Source: Rhodanobacter sp. 67-28 (GTDB lineage: Bacteria; Pseudomonadota; Gammaproteobacteria; Xanthomonadales; Rhodanobacteraceae). From it: a stretch of DNA of 64,000 nucleotides. Location of the stretch: NCBI GenBank assembly GCA_001898415.1, contig MKTU01000026.1:64376-128375 (forward strand), written 5' to 3'. Of the stretch, positions 1-64,000 are shown piece by piece; position 1 is the stretch's first letter, and the number at the start of each line of letters is the position of its first letter. The position numbers were made by a program, and so were the translations under genes. The notes under the pieces were generated by a model, which worked only from the letters and a program-made list of their open reading frames with translations, searched no databases and was not told the origin of the DNA.

Positions 1-102
1 GCGCAAGGCGACGATCAGGTCGGCACCGAGCTGGTCGCCGGAATCCTCACCGGCGAGGATGGCGATCAGCGGGGCAGGTGCGGAGACGCCGGTGTTTTGC
101 AT
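1..102 (-). CDS. lpxB: Lipid-A-disaccharide synthase, 5' fragment
   Basis: Only the first 34 codons are in the window; the gene runs off the left edge. The protein starts MQNTGVSAPAP and continues into IAILAGEDSGDQLGADLI, the N-terminal glycine-rich motif of LpxB (usual form GE-x-SGD-x-LGA). LpxB joins UDP-2,3-diacylglucosamine and lipid X at the membrane to make the lipid A disaccharide. It is the last gene seen in the lpxD-fabZ-lpxA-lpxB series, starting 63 bp after the lpxA stop. A short hairpin (150-170) lies at that junction without a T-run, so readthrough is expected. Identification rests on the motif plus position, which agree. Confidence 0.85.
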   Translation of the reverse strand, partial: MQNTGVSAPAPLIAILAGEDSGDQLGADLIVALR

Positions 103-165
103 TTCGTCTCCGTCGTGAAGCGAGAGCCAGAGCGCGTGCTTGATTTTGCGATAAGCGCGACGCGC

Positions 166-954
166 TTATCGCGCCAACGACCGCTCGCTGTGGTCGAGGA
201 ACTCCAGCATTGCCATGACGTCGGCGCTTTCGCGCGCCTGCTCGGCGAGTTTCTCGCGGGCTTCGGGCAGCGAGAGGCCGGCCATGTAGAGGGTGCGGTA
301 GGCGCGCTTGATCGCGGCGATGCGGGTGGCATCGAAGCCCCGGCGTTTGAGGCCTTCGCTGTTGATGCCGCGCGGGCGGCCCTGCTGCTCGTTGGCCATC
401 ATCACGAACGGCGGCACGTCGTGGCCGACCAGGCAGCCCATGCCGATGAAGGCGTGCGCGCCGACCTTGCAGAACTGGTGCACGCCCGAATAGCCGGAGA
501 GGATCGTCCAGTCACCGATCTCCACGTGCCCGGCCAGGGCGGAATAGTTGGAGAACACCACGTGATTGCCGACCTGGCAGTCGTGCGCGATGTGCACGTA
601 GGCAAGCACCCAGTTGTCGTCGCCGAGGCGCGTGACGCCGCCGCCGTCGCCGGTGCCGCGGTTGATGGTGGTGAATTCGCGGATCAGGTTGCGGTCGCCG
701 ATGACCAGTTCGGTGCGCTCGCCGGCGAATTTCTTGTCCTGCGGATCGCCGCCCAGCGAGGCGAACTGGGCGACGCGGTTGTCGCACCCGAGCCGGGTGG
801 GGCCTTCGATCACCACGTGCGGGCCGATCACCGTGCGGTCGCCGATCTCCACCTGCGCGCCGATGACGCTATAGGCGCCGATGCGCACGCCGGCGCCGAT
901 CACGGCAGCCGGGTCGACCTGCGCAGTGGGGTGGATCGCGGTGCTGTCACTCAT
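166..954 (-). CDS. lpxA: UDP-N-acetylglucosamine O-acyltransferase
   Basis: LpxA transfers a 3-hydroxyacyl chain from acyl-ACP to UDP-GlcNAc, the first step of lipid A synthesis, in the cytoplasm. The protein shows left-handed beta-helix hexapeptide repeats from the N-terminus ([33 protein letters not shown]) and a helical C-terminal region. Starting at ATG 954 ([12 protein letters not shown]) gives 262 aa, the usual LpxA length. A second ATG six bases upstream (960) would add only two residues, and a longer upstream extension would run further into fabZ. The start lies 2 bp past the fabZ stop codon, so translation is probably coupled. Neighbours lpxD, fabZ and lpxB make the assignment firm. 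Confidence 0.97.
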
Positions 955-956
955 GT

Positions 957-1424
957 TCATGACCTCGCGGCGCACATCAGTTCGCAGCTTGCCACTTCCT
1001 TGCCGTCGACCGTGGTGCGCGCGGCGAACAGACCCATGCCGCGGACCAGGCGTTTCAGGTTCACTTCCAGGCGCAACTGGTCGCCCGGCACCACCGGAGC
1101 GCTGAAGCGCGCATTGTCGACCTTGACCAGATAGAACAGCGGGCTGCCCGCGTCGCCCTTCATGCGGCGGCTGATCTGCGTCAGCAGGCCGGCGGCCTGC
1201 GCCATCGCCTCGATGATCAGCACGCCCGGCATCACCGGATGGCCCGGGAAATGGCCATCGAAGAACGGTTCGTTGATGGTGACGTTCTTCAGCGCGACCG
1301 CGCTGACGTCCGGCACGACCTCGATCACCCGGTCGACCAGCAGGAACGGGTAGCGGTGCGGCAGCAGGCGCTGGATCTGCTCCACCTGCACCGGCAGGGT
1401 GATCTCGAAATTTTCCTCAGTCAT
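957..1424 (-). CDS. fabZ: 3-hydroxyacyl-ACP dehydratase FabZ
   Basis: FabZ dehydrates 3-hydroxyacyl-ACP in type II fatty acid elongation and competes with LpxA/LpxD for the same substrates, which explains its place between them. The 155-aa hot-dog-fold protein contains [14 protein letters not shown] and the active-site stretch [16 protein letters not shown] with the catalytic His, followed by IEAMAQAAG carrying the catalytic Glu. The start [12 protein letters not shown] is at ATG 1424, overlapping the end of lpxD by 8 bp. Length and motifs match the family throughout. Confidence 0.97.
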
Positions 1425-2445
1425 TGCTCTTGTCCTTTTCCAGTGCCGCCAGACGGCGCGCGTATTCGTCCAGATGCTTGAATCGCGCCGCATTCCTGCG
1501 CCACAGGCGATTTTCCTGCAGCGGCACGCCGGAGGAGTACTCGCCCGGTTCGCGTATCGAATGGGTGACCAGGCTCTTGGCGGTAATGGTAACCCGGTCG
1601 GCCAGCTCGAGATGGCCGAGCACGCCCGCATTGCCGCCGATCTGGCAGTAGCGGCCGATCCTGGCGCTGCCGGCCACGGCGGCGCATCCGGCCATTGCGG
1701 TGTGCGCGCCCACGTGCACGTTGTGGGCGATCTGGATCTGGTTGTCCAGCCGCACGTCTTCTTCCAGCACGGTGTCGTCCAGCGTGCCGCGGTCGATCGT
1801 GGTGTTGGCGCCGATCTCGCAGTCATCGCCGATGCGTACCCCACCCAACTGGGGCAGCTTGATCCAGTGGTCGGTGTCGAAGGCCAGGCCGAAGCCGTCC
1901 GAACCGATCACCGCGCCGGGATGCACCAGCACGCGGCGACCCAGGATGACGCGCGTGACCAGGGTGACCCGGGCCACCAGCCGCGATTGCGCCCCCACCG
2001 TGCAGCCCTCGCCGATGATGCAGTGTGGCCCCAGCACGGCGCCGTCCTCGACCACTGCATCGGCCTCGATCACGCAACACGGGCCGATGCTGGCGCCGGC
2101 GCTGACGCGCGCGGAAGCGGCGACCACGGCACTGGGATGCACGCCAGCCGGTGCGGCGGGCAGGCGCTCGAACAGCGCGGCGATGCGCGCGTAGGCGACG
2201 TAGGGGTCCCTGGCGATCAGCGCGGTGGCCGGGCAATCGGCGAGGTTCTCCTCGCGCAGCACCACCACGCCCGCGCGGGTGGACAGCAGCTGCGCGGTAT
2301 ATTTGCTGTTGGAAAGAAAGCTCAACTCGCTGGCGCCGGCGCCACCGAGCGTGCCCACGCCGCTCACCATCCGCGCGCCGTCGCCGCGGACGTCGAGGCC
2401 GAAGCGCGCGGCCAGTTCGGCTGCCGAGTAGTGGATGGCGTTCAT
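1417..2445 (-). CDS. lpxD: UDP-3-O-(3-hydroxyacyl)glucosamine N-acyltransferase
   Basis: LpxD adds the second, N-linked 3-hydroxyacyl chain in lipid A synthesis. The 342-aa protein has the small N-terminal uridine-binding domain (through LSFLSNSKYTAQL at about residues 40-55) followed by a long run of hexapeptide repeats (ASARVSAGASIGPCCVIE; IGSDGFGLAF; LDNQIQIAHNVHVG, where the catalytic His is expected) and a short C-terminal helix. The ATG start at 2445 gives the standard length; an open frame extending further upstream is not needed. It overlaps fabZ by 8 bp. Upstream lies bamA, separated by a strong terminator, and skp is absent from between them. Confidence 0.97.
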   Translation of the reverse strand: MNAIHYSAAELAARFGLDVRGDGARMVSGVGTLGGAGASELSFLSNSKYTAQLLSTRAGVVVLREENLADCPATALIARDPYVAYARIAALFERLPAAPAGVHPSAVVAASARVSAGASIGPCCVIEADAVVEDGAVLGPHCIIGEGCTVGAQSRLVARVTLVTRVILGRRVLVHPGAVIGSDGFGLAFDTDHWIKLPQLGGVRIGDDCEIGANTTIDRGTLDDTVLEEDVRLDNQIQIAHNVHVGAHTAMAGCAAVAGSARIGRYCQIGGNAGVLGHLELADRVTITAKSLVTHSIREPGEYSSGVPLQENRLWRRNAARFKHLDEYARRLAALEKDKSND

Positions 2446-2469
2446 GCGTGGCTCCGGACGGTGCGCGTC

Positions 2470-2498
2470 ATTGTAGGGCGTGGCGCCGCACGACGCAG
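2470..2498 (-). promoter_or_regulatory. Candidate lpxD promoter
   Basis: Reading the minus strand, a TACAAT -10 hexamer lies at 2475-2470, about 25 bp before the lpxD ATG, with a weak -35 (CTGCGT) 17 bp further up. The same TACAAT -10 occurs upstream of pyrH, rpsB and map in this window. A terminator sits immediately upstream, so lpxD needs either this promoter or readthrough. The -35 match is poor. Confidence 0.4.
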
Positions 2499-2510
2499 GT
2501 GTGCCCGGGC

Positions 2511-2544
2511 GACGAAAAAGAAAACGCGGCATCGCCGCGTTTTC
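2511..2544 (-). terminator. Rho-independent terminator after bamA
   Basis: The perfect 11-bp stem GAAAACGCGGC / GCCGCGTTTTC (2520-2530 with 2534-2544) has a 3-nt loop. On the minus strand it is followed by a T-rich tail (TTTTCTTTTTCG). It lies about 50 bp past the bamA stop and about 65 bp before the lpxD start, so it separates bamA from the lipid A genes. Confidence 0.85.
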
Positions 2545-2595
2545 CTTCGAGACGCCGGCAGCTCCGCACGTGGCGGCGCCCGCACCGGCCGATGG

Positions 2596-5016
2596 TCAGA
2601 ACTGGCTGCCGAAGGTGAACTGGATGCGCTCCTCGTAATGACCGTCCGACGGCTGCGAGCGGAACGGCACGGCGAGGCTGATGATCAGCGGGCCGATCGG
2701 CGCCTGCCAGTGCAGCGATACGCCGGCCGAGGCGCGCAGCGTGCTGGCGTCGAAGCTCTGGTAATCCCGGTAGACGTTGCCGACGTCGGTGAACAGCGAC
2801 ACGCGCGCGGTGTTGATGTCCTTGAGAAACGGCAGCGGCAGGTACAGCTCGGCAGTGCCCAGCACCTTGAACGAGCCGCCGATCGGTTGCGCCCAGTAGG
2901 CGCCCAGGCAGTTGCCGCGCGCGTCCGGCGAGCTGCCGTCGATGCACACGCGCGGGCCCAGGGTGTTGTCCTGGAAGCCGCGTACGTCGCGCACGCCGCC
3001 GGAAGAGAAGTTGGCGAAGAACGGGAAATCCTGGCGCAGGTCGGGCATCACGTAGCCTGCGCCGCGCTGCGCTTCGGTGGCGGCCTTGAGCACGGCGAAC
3101 TGGTCGTCGCTGATGCCGTTCTTGCCATAGGTCTTGCCGTAGCCCACCTGGCCGTCCAGGTAGAGCACGAAGCCCTTGCCGATCGGCCAGTAATGGTTGG
3201 CCTCGGCGGTGAGCTTCCAGTACTGCACGGTGGAGCCGGGCAGGGCGACGTCCGCCTGGGCCTGCAACAGGCCGCCGCGGGTGGGCGCCCAGTAGCCGTT
3301 GCGGGTGTCGTGGTTCCAGCCCAGCGTGCCGGTCCACGAATGGATCGTCTTGTTGCCGAGCTGGTTCTGGTAGTCGATCAGGTCCCGCGGGCTGTAGCCG
3401 GGGAACAGGTTGACCTTGTTGCTGCTGATGCCCAGGCCCACGCGCACGCCGTCGGTTTCGCTGATCGGGATGCCCAGGTAGGTCGAGAAGCCCTTGGCGC
3501 TGGTGCTGTAGTTGGCGTAGTCGGTGTTGCCGTAGTCGGTCTTGGAATAGTTGACGCTGTAGCCGATGCCGATGCCGTTGTCGGTCAGGTACGGGTTGTA
3601 GTAGTTGGCGCCGAAACTGGTCTGGTAGGTGCTGCGCGAGCCGCTCACCGAGAAGCTGTCGCCACTGCCGAACAGGTTGTTCTGGCTCAACGAGGCGTTG
3701 AGGATGATGCCGGCGTACTGCGAGTAGCCGATGCCGAACTGCATGCTGCCGGCGGCCTGCTCCTCGACCTTGACGCTGACGTCGACCTGGTCCTGCGAGC
3801 CGGGCACCAGTTTCTTGTCGATGTCGACCTTCTTGAAGTAGCCCAGCCGCTGCAGGCGGATCTTCGAGCGGTCGATCGCGGCCTGCGAGTACATGGAGCC
3901 TTCGAGCTGGCGCATCTCGCGACGCAGCACGTTGTCCTCGGTCTTGGTGTTGCCGGAGAAGATCACGCGGCGCACGTACACGCGCTGGCCCGGCTCGACG
4001 TACATGGTCAGGTCGACCGTGTGCTTGTCCTTGTCCAGCTTCGGGATCGGCGTGACCTTGGCGTAGGCATAGCCGATGTTGGACAGCACCGCCTTGATCG
4101 CCTTGCTGGAGTTCTCGATCGCGCCGCGGTTGAAGATGTCGCCTTCCTTGACGAACACCAGCTGGCGCATCGTCTTTTCCGGCAGGATCAGGTCGCCGAG
4201 CAGCTTGACGTCGGTGACCTTGTAGATGTCGCCTTCCTTGATGCTGGCGTCGATGTACATGTTGCGCTTGTCCGGCGAGATGCTGACCTGGGTCGAATCC
4301 ACGCCGAAATCCGCGTAACCGCGGTTCATGTAGTAGGACTGCAGCTTCTCCAGGTCGCCGGAAAGCTTCTCGCGCGAGTACTGGTCATTCTTGGAGTACC
4401 ACGACATCAGGTTCGGTGTGCCGGACTCGAAATCGTCGCGGATCTGCTTGTCGGTGTAGGCGTGGTTGCCGAGGATGTTGATCTCGCGGATCTTGGCGGC
4501 CTTGCCCTCGCGGATCCCGATGTCGATGGCGACACGGTTGCGGTCGAGCCGGGTCACGTGCGGCTCGACCGACACGTTGTACTTGCCGCGGTTGTAGTAC
4601 TGCCGGATCAGCTCCTGCTGCACGCCGTCGATGGCCAGCCGGTCGAAGGTCTCGCCTTCGGAGATGCCGGTCTGCTTGAGGCCCTTCTTCAGGTCGTCGG
4701 TCTTGATGTCGTGGTTGCCGCGGATGTTGAGCTTGGCGATGGACGGCCGCTCGACCACCTTGATCACCAGGATGTTGCCGTCGCGGTCGAGCTCCACGTC
4801 GCTGAAGAACTTGGTCTGGTACAGCGCGCGGATGGCGCGTGCCGCCTCGGCGTTGGTGAGCCGATCGCCCTTGTTCACCGGCAGGTAGTTGTACACCGTG
4901 CCGGCCGCGATGCGGCTGAGGCCGTCGATGCGGATGTCCGAGATCACGAAGGGCTCGAACGCGTACGCGTTGGCGGCAAGGGAGGCAAGCAGGATCAGCG
5001 CGGCGATACGCTTCAT
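2596..5016 (-). CDS. bamA: Outer membrane protein assembly factor BamA
   Basis: BamA is the Omp85 core of the BAM complex that folds beta-barrels into the outer membrane. The 806-aa protein has a clear signal peptide (MKRIAALILLASLAANAYA, cleavage before Phe), five POTRA domains over roughly residues 22-420 (first one FVISDIRIDGLSRIAAGTVYNYL) and a C-terminal beta-barrel ending FTFGSQF, with the terminal aromatic residue that marks a BAM substrate. The ATG at 5016 puts the signal peptide at the N-terminus; upstream in-frame sequence is not protein-like. rseP is upstream on the same strand. The chaperone gene skp, usual between bamA and lpxD in enterics, is missing. Confidence 0.98.
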   Translation of the reverse strand: MKRIAALILLASLAANAYAFEPFVISDIRIDGLSRIAAGTVYNYLPVNKGDRLTNAEAARAIRALYQTKFFSDVELDRDGNILVIKVVERPSIAKLNIRGNHDIKTDDLKKGLKQTGISEGETFDRLAIDGVQQELIRQYYNRGKYNVSVEPHVTRLDRNRVAIDIGIREGKAAKIREINILGNHAYTDKQIRDDFESGTPNLMSWYSKNDQYSREKLSGDLEKLQSYYMNRGYADFGVDSTQVSISPDKRNMYIDASIKEGDIYKVTDVKLLGDLILPEKTMRQLVFVKEGDIFNRGAIENSSKAIKAVLSNIGYAYAKVTPIPKLDKDKHTVDLTMYVEPGQRVYVRRVIFSGNTKTEDNVLRREMRQLEGSMYSQAAIDRSKIRLQRLGYFKKVDIDKKLVPGSQDQVDVSVKVEEQAAGSMQFGIGYSQYAGIILNASLSQNNLFGSGDSFSVSGSRSTYQTSFGANYYNPYLTDNGIGIGYSVNYSKTDYGNTDYANYSTSAKGFSTYLGIPISETDGVRVGLGISSNKVNLFPGYSPRDLIDYQNQLGNKTIHSWTGTLGWNHDTRNGYWAPTRGGLLQAQADVALPGSTVQYWKLTAEANHYWPIGKGFVLYLDGQVGYGKTYGKNGISDDQFAVLKAATEAQRGAGYVMPDLRQDFPFFANFSSGGVRDVRGFQDNTLGPRVCIDGSSPDARGNCLGAYWAQPIGGSFKVLGTAELYLPLPFLKDINTARVSLFTDVGNVYRDYQSFDASTLRASAGVSLHWQAPIGPLIISLAVPFRSQPSDGHYEERIQFTFGSQF

Positions 5017-5038
5017 CGTCGGTTCCGTTGGGTTAGTT

Positions 5039-5069
5039 TGACGGGGCGGCCAGCGCGGCCGCTCCGTCA
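5039..5069. other. Hairpin between rseP and bamA
   Basis: TGACGGGGCGGCC (5039-5051) pairs with GGCCGCTCCGTCA (5057-5069) with one mismatch and a 5-nt loop, in the 195-bp rseP-bamA gap just upstream of the bamA start. No T-run follows, so it may be an RNA-stability or leader structure rather than a terminator. Nothing else recognisable was found in this gap. Confidence 0.4.
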
Positions 5070-5211
5070 ACGCATGCGGCGGGGGATGAGCCCGTCGCGA
5101 AAAGGGGCGCTGCATTCCAGCGGGAGTTGTCGCGGACCGCGTCGGCCCGGGCAAGCACGGCCGGCGCAGTCTGGCGGATCGCCAGGTGGTCGAGGGCGAT
5201 GGCGATGCGCA

Positions 5212-6558
5212 TCACGACAGCAGGGTTCGCTGGATGTCGTTGAATAGCGTCCATCCGACCAGGCTGAACAGCAGGACCAGACCGATGTACTGGCCGATGA
5301 TCATTGCCTGTTCGCTGACCGGGCTGCCCTTGACCAGTTCGATCAGATAATACAGCAGGTGCCCGCCATCGAGGACCGGGATCGGCAGCAGGTTCAGGAT
5401 CGCCAGGCTCAGCGACACCATCGCCAGGAACTGCAGGAACCACGCCAGCCCCATCTGCGCCGACGCATTGGCGTACTGGGCGATGCCGATCACGCTGGAG
5501 ATGTTCTTGGTCGAGGCGTGCCCGCTGAGCATCTCCCCGATCATGCCGAAGGTCTGCCGGGTATTGCGCCAGGTGGTGGTGAACGCGGCGCCCAGTGCGC
5601 GCGCCGGCGAGTACTGCACGGTGGCCGGCTCCGGTGGCGGCGGGGCGACGCCCAGCATCCACTTCGCCGGCTGGTCGCCGAGCGACTCCCATGTCGCGGT
5701 GACCGCGAGGGTCAGCGGCCGGCCGTCGCGCAGCACGCCGATCGACAGTCGCGGCGATGTGGCCGCCGCCGATTGCACCAGCTTGCCGAGGCTGTCGAAA
5801 TCGCCCACCGGCTGGCCGTTGATGCTGACGATGCGATCGCCGCCCTGGATGCCGCCCAGGGCCGCCGGTTGCCCGGGCTTGACCGTGCCGGCGATCGCCG
5901 GCGGCGGCGCCAGGCGCAGGCCGAGCTTGCCGAAGTACTGGTCGATCGGCTGGCCGGCCGGCAGGCGGTCCAGCGGCAGCACGAGTTCGCGGGTCTGGCC
6001 GTCGGCGTGGCGCACCGTCAGCGGCAGCGGGGTCAGCGCCAGCAGCGCGTTGCCCACCGCGTCCATCGAATCGCTCCAGGTGGAGACCTGGCGCCCGTTG
6101 ACGCTGAGGATGCGGTCGCCCGGCTGGATGCCTGCCTCGGCGGCGATGCTGTCCGGCGTGGCGGTGACGATCGGCGCGTAGTCGCTCCGGCCGAGCATGA
6201 ACATCAGCCACAGCGCGGCGATGGTGAAGATCACGTTGAAGCCCGGCCCGGCCGCCACGATGGCGATGCGTTTCCACACCGATTTGCCGGTGAACTCCTG
6301 GTCGCGCAGGGCCGGGTCGACCTCGCCCTCGCGCGCGTCCAGCATCTTCACGTAGCCGCCCAGCGGGATCGCCGCGATCCAGTATTCGGTGCCGTCGCGG
6401 CCGATGCGCTTCCAGATCGCCTTGCCGAAGCCGATCGAGAACCGCAGCACCTTGACCCCACAGCGCCGCGCGACCCAGTAGTGGCCGAACTCATGGAAGG
6501 TCACCAGCACGCCGAGCGTGACCAGCAACCAGAACACCGAGCCGAAAAAGGAAGTCAT
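5212..6558 (-). CDS. rseP: RIP metalloprotease RseP (site-2 protease)
   Basis: RseP is the inner-membrane zinc protease that cuts anti-sigma factor RseA and releases sigma-E. The 448-aa protein has the zinc motif HEFGH at residues 22-26 in the first membrane helix, two central PDZ domains (about residues 115-280, each with a GIQxGDRI-type motif) and, in the C-terminal membrane part, NLLPIPVLDGGHLLYY with the third metal ligand Asp. The ATG at 6558 is chosen; a TTG one codon upstream is less likely. The dxr stop lies only 36 bp upstream, so it is cotranscribed with dxr and cdsA, as is common in proteobacteria. Confidence 0.97.
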   Translation of the reverse strand: MTSFFGSVFWLLVTLGVLVTFHEFGHYWVARRCGVKVLRFSIGFGKAIWKRIGRDGTEYWIAAIPLGGYVKMLDAREGEVDPALRDQEFTGKSVWKRIAIVAAGPGFNVIFTIAALWLMFMLGRSDYAPIVTATPDSIAAEAGIQPGDRILSVNGRQVSTWSDSMDAVGNALLALTPLPLTVRHADGQTRELVLPLDRLPAGQPIDQYFGKLGLRLAPPPAIAGTVKPGQPAALGGIQGGDRIVSINGQPVGDFDSLGKLVQSAAATSPRLSIGVLRDGRPLTLAVTATWESLGDQPAKWMLGVAPPPPEPATVQYSPARALGAAFTTTWRNTRQTFGMIGEMLSGHASTKNISSVIGIAQYANASAQMGLAWFLQFLAMVSLSLAILNLLPIPVLDGGHLLYYLIELVKGSPVSEQAMIIGQYIGLVLLFSLVGWTLFNDIQRTLLS

Positions 6559-6594
6559 CAAGTACCGCAGCGGAAAGTCATCGGGACAAGAATA

Positions 6595-7770
6595 TCAGCA
6601 AGCCCTGCGCAGTACGCGCCGGGCCGCCTCGCGGGCCGCCCGGTCGCGCTCGAGCAGGGTCGGGATATCGACCACCGGCTGCGCCGGCAGTTCCGCAAGC
6701 ACCGCCTCGACCACGTCGGCGATCGACAGGAACGCCAGCGTGCCGGCGAGGAAGGCCTCCACCGCCACCTCGTTGGCCGCGCTCAGCACGGTCGGGGCAT
6801 CGCCACCGGCGCGCAGCGCCTGGAAGGCCAGCGCCAGGCAGCGGAAGGTGGCCAGATCCGGCGCCTCGAACTGCAGCGGCGCGCAGGCGGCGAGGTCGAG
6901 CGGGGTGACCCCGGACTCGACCCGCTCCGGCCAGGCCAGCGCGTGGGCGATCGCGGTGCGCATGTCCGGGTTGCCCAGTTGCGCCAGCACGGAGCCGTCG
7001 ACGTAGTCGACCATCGAGTGGATCAGGCTCTGCGGATGCACCACCACCTCGATGGCCTCGACCGGCGCGGCGAACAGGTGATGCGCCTCGATCACCTCCA
7101 GTCCCTTGTTCATCAGGGTGGCCGAGTCGACCGAGATCTTGCGGCCCATGACCCAATTGGGATGCTTGCAGGCCTGGTCGGGCGTGACATGAGCCAGCTC
7201 GGCGCGGCTGCGGCCGCGGAACGGGCCGCCGGACGCGGTCAGGATCAATCGGCGCACGCCACTGCGGGCCAGTGCGGGGCGACCGCCCGGCAGACACTGG
7301 AACAACGCGTTGTGCTCGGAGTCGACCGGCACCAGCACCCCGCCACCGCGCTCGACCGCCTGCAGCAGCAGCGGGCCGGCCATCACGATGGACTCCTTGT
7401 TGGCCAGCAGCAGCCGCTTGCCGGCCTGCGCGGCGGCCAGGGTCGACTCCAGCCCGGCGGCGCCGACAATGGCCGCCACCACGGTGTCGCACAGGTTGCC
7501 GGCCGCCGCGGCGACCAGCGCGTCCGGGCCGCTGGCGACATCGCAGCGCACCCCGGCGTCGGCCAGGCGCCGGGCCAGTTCGCGCTCGTGCGCGGGATCG
7601 GCGACGATGGCCAGGTCCGGCCGGTGTCGAACGCACAGTTCGACCAGCGCCTCGACGCGGTGGTTCGCGGTGAGCACGCTGGCGCGGAACCGCTCCGGAT
7701 GGCGCGCGATCACGTCCAGCGTGCTGCCGCCGATCGAGCCGGTGGCACCAAGGACAGCGACCGTGCGCAT
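6595..7770 (-). CDS. dxr: 1-deoxy-D-xylulose 5-phosphate reductoisomerase
   Basis: Dxr (IspC) converts DXP to 2-C-methyl-D-erythritol 4-phosphate using NADPH, the second step of the MEP isoprenoid pathway. The 391-aa protein starts [20 protein letters not shown] (NADPH-binding loop), contains [11 protein letters not shown] and [10 protein letters not shown] (metal and substrate site), and [12 protein letters not shown] near the C-terminal domain. The ATG at 7770 places the nucleotide-binding loop right at the N-terminus. The start lies 2 bp beyond the cdsA stop, and rseP follows 36 bp downstream. Its product feeds UppS, encoded three genes away. Confidence 0.97.
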
Positions 7771-7772
7771 CG

Positions 7773-8588
7773 TCACAACTGCAGCAGCCACAAGCCGGCG
7801 GCGAAAATGGGCAGTGCCGCGAACACGCTGTCCAGTCGATCCATCAGGCCGCCATGGCCGGGAAAGATGCTGCCCGAATCCTTCACCTGGGCATGCCGCT
7901 TGAGCAGGCTCTCGAACAGGTCGCCGACGATAGAAATGGACACGGTGGCCGCCGCCAGCAGCGCCAGCGCCAGCAACCGCACATCACGCACGTCGAGCAG
8001 CCAGGCGCCGACCAGCGCCAGCAGCACGCCGGCGACCAGCGCGCCGTAGGCGCCGGCCCAGGTCTTGCCCGGGCTGATATGCGGCGCCAGCTTGCGCTTG
8101 CCGAAGGCGCGGCCGGCGGCGTAGGCGCCGATGTCCGAGGCCCACACGATCATCAGCGCCAGCAAGGTCCACCACGGGCCGTGCGGCGAGTGGCCATGGA
8201 TGCCGACCAGGGCGACCCAGGCCGGAAAGATCACGAATGCGCCGGCCAGCAGTTTCAGCGCGGTGTTGTCGCGCGTGGGCGCGGCGGCGAACGCGAAGTG
8301 GCGCAGCCACAGGCAGGCCACCAGCCACCATGCCACGCCAGCGACCAGCAGCCAGTCGAGCCACGCGCTGTCGCGCGCCAGCCAGAGCAGCACGAACACG
8401 CCGGCGGCCACGATCAGCAAGGCCACCCGGGCACGGCCATGCAGGCCGCTCAGCTGGGCCCACTCCCCCCATGCCGCCAGGAAAGCCACGGCCACGATCG
8501 CGCCGAAGACGCCGGTCGGCGGCAGCAGGACGATCAGGATCGCCAGCGGCGCGAGCACCAGGGCGGTGAGAATGCGCTGAAGCAGCAT
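7773..8588 (-). CDS. cdsA: Phosphatidate cytidylyltransferase
   Basis: CdsA makes CDP-diacylglycerol from CTP and phosphatidic acid, the branch point of phospholipid synthesis, at the inner membrane. The 271-aa protein is mostly membrane helices (starting [18 protein letters not shown]) and ends with the family signature: SPGKTWAG, then [17 protein letters not shown] and [12 protein letters not shown] with the metal-binding Asp. An AGAGGA ribosome site lies just before ATG 8588. The leader also carries a 164-bp inverted-repeat element (8600-8763), so the uppS-cdsA junction has been interrupted by a repeat while gene order is kept. Confidence 0.96.
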
Positions 8589-8599
8589 GGAAATCCTCT

Positions 8600-8763
8600 A
8601 GGAGCGTGGGCGGTAGAAACCAAGGGAGCGAGGCAAAGCGATTTTGAGTCAGGTTTTTTCGATCGTTTGAGGAAGATAGCCGTAGCTATCTGACGAGAAG
8701 GAGCGGAAAAGCTGGCCAAAAGCGCGAAGCCATAGCCCCTTGGTTTCTATCGCCCACGCTCCT
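8600..8763. repeat. 164-bp element with 27-bp terminal inverted repeats
   Basis: The left end 8600-8626 (starting AGGAGCGTGGGCGG) and right end 8737-8763 are complementary over 27 bp with one mismatch. The interior includes a small palindrome GATAGC-CGTA-GCTATC (8675-8690). No transposase is encoded, so it resembles a MITE or REP-type element. It fills the gap between uppS and cdsA, and the uppS stop codon (8747-8749) lies within the right terminal repeat. Transcribed in the operon, it should fold into a long hairpin. Confidence 0.8.
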
Positions 8764-9502
8764 GGGGGGCAGGGGCCAGCTGCGCGCTGGTGCGGCCGTA
8801 GCGGCGCTCGCGCGAAGCGTAGTCGGCGATGGCCTCGCGCAGGCAAGCCTGGTCGAAATCGGGCCACAACGTGTCGGTAAAGTACAGCTCGGCGTAGGCG
8901 ACCTGCCACAACAGGAAGTTGCTGATGCGGCGTTCGCCGCCGGTGCGGATGAACAGGTCCAGCGGCGGCAGCTCGGCCAGGCTCATCCACTGGCCCAGCC
9001 GTGATTCGTCGATCTCGTCGGCGCGCAACTCGCCGCGCGCGACCGCGCCGGCAGCGTGGCGACAGGCCTGCACGATGTCCCAGCGGCCGCCGTAACTCAC
9101 CGCGATATTCAGTTGCAGCGCCGCGTTGCCGGCGGTGCGGTCCGTCGCCGCGCGCATGCGCTGGCGCAGCGGCTCGTCGAAGCTGTCCAGGTCGCCGATG
9201 AAGCGCAGGCGCACGCCGTGGCCGTGCAGTTCCTCCACCTCTTTGTCCAGCGCGCGCACGAACAGGTTCATCAGCGCGCTGACCTCGTCCTGCGGGCGCT
9301 GCCAGTTTTCGCTGGAGAAGGCGAACAGGGTCAGCACCGGCACGCCTTCGCGCAGGCAGGCTTCGATCACCTCGCGCACCGCGCGGCGCCCGGCGTTGTG
9401 GCCGAAGCTGCGCGGACGGTGCCGGGCACGGGCCCAGCGCCCGTTGCCGTCCATCACGATGGCGACATGGCGGGGAACCCGGGCAGCCGTGGCGGCCGGC
9501 AT
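8747..9502 (-). CDS. uppS: Undecaprenyl diphosphate synthase (cis-prenyltransferase)
   Basis: UppS adds eight isopentenyl units to farnesyl diphosphate to make the C55 lipid carrier for peptidoglycan and O-antigen. The 251-aa protein has the catalytic Asp in HVAIVMDGNGRWA, then GHNAGRRAVRE, LTLFAFSSENWQRP and DLFIRTGGERRISNFLLWQ, all standard cis-prenyltransferase motifs. ATG 9502 leaves a short lead of about 12 residues. frr ends upstream at 9520. The last few codons (QERGR and stop) lie in the terminal repeat of the 8600-8763 element, so the extreme C-terminus is probably not ancestral. Confidence 0.97.
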   Translation of the reverse strand: MPAATAARVPRHVAIVMDGNGRWARARHRPRSFGHNAGRRAVREVIEACLREGVPVLTLFAFSSENWQRPQDEVSALMNLFVRALDKEVEELHGHGVRLRFIGDLDSFDEPLRQRMRAATDRTAGNAALQLNIAVSYGGRWDIVQACRHAAGAVARGELRADEIDESRLGQWMSLAELPPLDLFIRTGGERRISNFLLWQVAYAELYFTDTLWPDFDQACLREAIADYASRERRYGRTSAQLAPAPQERGR

Positions 9503-9519
9503 GCGGGGTGCGATGGCGC

Positions 9520-10077
9520 TCAGAGCGCCATCAGCTCCTCTTCCTTGGCCTTGACGACGGTATCGACGTCCTTGACCGCGCGATCGGTGAGCTTCTGGAT
9601 CTCGTCGTCGAAACGGCGATCCTCGTCCTCCGTGATCTGCTTGTCCCTGAGCAGGTCCTTGACCTGCTGCAGGGCATCGCGGCGCACGTTGCGGATGGCG
9701 ATCTTGGCGTTCTCGCCCTCATGGCCCACGTGCTTGGCCAGCTCCTTGCGACGCTCCTCGGTGAGCGCGGGCATGTTGAGCCGGATCACGGTGCCGGCGG
9801 TGGTCGGCGTGATGCCGATGTCCGATGCCATCAGGGCCTTCTCGATCGGCGCCACCATGTTTTTTTCCCACGGCGTGATGAGGATGGTGCGCGCATCGGC
9901 CAGCGTCACGGACGCGACCTGCGACAGCGGCGTTTCCGCGCCGTAATAGCTGACCTTGATGTGGTCGACCAACGTGGTGCTGGCGCGGCCGGTGCGGATA
10001 CGCGTGAGGTCGTGCTTGAGCGAGTCGATGCTCTTGCCCATGCGGGCCTGGGCATCGTTCTTGATGTCGTTGAGCAT
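9520..10077 (-). CDS. frr: Ribosome recycling factor
   Basis: RRF, together with EF-G, splits the post-termination ribosome. At 185 aa it has exactly the family length. It contains MLNDIKNDAQARMGKSIDSL at the N-terminus, RTGRASTTLVDHIKVSYYG, and the helical C-terminus rich in charged residues. A consensus TATAAT hexamer (10115-10110, minus strand) lies about 33 bp upstream, so frr probably has its own promoter within the pyrH-frr-uppS group. Confidence 0.98.
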   Translation of the reverse strand: MLNDIKNDAQARMGKSIDSLKHDLTRIRTGRASTTLVDHIKVSYYGAETPLSQVASVTLADARTILITPWEKNMVAPIEKALMASDIGITPTTAGTVIRLNMPALTEERRKELAKHVGHEGENAKIAIRNVRRDALQQVKDLLRDKQITEDEDRRFDDEIQKLTDRAVKDVDTVVKAKEEELMAL

Positions 10078-10109
10078 GTGTCGTACCCCGGTGAATCTGG
10101 CAACGCGTG

Positions 10110-10115
10110 ATTATA
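10110..10115 (-). promoter_or_regulatory. Candidate frr promoter (-10 box)
   Basis: A perfect TATAAT reads on the minus strand at 10115-10110 in the 69-bp pyrH-frr gap. No good -35 is visible 16-18 bp upstream, which is GC-only sequence. The predicted start would give a leader of about 25 nt. Confidence 0.45.
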
Positions 10116-10146
10116 GCAGTGGCGGGCGTCGCCCCCGCGGGCCGAC

Positions 10147-10863
10147 TCAGCCGACCAGCGTGCCGATCGACTCGCCGCCCATGATGCGCATCAGGCTGCC
10201 GGGCACGCTCATGTCGTAGATGCGCAGCGGCATGCCGTGGTCGCGGCACAGCGCGATCGCGGCGGTGTCCATCACTTGCAGGTTGCGCTGGATCACTTCC
10301 TCGTAGCTCAGCCGCTCGTAGCGGATGGCGTGCGCGTCACGGGCGGGATCGGCGCTGTAGACGCCGTCGACCTTGGTGGCCTTGAGCAGCAGGTCGGCGC
10401 CGACTTCCACGGCGCGCAGCGCCGCGGCCGAGTCGGTGGTGAAGAACGGATTGCCGGTGCCGGCAGCGAACAGCACGATGCGGCCCTTCTCGATGTGGCG
10501 GATCGCGCGGCGGCGGATGTAGTCCTCGGCCACGTCGTGGATCTGGATCGCGCTCATCACCCGCGCATAGCCGCCACGCTTCTCGATCGCATCGGCCATC
10601 GCCAGCGCGTTCATCACGGTGGCGAGCATGCCCATGTGGTCGCCGGTGACGCGATCCATGCCGGCCGCGGCCAGGCCGGCGCCGCGGAAGATGTTGCCGC
10701 CGCCGATCACCACGCCCACTTCCACGCCGGCGCGGCGCACCTCGATGATCTCCTCGGCGAGCCGGCCGATCACGTTCGGATCAATGCCGTAGTCGGCCTC
10801 GCCCATCAGCGCTTCACCGGAGAGCTTGAGCAGGATGCGGTGGTACTTGGGCTGGGTGCTCAT
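10147..10863 (-). CDS. pyrH: UMP kinase
   Basis: PyrH phosphorylates UMP to UDP and is an amino-acid-kinase-fold hexamer. The 238-aa protein carries [39 protein letters not shown] and [18 protein letters not shown], all canonical. ATG 10863 (MSTQPKYHR) gives the normal length; an in-frame upstream extension would run through the promoter. A TACAAT box (10901-10896) sits just upstream, implying a leader of about 25 nt. tsf is further upstream behind a terminator and an opposing gene, so pyrH is not cotranscribed with rpsB-tsf. Confidence 0.98.
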
Positions 10864-10895
10864 GGGTTCTCCGGATTGTGGGGGCAAACCGCCAC

Positions 10896-10924
10896 ATTGT
10901 AGCGGCAGAGCCGCTCTCGGGTAA
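10896..10924 (-). promoter_or_regulatory. Candidate pyrH promoter
   Basis: On the minus strand TTACCC (10924-10919) and TACAAT (10901-10896) are separated by 17 bp. The start would fall about 25 bp before the pyrH ATG. The -10 is strong, the -35 moderate. Confidence 0.5.
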
Positions 10925-10979
10925 GCTTGCCTCGGTCGATTGAAGTCGCCGCGACGGATTCGGTTCAAGGAGCGAACGG

Positions 10980-11573
10980 GTGGGGTGGAACACGCTTTAT
11001 TACGGGGTCCCGGCGCCGTCGCGCGGGCGACGCATCGCCATCCACGGCACGCTGATCGTGATGGCCCTGGCGTTCTACGGTGGCTGGATCGACTTCCTGC
11101 CCGAGCCGTGGGTGGAACGATCCAGCTTCTACGTGGCGCTGGTGCTTGGCGTGGCGGTCACGGTGTGGCTCGCGTGGGTCAATCTCACCGGACGCAACGA
11201 AGCCTATCAGGGCGGTACCGCCGAAATGCTCCTGGCGGCACCGTTCTGCGCTGCCTTGGCTGCAGGCTTCATCTGGTGCGCGCTGGCGCATGGGGTGGCG
11301 GGCGGGGTCACGCGAATGCTGGGCGATGCCGCATTCCTGCCGCCGGTGCAGATGCACACCGTTCACCGCCGGCGGCGCCGGGAATGCGACTACCAGTTGA
11401 GGGGCGGCCCCATGACCGGCTTCCTGTTCGACCACCTTTGCACCAGTTCGGCCTATTACGAGGCCCATCCGCGCCATCGCGTGGAGGTGGCGCTGGGAGG
11501 CTTTCGCGGGCGGCTGGGGTTCTACGTCACGCAGTTCGGCCATCGTCGCGACCTGGGCGCCTACCGGGATTGA
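10980..11573 (+). CDS. Unknown membrane protein
   Basis: I do not recognise this family. The 197-aa frame starts at GTG 10980, seven bases after an AAGGAG ribosome site (10967-10972). It has about three hydrophobic segments: residues about 19-38, 48-68 and 82-106. The C-terminal half is soluble, with an Arg-rich stretch ([12 protein letters not shown]), and looks cytoplasmic. It stands alone on the plus strand between pyrH and tsf, both minus, and ends just before a terminator hairpin. The ribosome site and membrane-protein composition argue for a real gene. An overlapping minus-strand frame has no such support. Function unknown. Confidence 0.6.
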
Positions 11574-11588
11574 CCGCGACAACGAAAA

Positions 11589-11610
11589 GGGCCGCGGTTT
11601 CCCGCGGCCC
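11589..11610. terminator. Terminator hairpin between tsf and the unknown gene
   Basis: The stem GGGCCGCGG / CCGCGGCCC is 9 bp with a short loop. On the minus strand it is followed by TTTTCG, so it can end the rpsB-tsf transcript. On the plus strand it lies 15 bp after the unknown membrane-protein gene, so it may work in both directions. Confidence 0.75.
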
Positions 11611-11738
11611 CTGGTTCGAAGCACCCGCTCTTTCTGAAAGTCCGGCCATGGCGAGGGCATGGATGCCCGAGGTGAGGCAACGCAGGAGCGGTTGCCCGAT
11701 GGCCGGTCTTTGCCGTCAGGGATGACGGGTACTTCGGA

Positions 11739-12620
11739 TTACCTCAAGCCTGCCTGCTTCATGACTTCGGCGGCGAAATCCTCTTCCACCTTCTCGATGC
11801 CTTCGCCGACGGCCAGGCGGACGACCGAGATGACGTCGGCGCCTTCCTTCTTCAGCGCCTCGGCGACCGTGACGTTGGTGTCCAGCACGTAGGGCTGGCC
11901 CAGCAGGGTGACTTCGGAAACGATCTTGTGGATCTTGCCGCTGATGATCTTCTCCAGGATCTCGGCCGGCTTGGCCTTGTCCTTCTCGGACATCAGGCTC
12001 AGCGCGATTTCCTTCTCCTTGGCGACGAACTCGGCCGGCACGTCCTCGGCGCGGACGTGCGCCGGGTTCATCGCCGCCACGTGCATGGCGATGCCTTTGG
12101 CCAGCTCCTCGGAGCCGCCCTTGAGCGACACCAGCACGCCGATGCGGCCGCCATGGATGTAGTTGCCGATCACGCCGTCGTTCTCGATGCGGGCCATGCG
12201 GCGCACGTCGATCTTCTCGCCGATGGTGGCGATCAGCGCCTTGGCCGCGTCCTCGACGGTACCGCCGCCGGGATAGGCGGCTGCCTTGAGCGCGTCGATA
12301 TCGGCGGCGCCGGACTTCAGCGCGACTTCGGCGACGGCGTCGCTGAACTTCAGGAAGCTCGCGTCCTTGCCCACGAAGTCGGTTTCGCAGTTGATCTCGA
12401 CCAGTACGGCCTTGCCGCTGGCCTGGTCGGTGACGATGCGGCCTTCGGCGGCGATGCGGCTGGCTTTCTTGTCGGCCTTGGCGAGGCCGGACTTGCGCAG
12501 CCACTCCATGGCGGCGTCGAGGTCGCCGTTGTTCTCCACCAGCGCCTTCTTGCATTCCATCATGCCGGCGCCGGACCGCTCGCGCAGCTCCTTCACCATC
12601 TGGGCGGAAATATTGCTCAT
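11739..12620 (-). CDS. tsf: Translation elongation factor Ts
   Basis: EF-Ts is the nucleotide exchange factor of EF-Tu. The 293-aa protein begins [20 protein letters not shown] and continues [19 protein letters not shown], the conserved N-terminal UBA-like domain. The core has [14 protein letters not shown] and the C-terminus [19 protein letters not shown] 12620 is chosen because the conserved MVKELR start follows directly. rpsB lies 99 bp upstream, the near-universal rpsB-tsf pair, with a hairpin between them. Confidence 0.98.
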
Positions 12621-12689
12621 CGGTAGTTCTCCAATGCTTGGATGGCGCGACGGCAAGCAAACGCCGTCACGCGTTGATCTCGGCAGCCT

Positions 12690-12712
12690 GGCGGCGGTCG
12701 GCGACCGCCGCC
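12690..12712 (-). other. rpsB-tsf intergenic hairpin
   Basis: The perfect stem GGCGGCGGTC / GACCGCCGCC (10 bp, 3-nt loop) begins 7 bp after the rpsB stop on the minus strand. No T-run follows, so partial attenuation or an mRNA processing barrier between rpsB and tsf is more likely than full termination. Confidence 0.55.
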
Positions 12713-12719
12713 TCGGCGC

Positions 12720-13568
12720 TTACTTGGCGGGCGCGCCTTCGTTGCGCGGGCCACGGCCGCCGTCGCGGCGCGGCGCGGACTTGCGCGGGGCAGCCTCGCG
12801 GCGCGGGCGATCGACCTTGGCCACCGGGTTGCCTTCCTCGTCCAGCTCGACGAAGTCGTTGCCGTCGCCCTGGGCGGCGGCCGGCGCGGCGGCCTTGCCT
12901 TCGAGGATCGAGTCGGCGGCGGCGCGGGCATACAGCTGGATCGCGCGGATCGCGTCGTCGTTGCCCGGGATGGCGTAGTCGACCAGCTCCGGGTTGTAGT
13001 TGGTGTCGACCACGGCGATCACCGGGATGCCGAGCTTCTTGGCTTCCTGCACGGCGATGTCTTCGTGGCCGATGTCGATCACGAACAAGGCATCGGGCAG
13101 ACGGTTCATGTCCTTGATGCCGCCCAACGAGGCCTGCAGCTTGTCGCGCTCGCGGCGACGGGCCAGCACTTCGTGCTTGACCAGCTTGTCGAAGCTGCCA
13201 TCGGTCTCGGCTGCTTCCAGCTCCTTCAGGCGCGAAACGGACTGCTTCACGGTGCGGAAGTTGGTCAGCATGCCGCCGAGCCAGCGCGAGGTGACGAACG
13301 GCATGCCGGCGCGGGCAGCCTCTTCGGCCAACGGCTCGCGGGCCGAACGCTTGGTGCCGACGAACAGGATGGTGCCGCGCTTCTGCGCCAGGCCCGACAG
13401 GAAATTCATCGCGTCGGTGAACAGCGGCAGGGTCTTTTCGAGATTGATGATGTGGATCTTGCCGCGGGCGCCGAAGATGTACGGGGCCATCTTGGGATTC
13501 CAGTAACGGGTCTGATGACCGAAATGGACGCCGGCTTCCAGCATCTGACGCATGGTGACTTGTGCCAT
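12720..13568 (-). CDS. rpsB: 30S ribosomal protein S2
   Basis: S2 is an assembly-late protein of the small subunit. The 282-aa protein begins [20 protein letters not shown] and contains the standard [19 protein letters not shown] and [14 protein letters not shown]. The last 50 or so residues form an Ala/Arg/Lys/Pro-rich low-complexity tail (ending NEGAPAK), longer than in enteric S2. A GGAG ribosome site precedes ATG 13568. The leader is long (about 235 nt if the predicted promoter at 13810-13839 is used), compatible with autogenous control by S2. Confidence 0.98.
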
Positions 13569-13718
13569 GGGTGTCGCTCCGATTGTCGGTTCCCTCGAGA
13601 AGGAACCTGGGGGTTGGGACCTCCACGCATCCCCGGCTTCGACCGCGACTGGCCCGATTTTGACGGTGGGCGAGGCGCGGCACCCCGAAGGCGGTGCCGA
13701 TGCGTGTGTGGCGTTGGT

Positions 13719-13747
13719 TTGGGTGTTGTACCGCTGGGCGTTACAAT
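13719..13747 (+). promoter_or_regulatory. Candidate map promoter
   Basis: TTGGGT (13719-13724) and TACAAT (13742-13747) are 17 bp apart on the plus strand, about 135 bp upstream of map. The 315-bp map-rpsB gap holds this and the opposing rpsB promoter (13810-13839), so the two transcripts overlap at their 5' ends. No gene is seen in the gap. Confidence 0.45.
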
Positions 13748-13809
13748 CCCGGCTCGCTTTGCGTGGATCGACTCCCGCTCGGGAGGCATCAGCCCTGCAA
13801 AACTCCGAA

Positions 13810-13839
13810 ATTGTAGCCGGTACGCCGGCGGTGCGGCAA
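13810..13839 (-). promoter_or_regulatory. Candidate rpsB promoter
   Basis: Reading the minus strand, TTGCCG (13839-13834) is followed after 18 bp by TACAAT (13815-13810). The predicted transcript has about 235 nt of leader before the rpsB ATG and would run against the map transcript. Confidence 0.45.
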
Positions 13840-13883
13840 GTCTCTGGATTTCAAGGAGTTCTGTCGCCACATGAGTGGAATCC

Positions 13884-14648
13884 ATGGCCATTACCCTGAA
13901 ATCTCCCGAAGACCTTGAAGGCATGCGCGTCGCCGGCAAGCTGGCTGCCGAAGTGCTGGCCATGCTCAAGGAGTACGTCAAGCCCGGCGTCACCACCGAG
14001 GAGTTGGACCGCCGCGCCTACGAGCACATCGTCAACGTGCAGAAGGCGATTCCCGCCAACGTCGGCTATCACGGCTTCCCCAAGACCCTGTGCACCTCGG
14101 TCAACCACGTGATCTGCCACGGCATCCCGAGCGAGGGCAAGGTGCTCAAGGACGGCGACATCGTCAACCTCGACGTCACCGTGATCAAGGACGGCTGGCA
14201 CGGCGACACCAGTCGCATGTACGTCGCCGGCACCCCGTCGGTGCTGGCCAAACGGCTGGTGGATACGACTTTCGAGGCGATGATGCGCGGCATCGAGGCG
14301 GTGCGTCCCGGCGCCACGCTTGGGGATATCGGCCACGCCATCCAGCAGCATGCCGAGGCGGCCGGTTTCAGCGTGGTCAAGGAGTACTGCGGCCACGGCA
14401 TCGGCAAGGTCTATCACGACGAGCCGCAGGTGCTGCATTACGGCAAGCCCGGCACCGGCGTCGAGTTGAAGAAGGGCATGACCTTCACCATCGAGCCGAT
14501 GATCAACGCCGGCAAGCCGCAGACGCGCCAGATGCCCGACGGCTGGACCGTGGTGACCAAGGACCATTCGCTGTCCGCCCAGTGGGAACACACCCTGGCG
14601 GTGACCGACGACGGCTTCGAGATCCTCACGCCCTGGCCGGATGCGTGA
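13884..14648 (+). CDS. map: Methionine aminopeptidase, type I
   Basis: MAP removes the initiator Met from new proteins. The 254-aa protein has the pita-bread fold motifs. The metal ligands are the two Asp of NLDVTVIKDGWHGDTSRM, the His of YCGHGIG, the Glu of FTIEPMIN and the Glu of AQWEHT. The substrate loop GYHGFPKTLCTSVNHVICHG is also typical. ATG 13884 (MAITLKSPEDLEGM) is preferred over a GTG three codons upstream, because family members begin close to the KSPEDLE helix. The pairing with rpsB-tsf (divergent) and glnD (downstream) is usual in gammaproteobacteria. Confidence 0.97.
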   Translation: MAITLKSPEDLEGMRVAGKLAAEVLAMLKEYVKPGVTTEELDRRAYEHIVNVQKAIPANVGYHGFPKTLCTSVNHVICHGIPSEGKVLKDGDIVNLDVTVIKDGWHGDTSRMYVAGTPSVLAKRLVDTTFEAMMRGIEAVRPGATLGDIGHAIQQHAEAAGFSVVKEYCGHGIGKVYHDEPQVLHYGKPGTGVELKKGMTFTIEPMINAGKPQTRQMPDGWTVVTKDHSLSAQWEHTLAVTDDGFEILTPWPDA

Positions 14649-14653
14649 AGCAG

Positions 14654-14773
14654 GAATGAGTGGGGAGGAGTGAGAAAAGAGAGCCGGACGCGCGGCGCCG
14701 GCGCCGGATGCCATGCAGACATGGCAGACTGCCTTCTCTCATTCCGCACTCCTCTCCACTCACTTCTCGCTCC
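14654..14773. repeat. Purine-arm inverted repeat between map and glnD
   Basis: A purine-rich arm (14654-14683, starting GAATGAGTGGGGAGGAGTG) is complementary, with about five differences, to a pyrimidine-rich arm ending at 14773. About 50 bp of GC-rich loop lies between them. It occupies nearly the whole gap from the map stop to the glnD ATG. It shares its layout, not its exact sequence, with the GGGAATR elements at 22551 and 25894. Confidence 0.65.
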
Positions 14774-14774
14774 A

Positions 14775-17408
14775 ATGAATTCAGCGCTCCCTCCCTTGCC
14801 GCGCCTGCCCGTGGCAGTGCCGCGCTCCGGCGTTTCGGCCGAGGCGCGGCGGGCGTTGCGGCAGTTGCTGGAGGATGTGGATCGCGGGTTGGCTACGGCG
14901 TTTCGCGACGGCATGGATGCCAGTGCGTTGGCGCGGCGGCGCGGCGAGTCGGTGGCGCGGGTGGTTGCGCATGTGTGGGCAGCCTGCCTCGGTGAGGTAG
15001 CCGGCGCGGCGCTGTTCGCGATTGGCGGCTTTGGCCGCGGCCTGCTGTTTCCGTACTCGGATGTGGACCTGCTGGCGCTGGCGGCGGCACCCGAGCCTGC
15101 GCGCCTGCGGGCACTGGAGCAGTTCTTCGCTACCTTGTGGGACATCGGCCTGAAAGTGGGCCACGCCGTGCGCGAACCAGCGCAATGCCGGGCGCTGGCC
15201 GCGCAGGACGCCAGCGTATTCACCAGCCTGCTCGACGCGCGACGGCTGGCCGGCGATCCGGCCTTCGATGCGCAACTGCGGGGCATCGTTGACGACCCGG
15301 CGTTGTGGCCGCCGCGCGAATACCTCGCCGCCCGGCTGGCCGAGCGCAACGCGCGGCACGCCCGTTACGACGACACTGCCTACAACCTCGAACCGAACCT
15401 CAAGGACGGGCCCGGCGGCCTGCGTACGCTCGACTCGCTGCGCTGGATGGGGCGACGCCTGGCGCACGCGGACGGGTTGTCGGGGATGGTCGCCGAGGGG
15501 CTGCTCGATCCGGCCGAGCAAGCCCAGCTGGAACAAGCCGAATCGACGCTGCGCCGTTACCGCTATGCCCTGCATCTGGAAGCGGGACGGGCCGAGGAGC
15601 GGCTGCTGTTCGACTATCAGCAGGCGCTGGCCGCACGCCTGGGATTCCAGGACGAGCACGAGAAGAACCTCGGCGTCGAACAGTTCATGCAGGGCTACTA
15701 CCGCGCAGCCAGCCAGGTCGAGCGGCTCGGCGTGCAGGTGGCCGAGCGCTTCGAGGAGATGCTGGAGCCTCCCGCGGCGGAGCAGCCGGTGGGCGACGAT
15801 TTCGTGCGCTACGGCGCGCGCCTGGCCGCGCGCGATCCGGAATTGTTCATGCGCCGGCCCGCGGCGCTGGTGGAGATTTTCATCGCCCGGCTGGAGCAGT
15901 CCGGCGTGCTGGGCTTCAGTGCCGACACCATGCGCCGCATCCATCAGGCGACCGACGCCCATGGCGCGGCGCTGGCCCGGGACGAGGAGGTGCTGGCCGC
16001 GTTCCTGCGCCTGTTGCGGCGCGGTGCGCCGGCGGTGGAGGCGTTGTGGCGGATGAACCGGCACGGCCTGCTGGCGGCGATCCTGCCGGCGTTCGGCAAG
16101 GTGTTCGGGCGCATGCAGTACGACCTGTTCCATGTCTACACGGTCGACGAACACACCTTGCGCGTGTTGCGCAACATGGCGCGCTTCGCCGAGCCGGCGG
16201 CACGGGGCGAGTTCCCGCTTGGCTGCGAGATCTGGGCCATGCTGCCCAAGCCCGAGGTGCTGCTGCTGGCGGCGTTGTTCCACGACATCGCCAAGGGTCG
16301 CGGCGGCGACCATTCGGTGCTGGGCGAACAGGATGCGCGGGATTTCTGCACGCGGCTGGGCCTCCCCTCCGGCGACGTCGAACGGGTCGCCTGGCTGGTG
16401 CGCCATCACCTGCTGATGAGCACCACGGCGCAACGCCAGGACATCACCGATCCCGAGGTGGTGCACCGCTTCGCCGAGACGGTGGGCGAGCGGGAGCAGC
16501 TCGGCCAGCTCTACCTGCTGACCATTGCCGACATCATCGGCACCAGCCCGCGCCTGTGGAACAGCTGGAAGGATCGCCTGCTGGCCGATCTCTGCACCAG
16601 CACCCGCCATGCCCTGCGCAGCGACGTCGAGTTGCCGCGCGACGCCGGCGTGCGCGTGCGCGAATGCAGCGCGCAGGCGCTGGCGCGGCTGCAGGAGGAT
16701 GGCTTCGACGAAGCCCGGGTGCGGCAGGTCTGGGGGGATTTTCCGCAACTCAGCTTCCTGCGCCATCGGCCCGAGCAGATCGCGTGGCAGACCGCGGCGA
16801 TCCTGCGCGCGCAGGGTGCGGTGCCGCTGGTCGCGGTGGAACCGTTGTCGGTACGCGGCAGCACCGAGCTGTTCGTCTACACGCCCGATCGGGACGGCCT
16901 GTTCGCCACCGTGACGGCGATGCTGGATCGGCTGCGCTTTTCGGTGATGGAGTCGCGCATCCTCAGCTCGCCCACCGGCATGGCGCTGGATACCTTCCTG
17001 TTGCTCGAAGCCGACAGCCAGCAACCGGCCAGTCCCGCGCGTGCCGAAGAGTTGCAGCAGCGCCTGCAGCGCGCACTCGCGCAAGCGGTGGGCGTGCAGC
17101 CGAGCAAGCGCAGCATGTCGCGCCATCAGAAGCATTTCCAGGTGACGCCGAAGATCAGCTTCCATGCCGCCGGCGGCCGCACCCAGTTGGCGTTGGCGGG
17201 GACCGACCGGCCCGGTCTGCTGGCGGCGGTGGCGCAGGTGATGCTGAGCGAGGACGTACGCGTGCACGACGCACGCATCGCCACCTTCGGCGAGCGGGTG
17301 GAGGACTTCTTCCTGCTGACCGATCGCGCCAACGCGCCGCTCGATGCGCAGCACCAGCAGCGCCTGCTGCAGGCGTTGCTGGCGCGGATCGGTCCCGCGC
17401 GCGAGTGA
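14775..17408 (+). CDS. glnD: PII uridylyltransferase / uridylyl-removing enzyme
   Basis: GlnD senses glutamine and adds or removes UMP on PII proteins, controlling nitrogen assimilation. The 877-aa protein has an N-terminal nucleotidyltransferase domain (FAIGGFGRGLLFPYSDVDLL, with the metal-binding Asp pair), an HD phosphohydrolase domain in the middle (ALFHDIAKGRGGDHS) and two C-terminal ACT domains (ELFVYTPDRDGLFATVTAML and LALAGTDRPGLLAAVAQV). ATG 14775 is chosen because upstream in-frame sequence lies in an inverted repeat. A GTG at 14670 behind a GGAGG-like purine run is an alternative but would translate the repeat. Confidence 0.96.
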   Translation: MNSALPPLPRLPVAVPRSGVSAEARRALRQLLEDVDRGLATAFRDGMDASALARRRGESVARVVAHVWAACLGEVAGAALFAIGGFGRGLLFPYSDVDLLALAAAPEPARLRALEQFFATLWDIGLKVGHAVREPAQCRALAAQDASVFTSLLDARRLAGDPAFDAQLRGIVDDPALWPPREYLAARLAERNARHARYDDTAYNLEPNLKDGPGGLRTLDSLRWMGRRLAHADGLSGMVAEGLLDPAEQAQLEQAESTLRRYRYALHLEAGRAEERLLFDYQQALAARLGFQDEHEKNLGVEQFMQGYYRAASQVERLGVQVAERFEEMLEPPAAEQPVGDDFVRYGARLAARDPELFMRRPAALVEIFIARLEQSGVLGFSADTMRRIHQATDAHGAALARDEEVLAAFLRLLRRGAPAVEALWRMNRHGLLAAILPAFGKVFGRMQYDLFHVYTVDEHTLRVLRNMARFAEPAARGEFPLGCEIWAMLPKPEVLLLAALFHDIAKGRGGDHSVLGEQDARDFCTRLGLPSGDVERVAWLVRHHLLMSTTAQRQDITDPEVVHRFAETVGEREQLGQLYLLTIADIIGTSPRLWNSWKDRLLADLCTSTRHALRSDVELPRDAGVRVRECSAQALARLQEDGFDEARVRQVWGDFPQLSFLRHRPEQIAWQTAAILRAQGAVPLVAVEPLSVRGSTELFVYTPDRDGLFATVTAMLDRLRFSVMESRILSSPTGMALDTFLLLEADSQQPASPARAEELQQRLQRALAQAVGVQPSKRSMSRHQKHFQVTPKISFHAAGGRTQLALAGTDRPGLLAAVAQVMLSEDVRVHDARIATFGERVEDFFLLTDRANAPLDAQHQQRLLQALLARIGPARE

Positions 17409-17469
17409 AGCCGGCGGCTCGCGCTATCATGCCCGCCGCTGCGCGAGGCAGCGGCCACGCCCATTCGTC

Positions 17470-17919
17470 ATGACCTATCTGTTGATCAAATCGTTGCACC
17501 TGCTGTTCGTGATCGCCTGGATGGCCACGGTGTTCTACCTGCCGCGCATCCTGGTGAACATGGCCGAAGCGGCGAACGAGCCGGCGGTGCAGGCGCGGCT
17601 GCAGCTGATGGGGCGTCGACTGTACAAGTTCGGCCACAACATGTTCGGCATCGCGTTCCTGTTCGGCCTGGTGCTGTGGCAGGGTTGGCGGGTATTCCCG
17701 CAGAGCCTGCCGAACGTGGCCTCCGGCACGCACTGGATCGACGCCAAACTGACCCTCGTCGCGTTGTTGCTGGTCTACTTCACCTGGGCCGGGCGATTGC
17801 TCAAGCGCAGCGCAAAGGGCCTTGCGTTGCCCTCGGCGCGCACGTTGCGCTGGCTCAACGAGCTGCCGGTGCTGTTGCTGCTGGGCGTGATCTGGCTGGT
17901 GCTGGCCAAGCCGTTCTGA
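17470..17919 (+). CDS. HemJ/CopD-like membrane protein
   Basis: This 149-aa protein has four predicted membrane helices. It begins MTYLLIKSLHLLFVIAWMAT and continues VFYLPRILVNMAEAA, matching the UPF0093/HemJ and CopD-like family, in which the N-terminal His may bind haem. HemJ oxidises protoporphyrinogen in bacteria lacking HemG/HemY; related CopD-type proteins have been linked to copper handling. The sequence alone does not settle which role applies. ATG 17470 lies 61 bp after glnD, with a TATCAT -10-like box (17425-17430) between. thrS follows on the same strand behind its own leader. Confidence 0.75.
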   Translation: MTYLLIKSLHLLFVIAWMATVFYLPRILVNMAEAANEPAVQARLQLMGRRLYKFGHNMFGIAFLFGLVLWQGWRVFPQSLPNVASGTHWIDAKLTLVALLLVYFTWAGRLLKRSAKGLALPSARTLRWLNELPVLLLLGVIWLVLAKPF

Positions 17920-18015
17920 GGCTCTCCGCGACGCGCACGATCTGGGCTAGACTAGGATTTCGGCACCATCCACGAGACCAAGGTGGCCCGCGCTTGCGCC
18001 GGCCGAGTGTGCGAC

Positions 18016-18042
18016 ATGACGACTACGTGCTGCCACGACTGA
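18016..18042 (+). CDS. Putative thrS leader peptide (three Thr codons)
   Basis: An 8-codon frame, MTTTCCHD, has three consecutive threonine codons (ACG ACT ACG) straight after ATG, in the leader of thrS. It ends 27 nt before an intrinsic terminator (18070-18091). ACGCCTT (18051-18057) can pair, with one bulge, with AAGGGCGT (18071-18078), which would block the terminator stem. A ribosome stalled on the Thr codons would leave ACGCCTT free; one reaching the stop codon would cover it. This is the logic of ribosome-mediated attenuation. No good ribosome site precedes the ATG, which is the main weakness. Inferred, not established. Confidence 0.35.
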   Translation: MTTTCCHD

Positions 18043-18069
18043 CCGCCACCACGCCTTCGTTTGTCAAAG

Positions 18070-18091
18070 AAAGGGCGTCAAGCCCTTTTTT
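18070..18091 (+). terminator. Intrinsic terminator / possible attenuator upstream of thrS
   Basis: AAAGGGC (18070-18076) pairs with GCCCTTT (18082-18088) around a 5-nt loop, and the T-run extends to 18091. It ends 23 nt before the thrS ATG, too close for a promoter to fit between. It is therefore probably read through under control rather than being the end of the upstream gene's transcript, whose stop is 150 bp away. Confidence 0.7.
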
Positions 18092-18114
18092 GCTTTTCAA
18101 GAGAAGCTTTCGCG

Positions 18115-20016
18115 ATGATCGAGATTACGCTCCCCGACGGCAGCAAGAAGCCGTTCGAACACCCCGTCACCGTGCAGGACGTGGCCGCTTCGATCGGCGC
18201 CGGCCTGGCCAAGGCCACGCTGGCCGGCAAGGTCGACGGCAAGCTGGTCGACGCCAGCTTCCCGATCGAACACGATGCCAGCCTGCAGATCGTCACCGAG
18301 AAGAGCCCGGAGGCGCTGGAGATCCTGCGCCACTCCACCGCGCACCTGATGGGCCAGGCCGTGCAGCGGCTGTTTCCGGGCGCGCAAGTCACCATCGGCC
18401 CGGTGATCGACAACGGCTTCTACTACGACTTCGCCTACGAGCGCCCGTTCACGCCCGAGGATCTGCCGAAGATCGAGGCGGAGATGCACAAGATCGTGGC
18501 CGAGCAATTGCCGGTCACGCGCAGCGTGAAATCACGCGACGAGGCGGTGGCGTTCTTCCGCGGCCTGGGCGAGAACTACAAGGCCGAGATCATCGAGGGC
18601 ATCCCGGCCGACCAGGATCTGTCGCTGTATTCGCAGGGCGAATTCACCGACCTGTGCCGGGGGCCGCACGTGCCGAACACCGGCAAGCTGCATTCGTTCA
18701 AGCTGATGAAGGTGGCTGGCGCTTACTGGCGCGGCGACTCGAACAACGCGATGCTCAGCCGCATCTACGGTACCGCCTGGCTCAACGACAAGGACCTGAA
18801 GGCCTACCTGTTCCAGCTGGAAGAGGCCGAGAAGCGCGACCATCGCAAGATCGGCAAGCAGCTGGACCTGTTCCACCAGCAGGAAGAGAGCCCGGGCATG
18901 GTGTTCTGGCACCCGAACGGCTGGGCGATTTGGCAGCAGGTCGAGCAGTACATGCGCGGCGTGTACCGCAGCAGCGGTTACCAGGAGGTGCGTTGCCCGA
19001 TGGTGCTGGACGTGTCGTTGTGGAAAAAGTCGGGGCACTGGGACAATTACAAGGAGAACATGTTCTTCACCGAGTCGGAGAAGCACACCTTCGCGCTGCG
19101 CCCGATGAACTGCCCTGGCCACGTGCAGATCTTCAATGAGGGCCTGCGCAGCTACCGCGACCTGCCGCTGCGCTATGGCGAGTTCGGCGGCTGCCATCGC
19201 AACGAGCCGTCCGGCGCGCTGCACGGCATCATGCGCGTGCGCGCGTTCACCCAGGACGACGGCCACATCTTCTGCACGCCCGGGCAGGTCGAGCCGGAGG
19301 TCACCGCCTTCCACCGGCAGGCGATGCAGGTCTACGCCGATTTCGGTTTCGACAAGATCGAGGTGGCTCTGGCGCTGCGTCCGGACCAGCGCATCGGCGA
19401 CGACGAGGTATGGGATCGGGCCGAGGCCGCGCTGCGGGGTGCCTTGGCGGCTGCCGGGGTAACCTGGACCGAGCTGCCGGGCGAGGGCGCCTTCTACGGC
19501 CCCAAGATCGAGTACCACATGCGCGATTCGATCGGCCGCGACTGGCAGGTCGGCACCATGCAGGTGGATTTCATGATGCCCGAGCGGCTGGGCGCCGAAT
19601 ACGTGGACGAGCACTCCCAGAAGCAGCATCCGGTGATGCTGCACCGGGCCATCGTGGGGTCCATGGAGCGTTTCATCGGCATCTTGATCGAGCACCATGC
19701 CGGCCTGCTGCCGACCTGGCTGGCGCCGGTCCAGGCGATGGTGTTCAGCATCACCGATGCGCAGGCCGGTTACGTTCGCGAGGTCACGCAAGCCCTTGTC
19801 GACAAAGGTTTCCGGGTACAATCGGATTTGCGCAACGAGAAAGTCGGCTATAAAATCCGCGAACATACGATGCAGAAAGTGCCTTATCTGCTCGTGGTCG
19901 GCGACCGCGAGAAAGAGACGGGGGCGGTTTCTGTCCGTACCCGTTCCGGCGAGGATCTGGGCAGCATGCCGCTGGCCGATTTCATCGGGCGACTGGAGAC
20001 CGAAACCCGGCGTTGA
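18115..20016 (+). CDS. thrS: Threonyl-tRNA synthetase
   Basis: ThrRS charges tRNA-Thr and edits misactivated serine. The 633-aa protein has an N-terminal TGS domain ([14 protein letters not shown]), an editing domain with [17 protein letters not shown] and [12 protein letters not shown], and a class II core with [12 protein letters not shown] (zinc-binding Cys) and [20 protein letters not shown]. The C-terminal anticodon domain is present ([14 protein letters not shown]). ATG 18115 begins the TGS domain directly; upstream in-frame codons run through the terminator hairpin. infC follows after 44 bp. Regulation by attenuation in the leader is possible. Confidence 0.98.
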
Positions 20017-20060
20017 ACGCCGAACGGTCTGTTTCATCACTTCTTCTGGAGGATCGTGGT

Positions 20061-20585
20061 ATCGCAACCACCGACAACAAGGGCAATCGTCGCAACCTGG
20101 AAATCCGCGTGCCGCGGGTGCGTGTCATTGGCGCAGATTCCGAGCAACTCGGCATCCTGACCCGTGACGAAGCGCTGGCGCTGGCGCAGGAAGCCGGCAT
20201 GGATCTGGTCGAGATCCAGCCCAATGGCGATCCGCCCGTATGCCGCATCATGGATTACGGCAAGTTCAAGTTCGAAGCCCAGAAGAAAGCCCAGGCCGCC
20301 AAGAAGAAGCAGAAGCAGGTCGAGATCAAGGAAGTGAAGTTCCGTCCGGTCACGGACGTGGGCGACTACCAGATCAAGCTGCGCAACATGCTTCGCTTCC
20401 TGGAAGAGGGCGACAAGGTCAAGGTCACCATCCGCTTCCGCGGCCGCGAGATGTCGCACCAGGATCTCGGCCAGAACCTGGCCCGCAAGATCCAGGAAGA
20501 CGTCGGCGACAACGGCCAGGTCGAGTCGTACCCCCGGCTCGAAGGGCGCCAGATGGTCATGATGATCGGGCCCAAGAAGAAATAG
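20061..20585 (+). CDS. infC: Translation initiation factor IF-3 (ATC start)
   Basis: IF-3 keeps ribosomal subunits apart and checks start-codon pairing. The likely start is ATC 20061, eight bases after a strong GGAGG (20048-20052), giving 174 aa beginning (M)[19 protein letters not shown]. No ATG lies in a suitable place; a TTG at 20013 overlaps the thrS stop but has no ribosome site. Rare start codons (ATT in E. coli) let IF-3 repress its own translation, so ATC fits autoregulation. Motifs: [33 protein letters not shown] and the lysine-rich end GPKKK. rpmI and rplT follow, the standard operon. Confidence 0.95.
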
Positions 20586-20881
20586 GCTGTTCGCCTTTGC
20601 GGGAGTTCGCTCGCGGGCAATGCTCCTTTTGCCGTGTCTCCCGGAGCGGCCGCCCTCAATTGGGTAGCGGGCAAGCCCCGTGCCCTCTCCCCAATCCTCT
20701 CCGGAGGGGGAGGAGGCACGCGTCGGCACTTCGTGCTGGCGTTTGACCTTTTGAACCCGTATGATTACGGGTTCGACCCGCCGGAAGGGTCGTGCACCGG
20801 TCATGGCAGGACGGAAAGAGCAACCCGCGGTTGCCGCCAGATCAGTCAGAAACGGGATCATTCCCACTCAAGGAGCATTCC
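20586..20881 (+). other. infC-rpmI intergenic leader
   Basis: This 296-bp gap has no convincing gene. It holds a REP-like remnant (20682-20717) and a hairpin AACCCGT / ACGGGTT (20754-20773). TTGACC (20743-20748) lies nearby but lacks a well-placed -10. An AAGGAG site (20871-20876) precedes rpmI. In other bacteria this region binds L20 to control rpmI-rplT; whether these hairpins do that is untested. Confidence 0.45.
20682..20717. repeat. REP-like CCCTCTCC hairpin
   Basis: GCCCTCTCCCC (20682-20692) is nearly complementary to GGGGGAGGAGGC (20706-20717). It resembles the CCCTCTCC / GGGAGAGGG hairpins at 51322-51344 and 53525-53548 and is probably a decayed member of the same family. Confidence 0.5.
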
Positions 20882-21079
20882 ATGCCCAAGATCAAGACCA
20901 ACCGGGCGGCTGCGAAGCGTTTTCGCAAGACCGCATCCGGCAAGATCAAGTGCGGCCACGCATACAAGTCGCACATCCTGACCAAGAAGTCGACCAAGCT
21001 GAAGCGTGGTCTCCGTGCCCCGAACCACCTCAAGGCGTGCGACGCGCCGGGCGTGGCTCGCATGCTGCCGTACTTGTGA
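20882..21079 (+). CDS. rpmI: 50S ribosomal protein L35
   Basis: L35 is a small basic protein of the large subunit. The 65-aa product starts [20 protein letters not shown] and ends [16 protein letters not shown], both conserved across bacteria. ATG 20882 follows an AAGGAG site. rplT begins 11 bp downstream. Length is the family standard. Confidence 0.98.
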
Positions 21080-21090
21080 GGAGATAGACC

Positions 21091-21450
21091 ATGGCTCGTG
21101 TAAAGCGTGGCGTCACCGCTCGTCGTCGTCACAAGACCATCATCGGCCGCGCCAAGGGCTACTACAACGCCCGCCGCAAGGTCTTCCGCGTCGCCAACCA
21201 GGCCGTCATCAAGGCTGGTCAGTACGCCTATATCGGCCGCAAGCAGCGCAAGCGCCAGTTCCGTGCACTGTGGATCGTGCGCATCAACGCTGCCGCGCGC
21301 ATGTTCGGGCTGTCCTACAGCCGCCTGATCAATGGGCTGAGCAAGGCCGGCATCACCATCGACCGCAAGGTCCTGGCTGATATCGCCGTGCATGACATCA
21401 AGGCGTTTGGGGCCATCGCTGACAAGGCGAAGGCCGCCCTGGCTGCTTGA
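21091..21450 (+). CDS. rplT: 50S ribosomal protein L20
   Basis: L20 binds 23S rRNA early in 50S assembly and often represses its own operon. The 119-aa protein has the basic N-terminal helix ([32 protein letters not shown]) and the globular end ([25 protein letters not shown]). A GAGGAG site precedes ATG 21091. Two hairpins follow the stop codon: a small one at 21451-21466 and the strong terminator at 21483-21522. Confidence 0.98.
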
Positions 21451-21469
21451 TCGTCGCTTGCGACGATAG

Positions 21470-22543
<1,074 letters not shown>

Positions 22544-22550
22544 GAGTGAA

Positions 22551-22636
22551 TCGGGAATAGGGAATGGGGAATAGTTGGAGCCGCGTGCTCGTGCTTTTCC
22601 CATTCTCTATTCCCTATTCCCTACTCCCTATTCCCG
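22551..22636. repeat. GGGAATR inverted-repeat element between pheS and pheT
   Basis: The left arm (22551-22574) consists of GGGAATA/GGGAATG heptamers and is complementary to the right arm (22599-22636). The loop holds GGAGCCGCGTGC and GCTTTT. It lies wholly between the pheS stop and the pheT start. Each arm has four G-runs of three or more on one strand, so G-quadruplex formation is possible as well as a hairpin. It has the same design as the element at 25894. Confidence 0.85.
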
Positions 22637-22647
22637 GACTTCAATCC

Positions 22648-25080
22648 ATGAAATTCTCCGAAAATTGGCTGCGTGAACTGGTCGAGGTCAAGGCTGACCG
22701 TGCGGCATTGGCGCATGCGCTGACCATGGCCGGGCTGGAGGTGGAAGAGCTCACGCCACTGGGCGAGGGCCTGGCCGGCGTGGTGGTGGCCGAGATCGTC
22801 GCAGCCGAAAAGCATCCGCAGGCCGACCGGCTGCAGGTGTGCAAGGTCGATGCAGGGCAGGGCGAGCCGCTGCAGATCGTCTGCGGTGCGCCGAACGCGC
22901 GGGTGGGCATCAAGGTGCCGCTGGCCACCGTTGGTGCGCAGTTGCCCGGCGATGTTTCGATCAAGGCGGCCAAGCTGCGCGGCGTCGAGTCGTTCGGCAT
23001 GCTTTGCTCGGCGAAGGAATTGGGCATCGATGCCGATGCCTCCGGCCTGCTGGAACTGCCGCTGGATGCGCCGGTGGGCCAGCCGCTGGTTGCCTACCTC
23101 GACCTGCCCGATGCCAGCTTCGAACTGAAGCTCACCCCGAATCGCCCCGATTGCCTCGGCCTGCTCGGCCTGGCGCATGACGTGGCTGCGCTGTTCGGCA
23201 GTCACGTGAAGACCGTCGCGCAGGCGGCGGTGCCCGTGAGCAGCGAAGCGCGCCGCGGCATCCGCCTGGAGGCGGGCAAGGATGCGCCGCGCTATCTCGG
23301 GCGCATCATCGAAGGCATCGACCTGGCGGCAAAAACGCCGTTGTGGCTGGCCGAGCGCCTGCGCCGAGCCGGCCTGCGCCCGATCAACGCGGTGGTCGAC
23401 GTCACCAATTACGTGATGCTGGAACTGGGCCAGCCGCTGCACGCGTTCGACAACGACACGCTGGACGGCGACATCGTGGTGCGCCATGCGCGCGCCGGCG
23501 AGACACTGAAGCTGCTCGATGGCAGCGAAGCAAAGCTGGATGACGGCTTCGTGCTGATCGCCGATGAGAAGAAAGCGCTGGCGGTGGCCGGCGTGATGGG
23601 CGGTCACGACTCGCGCGTCACCGACGCCACGCGCAACGTGTTCCTGGAGTCCGCGCACTTCGCCCCGGCCGCGATCATGGGCCGCGCGCGCAAGCTGGGC
23701 TTGCACACCGACGCCTCGCACCGCTTCGAACGCGGCGTCGATCCGGGCTTGCCGCGTCGCGCGCTGGAGCGCGCCAGCGAACTGCTGCTGGCGATCGCCG
23801 GCGGGCAGGCCGGCCCGGTGCTGGTGGCCGAGAACGCCGCCGACCTGCCGCAGCCGGTGCCGGTGACCTTGCGCCGAGCACGCCTGAAACGCGTGCTCGG
23901 GGTGGACGTGGCCGACGCCGAGGTGGCACGCATCTTCACCGCGCTGGGCATGCGGGTGGAAACGATCGGCGATGGCTGGCGGGTCACCGCGCCGAGCAGC
24001 CGCTTCGACATCGAGCGCGAGGAAGACCTGATCGAGGAGGTCGCGCGCATCTTCGGCTACGACAAGATTCCCACCCATTCGCCGTCCGGCGCGCTGGTGC
24101 TGGCGATCGAGCCCGAAGCGCGCATCAACGAGCTGGCGCTGCGCGAGCAATTGGCGGCACGGGGTTACCACGAAGCCGTCAACCTGTCGTTCGTGGCGGC
24201 CGAGTTGCTCTCCCGCTGGGGCTTCAACGAACAACTGGTGCCGCTGGCCAATCCGCTGTCGGCCGACCTGGCGGTGATGCGCCCCTCGCTGCTGCCGGGC
24301 CTGGTCGAGGCGTTGCGGCACAACCGCGCACGCCAGCAGGGTCGCGTGCGCCTGTTCGAAGTGGCGCGGGTGTTCCGGCAAGGCGCGGCCGGGTGCGAGG
24401 AGCCGGGCATCCACGGCCTGACGCATCCGCAGGCCGGCGAACCACCGGTGGAAACCCCCAGCCTGGCCGTCGTGGCCAGCGGCAACGCGCGCGCCGAGCA
24501 ATGGGGCGAGCCGTCGCGCCTGCTCGATTTCCACGATCTCAGGGGCGACCTGGATACGCTGATCGCCTGGGGCGGCGAGCCGGAGCGCTGGTCGATCCAT
24601 GCCGATGAGCTGCCGTCCTGGCTGCATCCGGGCCGCGGCGCCCGGGTCGCGCGCGACGGCGAGACGGTCGGCTATCTCGGCGCCCTGCACCCCCGGCTGG
24701 CGCGGGAGCTCGATCTTGGCCCCGACGTGCATGTGCTGGAGGTGGCGCTGGAGCCGCTGCTGGCCCGCCGCCTGCCCCGGGCGACCGCGATCCCGCGATT
24801 TCCTGCGGTGCGCCGCGATATCGCGATGGATTTGCCGGAAAGCGTCAGCTGGTCACGGATCGAGCACACCGTTCGCGGCACGCTGGGCGCGCGGTTGCGG
24901 GAGCTGCGGCTGTTCGACCGCTACAGCGGCAAAGGCGTCGAAGCAGGCCGAAAGAGTCTCGCTATGGGCTTGATTTTGCAGGACGCTTCACGCACCCTTA
25001 CAGACGACGACGCGGATCACTGGGTACGCGAAGCGGTGAACGCGTTGGAGCAGACATGCCAGGGGAAACTGCGAGGATGA
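22648..25080 (+). CDS. pheT: Phenylalanyl-tRNA synthetase beta subunit
   Basis: PheT recognises tRNA-Phe and edits misacylated tyrosine. The 810-aa protein has the EMAP-like tRNA-binding domain (about 40-150: [18 protein letters not shown]), B3/B4 editing domains ([35 protein letters not shown]), B5 and core domains ([19 protein letters not shown]) and a C-terminal anticodon-binding domain ([18 protein letters not shown]). ATG 22648 ([12 protein letters not shown]) is the standard N-terminus. ihfA starts 1 bp after the stop codon, the conserved pheST-ihfA arrangement. Confidence 0.98.
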
Positions 25081-25081
25081 G

Positions 25082-25381
25082 ATGGCGCTGACCAAGGCGG
25101 AAATGGCCGAGCGGCTTTTCCTCGACGTGGGCCTCAACAAGCGTGAGGCCAAGGAATTCGTGGATGCCTACTTCGAGGTGGTGCGTGGTGCGCTGGAGAA
25201 CGGCGAGCAGGTGAAGCTGTCCGGGTTCGGCAATTTCGACCTGCGCATGAAAAACCAGCGGCCGGGGCGCAACCCCAAGACCGGCGAGGAGATCCCGATC
25301 TCCGCGCGGCGGGTGGTGACCTTCCGACCGGGGCAGAAACTCAAGGTGAGAGTCGAAAGCTATGCTGGATCAAGGGAATAA
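25082..25381 (+). CDS. ihfA: Integration host factor alpha subunit
   Basis: IHF-alpha pairs with IHF-beta to bend DNA at specific sites. The 99-aa protein has the DNABII fold: [13 protein letters not shown], then [30 protein letters not shown], where the beta-arm carries the intercalating Pro in GRNPKTG, and [12 protein letters not shown]. It sits 1 bp behind pheT and overlaps the merR-type gene by 20 bp, so all are probably on one message. Confidence 0.98.
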
Positions 25382-25718
25382 CACCGAACTGCCGGCCATC
25401 CCGGCCAAGCGCTACTTCACCATCGGTGAAGTGGGCGAGCTGTGCGGTGTGAAGCCCCACGTGCTGCGTTACTGGGAGCAGGAGTTTCCGGCCCTCAACC
25501 CGGTCAAGCGCCGCGGCAACCGCCGCTACTACCAGCGTCACGACGTGCTGATGATCCGTCAGATCCGTTCGCTGCTGTACGACGAGGGTTTCACCATCAC
25601 CGGTGCGCGCGCGCGCCTTGAAGGCCCGCAGGCACGGCTGGAATCGAGCATGTCGCACCAGATCGTGCGCCAGGTGCGGATGGAGCTGGAGGAAGTGCTG
25701 ACGTTGCTGCGCCGCTGA
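25362..25718 (+). CDS. MerR-family transcriptional regulator
   Basis: The 118-aa protein has a MerR winged-helix domain at residues about 17-85 ([53 protein letters not shown]) and a short C-terminal coiled coil ([13 protein letters not shown]-like end). There is no metal-binding Cys region, so it belongs to the short, ligand-unknown MerR group commonly found directly after ihfA in gammaproteobacteria. The ATG at 25362 overlaps ihfA by 20 bp, so translation is likely coupled. Target genes are unknown. Confidence 0.92.
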
Positions 25719-25771
25719 GCGACATCACGCTTCCGGCAGCGCACCACAAGCTGCTAGAATCGCCGTTTCGT

Positions 25772-25848
25772 CGGGGCGTAGCGCAGCCTGGTAGCGCATC
25801 TGCCTGGGGGGCAGAGGGTCGTCGGTTCGAATCCGGCCGCCCCGACCA
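25772..25848 (+). tRNA. tRNA-Pro (GGG)
   Basis: This is a 77-nt cloverleaf with encoded CCA. The acceptor CGGGGCG pairs with CGCCCCG, the D-arm is AGCGCAGCCTGGTAGCGC, and the anticodon stem TCTGC / GCAGA has loop CTGGGGG giving anticodon GGG. The T-arm has GGTTCGAATCC. A TAGAAT -10 lies at 25755-25760. It is followed by a terminator at 25856-25889. Confidence 0.97.
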
Positions 25849-25855
25849 ATGGTTT

Positions 25856-25889
25856 GACATGAAAGAGGCGCCCACTGGGCGCCTTTTTC
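25856..25889. terminator. Terminator after tRNA-Pro, bidirectional
   Basis: AGGCGCCC (25866-25873) pairs with GGGCGCCT (25877-25884), followed by TTTT. The stem extends outward through GACATGAAA / TTTCATGTC with one mismatch. It can end tRNA-Pro transcription on the plus strand and serA transcription on the minus strand. Confidence 0.88.
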
Positions 25890-25893
25890 ATGT

Positions 25894-25993
25894 CGGGAAT
25901 AGGGAATGGGGAATAGGGAATGGAGGAGCCAGAGCCGCGGTCCGGCAACTGCTTTTCCGATTCCCTATTCCCCATTCCCTATTCCCTATTCCC
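25894..25993. repeat. GGGAATR inverted-repeat element between tRNA-Pro and serA
   Basis: Heptamer repeats GGGAATA/GGGAATG on the left (25894-25923) are complementary to the right arm (25959-25993). The 35-nt loop includes GGAGCC, GCCGCGG and CTGCTTTTCC, matching the loop of the copy at 22551-22636. It ends 4 bp before the serA stop codon. G-run spacing allows G-quadruplexes on either strand. Confidence 0.85.
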
Positions 25994-25997
25994 AGCC

Positions 25998-27230
25998 TCA
26001 ATACAACACCCGGCTGCGCAACGTCCCCGGAATCGTCGCCATCTGCGCCTTCAACGCATTCGCCTGGGCCTCGTCGGCGCTGACGTCGATCACCACGTAG
26101 CCGACTTCGCTGTCGGTCTGCAGGAACTGCGCGTCGATGTTGAGGTTGCCGGCGGAGAACAGTTCGTTGATGCGCGACAGCGTGCCGGGCACGTTGCGGT
26201 GGATGTGCAGCAGGCGGCGGCTGTGCGGGTGTTCGGGCAGGGTGACCTCGGGGAAGTTCACCGCCGACAGGGTGGAGCCGTTGTCGCTGTAGCGCACCAG
26301 CTTGCTGGCCACCTCGATGCCGATGTTGTCCTGCGCTTCCAGCGTGCTGCCGCCGATGTGCGGAGTCAGGATCACGTTGTCCATGCCCGCCAGCGGCGAG
26401 ACGAAGGCGTCGTCGTTGCCTTTGGGTTCGAGCGGGAACACGTCGATCGCCGCGCCGGCCAGCCGCTTCTCGCGCAGTGCCACGGCCAGCGCATCGATGT
26501 CGACCACGCTGCCGCGCGAGGCGTTGATCAGCATGGCGCCGGCGTGCATCTTCGCCAGTTGTTCGGCGCGGATCATCAGCTGCGTGGCCGGGGTCTCGGG
26601 CACGTGCAGGGTGACCACGTCGGCGCGTTCCAGCAGTTCGTCCAGGCTGGACACCGCACGGGCATTGCCCAGCGCCAGCTTGGTCTCGATGTCGTGGAAG
26701 ATCACCCGCATGCCCAGGCTCTCGGCCAGTACGCCGACCTGGGTGCCGATGTGGCCGTAGCCGACGATGCCGAGCACCTTGTCGCGCGTCTCGTAGCTGC
26801 CGTTGGCCGACTTGGCCCAGCCGCCGCGGTGGCATTGCGCGTTCTTCTGCGGAATGCCGCGCAGCAGCATGATCGCCTCGGCAATCACCAGTTCGGCCAC
26901 GCTGCGGGTGTTGGAATAGGGCGCGTTGAACACCGGCACGCCGGCCAGGCGGGCGGCGCCCAGGTTCACCTGGTTGGTGCCGATGCAGAAGCAGCCCACC
27001 GCGATCAGCCGCTTGGCTTGCGCCAGCACTTCGGCGGTGAGCTGCGTGCGCGAACGGATGCCGATGATGTGGGCTTCGCCGATGCGCGCCTTGAGTTCGT
27101 CCTCGGGCAGCGACTTGGCGTGCAACTCGACCTGGCTGTAGCCGGCCCGATGGAATACCTCCACCGCGCTGGCGCTGACCCCCTCCAGCAGCAATACCTT
27201 GATGTCCTGGCGCGGATAGGAGGTCTGCAT
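25998..27230 (-). CDS. serA: D-3-phosphoglycerate dehydrogenase
   Basis: SerA oxidises 3-phosphoglycerate with NAD+, the first step of serine synthesis; many SerA enzymes also reduce 2-oxoglutarate to D-2-hydroxyglutarate. The 410-aa protein has the substrate domain (IKVLLLEGVSASAVEVF), NAD-binding GIVGYGHIGTQVGVLAE, active-site LINASRGSVVDIDAL and LTPHIGGSTLEAQ, and a C-terminal ACT domain (HIHRNVPGTLSRINELFS) for serine feedback. ATG 27230 gives exactly the E. coli length. It is divergent from a D-2-hydroxyglutarate dehydrogenase-like gene, and the 119-bp gap probably holds both promoters. Confidence 0.97.
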   Translation of the reverse strand: MQTSYPRQDIKVLLLEGVSASAVEVFHRAGYSQVELHAKSLPEDELKARIGEAHIIGIRSRTQLTAEVLAQAKRLIAVGCFCIGTNQVNLGAARLAGVPVFNAPYSNTRSVAELVIAEAIMLLRGIPQKNAQCHRGGWAKSANGSYETRDKVLGIVGYGHIGTQVGVLAESLGMRVIFHDIETKLALGNARAVSSLDELLERADVVTLHVPETPATQLMIRAEQLAKMHAGAMLINASRGSVVDIDALAVALREKRLAGAAIDVFPLEPKGNDDAFVSPLAGMDNVILTPHIGGSTLEAQDNIGIEVASKLVRYSDNGSTLSAVNFPEVTLPEHPHSRRLLHIHRNVPGTLSRINELFSAGNLNIDAQFLQTDSEVGYVVIDVSADEAQANALKAQMATIPGTLRSRVLY

Positions 27231-27349
27231 CTTCGTGGCGTGTCCGGTGGCGGCGGTCGGTCCAGAGTAGGCGAGGAATTGCCGCACTGCAACACTGGAC
27301 GCGCTCCGGCGCGGCTGGCAGTCTGTGTGGATGCCCCCGGAGCCGCCGC

Positions 27350-28741
27350 ATGTCCGATGACCGCCTCGCCGACCTGTCCCGCCGACTGCCCGAACTGCGC
27401 CTGCTGACGGCCGCGGCCGACCTCGAACACTACGGTCGCGACTGGACCCGCCGCTGGACGCCGGCGCCGCTGGCAATCGCCTTGCCGGCGTCGGTGGAAG
27501 AAGTGCAGGCGATCGTGCGCTGGGCCAACGAGCAGGCGGTGGCGATCGTGCCATCGGGCGGGCGTACGGGCCTGTCCGGCGGCGCGGTGGCGGCGAACGG
27601 CGAGCTGGTGCTCAGCCTGGAGCGGATGCAGCGCGTGCTCGGCTTCGATGCAGTCGATCGCACCCTCACCGTGCAGGCGGGGATGATCCTGCAGCACGTC
27701 CATGACGCGGCACGCCAGCATGGCCTGATCTATCCGGTCGATTTCGCGGCGCGCGGCTCGTGTTCGATCGGCGGCAACATAGCCACCAACGCCGGCGGCA
27801 TCCGGGTGATCCGTTACGGCAACACGCGCGAGTGGATCGCCGGGTTGAAGGTGGTGGCCGGCAACGGGGAGCTGCTCGAACTCAACCGCGGCTTGGTGAA
27901 GAACTCCAGCGGCTACGATTTTCGCCAGTTGCTGGTCGGCTCGGAAGGCACGCTGGGCATCGTGGTGGAGGCGACGCTGAAGCTCACCGATCCGCCGCTA
28001 CCCTCGCAGGTGATGCTGCTGGCGTTGCCGGACATGGACGCGCTGATGCAGGTGTTCGCGTTGTTCCGCGCGCGGCTGGCACTGCAGGCGTTCGAGTTCT
28101 TCACCGATCACGCCTTGCGCCACGTGCTGGCACACGGCGCACAGCGCGCCGTCGACGGTGATTATCCGTACTACGTGGTCACCGAGTTCGATGCTGCGGA
28201 CGAGCGGCAGCAGGAAGCAGCGTTGGCTGCATTCGAGCTGGCACTGGAACAGGGCTGGGTCAGCGACGGCGTGATCGCGCAGAGCGAAGCGCAGGCAGCC
28301 GCGCTGTGGCGCCTGCGCGAAGGCATCACCGAGAGTCTGGCGCCGCGGCGGCCGTACAAGAACGACATCTCGGTGCGGGTCGGCGCGGTTCCCGCCTTTC
28401 TGCACGACATGCAGGCGTTGCTGGCGCGCGAGTATCCGCAAGCCGAGGTGGTCTGGTTCGGTCACATCGGCGACGGCAACCTGCACATCAACGTGCTGCG
28501 GCCGGATGACCTGGCCGAGGCCGCGTTCATCGAGCAGTGCGAACACGTCACCCATCTGCTGGCGGATACCCTGCAGCGCCATGGCGGCAGCATCTCGGCG
28601 GAACACGGCATCGGCCTGGTCAAGCGGGCCTATCTGGACAGCACCCGCAGCGCGGCGGAGATCGACCTGATGCGCGGCGTGCGCAAGGTGTTCGACCCAC
28701 GCGGCATCCTCAATCCCGGCAAGCTGTTTGCTGGCGATTGA
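27350..28741 (+). CDS. FAD-linked oxidoreductase, probable D-2-hydroxyglutarate dehydrogenase
   Basis: The 463-aa protein has an N-terminal FAD-binding PCMH domain (IVPSGGRTGLSGGAV, SCSIGGNIATNAGGI, KNSSGYDFRQLLVGSEGTLG) and a C-terminal FAD-oxidase domain with VVWFGHIGDGNLHINV and SAEHGIGLVKRAYL, the GlcD/DLD2/D2HGDH family. Family members oxidise D-2-hydroxy acids. Divergence from serA suggests the D-2-hydroxyglutarate role, as described for the serA neighbour in Pseudomonas, where D-2-HG oxidation pulls PHGDH forward. Glycolate or D-lactate oxidase is a less likely alternative. ATG 27350 is the first in-frame ATG and gives a full-length protein. Confidence 0.88.
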   Translation: MSDDRLADLSRRLPELRLLTAAADLEHYGRDWTRRWTPAPLAIALPASVEEVQAIVRWANEQAVAIVPSGGRTGLSGGAVAANGELVLSLERMQRVLGFDAVDRTLTVQAGMILQHVHDAARQHGLIYPVDFAARGSCSIGGNIATNAGGIRVIRYGNTREWIAGLKVVAGNGELLELNRGLVKNSSGYDFRQLLVGSEGTLGIVVEATLKLTDPPLPSQVMLLALPDMDALMQVFALFRARLALQAFEFFTDHALRHVLAHGAQRAVDGDYPYYVVTEFDAADERQQEAALAAFELALEQGWVSDGVIAQSEAQAAALWRLREGITESLAPRRPYKNDISVRVGAVPAFLHDMQALLAREYPQAEVVWFGHIGDGNLHINVLRPDDLAEAAFIEQCEHVTHLLADTLQRHGGSISAEHGIGLVKRAYLDSTRSAAEIDLMRGVRKVFDPRGILNPGKLFAGD

Positions 28742-28767
28742 GGGCCTGCAAACCATGCCCGTGCTAG

Positions 28768-29763
<996 letters not shown>

Positions 29764-29778
29764 GCCCGGTCAACGTGC

Positions 29779-29802
29779 GAAGGCCGCCGGTCGGCGGCCT
29801 TC
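29779..29802. terminator. Hairpin between convergent pip and nuclease genes
   Basis: GAAGGCCGCC / GGCGGCCTTC is a perfect 10-bp stem with a 4-nt loop. No T-run follows on either strand, but its position between two convergent genes suggests a shared terminator. Confidence 0.6.
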
Positions 29803-29812
29803 GCGGGTGTGT

Positions 29813-32557
29813 TCAGTGCAGCCGCCGGTGGATCAGCGGCACGAACAGGTCCACCACGAAGCCGTCATGGTCCGAGACGCCGATCGCCCGCGTCCAGTCG
29901 CTGGCATTGGCGGCGTCGTCGACGGTCTGCGCCGGCGCGTCGAGGTCGGCACGGCCGAACTGCATGCGCAGGAAGCGCAGCCGCGCCGGCACGTTGAGCA
30001 GGGCGTGGTCCAGCACCTGGAAGGTCGGCACGGTGCGCCCGGGGTTGCCGCTGCCGGCCCTGGTGTAACCCTGGATCTCGCCGAAGTTCTGCGTGTACAG
30101 GAACGAGTAGCGATCGTCGGGCGGCACCGTGTTCACCGCGTTCCACAGCGCCGGCTGCACGATATTGTGGCCGAGCTTGAGCAGGTTCTGGTTGTCGTCG
30201 TAGCGGCCGGCGACCAGGTTCACCACGTCGGTCCAGCCATCGGTGAACTGGTAGGCATTGAAGTCGCCCACCACCAGCAGCGGCATGCGCGGATCGGCCT
30301 GCTGCAGCGCCTGCACCTGGCTGGCCAGCGATTTTGCCTGCAGGAAACGCTTTTCCCGATCACGCTCGGCGGCGGCGGTATTGTCGTCGACGTTCGAGCG
30401 CGCCTTCATGTGCACGGCAATCACGTGGAAGCGCGTGCGGCCTGCCTGCGCGGTGAGCAGCAGCGGCGGGTGGTCGTGGATGAAGGCGGTGTGGCCGTCG
30501 TCGTCCCAGGTTTCGCCGGCGGCGAGTTGCTGCACCGAGAGCACCTGCACGTGGTCGCGGCGCACCAGGAATCCGACGTTGATGCCGCTGGGATCGTGGC
30601 CGGGCAGCAGGTAGGCGTCGTACGCCACGCCATAGTCGGCAAGGATCTGCGTAGCCAGGCCCTGCAGCAGCGGCCGGGTTTCCACTTCCTCCACCGACAG
30701 CACGTCGGGCAGCTGCAGCACGCTGCCGACATAGCTGGACAGGCGGCGGGTCTTCAGCGCGACGGCGTCCGGCGTGGGCTCCTTGCTCCCGCCGCTGCAG
30801 CTGTAGGTGGTGTCGAACACGCTGTCGCAGAAGCGCTCCATGTTGAACGCGCCGATGCGCAGCGCCAGCAGCGGGGTGGGCGAGACCGGCCGTGGTATCG
30901 GCGCGGCGTACGCCAGCCGGAACTGCGTCGGGATGAAGGTGTAGGCGCCGAAGTCGTAGGAGATCACGCCCTCGGCCCGGAACGTGCTGCCGGCGTTGAA
31001 CGGCGTGTTCAGCGGCACCGCACCGAAGTCGGCAGTGTTCATCTTGAACACTTCCGGGTTGCCGCTCCAGTTGGGCAGGTCCACGCCCGCAGGCACCGGC
31101 ACGCCGAACACCACGCCGGGCTGGCGCAGCGAGCGCCGGCCACTGGCGGTGATGCTGACCTCCGCATACGGTTCGCTGCTGAAACGCTTGTTGCCGGTGT
31201 TGATCATGCCGTGATCGATGCGCACACGCATGCTCATGAAGCACTGGAAATTGGTGGTGCCGCAGGAGAGCTGGTCCGGATCGGGCGAGGGCGTGCGCCG
31301 GTCGAACACGACGGCGCGCGGCAGGCGCACGTGGCGGCCGACCACGCTTATCGTCGGGTTCTTCAACTCGGTGAGGCCGTAGTAGTCGTCCACCACCGCC
31401 GCGACGTCCACCGCCTCGCCCACGCTTACCGTCGGTACGGCGTTGGTGAACACATACACGCCATTGGACGTCAGCGGGCTGGCGTCGGCGCGCGCGTCGG
31501 GCGTCTGCATGGTGAAGCCCAGCGGGCCCACTGCGGTGACCACGTTGCCGTAGGTCAGCACCGACTTGCCGAGCAGGGCCGCCTGCTGCCCGCTGCCGTT
31601 GATCTGCCAGATCTCCGCCTGCACCGGGATGTCGTAGTGGATGGTGCCGATGGCGGTGGCGTCGCCCAGCGCCACGCCGTCGCCGGGATCGCTCAGCGTG
31701 ACGCTGAAGTCCTTGTCGTCGGCCGGCGTGGAGCGCCCATGCACGACCACGTTGAAGCTGGCCTGGGTCTCGCCCGCGGCGATGGTGAGGGTAGTGTCGA
31801 GCGCTTCGTACTCCACGCCCGCGGTGGCGCTGCCGTTGGCGGTGGCCACGTGCACGCTGGTGCCGCCGCTCGGCGCCGGTTCATTCATGGTGATGGTGAA
31901 CGGCATCGCCACGTCGCTGGCGCCGTGCACGCTGATGCTGGCGTCGGCAATCGACAGCGACGGGCCCATGGCCACGCAGGTGCTGGCGCTGTTGTGCGGC
32001 TGGGTCGGGCTCACGGTGACGAAATCGGCGCTGTTGTCGCCGGTGTTCTGTGGCAGGCCAGCCGCGGTCTGCCGCCGCTGGTAGCCTTGGTCGGTATTGC
32101 TGCTGCCCAGCGAGGCCAGCGGCGTGCCCGCCTTGTAGGCCGAACCGGTGCTGAGGCCCACCTGGTCGACGATGTTGCCGTCGGCGTCGAGCAAGGCCAG
32201 GCCGCCGGTGTCGGTGACACCGGTGGCGTAGGTGAGATCGCCCGGCACGCTGCCGGAGTAGCCGCCGCTGGCGCTGTTGGTCAGCAGCAGGTGGCAGCCC
32301 GACGCCAGTTGCGTGCCGGCGGGGAAGGTAAGCCGCGTGCCGATCGTGCCGCTGGCGTTGGAGGCGTTGAACTTGTACGCGGACAAGTCAATCGCCGCAG
32401 GGCCGGCGTTGAACAGTTCGACGAACTCGTCGTTGCCGCCGGCGGGGCCGCGAACCCGGAACTGGTCGATGCTGACGTCGGCAGCCTGTGCGGCGAACGT
32501 CGAGGCGATGCCGGCCAGCAGCAGCCACAGGCCGCGTTGCGCGAGCTTTGCGAACAT
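29813..32557 (-). CDS. Secreted ExeM/NucH-type extracellular nuclease
   Basis: The 914-aa protein has a signal peptide (MFAKLAQRGLWLLLAGIAST, cleavage near AQA), a lamin-tail domain (about 26-150: FVELFNAGPAAIDLSAYKF), a Calx-beta-like domain (about 200-310), a central OB-like region and a C-terminal endonuclease/exonuclease/phosphatase domain (about 590-905). The last has LRIGAFNMERFC, VLSVEEVETRP, LLVVGDFNAYQ and IGVSDHDGFVVDL, the metal and catalytic residues of the DNase I fold. This layout matches ExeM/NucH nucleases used for extracellular DNA degradation or biofilm turnover. A GGGGGAG site precedes ATG 32557. Confidence 0.9.
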   Translation of the reverse strand: MFAKLAQRGLWLLLAGIASTFAAQAADVSIDQFRVRGPAGGNDEFVELFNAGPAAIDLSAYKFNASNASGTIGTRLTFPAGTQLASGCHLLLTNSASGGYSGSVPGDLTYATGVTDTGGLALLDADGNIVDQVGLSTGSAYKAGTPLASLGSSNTDQGYQRRQTAAGLPQNTGDNSADFVTVSPTQPHNSASTCVAMGPSLSIADASISVHGASDVAMPFTITMNEPAPSGGTSVHVATANGSATAGVEYEALDTTLTIAAGETQASFNVVVHGRSTPADDKDFSVTLSDPGDGVALGDATAIGTIHYDIPVQAEIWQINGSGQQAALLGKSVLTYGNVVTAVGPLGFTMQTPDARADASPLTSNGVYVFTNAVPTVSVGEAVDVAAVVDDYYGLTELKNPTISVVGRHVRLPRAVVFDRRTPSPDPDQLSCGTTNFQCFMSMRVRIDHGMINTGNKRFSSEPYAEVSITASGRRSLRQPGVVFGVPVPAGVDLPNWSGNPEVFKMNTADFGAVPLNTPFNAGSTFRAEGVISYDFGAYTFIPTQFRLAYAAPIPRPVSPTPLLALRIGAFNMERFCDSVFDTTYSCSGGSKEPTPDAVALKTRRLSSYVGSVLQLPDVLSVEEVETRPLLQGLATQILADYGVAYDAYLLPGHDPSGINVGFLVRRDHVQVLSVQQLAAGETWDDDGHTAFIHDHPPLLLTAQAGRTRFHVIAVHMKARSNVDDNTAAAERDREKRFLQAKSLASQVQALQQADPRMPLLVVGDFNAYQFTDGWTDVVNLVAGRYDDNQNLLKLGHNIVQPALWNAVNTVPPDDRYSFLYTQNFGEIQGYTRAGSGNPGRTVPTFQVLDHALLNVPARLRFLRMQFGRADLDAPAQTVDDAANASDWTRAIGVSDHDGFVVDLFVPLIHRRLH

Positions 32558-32663
32558 GGTTTCTCCCCCGATGACGTCCGGTCAGCCGGAACGCGCCGAG
32601 TTTAGTGGCGCCTTGTGACCGTGCCGTGAAACCGCGCACGCCGCCTCCGCGGCGATCTGGCGC

Positions 32664-33305
32664 TCAGCCGGCGGGCAGCTGCTTGGTGCCGAAGATCTTG
32701 TCGCCGGCGTCGCCCAGGCCGGGCAGGATGTAGCCGTTCTCGTTGAGCCGCTGGTCGATGGAGGCGGTATAGATCTCGATATCGGGATGGGTCGCGGTGA
32801 TGCGTTCAAGCCCTTCCGGCGCGGCGACCAGGAACAGTCCCTTGATGCGCTTGCAGCCGGCCGCCTTGAGCATGTCCACGGTGGCGACCAGGGTGCCGGC
32901 GGTGGCCAGCATGGGGTCGACGATCAGCGCGATGCGCTCGTCCATGCGGCCGGTGAGTTTCTCGTAGTAGGTGACGGGCTTGAGCGTGTGCTCGTCGCGT
33001 TGCAGGCCGACCACGCTGACCTTGGCCGCCGGAATCATGTCGAGCACGCCGGGCAGCATGCCCAGGCCGGCGCGCAGGATCGGCACGATGGTGATCTTGC
33101 GGCCCTTGATCCGATGCACGCGCAGCGGACCGGCCCAACCCTCGATCTCCTCCTCGACAGTCTCCAGATCCTTGGTGGCCTCGTAGGTGAGCAGGGCGGC
33201 GACTTCGGAAGCCAGTTCGCGAAACTCCTTGGTGCTGATGCCGGCGCGGCGCATCAGGCCCAGCTTGTGCCGGATCAGCGGGTGGCGGACTTCGACGATC
33301 TTCAT
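32664..33305 (-). CDS. upp: Uracil phosphoribosyltransferase
   Basis: UPRT makes UMP from uracil and PRPP for pyrimidine salvage. The 213-aa protein contains [32 protein letters not shown], the PRPP-binding stretch [18 protein letters not shown] (variant spelling of the usual DPMLATGGS) and the C-terminal uracil-binding [16 protein letters not shown]. The usual second glycine of the PRPP loop is Ala here (DPMLATAGT), a conservative change. It is a single gene with the nuclease downstream and the PsiF-like gene upstream. Confidence 0.96.
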
Positions 33306-33402
33306 CGGTGGACTGTCTGGTGGCGGCGCCGGGCGCGACAGTCCGGGAGCTTAGCGAAGCGGTGCTGTCCACGCACGCCGGCATGGACAGCACCGCGATG
33401 CG

Positions 33403-33759
33403 TCAGGGCGCGGCGGCCGCTCCGCCCTTCAGGCAGGAGCTCATGAACGCCTTGCGTTCGGCACCCTTGAGCGCCTTGGCCTTGGCGTCCGCGTTGCAGC
33501 TCTTCATCTTCGCGTGCTGGGCCGTGTCGGTCGACGCAGCCGCGGGCGCCGAGGCATGGCCTTTCAGGCACGAGCTCATGAACGCCTTGCGCTCGGCGCC
33601 CTTCTTGCCGGTGGCCTGGTGGTTGCAGTCGATCATCCGCTGCTGCTGGGCAGTGTGCGGCTTGGTGGATGCCGCCGGGGTCGCCGGGCTGGCTGCGAAG
33701 GCGGTGCCGGCAAAGGCGAAGGCGGCGCTGATGGCGAGCAGGCGCAGTGACAGTGACAT
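33403..33759 (-). CDS. PsiF-repeat periplasmic protein
   Basis: The 118-aa protein has a signal peptide (MSLSLRLLAISAAFAFAGTA, cleavage near AFA) and two PsiF repeats, each with CN..A..K.....KGAERKAFMSSCLKG (about residues 48-71 and 86-111). PsiF was named in E. coli as phosphate-starvation inducible; its biochemical role is unknown. A GGGAGGA site precedes ATG 33759. I looked for a PhoB box upstream and found none convincing. The two repeats are nearly identical over KGAERKAFMSSCLKG, indicating duplication. Confidence 0.88.
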   Translation of the reverse strand: MSLSLRLLAISAAFAFAGTAFAASPATPAASTKPHTAQQQRMIDCNHQATGKKGAERKAFMSSCLKGHASAPAAASTDTAQHAKMKSCNADAKAKALKGAERKAFMSSCLKGGAAAAP

Positions 33760-33861
33760 GGTGAATCCTCCCTGGGTGACCGGCAGCTGCCGGCCGGATC
33801 AGTCTAGGCAGGGGGACACCGTCAGGGCAGTCGGCAAGTTCTTACGTGCATGAAGTATTCA

Positions 33862-33892
33862 GCTGCGGCGAAACGTCGTGTTTCGCCGCAGC
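33862..33892. terminator. Hairpin downstream of the aminotransferase gene
   Basis: GCTGCGGCGAAAC / GTTTCGCCGCAGC is a perfect 13-bp stem with a 5-nt loop, 22 bp past the aminotransferase stop on the minus strand. No long T-run follows. It probably ends that transcript before psiF. Confidence 0.6.
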
Positions 33893-33913
33893 CGGTGTGG
33901 GTGGCCGCGCGGC

Positions 33914-35410
33914 TCAGGCCGCTTCGGCCTTGGCCTTGCGCGGGCCTTCCAGCAAGGCCTTGCGCACGTGGGCGACGATCAGGTCGACCTCGGCGCTGGT
34001 GACCTTGAAATGCGGGGTGAAGCGCAGCGAGTTGACGCCGCCATGGATCACGCCGATGCCGTGCTCGCGCATGAATTCCTCGGTCGAATCGGCGCCGAAG
34101 CATTTGTACTCCGGGGCCAGTTCGCAGGAGAACAACAGCCCGGTGCCCTGCACCTTGGTGATCAGGCCTCCCAGCTCGTGCTTGAGCGCGCCAAGCTTGT
34201 CGACGAACTCCTTGCCGCGCTCGCGGATGTTCTGCCGCACCTCATCGGTCAATTCGCCGAGCGTGGCCAGCGCCACGTCGAGTGCGCGCGGGTTGGCAGT
34301 CATGGTGTTGCCGTAGATGCCCTTGCGGTACAACCCGGCGGCGCGGTTGCCCACCGCCAGCACCGACAGCGGGTACTGGCCGGCGTTGAGCGCCTTGGAG
34401 AAGGTTTCCATGTCCGGCGCCGGCAGTTTCTCGAAACCGGGGTAGTCGGTGATCGACAACACGCCGTGTGCGCGCAGCCCGGCCTGGATGGAATCGACCA
34501 GCAGCAGGGTGCCGTGCGCTTCGGTCAGCTCGCGGGCGGCACTGTAGAACTCCGGCGTCACCGCCCGGCCCGGGTCGCCTTCGCCCATCACCGGTTCCAG
34601 GAACATGGCCTCGATGAACCAGCCGTGCCTGTCGGCATCGGCGAACACGGCCTTCAGTTGCGCCACGTCATACGGCGCCACCGTGATCACGCTCTCCTCG
34701 TGGCGATAGCTGGCCAGGTTCTGCTGGTAGGTCTTGCGCGAGGAGTCCGAATACAGCGCCGGCGCCTCGGTGCGGCCGTGGAAGGCGCCCTTCACCGCCA
34801 GTCGCTTGATCGTGCGGCCCGCATGGCGCGCGCCGGCATCGGTCATCGCCTTGGCGTTGACGTCCGCGATGCGGCAGGCCAGCGACACCGACTCGGAGCC
34901 GGAGTTGAGGCACAGGTAATGTTCGTACGGATTCTTGCCGCGGTTGCGGCCGAGCTCCTTGTTCAGTGCGGCGGTGAAACGCATCTGCGCCACGCTGGGC
35001 GACATCACGTTGGCCATCACCTGCGGGCGCGACAGCGCCGCCAGGATGGCCGCATCGTTGTGGCCGAAACCCAGCATGCCGTAGCCGCCGTTGTCGTGCA
35101 CCACGGCGCCCTTCAGCGTGACGATCCACGGCCCGCGCGCGGCGGCCGGCAGGTACGGGTTGATCGCGTCGTCCGGGTAGAAATTGACGAAACCCGCCTG
35201 TGCCTTGGCCAGTTGCTCGGCTTCGTCGAGCTTGAGGAAATCCCCCAGCTCGTCGCGCAGCTCGCGGTGGCGCGCGACGGCCTCGGCGACTGCCTGGCCC
35301 AGCAGCGGATCGTTCGCCGCCATGCGCTCGATGCTGGCGTCGTCCAGGCCGGTGGTGCGGGGCTTGCCGCCGAATTCGCGCAGTTCGCGCAGCTGGTTGA
35401 TCACACCCAT
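33914..35410 (-). CDS. Class III PLP-dependent aminotransferase, substrate unknown
   Basis: The 498-aa protein has the class III fold: LCLNSGSESVSLACRIADV (cofactor phosphate site), VKGAFHGRTEAPALYS, LLLVDSIQAGLRAHG with Asp306 that binds the PLP nitrogen, and METFSKALNAG with Lys339 as Schiff-base lysine. The usual DEVQTGFGRTG is changed to DSIQAGLRAHG, and the lysine context lacks the common GGG. It therefore belongs to a divergent subfamily, and I cannot name the substrate. About 80 N-terminal residues precede the core. GAGGAG precedes ATG 35410. It is divergent from the ABC exporter operon, sharing a 287-bp gap. Confidence 0.85.
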   Translation of the reverse strand: MGVINQLRELREFGGKPRTTGLDDASIERMAANDPLLGQAVAEAVARHRELRDELGDFLKLDEAEQLAKAQAGFVNFYPDDAINPYLPAAARGPWIVTLKGAVVHDNGGYGMLGFGHNDAAILAALSRPQVMANVMSPSVAQMRFTAALNKELGRNRGKNPYEHYLCLNSGSESVSLACRIADVNAKAMTDAGARHAGRTIKRLAVKGAFHGRTEAPALYSDSSRKTYQQNLASYRHEESVITVAPYDVAQLKAVFADADRHGWFIEAMFLEPVMGEGDPGRAVTPEFYSAARELTEAHGTLLLVDSIQAGLRAHGVLSITDYPGFEKLPAPDMETFSKALNAGQYPLSVLAVGNRAAGLYRKGIYGNTMTANPRALDVALATLGELTDEVRQNIRERGKEFVDKLGALKHELGGLITKVQGTGLLFSCELAPEYKCFGADSTEEFMREHGIGVIHGGVNSLRFTPHFKVTSAEVDLIVAHVRKALLEGPRKAKAEAA

Positions 35411-35497
35411 GACATTCTCCTCGTAGACGTCGGCGCCTCGCACCCAGCGCGAAGCAGGCCGCTCGATCCGCGCGTGGGCGTCGTGGGCCGGAAATCC

Positions 35498-35510
35498 TTG
35501 CGTAGCGCAA
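35498..35510. promoter_or_regulatory. Candidate operator dyad upstream of the aminotransferase
   Basis: TTGCG-TAG-CGCAA is a perfect 5-bp dyad flanked by GGAAATCC and ATTCC, in the 287-bp gap between the aminotransferase and the ABC exporter genes. A second dyad, TGAC-GGCT-GTCA, is at 35614-35625. Either could bind a regulator, the second perhaps the DesR-like protein encoded nearby. There is no direct support. Confidence 0.25.
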
Positions 35511-35697
35511 ATTCCAGCGTGGCGAGCCCGCGTCGGGGCGCCCGGACGTGCCGGTCGCGCAAGATCATTGGCCCAGCATAACGCGCCCGGGCAGGTCTCC
35601 GGTACCCCCGGCATGACGGCTGTCACCCCCGATGACTGACGCCGGCGCATGGGCAATCGGCCGCGAAATGCCCAAGCTGCGGGCATCGAGGAGGATC

Positions 35698-36633
35698 ATG
35701 TCGATGACTGTTTCCGAGCAGGTGGTGGCCCGGCTGGCCGGCGTGGAGAAGCGCTACGGCCGCCTGGTCGCGCTGGACAATGCCGGTTTGCAACTGCGCC
35801 GTGGCGAGTTGCTGGCCCTGCTGGGCCCCAACGGCGCCGGCAAGACCACCGCGATCAGCCTGCTGCTGGGCTTGCTGCGCGCCGATGCCGGCACGGTCGA
35901 GCTTTTCGGGCGCGATCCCCGGGATGTCCGCGCACGCCGGCGCATCGGCGTGATGCTGCAGCACGCCGAACTGCCCGGCACGCTGCGGGTGGGCGAACTG
36001 TTGCGTCTGATTGCGAGCTATTACCCGGCCCCCCGCAGCATGGCGGAGAGCGCCCGCATGGCCGGTGTCGACGACCTGCTGGCTCGCCCCTACGCGAAGC
36101 TGTCCGGCGGCCAGCAGCGGCGCGTGCAGTTCGCGCTGGCGCTGTGCGGCCGGCCCGAGCTGCTGTTCCTGGACGAGCCGACCGTGGGCATGGATATCGA
36201 GGCGCGGCAGAGGCTGTGGGCGGCGATCAGCCAATTGCGGGCCGAAGGTTGCGCGGTGCTGCTGACCACGCATTACCTGGAGGAAGCCGAGGCGCTGGCC
36301 GACCGGGTCTGCGTGATGGCGCGCGGGCGGGTGATCCACGAAGGGACGGTCGAGGCGCTGCGCGCACGGATCGCGACCCGGCGCATCCGCTGCGTCAGCA
36401 CGGTGGATGCCGGCGTGGTCGGCGGCTGGCCTGCGGTCACCGCGGCGGAACGGCGCCAGGACCGCCTGCACGTGACCACCGACGCGGCCGAAGCGGTGGT
36501 ACGCCGCCTGCTCGACGCCGACCCGCAACTGAGCGAGCTGGAAGTGCAGCGCGCCGGCCTGGCCGAGGCATTCACCGAACTCACCCGCGAGGCCGAACAG
36601 GGCTTGCCCGAAACACGCCGCGAGGTTGCCTGA
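35698..36633 (+). CDS. ABC exporter ATP-binding protein
   Basis: The 311-aa protein is an ABC-2 type ATPase: Walker A LLGPNGAGKTTAIS (about 44-57), Q-loop MLQHAELPG, signature KLSGGQQRR, Walker B LLFLDEPTVGMD and switch His in LLTTHYLEE. It has about 80 extra C-terminal residues (HLEEAEALADRV onward), as in the CcmA/DrrA-like group. ATG 35698 lies just behind GAGGAGG; an upstream ATG at 35632 has no ribosome site. The permease starts 1 bp after its stop, and a DesK/DesR pair follows, so substrate export is probably controlled by that pair. Substrate unknown. Confidence 0.93.
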   Translation: MSMTVSEQVVARLAGVEKRYGRLVALDNAGLQLRRGELLALLGPNGAGKTTAISLLLGLLRADAGTVELFGRDPRDVRARRRIGVMLQHAELPGTLRVGELLRLIASYYPAPRSMAESARMAGVDDLLARPYAKLSGGQQRRVQFALALCGRPELLFLDEPTVGMDIEARQRLWAAISQLRAEGCAVLLTTHYLEEAEALADRVCVMARGRVIHEGTVEALRARIATRRIRCVSTVDAGVVGGWPAVTAAERRQDRLHVTTDAAEAVVRRLLDADPQLSELEVQRAGLAEAFTELTREAEQGLPETRREVA

Positions 36634-36634
36634 G

Positions 36635-37414
36635 ATGGATCAAGCCATGTCGATTCCGCTTGCCGCCGCGATGCCGATGTCGCGCCGGCGCGTGCTGGGC
36701 GCCTACCTGGCCGAGATGCGCAGCGAATGCCTGCGCTACCTGCGCGCGCCGGGTTTCATTCTGCCGATGACGCTGTTCTCGACGGTGTTCTACGTGATGT
36801 TCGGCGTGTTGCTGAACCAGGGCGAGGCGTCGCGCTACCTGCTGGCCAGCTATGGTGCGTTCGGCATCATCGGACCGGGCCTGTTCGGCTTCGGCGTCTC
36901 GCTGGCGATCGAGCGCGATGGCGGCCTGCTCACGCTCAAGCGTGCCTTGCCGATGCCGCCTGGCGCCTACCTGCTGGGCAAGATGGTGATGGCCATGATC
37001 GCGGCCACCGTGGTGATCGCGCTGCTGCTGCTGATCGGCATCTTCCTGGCGCACGTCAGTCTGTCGTGGGGCCAGATGCTGGCGCTGGTCGCCACCGGTG
37101 CTTTCGGCGTGCTGCCGTTCTGCGCGCTGGGCATGTTCGTCGGCACCTTGCTCAAGGGGCAGGGCGCGCCGGGGCTGCTCAACCTGGTCTATCTGCCGAT
37201 GGCGTTCCTGTCCGGCCTGTGGCTGCCGCTGTCGATGTTGCCGCGGATGCTGCAACAGATCGCGCCCGTCTGGCCCAGCTATCACCTCAACCAGCTGACC
37301 CAGGCGGCGGTGGGTCTGAACCATGGCCCTGTGCTGGGCCACGTGCTGGCGCTGGCCGGTTTCGCTGCGGTTTTCCTGTGGCTGGCGGCGCGGCGTTTGC
37401 ACCGGAACGGTTGA
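36635..37414 (+). CDS. ABC-2 type permease
   Basis: The 259-aa protein has six predicted membrane helices starting around residue 40 (FILPMTLFSTVFYVMFGVLL), with the ABC-2 pattern including MVMAMIAATVVIALLLLIG and PMAFLSGLWLPLSMLP. It pairs with the ATPase encoded immediately upstream (1 bp gap). ATG 36635 (MDQAMSIPLAAAM) is chosen. The cytoplasmic N-terminus of about 35 residues is basic. The histidine kinase gene begins 15 bp downstream, giving one transcription unit. Confidence 0.92.
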   Translation: MDQAMSIPLAAAMPMSRRRVLGAYLAEMRSECLRYLRAPGFILPMTLFSTVFYVMFGVLLNQGEASRYLLASYGAFGIIGPGLFGFGVSLAIERDGGLLTLKRALPMPPGAYLLGKMVMAMIAATVVIALLLLIGIFLAHVSLSWGQMLALVATGAFGVLPFCALGMFVGTLLKGQGAPGLLNLVYLPMAFLSGLWLPLSMLPRMLQQIAPVWPSYHLNQLTQAAVGLNHGPVLGHVLALAGFAAVFLWLAARRLHRNG

Positions 37415-37429
37415 AGTAGGATCACCCTC

Positions 37430-38662
37430 ATGGCCAATCTGCGGGAGCCTGGCGTCATGCACCAGCGCATCGTCCAATTTCTGACCCCGGCGCCGGACTC
37501 CGCGGCGGCGCGCAGCATGCATCGCGGCAAATCGCCGTGGGTGGATGCTGTGCACCTGTTGTGGTCGGCGTGGATCTTCGTCGTGCCGGTGTGGAACAAC
37601 GACGGCTGGAGCACGCGCTGGGTCGTCACCACTCTGGTTAGCTATCCGCTGTTCCTGCTGCTGTATTACCGGTGCATCGCGGGGCCGCGTGCGCAGGTCC
37701 GCGCAGGCGCCCTCGCGTTGGTGCTGCTGAGCATGTCGTTGCTGCCCTGGTACCCCAGCGGGCTGACCTATTTCATCTATGGCTGCGTGATGCTCTGCAC
37801 CAGCGTGGGTCGTTTCCGCGCCTATCTCGGCTGGCTGGCCGGGCTCAACGTGGTGTTGCTGGCCGAGACCTCGCTGCTCGGTTACCCATGGCAGGCCGTG
37901 TTCTCCATCCCGCTGACCTCGTTCATCATCGGCATCATCATCAAGGCCGAGCATGGCAGCGAGGAGAAGGACGCGCAGCTGCGGCTCTCGCACGAAGAAG
38001 TGCGTCGGCTGGCGGCCACTGCCGAGCGCGAGCGCATCGGCCGCGACCTGCACGATCTGCTGGGCCATACCCTGTCGCTGATCACGCTGAAGCTGGAGTT
38101 GTCACGCAAGCTGTTCGACCGGGACCATGCGGCGGCCAGGCGCGAAGTGGAAGAGGCGGAGAAGGTGGCGCGTCACGCCCTTGCCGAAGTGCGCAGTGCG
38201 GTCAGCGGCATCCACGCCACCGACCTGGCGGCCGAGCTGGCCTCGGCGCGGCTGCTGCTGGAATCCTCCGGGGTGTGCATGGAATACGCGGCACCGCCGA
38301 CCGACTTGCCGCAAGACACCGAACGCAGCCTCTCGCTGATCCTGCGCGAGGCGGCGACCAATATCGCGCGCCACGCGGCGGCAAGTTGCGCGAACGTCGA
38401 TTTCGTGCGCGAGCCTGCCGGCGTGCGCATGAGTATCCGTGACAACGGCCGCGGCGGCATCGACGGCGCCGGCAACGGCCTGCGCGGCATGCGCGAGCGC
38501 GTGCGCTCGCTGGGCGGCACGCTGGAGATCAGCTCGCCGTTGCGCGGCGGCACGACCATGCTGGTCAGCGCGCCGCTGCCGGTGCTGCGACTGGTCGCCA
38601 TGCCAGCGACCGCTGCCGGCGGCGTGGCGCCCGCGGCGCAGGGTGGGCATTCGGCCGCCTGA
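37430..38662 (+). CDS. DesK-like sensor histidine kinase
   Basis: The 410-aa protein has about five membrane helices (residues about 42-170), then a HisKA_3 dimerisation domain with RERIGRDLHDLLGHTLSLI (phospho-His208) and a HATPase domain (LILREAATNIARHA as N-box, RDNGRGG and NGLRGMRERV as G-boxes). This is the DesK/NarX subfamily. DesK in Bacillus senses membrane fluidity; the signal here is unknown. The last 30 residues are Ala/Gly-rich. ATG 37430 is taken; a second ATG at 37457 is possible. The response regulator follows after 63 bp. Confidence 0.93.
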   Translation: MANLREPGVMHQRIVQFLTPAPDSAAARSMHRGKSPWVDAVHLLWSAWIFVVPVWNNDGWSTRWVVTTLVSYPLFLLLYYRCIAGPRAQVRAGALALVLLSMSLLPWYPSGLTYFIYGCVMLCTSVGRFRAYLGWLAGLNVVLLAETSLLGYPWQAVFSIPLTSFIIGIIIKAEHGSEEKDAQLRLSHEEVRRLAATAERERIGRDLHDLLGHTLSLITLKLELSRKLFDRDHAAARREVEEAEKVARHALAEVRSAVSGIHATDLAAELASARLLLESSGVCMEYAAPPTDLPQDTERSLSLILREAATNIARHAAASCANVDFVREPAGVRMSIRDNGRGGIDGAGNGLRGMRERVRSLGGTLEISSPLRGGTTMLVSAPLPVLRLVAMPATAAGGVAPAAQGGHSAA

Positions 38663-38725
38663 CGATCGAAGCCATCACGATGGAGCTTTTCCAATGCCGC
38701 TGAAGCAATCGCCACGAGGCGCCGC

Positions 38726-39331
38726 ATGATCCGCGTGCTGCTGGCCGAGGACCAGGCGATGGTGCGCGGCGCACTGTCGGCGCTGCTGAGCCTGGAGCCG
38801 GACATGGAGGTGCTCGGCTCCGCACCCGACGGCGAGGCGGCGTGGCGGGAGATGCAGCGCCTGAAGCCCGATGTGCTGGTCACCGATATCGAGATGCCCG
38901 GCCTCACCGGGCTGGAACTGGCCCAGCGCATCCAGCGTCACGACGAGCTGCCGGTGAAGGTCATCATCGTCACCACCTTCGCCCGCCCGGGCTTCCTTCG
39001 TCGCGCGCTGGACGCCGGCGTGTCGGGCTACCTGCTGAAGGACGCTCCCGCCGAGAACCTCGCCGAGGCGTTGCGCACCGTACACCGCGGTGGGCGCGCG
39101 ATCGACCCGCAGCTGGCGCTGGAAGCCTGGTCCGAAGCCGACCCGCTGAACGATCGCGAACGCCAGGTGCTGCGCCTCGCCGGCGAGGGCCAATCCGCCG
39201 GCGACATCGCCGCAAAACTCAACCTCTCGCACGGCACCGTGCGCAATTATCTGTCCGAAGCGATCGGCAAACTCGGCGTCGGCAACCGCATCGAGGCGTA
39301 TCGGCTGGCGCGGCAAAAAGGCTGGTTGTAA
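38726..39331 (+). CDS. DesR-like response regulator (NarL/LuxR family)
   Basis: The 201-aa protein has a receiver domain with acidic pocket LLAEDQ, phospho-acceptor Asp54 in LVTDIEMPG, and Lys in GYLLKDAPAEN. Its C-terminal LuxR-type HTH has LNDRERQVLRLAGEGQSAGD and LNLSHGTVRNYLSEAIGKLG. It is the partner of the kinase encoded upstream, and the pair probably controls the ABC exporter in the same cluster. queA follows 54 bp later but carries its own -10 box. Confidence 0.94.
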   Translation: MIRVLLAEDQAMVRGALSALLSLEPDMEVLGSAPDGEAAWREMQRLKPDVLVTDIEMPGLTGLELAQRIQRHDELPVKVIIVTTFARPGFLRRALDAGVSGYLLKDAPAENLAEALRTVHRGGRAIDPQLALEAWSEADPLNDRERQVLRLAGEGQSAGDIAAKLNLSHGTVRNYLSEAIGKLGVGNRIEAYRLARQKGWL

Positions 39332-39385
39332 AGGTCGCGCAGGCGACGGAGACCGGCCGGCTGCGGGATAATGTCCCGTTTTCCG

Positions 39386-41589
<2,204 letters not shown>

Positions 41590-41596
41590 CAGCCCG

Positions 41597-41702
41597 CCCT
41601 GTGGGCGATGCCTTTTCCCCGGATCGGGAACCATCGCCCGCAGGGTGGACTCCTACCGCCACCGGGGGGCGGAGTCGCCTTTCGCTCGCGAAAGGTGACT
41701 CC
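41597..41702. repeat. Two tandem hairpins between tgt and yajC
   Basis: CCCTGTGGGCGATG (41597-41610) pairs with CATCGCCCGCAGGG (41632-41645) with one mismatch. GGAGTCGCCTTTCG (41671-41684) pairs with CGAAAGGTGACTCC (41689-41702) with one mismatch. They fill the first half of the 200-bp gap and look like a composite REP element. A CATAAT -10-like box follows at 41719-41724. Confidence 0.7.
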
Positions 41703-41789
41703 GACACCTCCCGCAAGGCATAATCGAGAATCTTTTATCGGGCGTTCGGCGGAAATCGCTGATGGCGCCACAACTTGCGAGACGCGAAG

Positions 41790-42116
41790 ATGAGTTTTCC
41801 GCTTTCCCCCGTGATTGCCCAAGCCACGCCGCAGCAGGGCGGCGGCATGTCCATGATCATCATGATGGTGGTGCTGTTCGGCCTGATGTATTTCATGATG
41901 ATCCGGCCGCAGATGAAGCGGCAGAAGGAGCACCGCGCCCTGATCGCCGCGCTGGCCAAGGGCGACGAAGTGGTCACCAACGGCGGCCTGGCCGGGCGCG
42001 TGGAAGAAGTGGGCGACACCTTCGTCACGGTCGAGATCGCGCCGAACGTGAAGGTGAAGCTGCAGAAGGGTGCCGTGCAGCAGGTGCTGCCCAAGGGCTC
42101 GCTGAAGTCAGCTTGA
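41790..42116 (+). CDS. yajC: Preprotein translocase subunit YajC
   Basis: YajC is a small inner-membrane partner of SecDF. The 108-aa protein has one membrane helix (about 25-43: MIIMMVVLFGLMYFMMIRP), then QMKRQKEHRALIAALAKGDE and VVTNGGLAGRVEEV, the conserved cytoplasmic domain. ATG 41790 (MSFPLSPVIAQA) is taken; a start five codons upstream lacks a ribosome site. secD follows after a gap filled by tandem hairpins. Confidence 0.96.
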   Translation: MSFPLSPVIAQATPQQGGGMSMIIMMVVLFGLMYFMMIRPQMKRQKEHRALIAALAKGDEVVTNGGLAGRVEEVGDTFVTVEIAPNVKVKLQKGAVQQVLPKGSLKSA

Positions 42117-42155
42117 GCCACGGGATGTCCAGGGGCGGGGCCTTTTCGAATAGCG

Positions 42156-42264
42156 CGGCCATGGATGGCCGCTTCTTGACGTTCGCGATCAGGGACGATC
42201 GCAAAAACATGCTTCGGCCATGGATGGCCGCTTGTTGACGTTCGCGATCATGGATGATCGCAAA
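42156..42264. repeat. Tandem palindromic repeat between yajC and secD
   Basis: Two copies of a unit of about 49 bp (42156-42204 and 42215-42264, period 59) differ at only a few positions. Each copy holds two hairpins: CGGCCAT-GG-ATGGCCG and GCGATC..GATCGC. The second copy ends 10 bp before the secD ATG. Similar GCGGCC..GGCCGC hairpins occur twice between secD and secF. Confidence 0.85.
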
Positions 42265-42274
42265 GGACCGGATC

Positions 42275-44158
42275 ATGACTGATTTTCCCCGCTGGAAATA
42301 CGCGCTGGTCGCGCTGGTGATGGTGTTCGGCGTGATCTACGCGCTGCCGAACGCCTTTGTTCCCGTGCCCGCCGTTCAGGTGAGCGCCAATCGCGGTGCG
42401 CCGGCAATCGACCAGGCCGTACGCCAGAAGGTCATCGACACGCTGACCCAGAAGCGCATCGCCTTCGGCGAGGTCGTGGTGGAAGGCGACAGCCTGCTTG
42501 CCACCTTCGCCGACACCGACGTGCAGAAGAGCGGCTCGGACGCGATCAAGGCGCTGCTCGGCGACAAGTACACGGTGGCGTTCAAGCTGCAGTCCACCGT
42601 GCCGGAGTGGCTGGGCATGATCGGTGCCCGTTCCATGCCGCTGGGCCTGGACCTGCAGGGCGGCGTGCACTTCCTGATGCAGGTCGACCAGAACGACGTC
42701 ATCGACAAGCAGGAGAGCAGCTACGCCGACGACATCCGCAGCCTGCTGCGCGACAAGAAGATCCGCTATGAATCGGTGGCGCGCAATTCCGTGCGCGGCA
42801 AGGGCGTCGCCGTGGTGCTGCGCTCGGAGGACGACCGCGCCAAGGCCGCAGACGCGATCGCCAACGAGTACACCGACTTGCTGGTGTCCAACGGTCCCAG
42901 CACCGGCGACCGTTTCGTGCTCAATGCGGTGATCAAGCCCGACAAGCTGCGCGACATCGGCCGCGGCGCGATCACCCAGAACCTGCAGACGCTGCGCAAC
43001 CGCATCAACGCGCTGGGCGTGTCCGAGCCGCTGATCCAGCAGCAGGGCGAGAACCACATCGTGGTCGACCTCGCCGGCGTGCAGGACCCGGCCGAGGCGA
43101 AGAAGCTGATCGGCACCGTGGCCACCCTGGAATACCGCCCCGGCATCGGCCACCCCGGCGATCCGCAGGCGCGCGAGGCGGAGAAGACCGGCAACATCCC
43201 GCCGGACGCCAACCTCTACCACATGCGCGGCACCGGCCTGCCGGTGCTGGTCAGCAAGAAGGTGATCGTGACCGGCAAGGAGCTGGTCGACGCCTCCTCG
43301 GGCATCGACCAGCAGAGCGGCACGCCCAAGGTCGACGTCACGCTCAATGCCGCCGGCGCGCGCAAGATGAGCGATTTCACCAACGCGAACGTCGGCAAGC
43401 CGATGGCGGTGGTCTACGTCGAGCGCGTGACCGAGACCAAGATGATCGACGGCAAGGAAGTGCGCGTTCCGAAGGTCACCGAGTCGGTGATCAACGACGC
43501 CAACATCGCCAGCCCGTTCGGCCGGCAATTCCAGACCACCGGCCTGGGCAGCCCGAAGGAAGCATCCGACCTGGCGCTGCTGCTCAAGGGTGGCGCGTTC
43601 GCTGCTCCGGTGGACATCATCGAGGAAGGCGTGATCGGTTCCAGCATGGGTGCGGACAACATCGACAAGGGCTTCAAGTCGGTGATGCTGGGCCTGGCCC
43701 TGGTGCTGCTGGCCGCCGCGGTCTACTACAAGCTGTTCGGCCTGGTCGCGGACATCGCGCTGTTCTTCAACCTGGTGATCCTGGTGGCGGTGATGTCGCT
43801 GATCGGGGTGACCCTGACCATGCCCGGCATCGCCGGCATCGTGCTCACCCTGGGCATGGCGATCGACGCCAACGTGCTGATCTGCGAACGCGTGCGCGAG
43901 GAGCTGCGCAACGGCTCCACGCCGCACGCGGCGATCTACGCCGGCTACGAGAAGGCCTGGTCGACCATTCTGGACGCCAACGTCACCCACCTGATCGCGG
44001 CGCTGGCGCTGACCACGATGGGCACCGGCGCGATCAAGGGCTTCGGCGTCACGCTGATGATCGGCATCCTGACCTCGCTGTTCACCTCGGTGACGCTGAC
44101 CCATGCGTTCACTGCGGCGATCCACGGCCACCGCAAGCTCAAGACCCTGTCGGTCTAG
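42275..44158 (+). CDS. secD: Protein translocase subunit SecD
   Basis: SecD with SecF uses the proton gradient to pull proteins across the inner membrane. The 627-aa protein has an N-terminal helix (YALVALVMVFGVIYALPNAF), a large periplasmic P1 domain with LGLDLQGGVHFLMQVD, and five C-terminal helices containing LRNRINALGVSEP, GIVLTLGMAIDANVLICERVREE and GTGAIKGFGVTLMIGI. ATG 42275 (MTDFPRWKYALV) with AAAGGA upstream is chosen over an ATC-type extension. secF follows after 120 bp carrying two hairpins. Confidence 0.98.
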   Translation: MTDFPRWKYALVALVMVFGVIYALPNAFVPVPAVQVSANRGAPAIDQAVRQKVIDTLTQKRIAFGEVVVEGDSLLATFADTDVQKSGSDAIKALLGDKYTVAFKLQSTVPEWLGMIGARSMPLGLDLQGGVHFLMQVDQNDVIDKQESSYADDIRSLLRDKKIRYESVARNSVRGKGVAVVLRSEDDRAKAADAIANEYTDLLVSNGPSTGDRFVLNAVIKPDKLRDIGRGAITQNLQTLRNRINALGVSEPLIQQQGENHIVVDLAGVQDPAEAKKLIGTVATLEYRPGIGHPGDPQAREAEKTGNIPPDANLYHMRGTGLPVLVSKKVIVTGKELVDASSGIDQQSGTPKVDVTLNAAGARKMSDFTNANVGKPMAVVYVERVTETKMIDGKEVRVPKVTESVINDANIASPFGRQFQTTGLGSPKEASDLALLLKGGAFAAPVDIIEEGVIGSSMGADNIDKGFKSVMLGLALVLLAAAVYYKLFGLVADIALFFNLVILVAVMSLIGVTLTMPGIAGIVLTLGMAIDANVLICERVREELRNGSTPHAAIYAGYEKAWSTILDANVTHLIAALALTTMGTGAIKGFGVTLMIGILTSLFTSVTLTHAFTAAIHGHRKLKTLSV

Positions 44159-44175
44159 GCGTCGCGTCGAACAGT

Positions 44176-44243
44176 GCGGCCCCGGACGGCCGCTTTCGCC
44201 GGAAAGGGACTCCCTGAATTGATCGTGCGGCCATGAGGGCCGC
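44176..44243. repeat. Two GCGGCC hairpins between secD and secF
   Basis: GCGGCC..GGCCGC occurs at 44176-44193 and 44227-44243, each preceded by GT and followed by TT. The sequences match the hairpins upstream of secD (CGGCC..GGCCG), so one repeat family marks both junctions of the sec operon. Confidence 0.8.
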
Positions 44244-44278
44244 TTGACCGGAACGGAACGTCCACACAGAGAATTGCC

Positions 44279-45241
44279 ATGGAAATCTTCAATCACGACA
44301 GCAACATCCACTTCCTGGGGATGCGCAAGTACACGGTCGGCCTGGCGATCCTGCTGATGATCGGCTCGATCGTGCTGATCGCCACCCGCGGGCTCAACTA
44401 CGGGCTGGATTTCACCGGCGGCGTGTCGATGCTGGTCAACTACGACCAGCCGGTGGAGATCGCCGACGTGCGCGGCGCGCTGGCCAAGGGCGGCTTCGAG
44501 GACGCTGTGGTGCAGAGCCTGGGCGGCACCCGCGAGGTGTCGATCCGGTTCCAGGCCAAGGATGATCCGGAGGCGATCCTGGCCAACGGCACGGTCAACC
44601 TCGACCGTGTCTCCGCCGACGTGATGGCGAAGCTCCACGCGGCGCGACCGGACGCCAAGCTGAAGAGCCGCGACTTCGTCAGCGCGCAGGTCGGCGCGGA
44701 GCTGAAATCGGACGGTACCTGGGCGGCCTTGCTGGTGATCCTGGGCATCATGGCCTACCTGTGGATCCGCTTCGAGCGCCGCTTCGCGATCGCCGCGGTG
44801 GCGACCGAAATCCACGACACGCTGGTCACGCTCGGCGTCATCGCGCTGGTGCAGCGCGAATTCGACATGACCGTGCTGGCCTCAGTGCTGGCGGTGATCG
44901 GCTACTCGATCAACGACAAGGTCGTGGTGTTCGACCGCATCCGCGAGCTGTTCCGCCTCGCGCGCAAGGCCGAGCCGGAGGAGATCCTCAACCGCTCGAT
45001 CAACAACACCCTGTCGCGAACCATCATCACCTCGCTGTTCACCGGCATCACCATGGGCGCGATGTGGCTGCTGGGCGGCCCGGCCGTGCACGGCTTCGCC
45101 ATCACCATGCTGATCGGCATCGTGGTCGGCACGCTGTCCTCGATCTTCGTGGCCAGCCCGATCCTGCTGTGGCTGGGCGTCTCGAAGAAGGACCTGATGC
45201 CGGTCACCCGCGACAACCCGGAGCTGGCGCGCCGCCCCTGA
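44279..45241 (+). CDS. secF: Protein translocase subunit SecF
   Basis: SecF completes the SecDF complex. The 320-aa protein has the N-terminal helix (YTVGLAILLMIGSIVLIATR), the signature LNYGLDFTGGVSMLV, and membrane helices with IGYSINDKVVVFDRIRELFR and NNTLSRTIITSLFTG. ATG 44279 (MEIFNHDSNIHFLGM) is the usual N-terminus. A terminator follows at 45269, so the tgt-yajC-secDF message probably ends here. Confidence 0.98.
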   Translation: MEIFNHDSNIHFLGMRKYTVGLAILLMIGSIVLIATRGLNYGLDFTGGVSMLVNYDQPVEIADVRGALAKGGFEDAVVQSLGGTREVSIRFQAKDDPEAILANGTVNLDRVSADVMAKLHAARPDAKLKSRDFVSAQVGAELKSDGTWAALLVILGIMAYLWIRFERRFAIAAVATEIHDTLVTLGVIALVQREFDMTVLASVLAVIGYSINDKVVVFDRIRELFRLARKAEPEEILNRSINNTLSRTIITSLFTGITMGAMWLLGGPAVHGFAITMLIGIVVGTLSSIFVASPILLWLGVSKKDLMPVTRDNPELARRP

Positions 45242-45268
45242 CCGACCGCGCGGCACGAGCCAGACGAG

Positions 45269-45299
45269 AGGCCCGGCCATGCCCGGGCCTTTCCTTTTC
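45269..45299 (+). terminator. Rho-independent terminator after secF
   Basis: AGGCCCGG (45269-45276) pairs with CCGGGCCT (45283-45290), followed by TTCCTTTTC. It lies 28 bp after the secF stop and separates the sec genes from motAB. Confidence 0.85.
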
Positions 45300-45404
45300 G
45301 GGATACCCGCCGTTCGCGACGCCGGCGGCCTTGCGGCAAATCCGGGCTACATCTTTCCCGCGGCGGGCCGATAACTCGTTGTCGAACCGCGCGCTGGAAC
45401 CTGC

Positions 45405-46274
45405 ATGCTTGTCCTGGTCGGAACCCTGGTTGTGCTCGTCAGCGTCGTGGGCGGCTACCTGCTGTCCCACGGGCAGCTGCTGGCGTTGTGGCAGCCCTAC
45501 GAACTGCTGATCATCGGCGGCGGCGCTGCGGGGGCCTACCTGACCGCCAATCCGACCAAGATCGTCAAGGCCACCTTCCGCGACATCATGGGGCTGCTGA
45601 AAGGCCCGAAGTACCGGACGCAGGATTATCTCGACCTGCTTTCGCTGCTCTACGACATCTTCAGCCTGATGCGCAAGAACGGCCTGCTCAGCCTCGAATC
45701 GCACATCGAGGAGCCGGCCACCAGCAGCGTGTTCTCGGCCTATCCGCGCCTGCTCGCCGAGCACCACCTGATCGAGTTCATCACCGACTGCCTGCGCCTG
45801 ATCGTGGGCGGCAGCATGAACCCGCACGAGCTGGAACAGCTCCTGGAGATGGAGCTGGAAGTCCACCACCAGGAAGCCGAGGCGCCGGCGATGGCCCTGA
45901 TGAAATCCGCCGACGCGCTGCCCGGTTTCGGCATCGTGGCGGCGGTGCTCGGCATCGTCACCACGATGTCGCAGCTGAGCGGAGATACCTCGCGCATCGG
46001 CGAGCACATCGCCGGCGCGCTGGTCGGCACCTTTCTCGGCATCCTGCTGTGCTATGGCTTCGCCGGGCCGCTGGCCTCGGCGATGGAGAACCGCGCGCAG
46101 GAGGACGGCAAGGCGTTTGAATGCGTGAAAGTCGCGCTGATGGCCAACCTGCGCGGCTACAACCCGATGGTGTCGGTGGAGTTCGCGCGCAAATCGCTGG
46201 TCGCGCAGGTGCGGCCCAGCTTCATGGAGCTGGAGGGGCATCTCAAGGGCGCGCGCGCCGGAGCCGGGGCGTGA
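45405..46274 (+). CDS. motA: Flagellar motor stator protein MotA
   Basis: MotA forms the proton channel of the flagellar stator with MotB. The 289-aa protein has four membrane helices (first MLVLVGTLVVLVSVVGGYLL; later GFGIVAAVLGIVTTMSQLSG and LVGTFLGILLCYGFAGPLAS), the cytoplasmic loop with charged residues expected to contact FliG (about 70-160), and QLLEMELEVHHQEAE typical of the longer MotA form. ATG 45405 is at the start of helix 1. It overlaps motB by 4 bp (GTGA). No other flagellar genes are in the window. Confidence 0.96.
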   Translation: MLVLVGTLVVLVSVVGGYLLSHGQLLALWQPYELLIIGGGAAGAYLTANPTKIVKATFRDIMGLLKGPKYRTQDYLDLLSLLYDIFSLMRKNGLLSLESHIEEPATSSVFSAYPRLLAEHHLIEFITDCLRLIVGGSMNPHELEQLLEMELEVHHQEAEAPAMALMKSADALPGFGIVAAVLGIVTTMSQLSGDTSRIGEHIAGALVGTFLGILLCYGFAGPLASAMENRAQEDGKAFECVKVALMANLRGYNPMVSVEFARKSLVAQVRPSFMELEGHLKGARAGAGA

Positions 46275-47338
46275 GCGAGGAGTTCGACCAGCCGATCATC
46301 ATCCGTCGCGTGCAGCGCCGGAAGCACGGCCATCACGGCGGTGCGTGGAAGGTGGCCTATGCGGATTTCGTCACCGCGATGATGGCGTTCTTCCTGGTGA
46401 TGTGGCTGATCGGCGTGGGCACCCGCGAGCAGAAGGCCGCGATCTCCGAGTACTTCAAGAACCCGAGCATGACTCCCGGCACCGCCACGATCGCGCCGCC
46501 TGGCCAGGCCGGCCCCGGCGGCGCCAGCGACAGCATGATCAAGCTTGGCGGGACGATGGACCTGCCGCGCGGCCCGGGCGCGGAAAAGCGCGGTGCGCCG
46601 CAGGTCAAGCACAACGTCGAGGACGCGATCAAACTGGCGCGCCAGGCCGACAAGTCGCGTCTGGAGGAGCTGATGAAGCGACTTAATGCCTCGATCCAGA
46701 GCAGCCAGGCGCTGGCGCCGTTCAAGGATCAGCTGCTGCTGGACATCACCTCCGAAGGCCTGCGCATCCAGATCGTCGACAAGCTCAACCGGCCGATGTT
46801 CGACACCGGCAGCGCGCGGCTCAAGCCGTACACGGTGCAGATCCTGCGCGAACTGGGCCGCTCGATCGACGACGTGCCGAACCAGATCAGCATCTCCGGC
46901 CACACCGACGATGCGCCGTACAACAGCGGGCACGACTACAGCAACTGGGAGTTGTCGGCCGATCGCGGCAACGCCGCCCGTCGTGCGCTGATCGCCGGCG
47001 GGCTGGAGGCGGACAAGATCTCGCGCGTGGTGGGCCTGGCCGCATCCGTGCCGTTCGACAAGCAGAACCCCGCCGATCCGGTCAATCGCCGCATCAGCAT
47101 CATCGTGATGACCGACCAGGCCGCCAAGGCGGCGCGTTCGATGGAAGTGGCCGATGGCGGTGCGACGCAGCCTTCGCCGATGCCGACTCCAAAACCGGCA
47201 CCACTGGCCGCTTCGATTGTCGCCACGACGCCCGCGCTGGCGCGTCTGCCGGTGCCGCCGGTGATCGTCCACCCCGAGAGCGCGGCGACGCCGGGAACGG
47301 GCGCGACTCAGTTCTCGGCGAAACCTGCGTCGCGCTGA
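46271..47338 (+). CDS. motB: Flagellar motor protein MotB
   Basis: MotB anchors the stator to peptidoglycan. The 355-aa protein has a basic N-terminus (IIIRRVQRRKHGHHGGAWK), one membrane helix with the proton-carrying Asp in VAYADFVTAMMAFFLVMWLI, a plug region and a C-terminal OmpA-like peptidoglycan-binding domain (FDTGSARLKPYTVQILRELG, ISGHTDDAPYNSG, LSADRGNAARRAL, NRRISIIV). The GTG start at 46271 overlaps the motA stop. The Pro/Ala-rich tail (about 50 residues) overlaps the convergent murU gene by 31 bp. Confidence 0.96.
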   Translation: MSEEFDQPIIIRRVQRRKHGHHGGAWKVAYADFVTAMMAFFLVMWLIGVGTREQKAAISEYFKNPSMTPGTATIAPPGQAGPGGASDSMIKLGGTMDLPRGPGAEKRGAPQVKHNVEDAIKLARQADKSRLEELMKRLNASIQSSQALAPFKDQLLLDITSEGLRIQIVDKLNRPMFDTGSARLKPYTVQILRELGRSIDDVPNQISISGHTDDAPYNSGHDYSNWELSADRGNAARRALIAGGLEADKISRVVGLAASVPFDKQNPADPVNRRISIIVMTDQAAKAARSMEVADGGATQPSPMPTPKPAPLAASIVATTPALARLPVPPVIVHPESAATPGTGATQFSAKPASR

Positions 47339-48057
47339 TCGCCGTGCAACATCGCTGCGTCGCCGCGTTCGGCGTCGAGCTGTGCGAGGCGCTCGGGCGT
47401 GCCCACGTCCGTCCACACGCCGTGGTGATGGGTGCCGCTGACGGCTTGCCGAGCCATCGCGCCCAGCAGCAACTGGCGCAGCTTGAAGATGGGCGCCGCG
47501 GCTTCGTCGGCGGCCGTGCCGGCAAGTTCCCGCCAGCCGTCCAGCAGCTCCCGGCGGAACACGCCAATGCCGCTGAAGGTGAGCCGCGGTTCGCCGCTTG
47601 CCTGCACCAGACCTTGCCCGTCCAGCGCGAAATCGCCTTCGGGGTGGTGCGGCGGGTTGTCGACCAGCAGCAGGTGCGCCAGCCCCGCCGGCTCGGCGGG
47701 CAGCGTGCCGAAATCGGCATCGCACCAGACATCCCCGCTGATGGCGAGGAACGGCCCGGTGCCCAGCAACGGCAGCGCGTTCAGCATGCCACCGCCGGTT
47801 TCCAGCGGCACGGGGCCTTCGTAGGCGTAGCGGATGCGCAGGCCCCAGCGGGAACCGTCGCCCAGCACCGCCGGAAACTGCTCGGCCAGGTGCGAGGTGT
47901 TGATCACCACGTAGTGCACGCCGGCGGCGGCGAGACGTTCGAGGTGCCAGACGATCAGCGGCTTGCCGCCGACGCAAAGCAGTGGCTTGGGCGTGCGGTC
48001 GGTCAGCGGGCGCATGCGCTCGCCGCGGCCGGCGGCGAAGATCAGTGCGTGCCTCAT
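47308..48057 (-). CDS. murU: N-acetylmuramate-1-phosphate uridylyltransferase
   Basis: MurU makes UDP-MurNAc from MurNAc-1-phosphate in the peptidoglycan recycling bypass that avoids the fosfomycin-sensitive MurA step. The 249-aa nucleotidyltransferase has GRGERMRPLTDRTPKPL, EGPVPLETGGGMLNAL, FLAISGDVWCDADF and the C-terminal GVWTDVGTPERLAQLD. ATG 48057 overlaps the amgK stop (ATGA), so the two genes are coupled. Its 3' end overlaps motB tail-to-tail by 31 bp. Pairing with amgK separates it from other sugar nucleotidyltransferases. Confidence 0.93.
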   Translation of the reverse strand: MRHALIFAAGRGERMRPLTDRTPKPLLCVGGKPLIVWHLERLAAAGVHYVVINTSHLAEQFPAVLGDGSRWGLRIRYAYEGPVPLETGGGMLNALPLLGTGPFLAISGDVWCDADFGTLPAEPAGLAHLLLVDNPPHHPEGDFALDGQGLVQASGEPRLTFSGIGVFRRELLDGWRELAGTAADEAAAPIFKLRQLLLGAMARQAVSGTHHHGVWTDVGTPERLAQLDAERGDAAMLHGDQRDAGFAEN

Positions 48058-49061
48058 GCCGCCGCCCGGGTCAGGTCGCGGCCCTGCGCGTGGCGCTCCA
48101 GCAGGTCGGCGAAATCGGCCAGCTCGGGATAGCGGCGCGCCACCTCGATCACGTAGCGGTACACCTGCGGCACGTCCTTGAGATAGCCGCTCTTGCCGTC
48201 GCGGTACCACAGCCGATAAAACTGGCCCAGCACGCGCACGTGGCGATGCAGGCCGGTGAGATCGAACCAGCGCAGGAAACGCGCGGCGTCCACTGCCGCG
48301 TCGATCACGCCTGCGCGCAGCAGTCGCTGCCGGTACGACTCCACCCACGCCTCCACGCGATCGCCCGGCCAGGCGATGTAGGCATCGCGCAGCAGCGAGG
48401 CGAGGTCATAGGTGACCGGCCCGTGCAGCGCGCCCTGGAAATCGACGATGCCCGGGTTGTTCGCCTCCGTCAGCAGCAGGTTGCGGCTGTGGAAGTCGCG
48501 GTGCACGAAACAGCGCGGTTGCTCCAGCGCGTTGTGGACGATCAGGTCAAACGCCGCCTCCAGCACGTCCCATTCCCCGCAGGCCGGCGTGTGGCCGAGG
48601 TGGCGCTGCAGGAACCATTCGGGCATCACCTCCAGTCCGCTCACCAGCACCTGATGGCCGAACGGCGGCAGGTCGGCGGCGGCCACCCGCGTCTGTATCT
48701 TCAGCAGGGCGTCCATCGCATCGCCGTACAGGCGGTCGGCGCTGGTGTCGTTCAATGCATCGAGGTACAGCCGCGAGCCCAGGTCCTCGATCAGCAGGAA
48801 GCCCTGGTCGAGGTCGCGTGCATGCACTTGCGGCACGTGCAGGCCGGCGGCGGCCAGGCGCTCGCCAATGGCCAGCCACGGGCGCGGATCTTCGCGATCG
48901 GGCGGCGAATCCATCACGATCCAGCTTTGCCCGCCTTGCGTGGTGCGCCAGTAGCTGCGAAAGCTGGCATCGGCCGAGGCGCTGTCCAGCGTCAGCGTGG
49001 GGGTGTTCAGGGCTTTGCGGGCCCAGGCGAGACGGGCAGCGGCGCGATCGTGCGAAGTCAT
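48054..49061 (-). CDS. amgK: N-acetylmuramate/N-acetylglucosamine kinase
   Basis: AmgK phosphorylates MurNAc and GlcNAc at the anomeric carbon, feeding MurU. The 335-aa protein has an aminoglycoside-phosphotransferase fold: SFRSYWRTTQGGQSWIVMD as nucleotide region, LLIEDLGSRLY, the catalytic loop FVHRDFHSRNLLL and metal-binding IVDFQGALHGPVTYDLASLL. ATG 49061 (MTSHDRAAARLAW) gives the usual length; an upstream extension is not protein-like. It is the first gene of the amgK-murU pair and is divergent from the suf operon. Confidence 0.93.
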   Translation of the reverse strand: MTSHDRAAARLAWARKALNTPTLTLDSASADASFRSYWRTTQGGQSWIVMDSPPDREDPRPWLAIGERLAAAGLHVPQVHARDLDQGFLLIEDLGSRLYLDALNDTSADRLYGDAMDALLKIQTRVAAADLPPFGHQVLVSGLEVMPEWFLQRHLGHTPACGEWDVLEAAFDLIVHNALEQPRCFVHRDFHSRNLLLTEANNPGIVDFQGALHGPVTYDLASLLRDAYIAWPGDRVEAWVESYRQRLLRAGVIDAAVDAARFLRWFDLTGLHRHVRVLGQFYRLWYRDGKSGYLKDVPQVYRYVIEVARRYPELADFADLLERHAQGRDLTRAAA

Positions 49062-49227
49062 GGCCGCCAGCTTAGCGAGGCCGCCACGGCATGGCGACAC
49101 GGCCTCGCTGGATCGCTTCAGCCCGGACCCCGTGCGTGCGTGGGCGCGGCAGACACAGGCTGGTCTGCGCACACGACGAGGTGAAAGAGGCGGGCCTGGC
49201 TACCCTGCGCCGGTGGCGGCGGTCACG

Positions 49228-49256
49228 TTGACCGCGGCCGGCTTAATCAGTACCAT
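49228..49256 (+). promoter_or_regulatory. Candidate suf operon promoter
   Basis: TTGACC (49228-49233) and TACCAT (49251-49256) are 17 bp apart, about 38 bp upstream of the Rrf2-type regulator gene. A small dyad, ACCA-TTT-TGGT (49252-49262), overlaps the -10 and could be the operator for that regulator. This is read from sequence only. Confidence 0.45.
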
Positions 49257-49293
49257 TTTGGTCCCGATTCAAGCCCGGCCGATTCCGCCTGCC

Positions 49294-49748
49294 ATGCTTC
49301 GCGTCAGCCGCCTCACCGATTACGCCACCGTGGTGATGACCTGCATCGCCGCGCACCCGGCTGACGTGCTGAGCACCGCGCAGATCGCCGACGAGACGCG
49401 GCTCGAGCTGCCCACGGTCAGCAAGCTGCTCAAGGCGCTGGGCCACGCCGAACTGGTCGAGTCCTTCCGCGGCGTCAACGGCGGCTACCGGCTGGCCCGC
49501 CCGGCCAGCGAGATATCGCTGGCGGAAATCGTCGAGGCGCTGGAAGGCCCGATCGGCATGACCGAGTGCGGCGTGGGCGAAGGCCAGTGCGAACGCGAGG
49601 CGCAGTGCGGCGTGCGCGGCAGCTGGCAACGCATCAACAGCGTGCTGGACCAGACCCTGCGCGCGGTCAGCCTGGCCGACATGCTCAAGCCGCCGCCCGC
49701 GAAACGAAAAATCGCCGTCACCGTGAAAACCGGCGAGGCCATCACCGA

Positions 49749-49752
<4 letters not shown>
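49294..49752 (+). CDS. Rrf2-family SUF system regulator
   Basis: The 152-aa protein has an N-terminal winged helix ([52 protein letters not shown]) and a three-Cys cluster ([15 protein letters not shown], about 89-103) expected to bind a [2Fe-2S] cluster, as in IscR. It matches the regulator type found at the head of suf operons in xanthomonads and acts as an iron-sulfur sensor. ATG 49294 is taken. Its stop overlaps sufB (ATGA), so the regulator is cotranscribed with its targets. Confidence 0.93.
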
Positions 49753-51224
<1,472 letters not shown>

Positions 51225-51232
51225 TGCTTTTT

Positions 51233-51344
51233 CCTTCTCCTTCCGGGAGAAGGTGCCCGAAGGGCGGATGAGGGTACCGGCCTGCACGGATTTTTCCGCA
51301 AGCCCCGAACCCTCACCCCAACCCCTCTCCCGGTGGGAGAGGGG
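51233..51344. repeat. Paired REP (BIME-like) element between sufB and sufC
   Basis: The first hairpin is CCTTCTCC / GGAGAAGG (51233-51253). The second is a perfect CCCCTCTCCC / GGGAGAGGGG (51322-51344). GATGAGGGT and ACCCTCACC between them are also complementary, so the whole 112 bp folds as a nested structure. It includes GGTGCCCGAAGGGCGGATGA, a sequence type common in REP/BIME elements of pseudomonads and xanthomonads. Confidence 0.85.
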
Positions 51345-51363
51345 CTCAAGATCAGGAATCCTC

Positions 51364-52139
<776 letters not shown>

Positions 52140-52143
<4 letters not shown>

Positions 52144-53438
52144 ACCAGCCGGCATCGCTGCCGTTGGTCGCCTCGCTGCTGGATGCCCCGCTGCCGCCCA
52201 GCGGCATCGCCTGGCTGGATGCGGCGCGGCAGGAAAACCGCGCGGCGTTCGCCATCGGCGGTCTGCCCGACACGCGGGTGGAGGCATGGAAGTACACCGC
52301 ACTGCGCGGGCTCGGCCAGCGCCGCTTTACCCAGGGCGACGCCGCGGCGCAGACGCGCGCGGTGGAGGCATCGACTCTGGCATTGCCCGGTGTCTCGGGC
52401 GTTCGCCTGGTCTTCGTCAACGGGGCGTTCCGCGCCGATCTGTCGGCGGTGGATTCGCTGCCCGCCGGACTTTCGCTGCAACCGCTGTCGCAGGCCTTGC
52501 GGGGCGACGTCGAACCGCTGCGCTTCGCGCTGTCGCGCCACTACCGCGACATCGGCGACGCCTTCGCACAGATCAATGCCGCCAGTGCCGGTGATGGCGT
52601 GGTACTGCGCGTAGCCGCCCACGCCAGGATCGACCAGCCGGTGCAGCTGGTGTTCGTCGGCGCCGAGGCCGAACTGGCCTGGCATGTGCGCAATGTGATC
52701 GAACTGGGCGAGGGCGCCGAGCTGAGCCTGGTCGAACAGCATGCAAGCCGTGGCGACGCCGCGCAGTTGGCCACCGTGGTCAGCGACATCGAACTGCGCG
52801 ACGGTGCGCAGCTGCATCACGTCATGCTGCAGGATGCGGCGGCCGGCACCAATCTGATTCGACGCAGCAGCCTGCGCCTGCATGCGCGCGCGCAGGCTGC
52901 CCTGCACGTGCTGGAACTGGGTGGCGCGTTGGTACGCCACGACCTGCGTGCCGAGCTGATCGGCGACGGCGCACGGGTGCACACCCGCGGCGTGTTCATG
53001 CCGCATGGTCGCCAGCACATCGACACCCAGCTGGCGATCCGCCACCAGGCGCTGGACACCACCTCCACCTCGCACTGGCGCGGCGTCGCCAACGACCGCG
53101 CGCGCGGCGTGTTCCGCGGCGCGATCGTGGTGGCGCCCGGTGCCGACGGCAGCGACGCCAACCTCACCAACAAGAACCTGCTGCTGTCGCCGAGCGCCGA
53201 GATCGACACCAAGCCGGAGCTGGAAATCTATGCCGACGAAGTGCAGGCCGCGCACGGCGCCACGGTAGGCCAGCTCGACGAGCGTTCGCTGTTCTACCTG
53301 CGCTCGCGCGGCATTCCGCTCGCCGAGGCACGCGCACTGCTGACTGCCGCATTCTGCCGCGCGGTGCTGGACGACCTGCCGAACGTGGCCCTGCGCGAGC
53401 ATCTATCCACCTTGCTGGTCGCACAGCTTCCCGCTTGA
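52140..53438 (+). CDS. sufD: Fe-S assembly protein SufD
   Basis: SufD pairs with SufB in the scaffold and helps iron entry. The 432-aa protein has a helical N-terminal domain (WLDAARQENRAAFAIGGLPD, RVEAWKYTALRGL) and a beta-helix core (SHWRGVANDRARGVFRGAIV, NLLLSPSAEIDTKPELEIYA, HGATVGQLDERSLFYLRSRG). The His in AHGATVG is the expected conserved residue. ATG 52140 overlaps sufC (ATGA). sufS follows after 131 bp that contain two REP hairpins. Confidence 0.97.
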
Positions 53439-53452
53439 CGCTCCAGCTCCTG

Positions 53453-53548
53453 GGCCTGCCCGCAGGGGCAGGCCGGGAGGGGCGAGGCTCCTGGCCTGAA
53501 GATCAAGAGCGCACCCCAGCCCAACCCTCCCCTGCGAGCGGGGGAGGG
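53453..53548. repeat. REP hairpins between sufD and sufS
   Basis: GGCCTGCC / GGCAGGCC (53453-53474) and CCCTCCCC / GGGGAGGG (53525-53548) fill most of the sufD-sufS gap. The second hairpin is of the CCCTCTCC family seen between sufB and sufC. Confidence 0.75.
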
Positions 53549-53569
53549 AGCCCCAACCGGATTCTCCGA

Positions 53570-54814
53570 ATGAACGCACAAGCCAGCACACCGACCGTCT
53601 TCGACGTCCAGCGCATCCGCGCGGACTTCCCGTTGCTGTCGCGCACGGTGCACGGCAAGCCGCTGGTGTACTTCGACAGCGCCAACACCAGCCAGAAGCC
53701 GGTGTCGGTGATCGAGGCGGTGAACACCCACTATCGCGAACACAACGCCAACGTGTCGCGCGCGGTGCATCAGCTGGGCGAGGAGGCCACGGCGGCGTAT
53801 GAAGGCGCGCGCGACAAGCTCGCGCGGTTCATCCATGCCGGTTCGCGCGATGAGGTCATCCTCACCTCCGGCACCACCCAGGCCACCAACCTGGTCGCCT
53901 ACAGCCATGTGCTGCCGCAACTGAAGGCGGGCGACAGCATCCTCACCACGGTGATGGAGCACCACGCCAACATCGTGCCGTGGCAGCTGGTTGCCGCGCG
54001 CCGCGGCGCCACGGTGAAGGCCGCGCCGATCGACGAGCGCGGCGAGCTGATCGTGGAGAAGTACGTCGAGATGCTGACGCCGGAGGTGAAGCTGGCCTGC
54101 GTCACCCACGTTTCCAATGTGCTGGGCACGGTCAACCCGGTGCGCGAGATCGCGCGCGAATGCCGCAAGCGCGGCATCCCGCTGCTGGTCGACGGCTCGC
54201 AGGCGGTGCCGCACCGGCGGGTGGACGTGCAGGCGCTGGGCTGCGATTTCTACGCGCTGACCGGGCACAAGATGCTTGGCCCCACCGGCACCGGCGCGCT
54301 GTGGGCGAAGCGCGAACACCTGGAGGCGATGCCGCCGTTTTTCGGTGGCGGCGAGATGATCCGCGAGGTGAAGTTCTCCGGCACCACCTTCGCTGCGCCT
54401 CCGCACAAGTTCGAGGCCGGCACGCCGAACATCGCCGGCTTCGTCGGCCTGGCGGCGGCGATCGACTACTACGAGTCGGTCGGCTTCGCGGCGATCGAGG
54501 CATGGGAGCAGCAACTGCTGCATTACGCCACGGAACGCCTGCGCGAGATTCCCGGCCTGCGCATCATCGGCGAGGCGGCCGAGAAGGAGCCGGTGGTCTC
54601 GTTCCTGCTGGAAGGTGCGCAGGCCACCGATCTGGCGACCCTGCTCGACCTCGAAGGCGTCGCCGTGCGCTCCGGCCACCACTGCGCGCATCCGTTGATG
54701 CAGTTCCTCGGCGTGCCCGCCACCCTGCGTGCGTCGCTGGCGTTCTACAACACGCGCGAGGAGATCGACAGTTTCGTCGTCGCCCTGCTCAAGGTGCGCC
54801 GCCTGCTGCGCTGA
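53570..54814 (+). CDS. sufS: Cysteine desulfurase SufS
   Basis: SufS takes sulfur from cysteine for Fe-S cluster assembly. The 414-aa class V PLP enzyme has YFDSANTSQKPVSVIEAV, LTSGTTQATNLVAYS, VDGSQAVPHRRVDVQALG, TGHKMLGPTGTGALW with PLP-Lys234, and VRSGHHCAHPLMQFLG with sulfur-carrying Cys372. ATG 53570 (MNAQASTPTVFDVQRIR) is natural. No sufE or sufU activator is seen next to it, although SufS usually needs a partner. Confidence 0.97.
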   Translation: MNAQASTPTVFDVQRIRADFPLLSRTVHGKPLVYFDSANTSQKPVSVIEAVNTHYREHNANVSRAVHQLGEEATAAYEGARDKLARFIHAGSRDEVILTSGTTQATNLVAYSHVLPQLKAGDSILTTVMEHHANIVPWQLVAARRGATVKAAPIDERGELIVEKYVEMLTPEVKLACVTHVSNVLGTVNPVREIARECRKRGIPLLVDGSQAVPHRRVDVQALGCDFYALTGHKMLGPTGTGALWAKREHLEAMPPFFGGGEMIREVKFSGTTFAAPPHKFEAGTPNIAGFVGLAAAIDYYESVGFAAIEAWEQQLLHYATERLREIPGLRIIGEAAEKEPVVSFLLEGAQATDLATLLDLEGVAVRSGHHCAHPLMQFLGVPATLRASLAFYNTREEIDSFVVALLKVRRLLR

Positions 54815-54885
54815 AACGGCGGCGGCTTTCCTGCCGCCGCCACGGTCGGGCATCATGTGCGGCGGAGTCCCCATCGATCATCCCC

Positions 54886-55800
54886 ATGCTTGCCTCGTTG
54901 CCATCGTTCATCCGCGTGCCGCTGGCGCTGCTTGCGCTTGCACTCAACATCCTGTTGCACGTGGCTTTCATTTTCGCGTTCACCCTGCTCAAGCTGCTGC
55001 TGCCGGTACACGCGGTTCGGCAGGCCTGCTCACGCGCCCTGGTCGCCATCGCGGAAAGCTGGATCGGCGTCAACAATGTCCTGTTCGGCGTGTTCGCCCG
55101 CGTGCGCTGGCAGGTCGAGGGGCTGGCCGGGCTGCGTCGCGACGGCAACTACCTGGTGCTGTGCAACCACCAGAGCTGGGTGGATATCCCGGTGCTGCAG
55201 AAGGTGTTCAACCGGCGCATCCCGTTCCTGCGCTTTTTCCTCAAGCAGGAACTGATCTGGGTGCCCTTGCTCGGCCTGGCATGGTGGGCGCTGGATTTCC
55301 CCTTCATGAAGCGCTATTCGCGGCAGGCCCTGCTGCGCCACCCCGAGCTGCAGGGCAAGGACCGCGAGGCGACCCGTCGCGCCTGCGAGAAGTTCCGCCA
55401 CATGCCGGTGTCGGTGATGAACTTCGCCGAAGGCACGCGCTTCACGCCGGCCAAGCACGACGCGCAGCATTCGCCGTTTCGCTACCTGCTGCGGCCGAAA
55501 GCCGGCGGCGTGGCCTTCGTGCTCGATGCGATGGGCGAGGCGCTGCACGCGATCCTCGACGTCACCATCGTCTATCCGCATGGCCCATGCACCATTGCCG
55601 ACCTGATCGCCGGACGCGTGCGCGAAATTCGCGTGCATGTGCGTGAACGCCCGATCGGTCGCGAGCTGATCGGCAGCTACGACGAGGACGCGGCATTCCG
55701 CGGCCGGGTCAAGGCATGGATGAACGACTTGTGGCACGAGAAGGACGCCCAGGCGGCGCGCATGCAGCTGTCGCCCGATGCCGGATCGAGAGGAGACTGA
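54886..55800 (+). CDS. Lysophospholipid acyltransferase-like protein (PlsC/YihG type)
   Basis: The 304-aa protein has an N-terminal membrane segment (about 12-41: PLALLALALNILLHVAFIFA) and a PlsC acyltransferase domain with LCNHQSWVDIPVLQ (HxxxxD motif), FPFMKRYSRQ and NFAEGTRFTPAKHD (EGTR motif). The longer form with the F-A-E-G-T-R-F-T motif matches the YihG subfamily, which acylates lysophosphatidic acid or similar lipids. ATG 54886 begins just before the helix. It lies 71 bp after sufS and 1 bp before the reductase gene, so it is probably in the suf transcript. Confidence 0.88.
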   Translation: MLASLPSFIRVPLALLALALNILLHVAFIFAFTLLKLLLPVHAVRQACSRALVAIAESWIGVNNVLFGVFARVRWQVEGLAGLRRDGNYLVLCNHQSWVDIPVLQKVFNRRIPFLRFFLKQELIWVPLLGLAWWALDFPFMKRYSRQALLRHPELQGKDREATRRACEKFRHMPVSVMNFAEGTRFTPAKHDAQHSPFRYLLRPKAGGVAFVLDAMGEALHAILDVTIVYPHGPCTIADLIAGRVREIRVHVRERPIGRELIGSYDEDAAFRGRVKAWMNDLWHEKDAQAARMQLSPDAGSRGD

Positions 55801-55801
55801 A

Positions 55802-56737
55802 ATGCGTGTGCTGGTCGTGGGCGCCGGGGCTACCGGCGGCTATTTTGGCGGCCGCCTGCTGCAGCACGGGCGCGATGTGACCTTCCTGGTGCGTGAGGGC
55901 CGCGCGCGGCAGCTGGCGCAGCACGGCCTGGTCATCCGCAGCGCGGCCGGCGACGTCGACCTGCCCGCACCGCCGACCGTGCTGGCAAGTGCACTGTGCG
56001 AGCCGTTCGACCTGATTCTGCTCAGCTGCAAGGCCTACGGCCTGGAGCAGGCGATGGCCGACATCGCTCCGGCCGTGGGCGAGCGCACCACCGTGCTGCC
56101 ATTGCTCAACGGCATGCGCCATCTCGACCTGCTGGATCACCGCTTCGGTGCCGAGCGCATCTTCGGCGGCCAATGCGCCATTTCCGCCACGCTCGACGCG
56201 CAAGGAGCCGTGCAGCATCTCAACCGGCTTCACAGCCTCACCTTCGGCGAGCGCGACGGCAGCGCGTCCGCGCGCATGCAGGCGATCACCGGAATGCTGG
56301 GTCAGGCCGGTTTCGACGCGCGACCCAGCGACGCGATCGTGCAGGAGATGTGGGACAAATGGTTTTTCCTGACCTCGCTGGCCGGCATCACCTGCCTGAT
56401 GCGCGGGGCGATCGGCGAGATCGAGGCCGCACCCGGCGGTCGCGCGGCGGCGCTCGCGCTGCTGGAGGAATGCCGCGCGACGGCGGCAGCGGCCGGCCAT
56501 GCTCCCCACGAGCGCGTGCTGGAACGGGCGCGCGGCATGCTGACGGAACCGGGGTCGCGCCTCGAAGCTTCCATGCTGCGCGACCTGCGCCAGGGCCATC
56601 CGATCGAGGCCGACCACGTGGTGGGCGACATGCTTGCGCGCGCGCGACAGGCGCAGTTGCCGGCCACGATGCTGGAACTCGTCCATGCGCACCTCAAGGT
56701 CTACGAGGCCCGTCGGCTGGCCACCCCGTCGGCATGA
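55802..56737 (+). CDS. Ketopantoate reductase family protein (ApbA/PanE)
   Basis: The 311-aa protein starts with the NADPH motif MRVLVVGAGATGGYFGGRLL and has LLSCKAYGLEQAM, LPLLNGMRHLDLL, the conserved Lys in MWDKWFFLTSLAGITCLMRG and SMLRDLRQGHPIEADHVVG with the conserved Asp and Glu. PanE reduces 2-dehydropantoate to pantoate in CoA synthesis. Many genomes have several ApbA/PanE paralogues, so the substrate is not certain here. GAGGAG precedes ATG 55802, 1 bp after the acyltransferase stop. Confidence 0.88.
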   Translation: MRVLVVGAGATGGYFGGRLLQHGRDVTFLVREGRARQLAQHGLVIRSAAGDVDLPAPPTVLASALCEPFDLILLSCKAYGLEQAMADIAPAVGERTTVLPLLNGMRHLDLLDHRFGAERIFGGQCAISATLDAQGAVQHLNRLHSLTFGERDGSASARMQAITGMLGQAGFDARPSDAIVQEMWDKWFFLTSLAGITCLMRGAIGEIEAAPGGRAAALALLEECRATAAAAGHAPHERVLERARGMLTEPGSRLEASMLRDLRQGHPIEADHVVGDMLARARQAQLPATMLELVHAHLKVYEARRLATPSA

Positions 56738-56804
56738 GTCGATCCGGCGTGCGCGCTTGCTGCAGATCATGGCCGGCCGGCACGTCGCGCATTACCATGC
56801 GCGG

Positions 56805-57356
56805 ATGACAGAGCCACGCGCCCCCGTCGCATTTCGCACCGCCCGCGCGGCGGACGTCCCTGCCATCGTCGCGCTGGTCGAATCGGCTTATCGCGGCGAA
56901 TCGGGCTTGCGCGGCTGGACCACCGAATCCCACCTGCTCGACGGCCAGCGCACCGACGCGGCCGATGTCGAGGCGTTGATCGCGCGGCCGGACAGCTGCG
57001 TGCTGCTGGCGTTCCGCGACGGTGCGCTGGTGGCGAGCTGCCACGTCGAGCGGCAAGCTGCGGCCGGCTATTTCGGCATGTTCGCGGTTGACCCGGCGGA
57101 GCAGGGCCACGGCCTGGGCAAGCAGGTGCTGGCCCAGGCCGAACGCATCGCGCGCGAACAGTGGCATTGCAGCGCGATGCGCATGACGGTGATCGTGCAG
57201 CGCGAGGAGCTGATCGCCTGGTATGGCCGGCGCGGCTACCGGCGCACCGGCGAACGGCAGCCGTTCCCGTACGGCAACGAGCGTTTCGGCATTCCGCGTC
57301 GCGCCGACCTGTGTTTCGAGGTGCTGGTCAAGGAGTTCACCGAGGTGCTTGCATGA
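56805..57356 (+). CDS. GNAT-family N-acetyltransferase
   Basis: The 183-aa protein has a GNAT fold: FRTARAADVPAIVALVESAY at the N-terminus, the acetyl-CoA loop MFAVDPAEQGHGLGKQVL (about 82-99) and IAWYGRRGYRRTGERQPFPY near the C-terminus. The acceptor substrate is unknown. ATG 56805 is taken. The stop overlaps the Rieske gene by 4 bp (ATGA), so the two are translated together. Confidence 0.88.
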   Translation: MTEPRAPVAFRTARAADVPAIVALVESAYRGESGLRGWTTESHLLDGQRTDAADVEALIARPDSCVLLAFRDGALVASCHVERQAAAGYFGMFAVDPAEQGHGLGKQVLAQAERIAREQWHCSAMRMTVIVQREELIAWYGRRGYRRTGERQPFPYGNERFGIPRRADLCFEVLVKEFTEVLA

Positions 57357-57667
57357 ACGGATGGATCAGGGTCGGCACGCGCAGCGATTTCCTGCCCGGC
57401 GAATACAAGGTGGTGTGGGACGGCGACACGTCGATCGCCGTGTACAACATCGACGGCGCGCTGTATGCGGTCGAGGACACCTGCACCCACGATGGCGGCG
57501 AACTGGCTGGCGGCGAAGTGTTCGGATTCGAGGTGGAATGCCCGCGCCACGGCGCGCGCTTCGACCTGCGCACCGGTGCGGTGACCAGGCCGCCGGCGTA
57601 TGTCCCGATCGCCAGCTTTCCGGTGCGCGAGGAAGACGGCGCGATCTGGACGCGCGACGACCGCTGA
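57353..57667 (+). CDS. Rieske-type [2Fe-2S] ferredoxin
   Basis: The 104-aa protein is a stand-alone Rieske domain: the cluster ligands are in DTCTHDGGEL (about 40-49) and ECPRHGARFDLRTGAV (about 61-76). It resembles the ferredoxin components of non-haem oxygenases. Small Rieske ferredoxins of this type are found next to suf genes in several gammaproteobacteria, where they may be clients or helpers of cluster assembly. ATG 57353 overlaps the GNAT gene. It is the last gene of the suf-led group; the next gene is convergent. Confidence 0.9.
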   Translation: MNGWIRVGTRSDFLPGEYKVVWDGDTSIAVYNIDGALYAVEDTCTHDGGELAGGEVFGFEVECPRHGARFDLRTGAVTRPPAYVPIASFPVREEDGAIWTRDDR

Positions 57668-57676
57668 CTTCGCGCG

Positions 57677-58225
57677 TCAGCCGCCTTGTTGGCAGCGCGC
57701 GGCCTGTGCGGCTGTGGCCGGCGCGCCGCGCACCCGGCCGGCATTGGACACCACCACGCTGAGCGCCTGGCTGTCCCGCCCCGGCTCGCAGAACAGCAAG
57801 GTCAGGTTGCTGCCGCCGGCACTGCCGTCAGGCTGGAAACGCACCTCGTGGCGGCCATTGCTGCTGGTGATGCGCAGACCCAGGTCGTAGGCTGCCCCGG
57901 TGCGGTCGGGTTGGCCATCGGGCTGGTGATCGCCGTCGAGGTCCTGTCCGAGCAGCCAGCCGTGTTCCCAGCGGTTGTCTTCGCTGCATCGGCTGCCATC
58001 CGCACTGGGGCAGAACAGCGTGCGTTTGCCGGTGATCGCCGCGGTGCTGCGCGTGTGTCGCAAGGCGGCGATGAAGTCGCTTTGCGCCGCCTGCAGTCGA
58101 TTGCGGCTCAACGCATGGTGCAGCGGCGGCAACGCGATGCCGGTCAGAATGCCGGCGATGGCCAGTACCATGACTTGTTCGATCAGGCTGAAACCGCGGT
58201 TCGCTTTCCATGGCGTCGTCGTCAT
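57677..58225 (-). CDS. FimT/GspH-family type IV pilin-like protein
   Basis: The 182-aa protein has a prepilin signature, NRGFSLIEQVMVLAIAGIL (cleavage after Gly, Phe at +1, Glu at +5), followed by a GspH domain with DFIAALRHTRSTAAITGKR and a C-terminal pair of cysteines (CEPGR near 150, CQQGG at the end). FimT/GspH proteins are minor pilins; FimT in xanthomonads and relatives can bind DNA during uptake. It is single, with no other pilus genes in the window. ATG 58225 gives a 10-residue leader, typical of type IV prepilins. Confidence 0.9.
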   Translation of the reverse strand: MTTTPWKANRGFSLIEQVMVLAIAGILTGIALPPLHHALSRNRLQAAQSDFIAALRHTRSTAAITGKRTLFCPSADGSRCSEDNRWEHGWLLGQDLDGDHQPDGQPDRTGAAYDLGLRITSSNGRHEVRFQPDGSAGGSNLTLLFCEPGRDSQALSVVVSNAGRVRGAPATAAQAARCQQGG

Positions 58226-58376
58226 CTCGCATCCTGCGCTGTGCCGGAACCGGCATGCTAGGACGATGGCCCGTGCCAGCCAGCAGCCCGATGCCGCCCG
58301 CGGCGTCGGACTCTGCTGACGCGGCATGTCAGCAGGCCGGATTTAAAATGTGCCGTCCCGCCCACATCTGCAGCTG

Positions 58377-60398
<2,022 letters not shown>

Positions 60399-60414
60399 GC
60401 CGGGCGGCGGGATA

Positions 60415-60443
60415 TTGTCGGGCGCCGCCGGCTCCCGTATACT
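60415..60443 (+). promoter_or_regulatory. tRNA-Val promoter
   Basis: TTGTCG (60415-60420) and TATACT (60438-60443) are exactly 17 bp apart. The start would lie about 24 bp before the mature tRNA. A GC-rich stretch (GCGCGG) follows the -10, as expected for a stringently controlled discriminator. Confidence 0.75.
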
Positions 60444-60473
60444 GCGCGGCTCGCACGGCCTGGCCGTGGCGAC

Positions 60474-60548
60474 GGGCGGTTAGCTCAGCGGTAGAGCACT
60501 ACCTTGACATGGTAGGGGTCACAAGTTCGATCCTTGTACCGCCCACCA
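60474..60548 (+). tRNA. tRNA-Val (GAC)
   Basis: This is a 75-nt cloverleaf with encoded CCA. The acceptor GGGCGGT pairs with ACCGCCC, the D-arm is GCTCAGCGGTAGAGC, and the anticodon stem CTACC / GGTAG has loop TTGACAT giving anticodon GAC. The T-arm has AGTTCGATCC. Its 3' end is a common integration site type, and a type VI secretion cluster begins 760 bp downstream. Confidence 0.97.
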
Positions 60549-60580
60549 ATTCCATGATCCACCGATCGAGTGGAACCGAG

Positions 60581-60609
60581 AGGGGAATCCGGCCAGGGTT
60601 CCCCTTTTT
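60581..60609 (+). terminator. Terminator after tRNA-Val
   Basis: AGGGGAA (60581-60587) pairs with TTCCCCT (60599-60605), with further CC/GG pairing inside, followed by TTTTT. It lies 33 bp after the tRNA 3' end. Confidence 0.8.
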
Positions 60610-61310
60610 CGTGGGGCGACGGCGCGCTCGTCGCTGGCCGCGCGGCCATCTGATTCGTTCGCCGAACACGTTCGCGTCCGCTGCGCGTGCCCTCGCCGGC
60701 CGCGCGATTCGATGCCCTCTCGCCGCTCCCTCGCGGATCGGCGGAATTCCGTCGATTCAGCTTGCAGCAATCTCTTCACGGATGTAGATTGCCCGGACGG
60801 TCGATCGTACTCCGGCTGCCAGCGATCTTCGGGTCCGGGCGCGCCGTGAGGCGACGAGGAGATCGGGCACGCAGCTACGCCAAGTCCAACGCCGAGGTGG
60901 GGTGGTCATCGGTTTCGACGTGCGACGGCGGGATGTGGTGCTTCAGTAAAGTCGGATGGTGTGCCGAGACGTTGCATGCGTCGCGGCGCATGTCATGCCG
61001 CCACTGCCGAACCGCCGGGGGGAACGAAGGGGACGTATGGACTTGCGTGCACAGTCGCCATCGGAATCGTGCCTTGCTCCCGTACGTCGACGCGGTTCGC
61101 GCGGGCGCGTTGCCGTGTCGCCCGATCTTTCTGCCGATCGCCAATGCCGCGCGCACGATGTCTCGGTCACGACCGTGCAAGGTCGCCGCCGCGTCTGCGC
61201 ACCTGCCTTCAATGACTTTTCGTTCCGTTGCCGCCGGGCTGGTCCCGGCCGCGCCGGGGCGGATGAATGCTGCATCTCGAAAACCCAAGCATGCCCACCG
61301 GGAGAGTCGC
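60610..61310. other. 701-bp stretch with no convincing gene
   Basis: Open frames exist on both strands but are Arg/Ser/Cys-rich, lack ribosome sites and have no recognisable motifs. The frame running into tssB is the longest and looks equally unlike protein. I found no sigma-54 -24/-12 pair and no IS remnant. It may be a long T6SS leader, decayed sequence at an island edge, or host a small RNA; nothing in the sequence decides. Confidence 0.5.
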
Positions 61311-61832
61311 ATGGCCAAGCAAAGTAGTCAGAAATTCATCGCGCGCAATCGTGCGCCCCGCGTGCAGATCGAGTACGACGTCGAGGTCTACGGCGCACAG
61401 AAGAAGGTGCAGGTACCGTTCGTGATGGGCGTGATGTCGGACCTGTCCGGTGCCAATGCGGGCGAGCTGCCGCCGATCGAGGATCGCAAGGCGCTGGAGA
61501 TCGACGTCGACAATTTCGACAGCCGCCTGAATTCGATGAAGCCGCGGGTGACCTTCGCGGTGCCGAACACGCTCACCGGCGAAGGCAGCCTGGCGGTGGA
61601 CATCACCTTCGAGAGCATGGACGACTTCTCGCCGGCGGCGGTCGCCCGCAAGGTGGGCGCCGTGGCGAAACTGCTCGAGGCGCGCACGCAGCTTGCCAAC
61701 CTGGATACCTACATGGACGGCAAGGCAGGCGCTGAAAACCTGATTGCCCAGGCACTCAAGGACCCGGCGCTGCTGCAGTCGCTGGTTTCGGCGCCCAAGC
61801 CCGCCGACGACACCAACAAAGACGGGGAGTAA
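61311..61832 (+). CDS. tssB: Type VI secretion sheath protein TssB (VipA)
   Basis: TssB is the small subunit of the contractile T6SS sheath. The 173-aa protein has SQKFIARNRAPRVQIEYDVE, VPFVMGVMSDLSG, KPRVTFAVPNTLTGEG and the C-terminal helix (VARKVGAVAKLLEARTQLAN) that binds TssC. GGGAGA precedes ATG 61311. tssC starts 6 bp after its stop. It is the first gene of a cluster that continues beyond the window. Confidence 0.96.
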   Translation: MAKQSSQKFIARNRAPRVQIEYDVEVYGAQKKVQVPFVMGVMSDLSGANAGELPPIEDRKALEIDVDNFDSRLNSMKPRVTFAVPNTLTGEGSLAVDITFESMDDFSPAAVARKVGAVAKLLEARTQLANLDTYMDGKAGAENLIAQALKDPALLQSLVSAPKPADDTNKDGE

Positions 61833-61838
61833 GCACGC

Positions 61839-63332
61839 ATGGCCACCGAAAAGCTAGCCGAACAGGAAGGCGCCGTACAGACTCTCGACGCCGGCGACTT
61901 CGCTGCGTTGCTGAGCAAGGAGTTCAAACCCAAGAGCGACCGCGCCAAGGAAGAGGTCGAATCGGCCGTGCGCACCCTGGCCGAGCAGGTGCTGAACAAG
62001 GCCGACATCGTTTCCGACGACGTCGCCCAGACCATCAACGCCTACATCGCCGAGATCGACCGCAAGCTCAGCGAGCAGATCAACCTGATCATGCACCACC
62101 CCGATTTCCAGAAGCTGGAAAGCGCGTGGCGCGGCCTGCATCACCTGGTCAACAACACGGAGACGGATCAGCTGCTGAAGATCCGCGTGATGAATATCTC
62201 CAAGAAGGAGCTGGGCAAGACCCTGAAACGCTACAAGGGCACGGCCTGGGACCAGAGCCCGATCTTCAAGAAGCTGTATGAGGAAGAGTACGGCCAACTG
62301 GGCGGCGAGCCCTATGGCTGCCTGGTCGGCGACTACTACTTCGACCACAGCCCGCCCGACGTCGAGCTGCTTGCCGGCATCGCGCAGGTTGCGGCTGCCG
62401 CACACGCGCCGTTCATCTCGGCCGCGGCTTCCACCCTGATGGGCATGGACAGCTGGAACGAGCTTGCCAACCCGCGCGACCTGGCCAAGGTGTTCTCCAC
62501 GCCGGACTATGCCGCGTGGCGCTCGCTGCGCGAGTCGGACGATGCCAAGTACATCGGCCTGACCATGCCGCGCACCCTGGCCCGCCTGCCGTATGGCGCC
62601 AACACCGATCCGGTGGAGGAGTTCAACTTCGAGGAGGACACTGCCGGCGCGGACTCGTCCAAGTACACCTGGCAGAACGCGGCTTACGCGATGGCGGTGA
62701 ATATCAACCGCTCGTTCAAGGAATATGGCTGGTGCTCGCGCATCCGCGGCATCGAGTCCGGCGGCGCGGTGGAAGGCCTGCCCGCACACACCTTCCCGAC
62801 CGACGACGGCGGCGTGGACATGAAGTGCCCGACCGAGATCGCGATCACCGATCGCCGCTCGGCCGAGCTGGACAAGATGGGCATGATGCCGCTGGTGCAT
62901 CGCAAGAACTCGGACATGGCCGCGTTCATCAGTGCCCAGTCGCTGAGCAAGCCGGAGGAGTACGACGATCCGGACGCCACCGCCAACGCGGCACTGGGCG
63001 CGCGCTTGCCGTACATGTTCGCCTGCTGCCGCTTCGCGCATTACCTGAAGTGCATCGTGCGCGACAAGATCGGCTCCTTCAAGGATCGTACGGCGATGGA
63101 GCGCTGGCTGGCGTCCTGGATCAACCAGTACGTCGACGGCGACCCGGCCAACTCCAGCGAAGAGACCAAGGCCCGCAAACCCTTGTCGGCCGCGGAGGTG
63201 GTGGTGGAAGAGGTGGAAGGAGCACCTGGGTATTACACGTCGAAGTTTTTCCTCAAGCCGCATTATCAGTTGGAGGGCCTGACCGTTTCCCTGAGGCTGG
63301 TGTCCCGTCTTCCTTCGGCGGCCAAGAGCTGA
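61839..63332 (+). CDS. tssC: Type VI secretion sheath protein TssC (VipB)
   Basis: TssC is the large sheath subunit that interlocks with TssB and is recycled by ClpV. The 497-aa protein contains LIMHHPDFQKLESAWRGLHH, YGCLVGDYYFDHSPPDVELL, FISAAASTLMGM, YTWQNAAYAMAVNINRSFKE, GLPAHTFPTDDGG and RFAHYLKCIVRDKIGSF, all standard. ATG 61839 is natural. hcp follows after 123 bp. Confidence 0.97.
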   Translation: MATEKLAEQEGAVQTLDAGDFAALLSKEFKPKSDRAKEEVESAVRTLAEQVLNKADIVSDDVAQTINAYIAEIDRKLSEQINLIMHHPDFQKLESAWRGLHHLVNNTETDQLLKIRVMNISKKELGKTLKRYKGTAWDQSPIFKKLYEEEYGQLGGEPYGCLVGDYYFDHSPPDVELLAGIAQVAAAAHAPFISAAASTLMGMDSWNELANPRDLAKVFSTPDYAAWRSLRESDDAKYIGLTMPRTLARLPYGANTDPVEEFNFEEDTAGADSSKYTWQNAAYAMAVNINRSFKEYGWCSRIRGIESGGAVEGLPAHTFPTDDGGVDMKCPTEIAITDRRSAELDKMGMMPLVHRKNSDMAAFISAQSLSKPEEYDDPDATANAALGARLPYMFACCRFAHYLKCIVRDKIGSFKDRTAMERWLASWINQYVDGDPANSSEETKARKPLSAAEVVVEEVEGAPGYYTSKFFLKPHYQLEGLTVSLRLVSRLPSAAKS

Positions 63333-63455
63333 CCCGGAAGTTTCTCGCAGGTTCGTTCCACGGTTTCAACTGGCAGTACCAGTCAATCGCCGAGCAGCTT
63401 CCTCCGAGCGAGAACTGTCCGGTTCACCTGATTTCAACAGACAAGGAGAATTCTC

Positions 63456-63950
63456 ATGGCACTAGACATGCACCTGAAGCTGGAGGGCGGCGACGTCACC
63501 TTCACCGGCGAATCCAAGCACACCAAGCACAAGGACCAGATCCAGCTGCTGGCCTGGTCCTGGGGGATGTCGCAGAGCGGTTCCTTCGGCCATGGCACCG
63601 GCGGCGGCGCGGGCAAGGCCAACGTGCAGGACATCAGCTTCACCAAGTACCTCGACAAGAGCACCACGTCCTTCATCAAGGCGCTGGTCACCGGCGCGCA
63701 CATCGGCACCGCGACCTTGTTCGTGTCCAAGGCCGGCGGCAAGCAGGAGGACTACTTCACCATCAAGCTGACCAGCGCGATGGTGACCAGCTATTCCACC
63801 GGCGGCTCGGGCGGTGAGGACATGCTGACGGAGAACATCTCGATCAGCTTCGCCAAGTTCGACGTCGAGTACTTCGCCCAGAACGACAAGGGCGTGGTGG
63901 CTTCGGCCGGCACGGTCGGGTACAGCGTCGAGGAAGTCGCGGCGAGCTGA
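63456..63950 (+). CDS. hcp: Type VI secretion tube protein Hcp (TssD)
   Basis: Hcp forms the inner tube and is secreted. The 164-aa beta-barrel protein has MALDMHLKLEGGDVTFTGES, LAWSWGMSQSGSFGHGTGGG, VQDISFTKYLDKSTTSFIKA and the late motif ISISFAKFDVEYFAQND. An AAGGAG site lies eight bases before ATG 63456, consistent with high expression. Its place after tssBC is typical; the remaining T6SS genes (such as tssE, tssF, tssG, clpV) should lie past the right edge. Confidence 0.97.
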   Translation: MALDMHLKLEGGDVTFTGESKHTKHKDQIQLLAWSWGMSQSGSFGHGTGGGAGKANVQDISFTKYLDKSTTSFIKALVTGAHIGTATLFVSKAGGKQEDYFTIKLTSAMVTSYSTGGSGGEDMLTENISISFAKFDVEYFAQNDKGVVASAGTVGYSVEEVAAS

Positions 63951-64000
63951 GCTGGCGCCTGACCAGGCTTCGCCGGAACCTGCTGTCCGGCGGTCCAGGT

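Follow-up and report, generated by a model that had tools for sequence, protein, structure and literature searches.

In this Rhodanobacter DNA the stop codon of uppS has been entered by a mobile element, and UppS is intact apart from a tail of five residues. The element is best read as a MITE, a miniature inverted-repeat element, that an IS1182-family (ISKpn6-like) transposase mobilized in trans; it landed in the CTAG containing the uppS stop and was followed later by the loss of that stop, a reading to which we give a probability of roughly nine in ten. The mechanism is ordinary, and the landing in a stop codon is unusually clear. As a MITE the element is of a known kind; as a family it is new so far as literature searches reach. 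The most interesting part is found in the arms of the family, which co-evolve, and in its ends, which seem to be exchanged.

Structure and limits of the element

The element lies in the window (the whole stretch of 64,000 nucleotides that was analyzed) between two genes of the minus strand, which we take to be uppS, the essential cell-wall gene for undecaprenyl diphosphate synthase, and cdsA, presumably encoding phosphatidate cytidylyltransferase. The features are the following.

7773–8588, minus strand: cdsA
8594–8599, minus strand: likely cdsA ribosome-binding site, AGAGGA, identical upstream of cdsA in the closest relative; putative function
8598–8601: target duplication CTAG on the cdsA side, intact, from the sequence and the empty-site comparison
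8602–8761: the MITE proper, with limits set by the unoccupied site of the closest relative and by 102 family copies
8602–8627, plus strand: terminal inverted repeat on the cdsA side, its outer part repeated in the same genome and in the genus
8674–8691: apical stem-loop of the element, from folding
8736–8761, minus strand: terminal inverted repeat on the uppS side, with one mismatch; it holds the uppS stop codon
8747–9502, minus strand: uppS, ending in QERGR and a stop inside the element
8747–8764, minus strand: tail codons CAG GAG CGT GGG CGA TAG, that is QERGR and the stop
8762–8765: target duplication on the uppS side, CTGG on the plus and CCAG on the minus strand; CTAG in the closest relative

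The first-pass annotation had described an inverted repeat with nearly complementary ends at 8600–8763. This repeat is real: 52-nt arms (8595–8646 and 8717–8768) are complementary at 77% of positions, and within them the terminal 8602–8627 pairs with 8736–8761 with a single mismatch. Comparison with the relative that lacks the element, and with the 102 family copies, refines the limits to 8602–8761, leaving a near-palindromic, non-coding element of 160 bp that runs from GAGC to GCTC. The bases just outside are the flanking CTAG on one side and its one-base variant on the other. The element was also said to lack coding capacity and to form a long hairpin as RNA, and both statements hold. It is too short for a transposase gene, and its minus (transcribed) strand folds at −84.5 kcal/mol, compared with a mean of −47.9 (sd 4.1) in shuffled sequences (z −8.85; 0 of 200 shuffles as stable). 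To the small size and the terminal inverted repeats, which characterize a MITE, can be added dispersed copies with sites that are empty in relatives, a CTAG target site duplication (one copy carrying one substitution here) and ends common to IS1182-type copies of Thioalkalivibrio, in which the left and right ends are on separate contigs. Rfam finds nothing over the element at the gathering score (the single weak hit has E 1.4 and 15.6 bits, against a cut-off of 35). Elsewhere in the window there is a match to the t44 RNA (13613–13728, minus strand), and two tRNAs are located at 25772–25845 and 60474–60545.

Empty and filled sites at the uppS-cdsA junction

By a protein search with UppS, all 45 genomes of the genus have the gene, and the best 30 loci were read, that of the present genome included. 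The element is missing at 29 of the 29 other junctions read (the best 29 of the 44 found), where 2–10 nt lie between the stop of uppS and the start of cdsA, compared with 158 nt here. The closest relative is R. lindaniclasticus (UppS 97% and CdsA 94% identical), whose junction reads ...GCC CCC TAG AGGATTTCC ATG, the flanks being joined with one CTAG that overlaps the uppS stop. Removal of 8602–8761 and of one CTAG from the window restores the junction of this relative: the two are identical over the 11 nt before and the 97 nt after the CTAG, with two differences in the 60 nt preceding it.

According to the first-pass annotation, the element supplies the last uppS codons and the stop, and its insertion replaced the end of the gene. 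The former is correct, the stop codon (8747–8749) being located within the repeat; the latter has to be given up. The comparison of UppS C-termini that had been proposed gives ...QLAPAP in the closest relative and QLAPAP followed by QERGR here, all residues of the relative being retained. The end of uppS has therefore been extended rather than replaced, since QLAPAP is kept, the CTAG of the stop codon is duplicated and the change from TAG to CAG adds QERGR. The insertion probably came first and the loss of the stop later, because the CTAG is intact on the other side and the relative has TAG.

The events may have proceeded as follows. A transposase would have inserted the element where the stop codon of uppS formed part of a CTAG, and this CTAG would have been duplicated. 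The copy on the cdsA side would have preserved the likely ribosome-binding site of cdsA, which lay beside the old stop, and the copy on the uppS side would have kept the stop at first and then changed from TAG to CAG. Translation of UppS would from then on continue for five codons into the repeat and end at an in-repeat TAG, and the mRNA would have gained a long hairpin between two genes once tightly spaced. The tight spacing of uppS and cdsA is lost here and an effect of the element on cdsA expression is possible; the accessibility of the cdsA ribosome-binding site, as predicted with and without the element, shows mixed differences.

Together, the empty and filled sites show the near-harmless entry of a mobile element into an essential operon. 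The harm is small because the target CTAG holds the stop and is duplicated, so that both the stop upstream and the likely ribosome-binding site downstream are kept.

A dispersed family in beta- and gammaproteobacteria

Matches to the whole element occur in 21 of the 60 genomes searched (the present one included), mostly within the genus. In the present genome, the 20-bp end has 15 matches, which make seven pairs and one single end, and the reversed-pattern control has none. Across the genus, the end with up to three mismatches has 298 matches in 31 of 45 genomes, four of them with a single match, compared with 11 control matches in 11 genomes. One genome (G012) has 64 terminal-repeat matches, a burst of a variant end, several of them near contig ends. 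When named genomes are scanned for a degenerate version of the end, at least 115 stretches come up, some being single ends. The hosts among the matches listed are Rhodanobacter, Luteimonas, Stenotrophomonas, Solimonas, Sinimarinibacterium, Thioalkalivibrio, Rubrivivax, Ideonella, Ramlibacter, Pseudorhodoferax, Variovorax and others. Seventeen loci from outside the named-genome set match loci of named genomes along more than 1,500 bases, 16 of them at 100% and one at 97%; many of the matched records are Rhodanobacter, R. lindaniclasticus, R. spathiphylli and R. fulvus included, which identifies the genus. Related ends occur in the genus and in other beta- and gammaproteobacteria. The plasmid and phage collections, searched with the element, gave no match.

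The 102 distinct paired elements, some of which are orthologous insertions (for example L008/L009, L015/L016 and L011/L032) and so not fully independent, fall into size classes: 68 measure 158–161 bp, 6 measure 184–186 bp, 3 measure 212 bp and 13 measure 266–267 bp, the other 12 lying within 48–203 bp. Searches of the open-access literature found no paper on miniature inverted-repeat elements of Rhodanobacter, and among the top matches, judged by titles and the openings of abstracts, there was no MITE linked to IS1182 or ISKpn6 and no CTAG or stop-codon family.

Target CTAG and stop-codon landings

Among the 204 flanks of the 102 elements, 114 are CTAG, 34 CCAG and 14 CTGG, and 38 elements have CTAG on both sides. 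The excess of CCAG over CTGG has p 0.006 on the assumption of independent flanks, and very-short-patch repair would be expected to yield CCAGG. The flanking TAG is the stop of a called gene (a simple ORF and GC3 rule, not annotation) in 41 of the 102 elements, drawn also from 3-kb loci beyond the named-genome set, compared with 27 of 212 other CTAG sites, which come from the named-genome loci alone (854 kb) and from a slightly different version of the gene caller (Fisher p 1.4e-7; 27 of 135, p 0.0008, without the 77 intragenic sites). The called starts are unreliable, as 30 of 88 fall within the element or on its far side.

Of the 102 elements, 2 are intragenic by the same rule. The tetranucleotide is scarce, with 10 CTAG observed in the window where about 50 are expected from trinucleotides. 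Elements would thus settle at gene ends because CTAG is rare and because insertions that spoil genes are lost. In the present genome an HNH endonuclease gene also ends at an element, and 44 of the 45 genomes possess this gene; at the 30 loci read, the element is present in two of the five orthologues that end in CTAG and in none of the 25 that end otherwise. At the same HNH endonuclease stop codon, two genomes (loci L241 and L249) carry elements with differing interiors, and these landings are apparently independent.

Seven of the 107 called gene 3' ends that face an element run into it, and all seven stop 12 or 15 nt inside. The tails are QERGR in three cases (uppS and both neighbors of one Solimonas element), QEPGR in one and variants in the other three. 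A conserved spare stop within the repeat was considered and rejected, as the in-repeat place reads TAG in just 91 of 204 ends and CAG in 101. Landings of this kind later add short tails to proteins, repeatedly and with the same residues, and in annotation such tails would pass as ordinary protein ends.

The probable transposase partner

The family members have the look of passengers that depend on an insertion sequence of IS1182 type, whose transposase is the likely source of their mobility. In Thioalkalivibrio ALJ17, such an end with CTAG is found upstream of a gene starting MPTTYRPYNPDQ..., and a matching end with CTAG downstream of a transposase-like C-terminus (of 8 left-type and 9 right-type matches in Thioalkalivibrio, 4 and 3 were read). 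The two ends, which lie on separate contigs, presumably belong to one element. Similar gene starts are found beside such ends in Pseudomarimonas and in a betaproteobacterial MAG, and where the end GGAGCSTGGGCGGYAGAAAY is seen beside a transposase gene at the loci examined, the gene is of IS1182 type, in three source genomes.

The 81-residue fragment from Thioalkalivibrio matches Pfam DUF772 at a score below the cut-off only; among its best plasmid matches are two annotated IS1182 family and ISKpn6. In the plasmid copies of Halomonas and Marinobacter, CTAG and the two ends are all present, although the repeat differs at a few positions. The corresponding sequence of ISKpn6 is CTAGGAGCCTGCGCGGCAGAAG, and DUF772 and DDE_Tnp_1 are both found in ISKpn6 and in a decayed copy from Rhodanobacter. 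Relatives of the transposase fragment occur in 8 of the 45 genus genomes, a close one (80%) in a single genome, and this close copy has decayed, its left end being truncated and its frame broken. Among the matches listed for the genus, the widely spaced pairs of terminal repeats expected around an autonomous copy include none that is intact and one decayed copy. The present genome, a draft of 82 contigs from which a copy may be missing, yielded no intact IS1182 partner bearing such ends. The one IS1182-type gene of this genome (L235, contig C74, 54000–56500) was rejected as the partner: it is 43% identical, frame-broken and devoid of such ends. We infer the partner from its ends, not from seeing it at work.

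Alternative explanations

How well does the insertion of an IS1182-driven MITE compare with other explanations? A fixed local structure or terminator at uppS-cdsA, with no mobility involved, would agree with a position exactly in the gene junction. However, the 29 junctions read in relatives are all empty and related copies are dispersed over other loci, which is what the first-pass annotation had claimed in speaking of an inserted element and the opposite of the outcome that it had set against its own claim (the same sequence in all relatives, no copies elsewhere). Moreover, 8500–8900 contains no promoter-like or terminator-like site (terminator count 0, compared with 0.4 in shuffles), the G+C-rich stem and T run of an intrinsic terminator included, and the chance that the structure is a fixed one is close to nil. 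The transposase could alternatively belong to another family that duplicates CTAG, of IS5 or IS630 type. IS630 prefers CTAG. MITEPsy1, which duplicates CTAG or YTAA, is ascribed to ISPsy2, labeled "IS5?" (PMC3189936). Such a partner is nevertheless very unlikely, given the IS1182-type genes found next to GGAGCSTGGGCGGYAGAAAY at the loci examined and given that, within the genus, the transposase gene with such an end is a decayed IS1182-type copy.

More has to be said about a role of the hairpin itself. It is conceivable, although unlikely, that the element has been kept as an RNA hairpin that regulates the operon, either by uncoupling the translation of uppS and cdsA or by offering a cut for RNase III that sets their ratio. 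The very stable fold and the widened gap between the genes would suit such a role, and a precedent exists in Neisseria, where RNase III has been proposed to act on NEMIS transcripts (PMC2229807). The arms also co-vary. In an alignment of 62 elements (the 150–162-bp members of the main cluster, of the 102), the consensus hairpin has 45 pairs, 30 of them changed on both sides; with the structure taken from the same alignment and kinship ignored, 94.2% of cells are paired compared with 74.5% in shuffles, double-change pairs number 30 compared with 25.0, and 0 of 500 shuffles reach either value. When the partner is shifted by one to three columns, pairing falls to 34–49%. Folding is strand-specific as well, one strand folding better in 59 of the 62 elements (mean −101.3 vs. 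−84.9 kcal/mol). However, this preference holds whichever way transcription runs, both orientations are seen (16 and 19 elements), and here the transcribed strand is the less stable one. The selection at the RNA level that co-variation suggests also finds no support in the flaws of the hairpin, among which G-U should be commoner than A-C under such selection: on the transcribed strand of 35 elements between co-directional called genes, there are 58 G-U and 75 A-C mismatches, or 30 and 45 once three fixed G-U columns are removed, so that no preference for G-U is seen. Counted in the family's own orientation, the numbers are 155 G-U and 74 A-C, or 58 and 72 without the three fixed columns. Finally, among the 30 junctions read the insertion at uppS-cdsA is unique to the present genome, and long-term maintenance at this site is thus not supported. 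A warning follows for palindromic mobile elements in general, in which co-variation of the arms need not imply a functional RNA.

Co-evolving arms and apparently exchangeable ends

Correction of one arm by the other, or a constraint at the DNA level, fits the hairpin better than selection on the mRNA. Elements of 186 bp (L135, L176, L177, L202 and L206) carry, by eye, a 26-bp segment in one arm, which can be either arm, and those of 212 bp (L139, L152 and L216) carry it in both arms, where the two segments are fully complementary in one element and partly so in two. Copying from arm to arm within the hairpin would explain both the co-variation and the paired 26-bp segments; the strand asymmetry is left unaccounted for by it. 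Other subfamilies have a stem of differing sequence at about the position of the apical stem-loop (by eye).

The ends, too, can change. Fourteen loci of G059 (L298–L311; other family of the same order) share the core and have other ends, CAGCCTGTCGGACTT. Both ends are present at 11 of the 14, 10 of these 11 being 159–162 bp long, and in most cases the flanks are CTAG or differ from it by one base. Similar sequence to the CAGCCTGTCGGACTT ends precedes another gene of IS1182 type (L236). With differing ends on a shared core in G059, core and ends can therefore part company. It may tentatively be proposed, as a picture that we hold to be less probable than not, that the elements form a long-lived non-autonomous lineage that inherits its hairpin rather than its sequence, in which the arms copy-correct each other, the ends are exchanged for different IS1182 transposases and CTAG stops serve as safe landing sites.

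Comparison with known systems

The YPAL (RU-2) repeats of Yersinia and relatives sit close to stop codons. They are palindromic, dispersed and about 168 bp long, and in one RU-2 case four residues, ERMG, were added to the C-terminus of a protein (PMC2759123). Their description includes internal repeats, duplications of 3–26 bp and insertion at sites of dyad symmetry or adjacent to them (PMC2229807). The element analyzed here is of another type, with long terminal repeats and always a 4-bp, CTAG-like duplication.

The Correia (NEMIS) elements of Neisseria have a repeat sequence that probably differs from that of the element. They are similar in size (about 107 or 155 bp), in their 24-bp terminal repeats and in forming a long RNA hairpin, and they have a TA at their termini (PMC2229807); a TA lies within the CTAG that flanks the element here. 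MITEPsy1 of Pseudomonas syringae is likewise a small MITE that duplicates CTAG or YTAA, with mobility shown, and differs in its length of 100 nt, its 18-nt ends and its ascription to ISPsy2 (PMC3189936).

The ISKpn6-like group is alike in its ends, CTAGGAGCCTG(G/C)GCGG..., and in having CTAG on both sides; its members measure about 1.5–1.6 kb and contain a transposase gene, in contrast to the 160 bp here that contain none. IS1272 of Staphylococcus belongs to the IS1182 family, the same transposase family as the putative partner. Three new insertions of IS1272 are reported, two of them 15 and 66 bp beyond the end of a gene and the third at a gene 3' end (PMC5678879). Differently from the element in uppS, IS1272 is described as replacing an inverted repeat without target duplication (PMC5678879), whereas here the CTAG is duplicated and nothing is lost.
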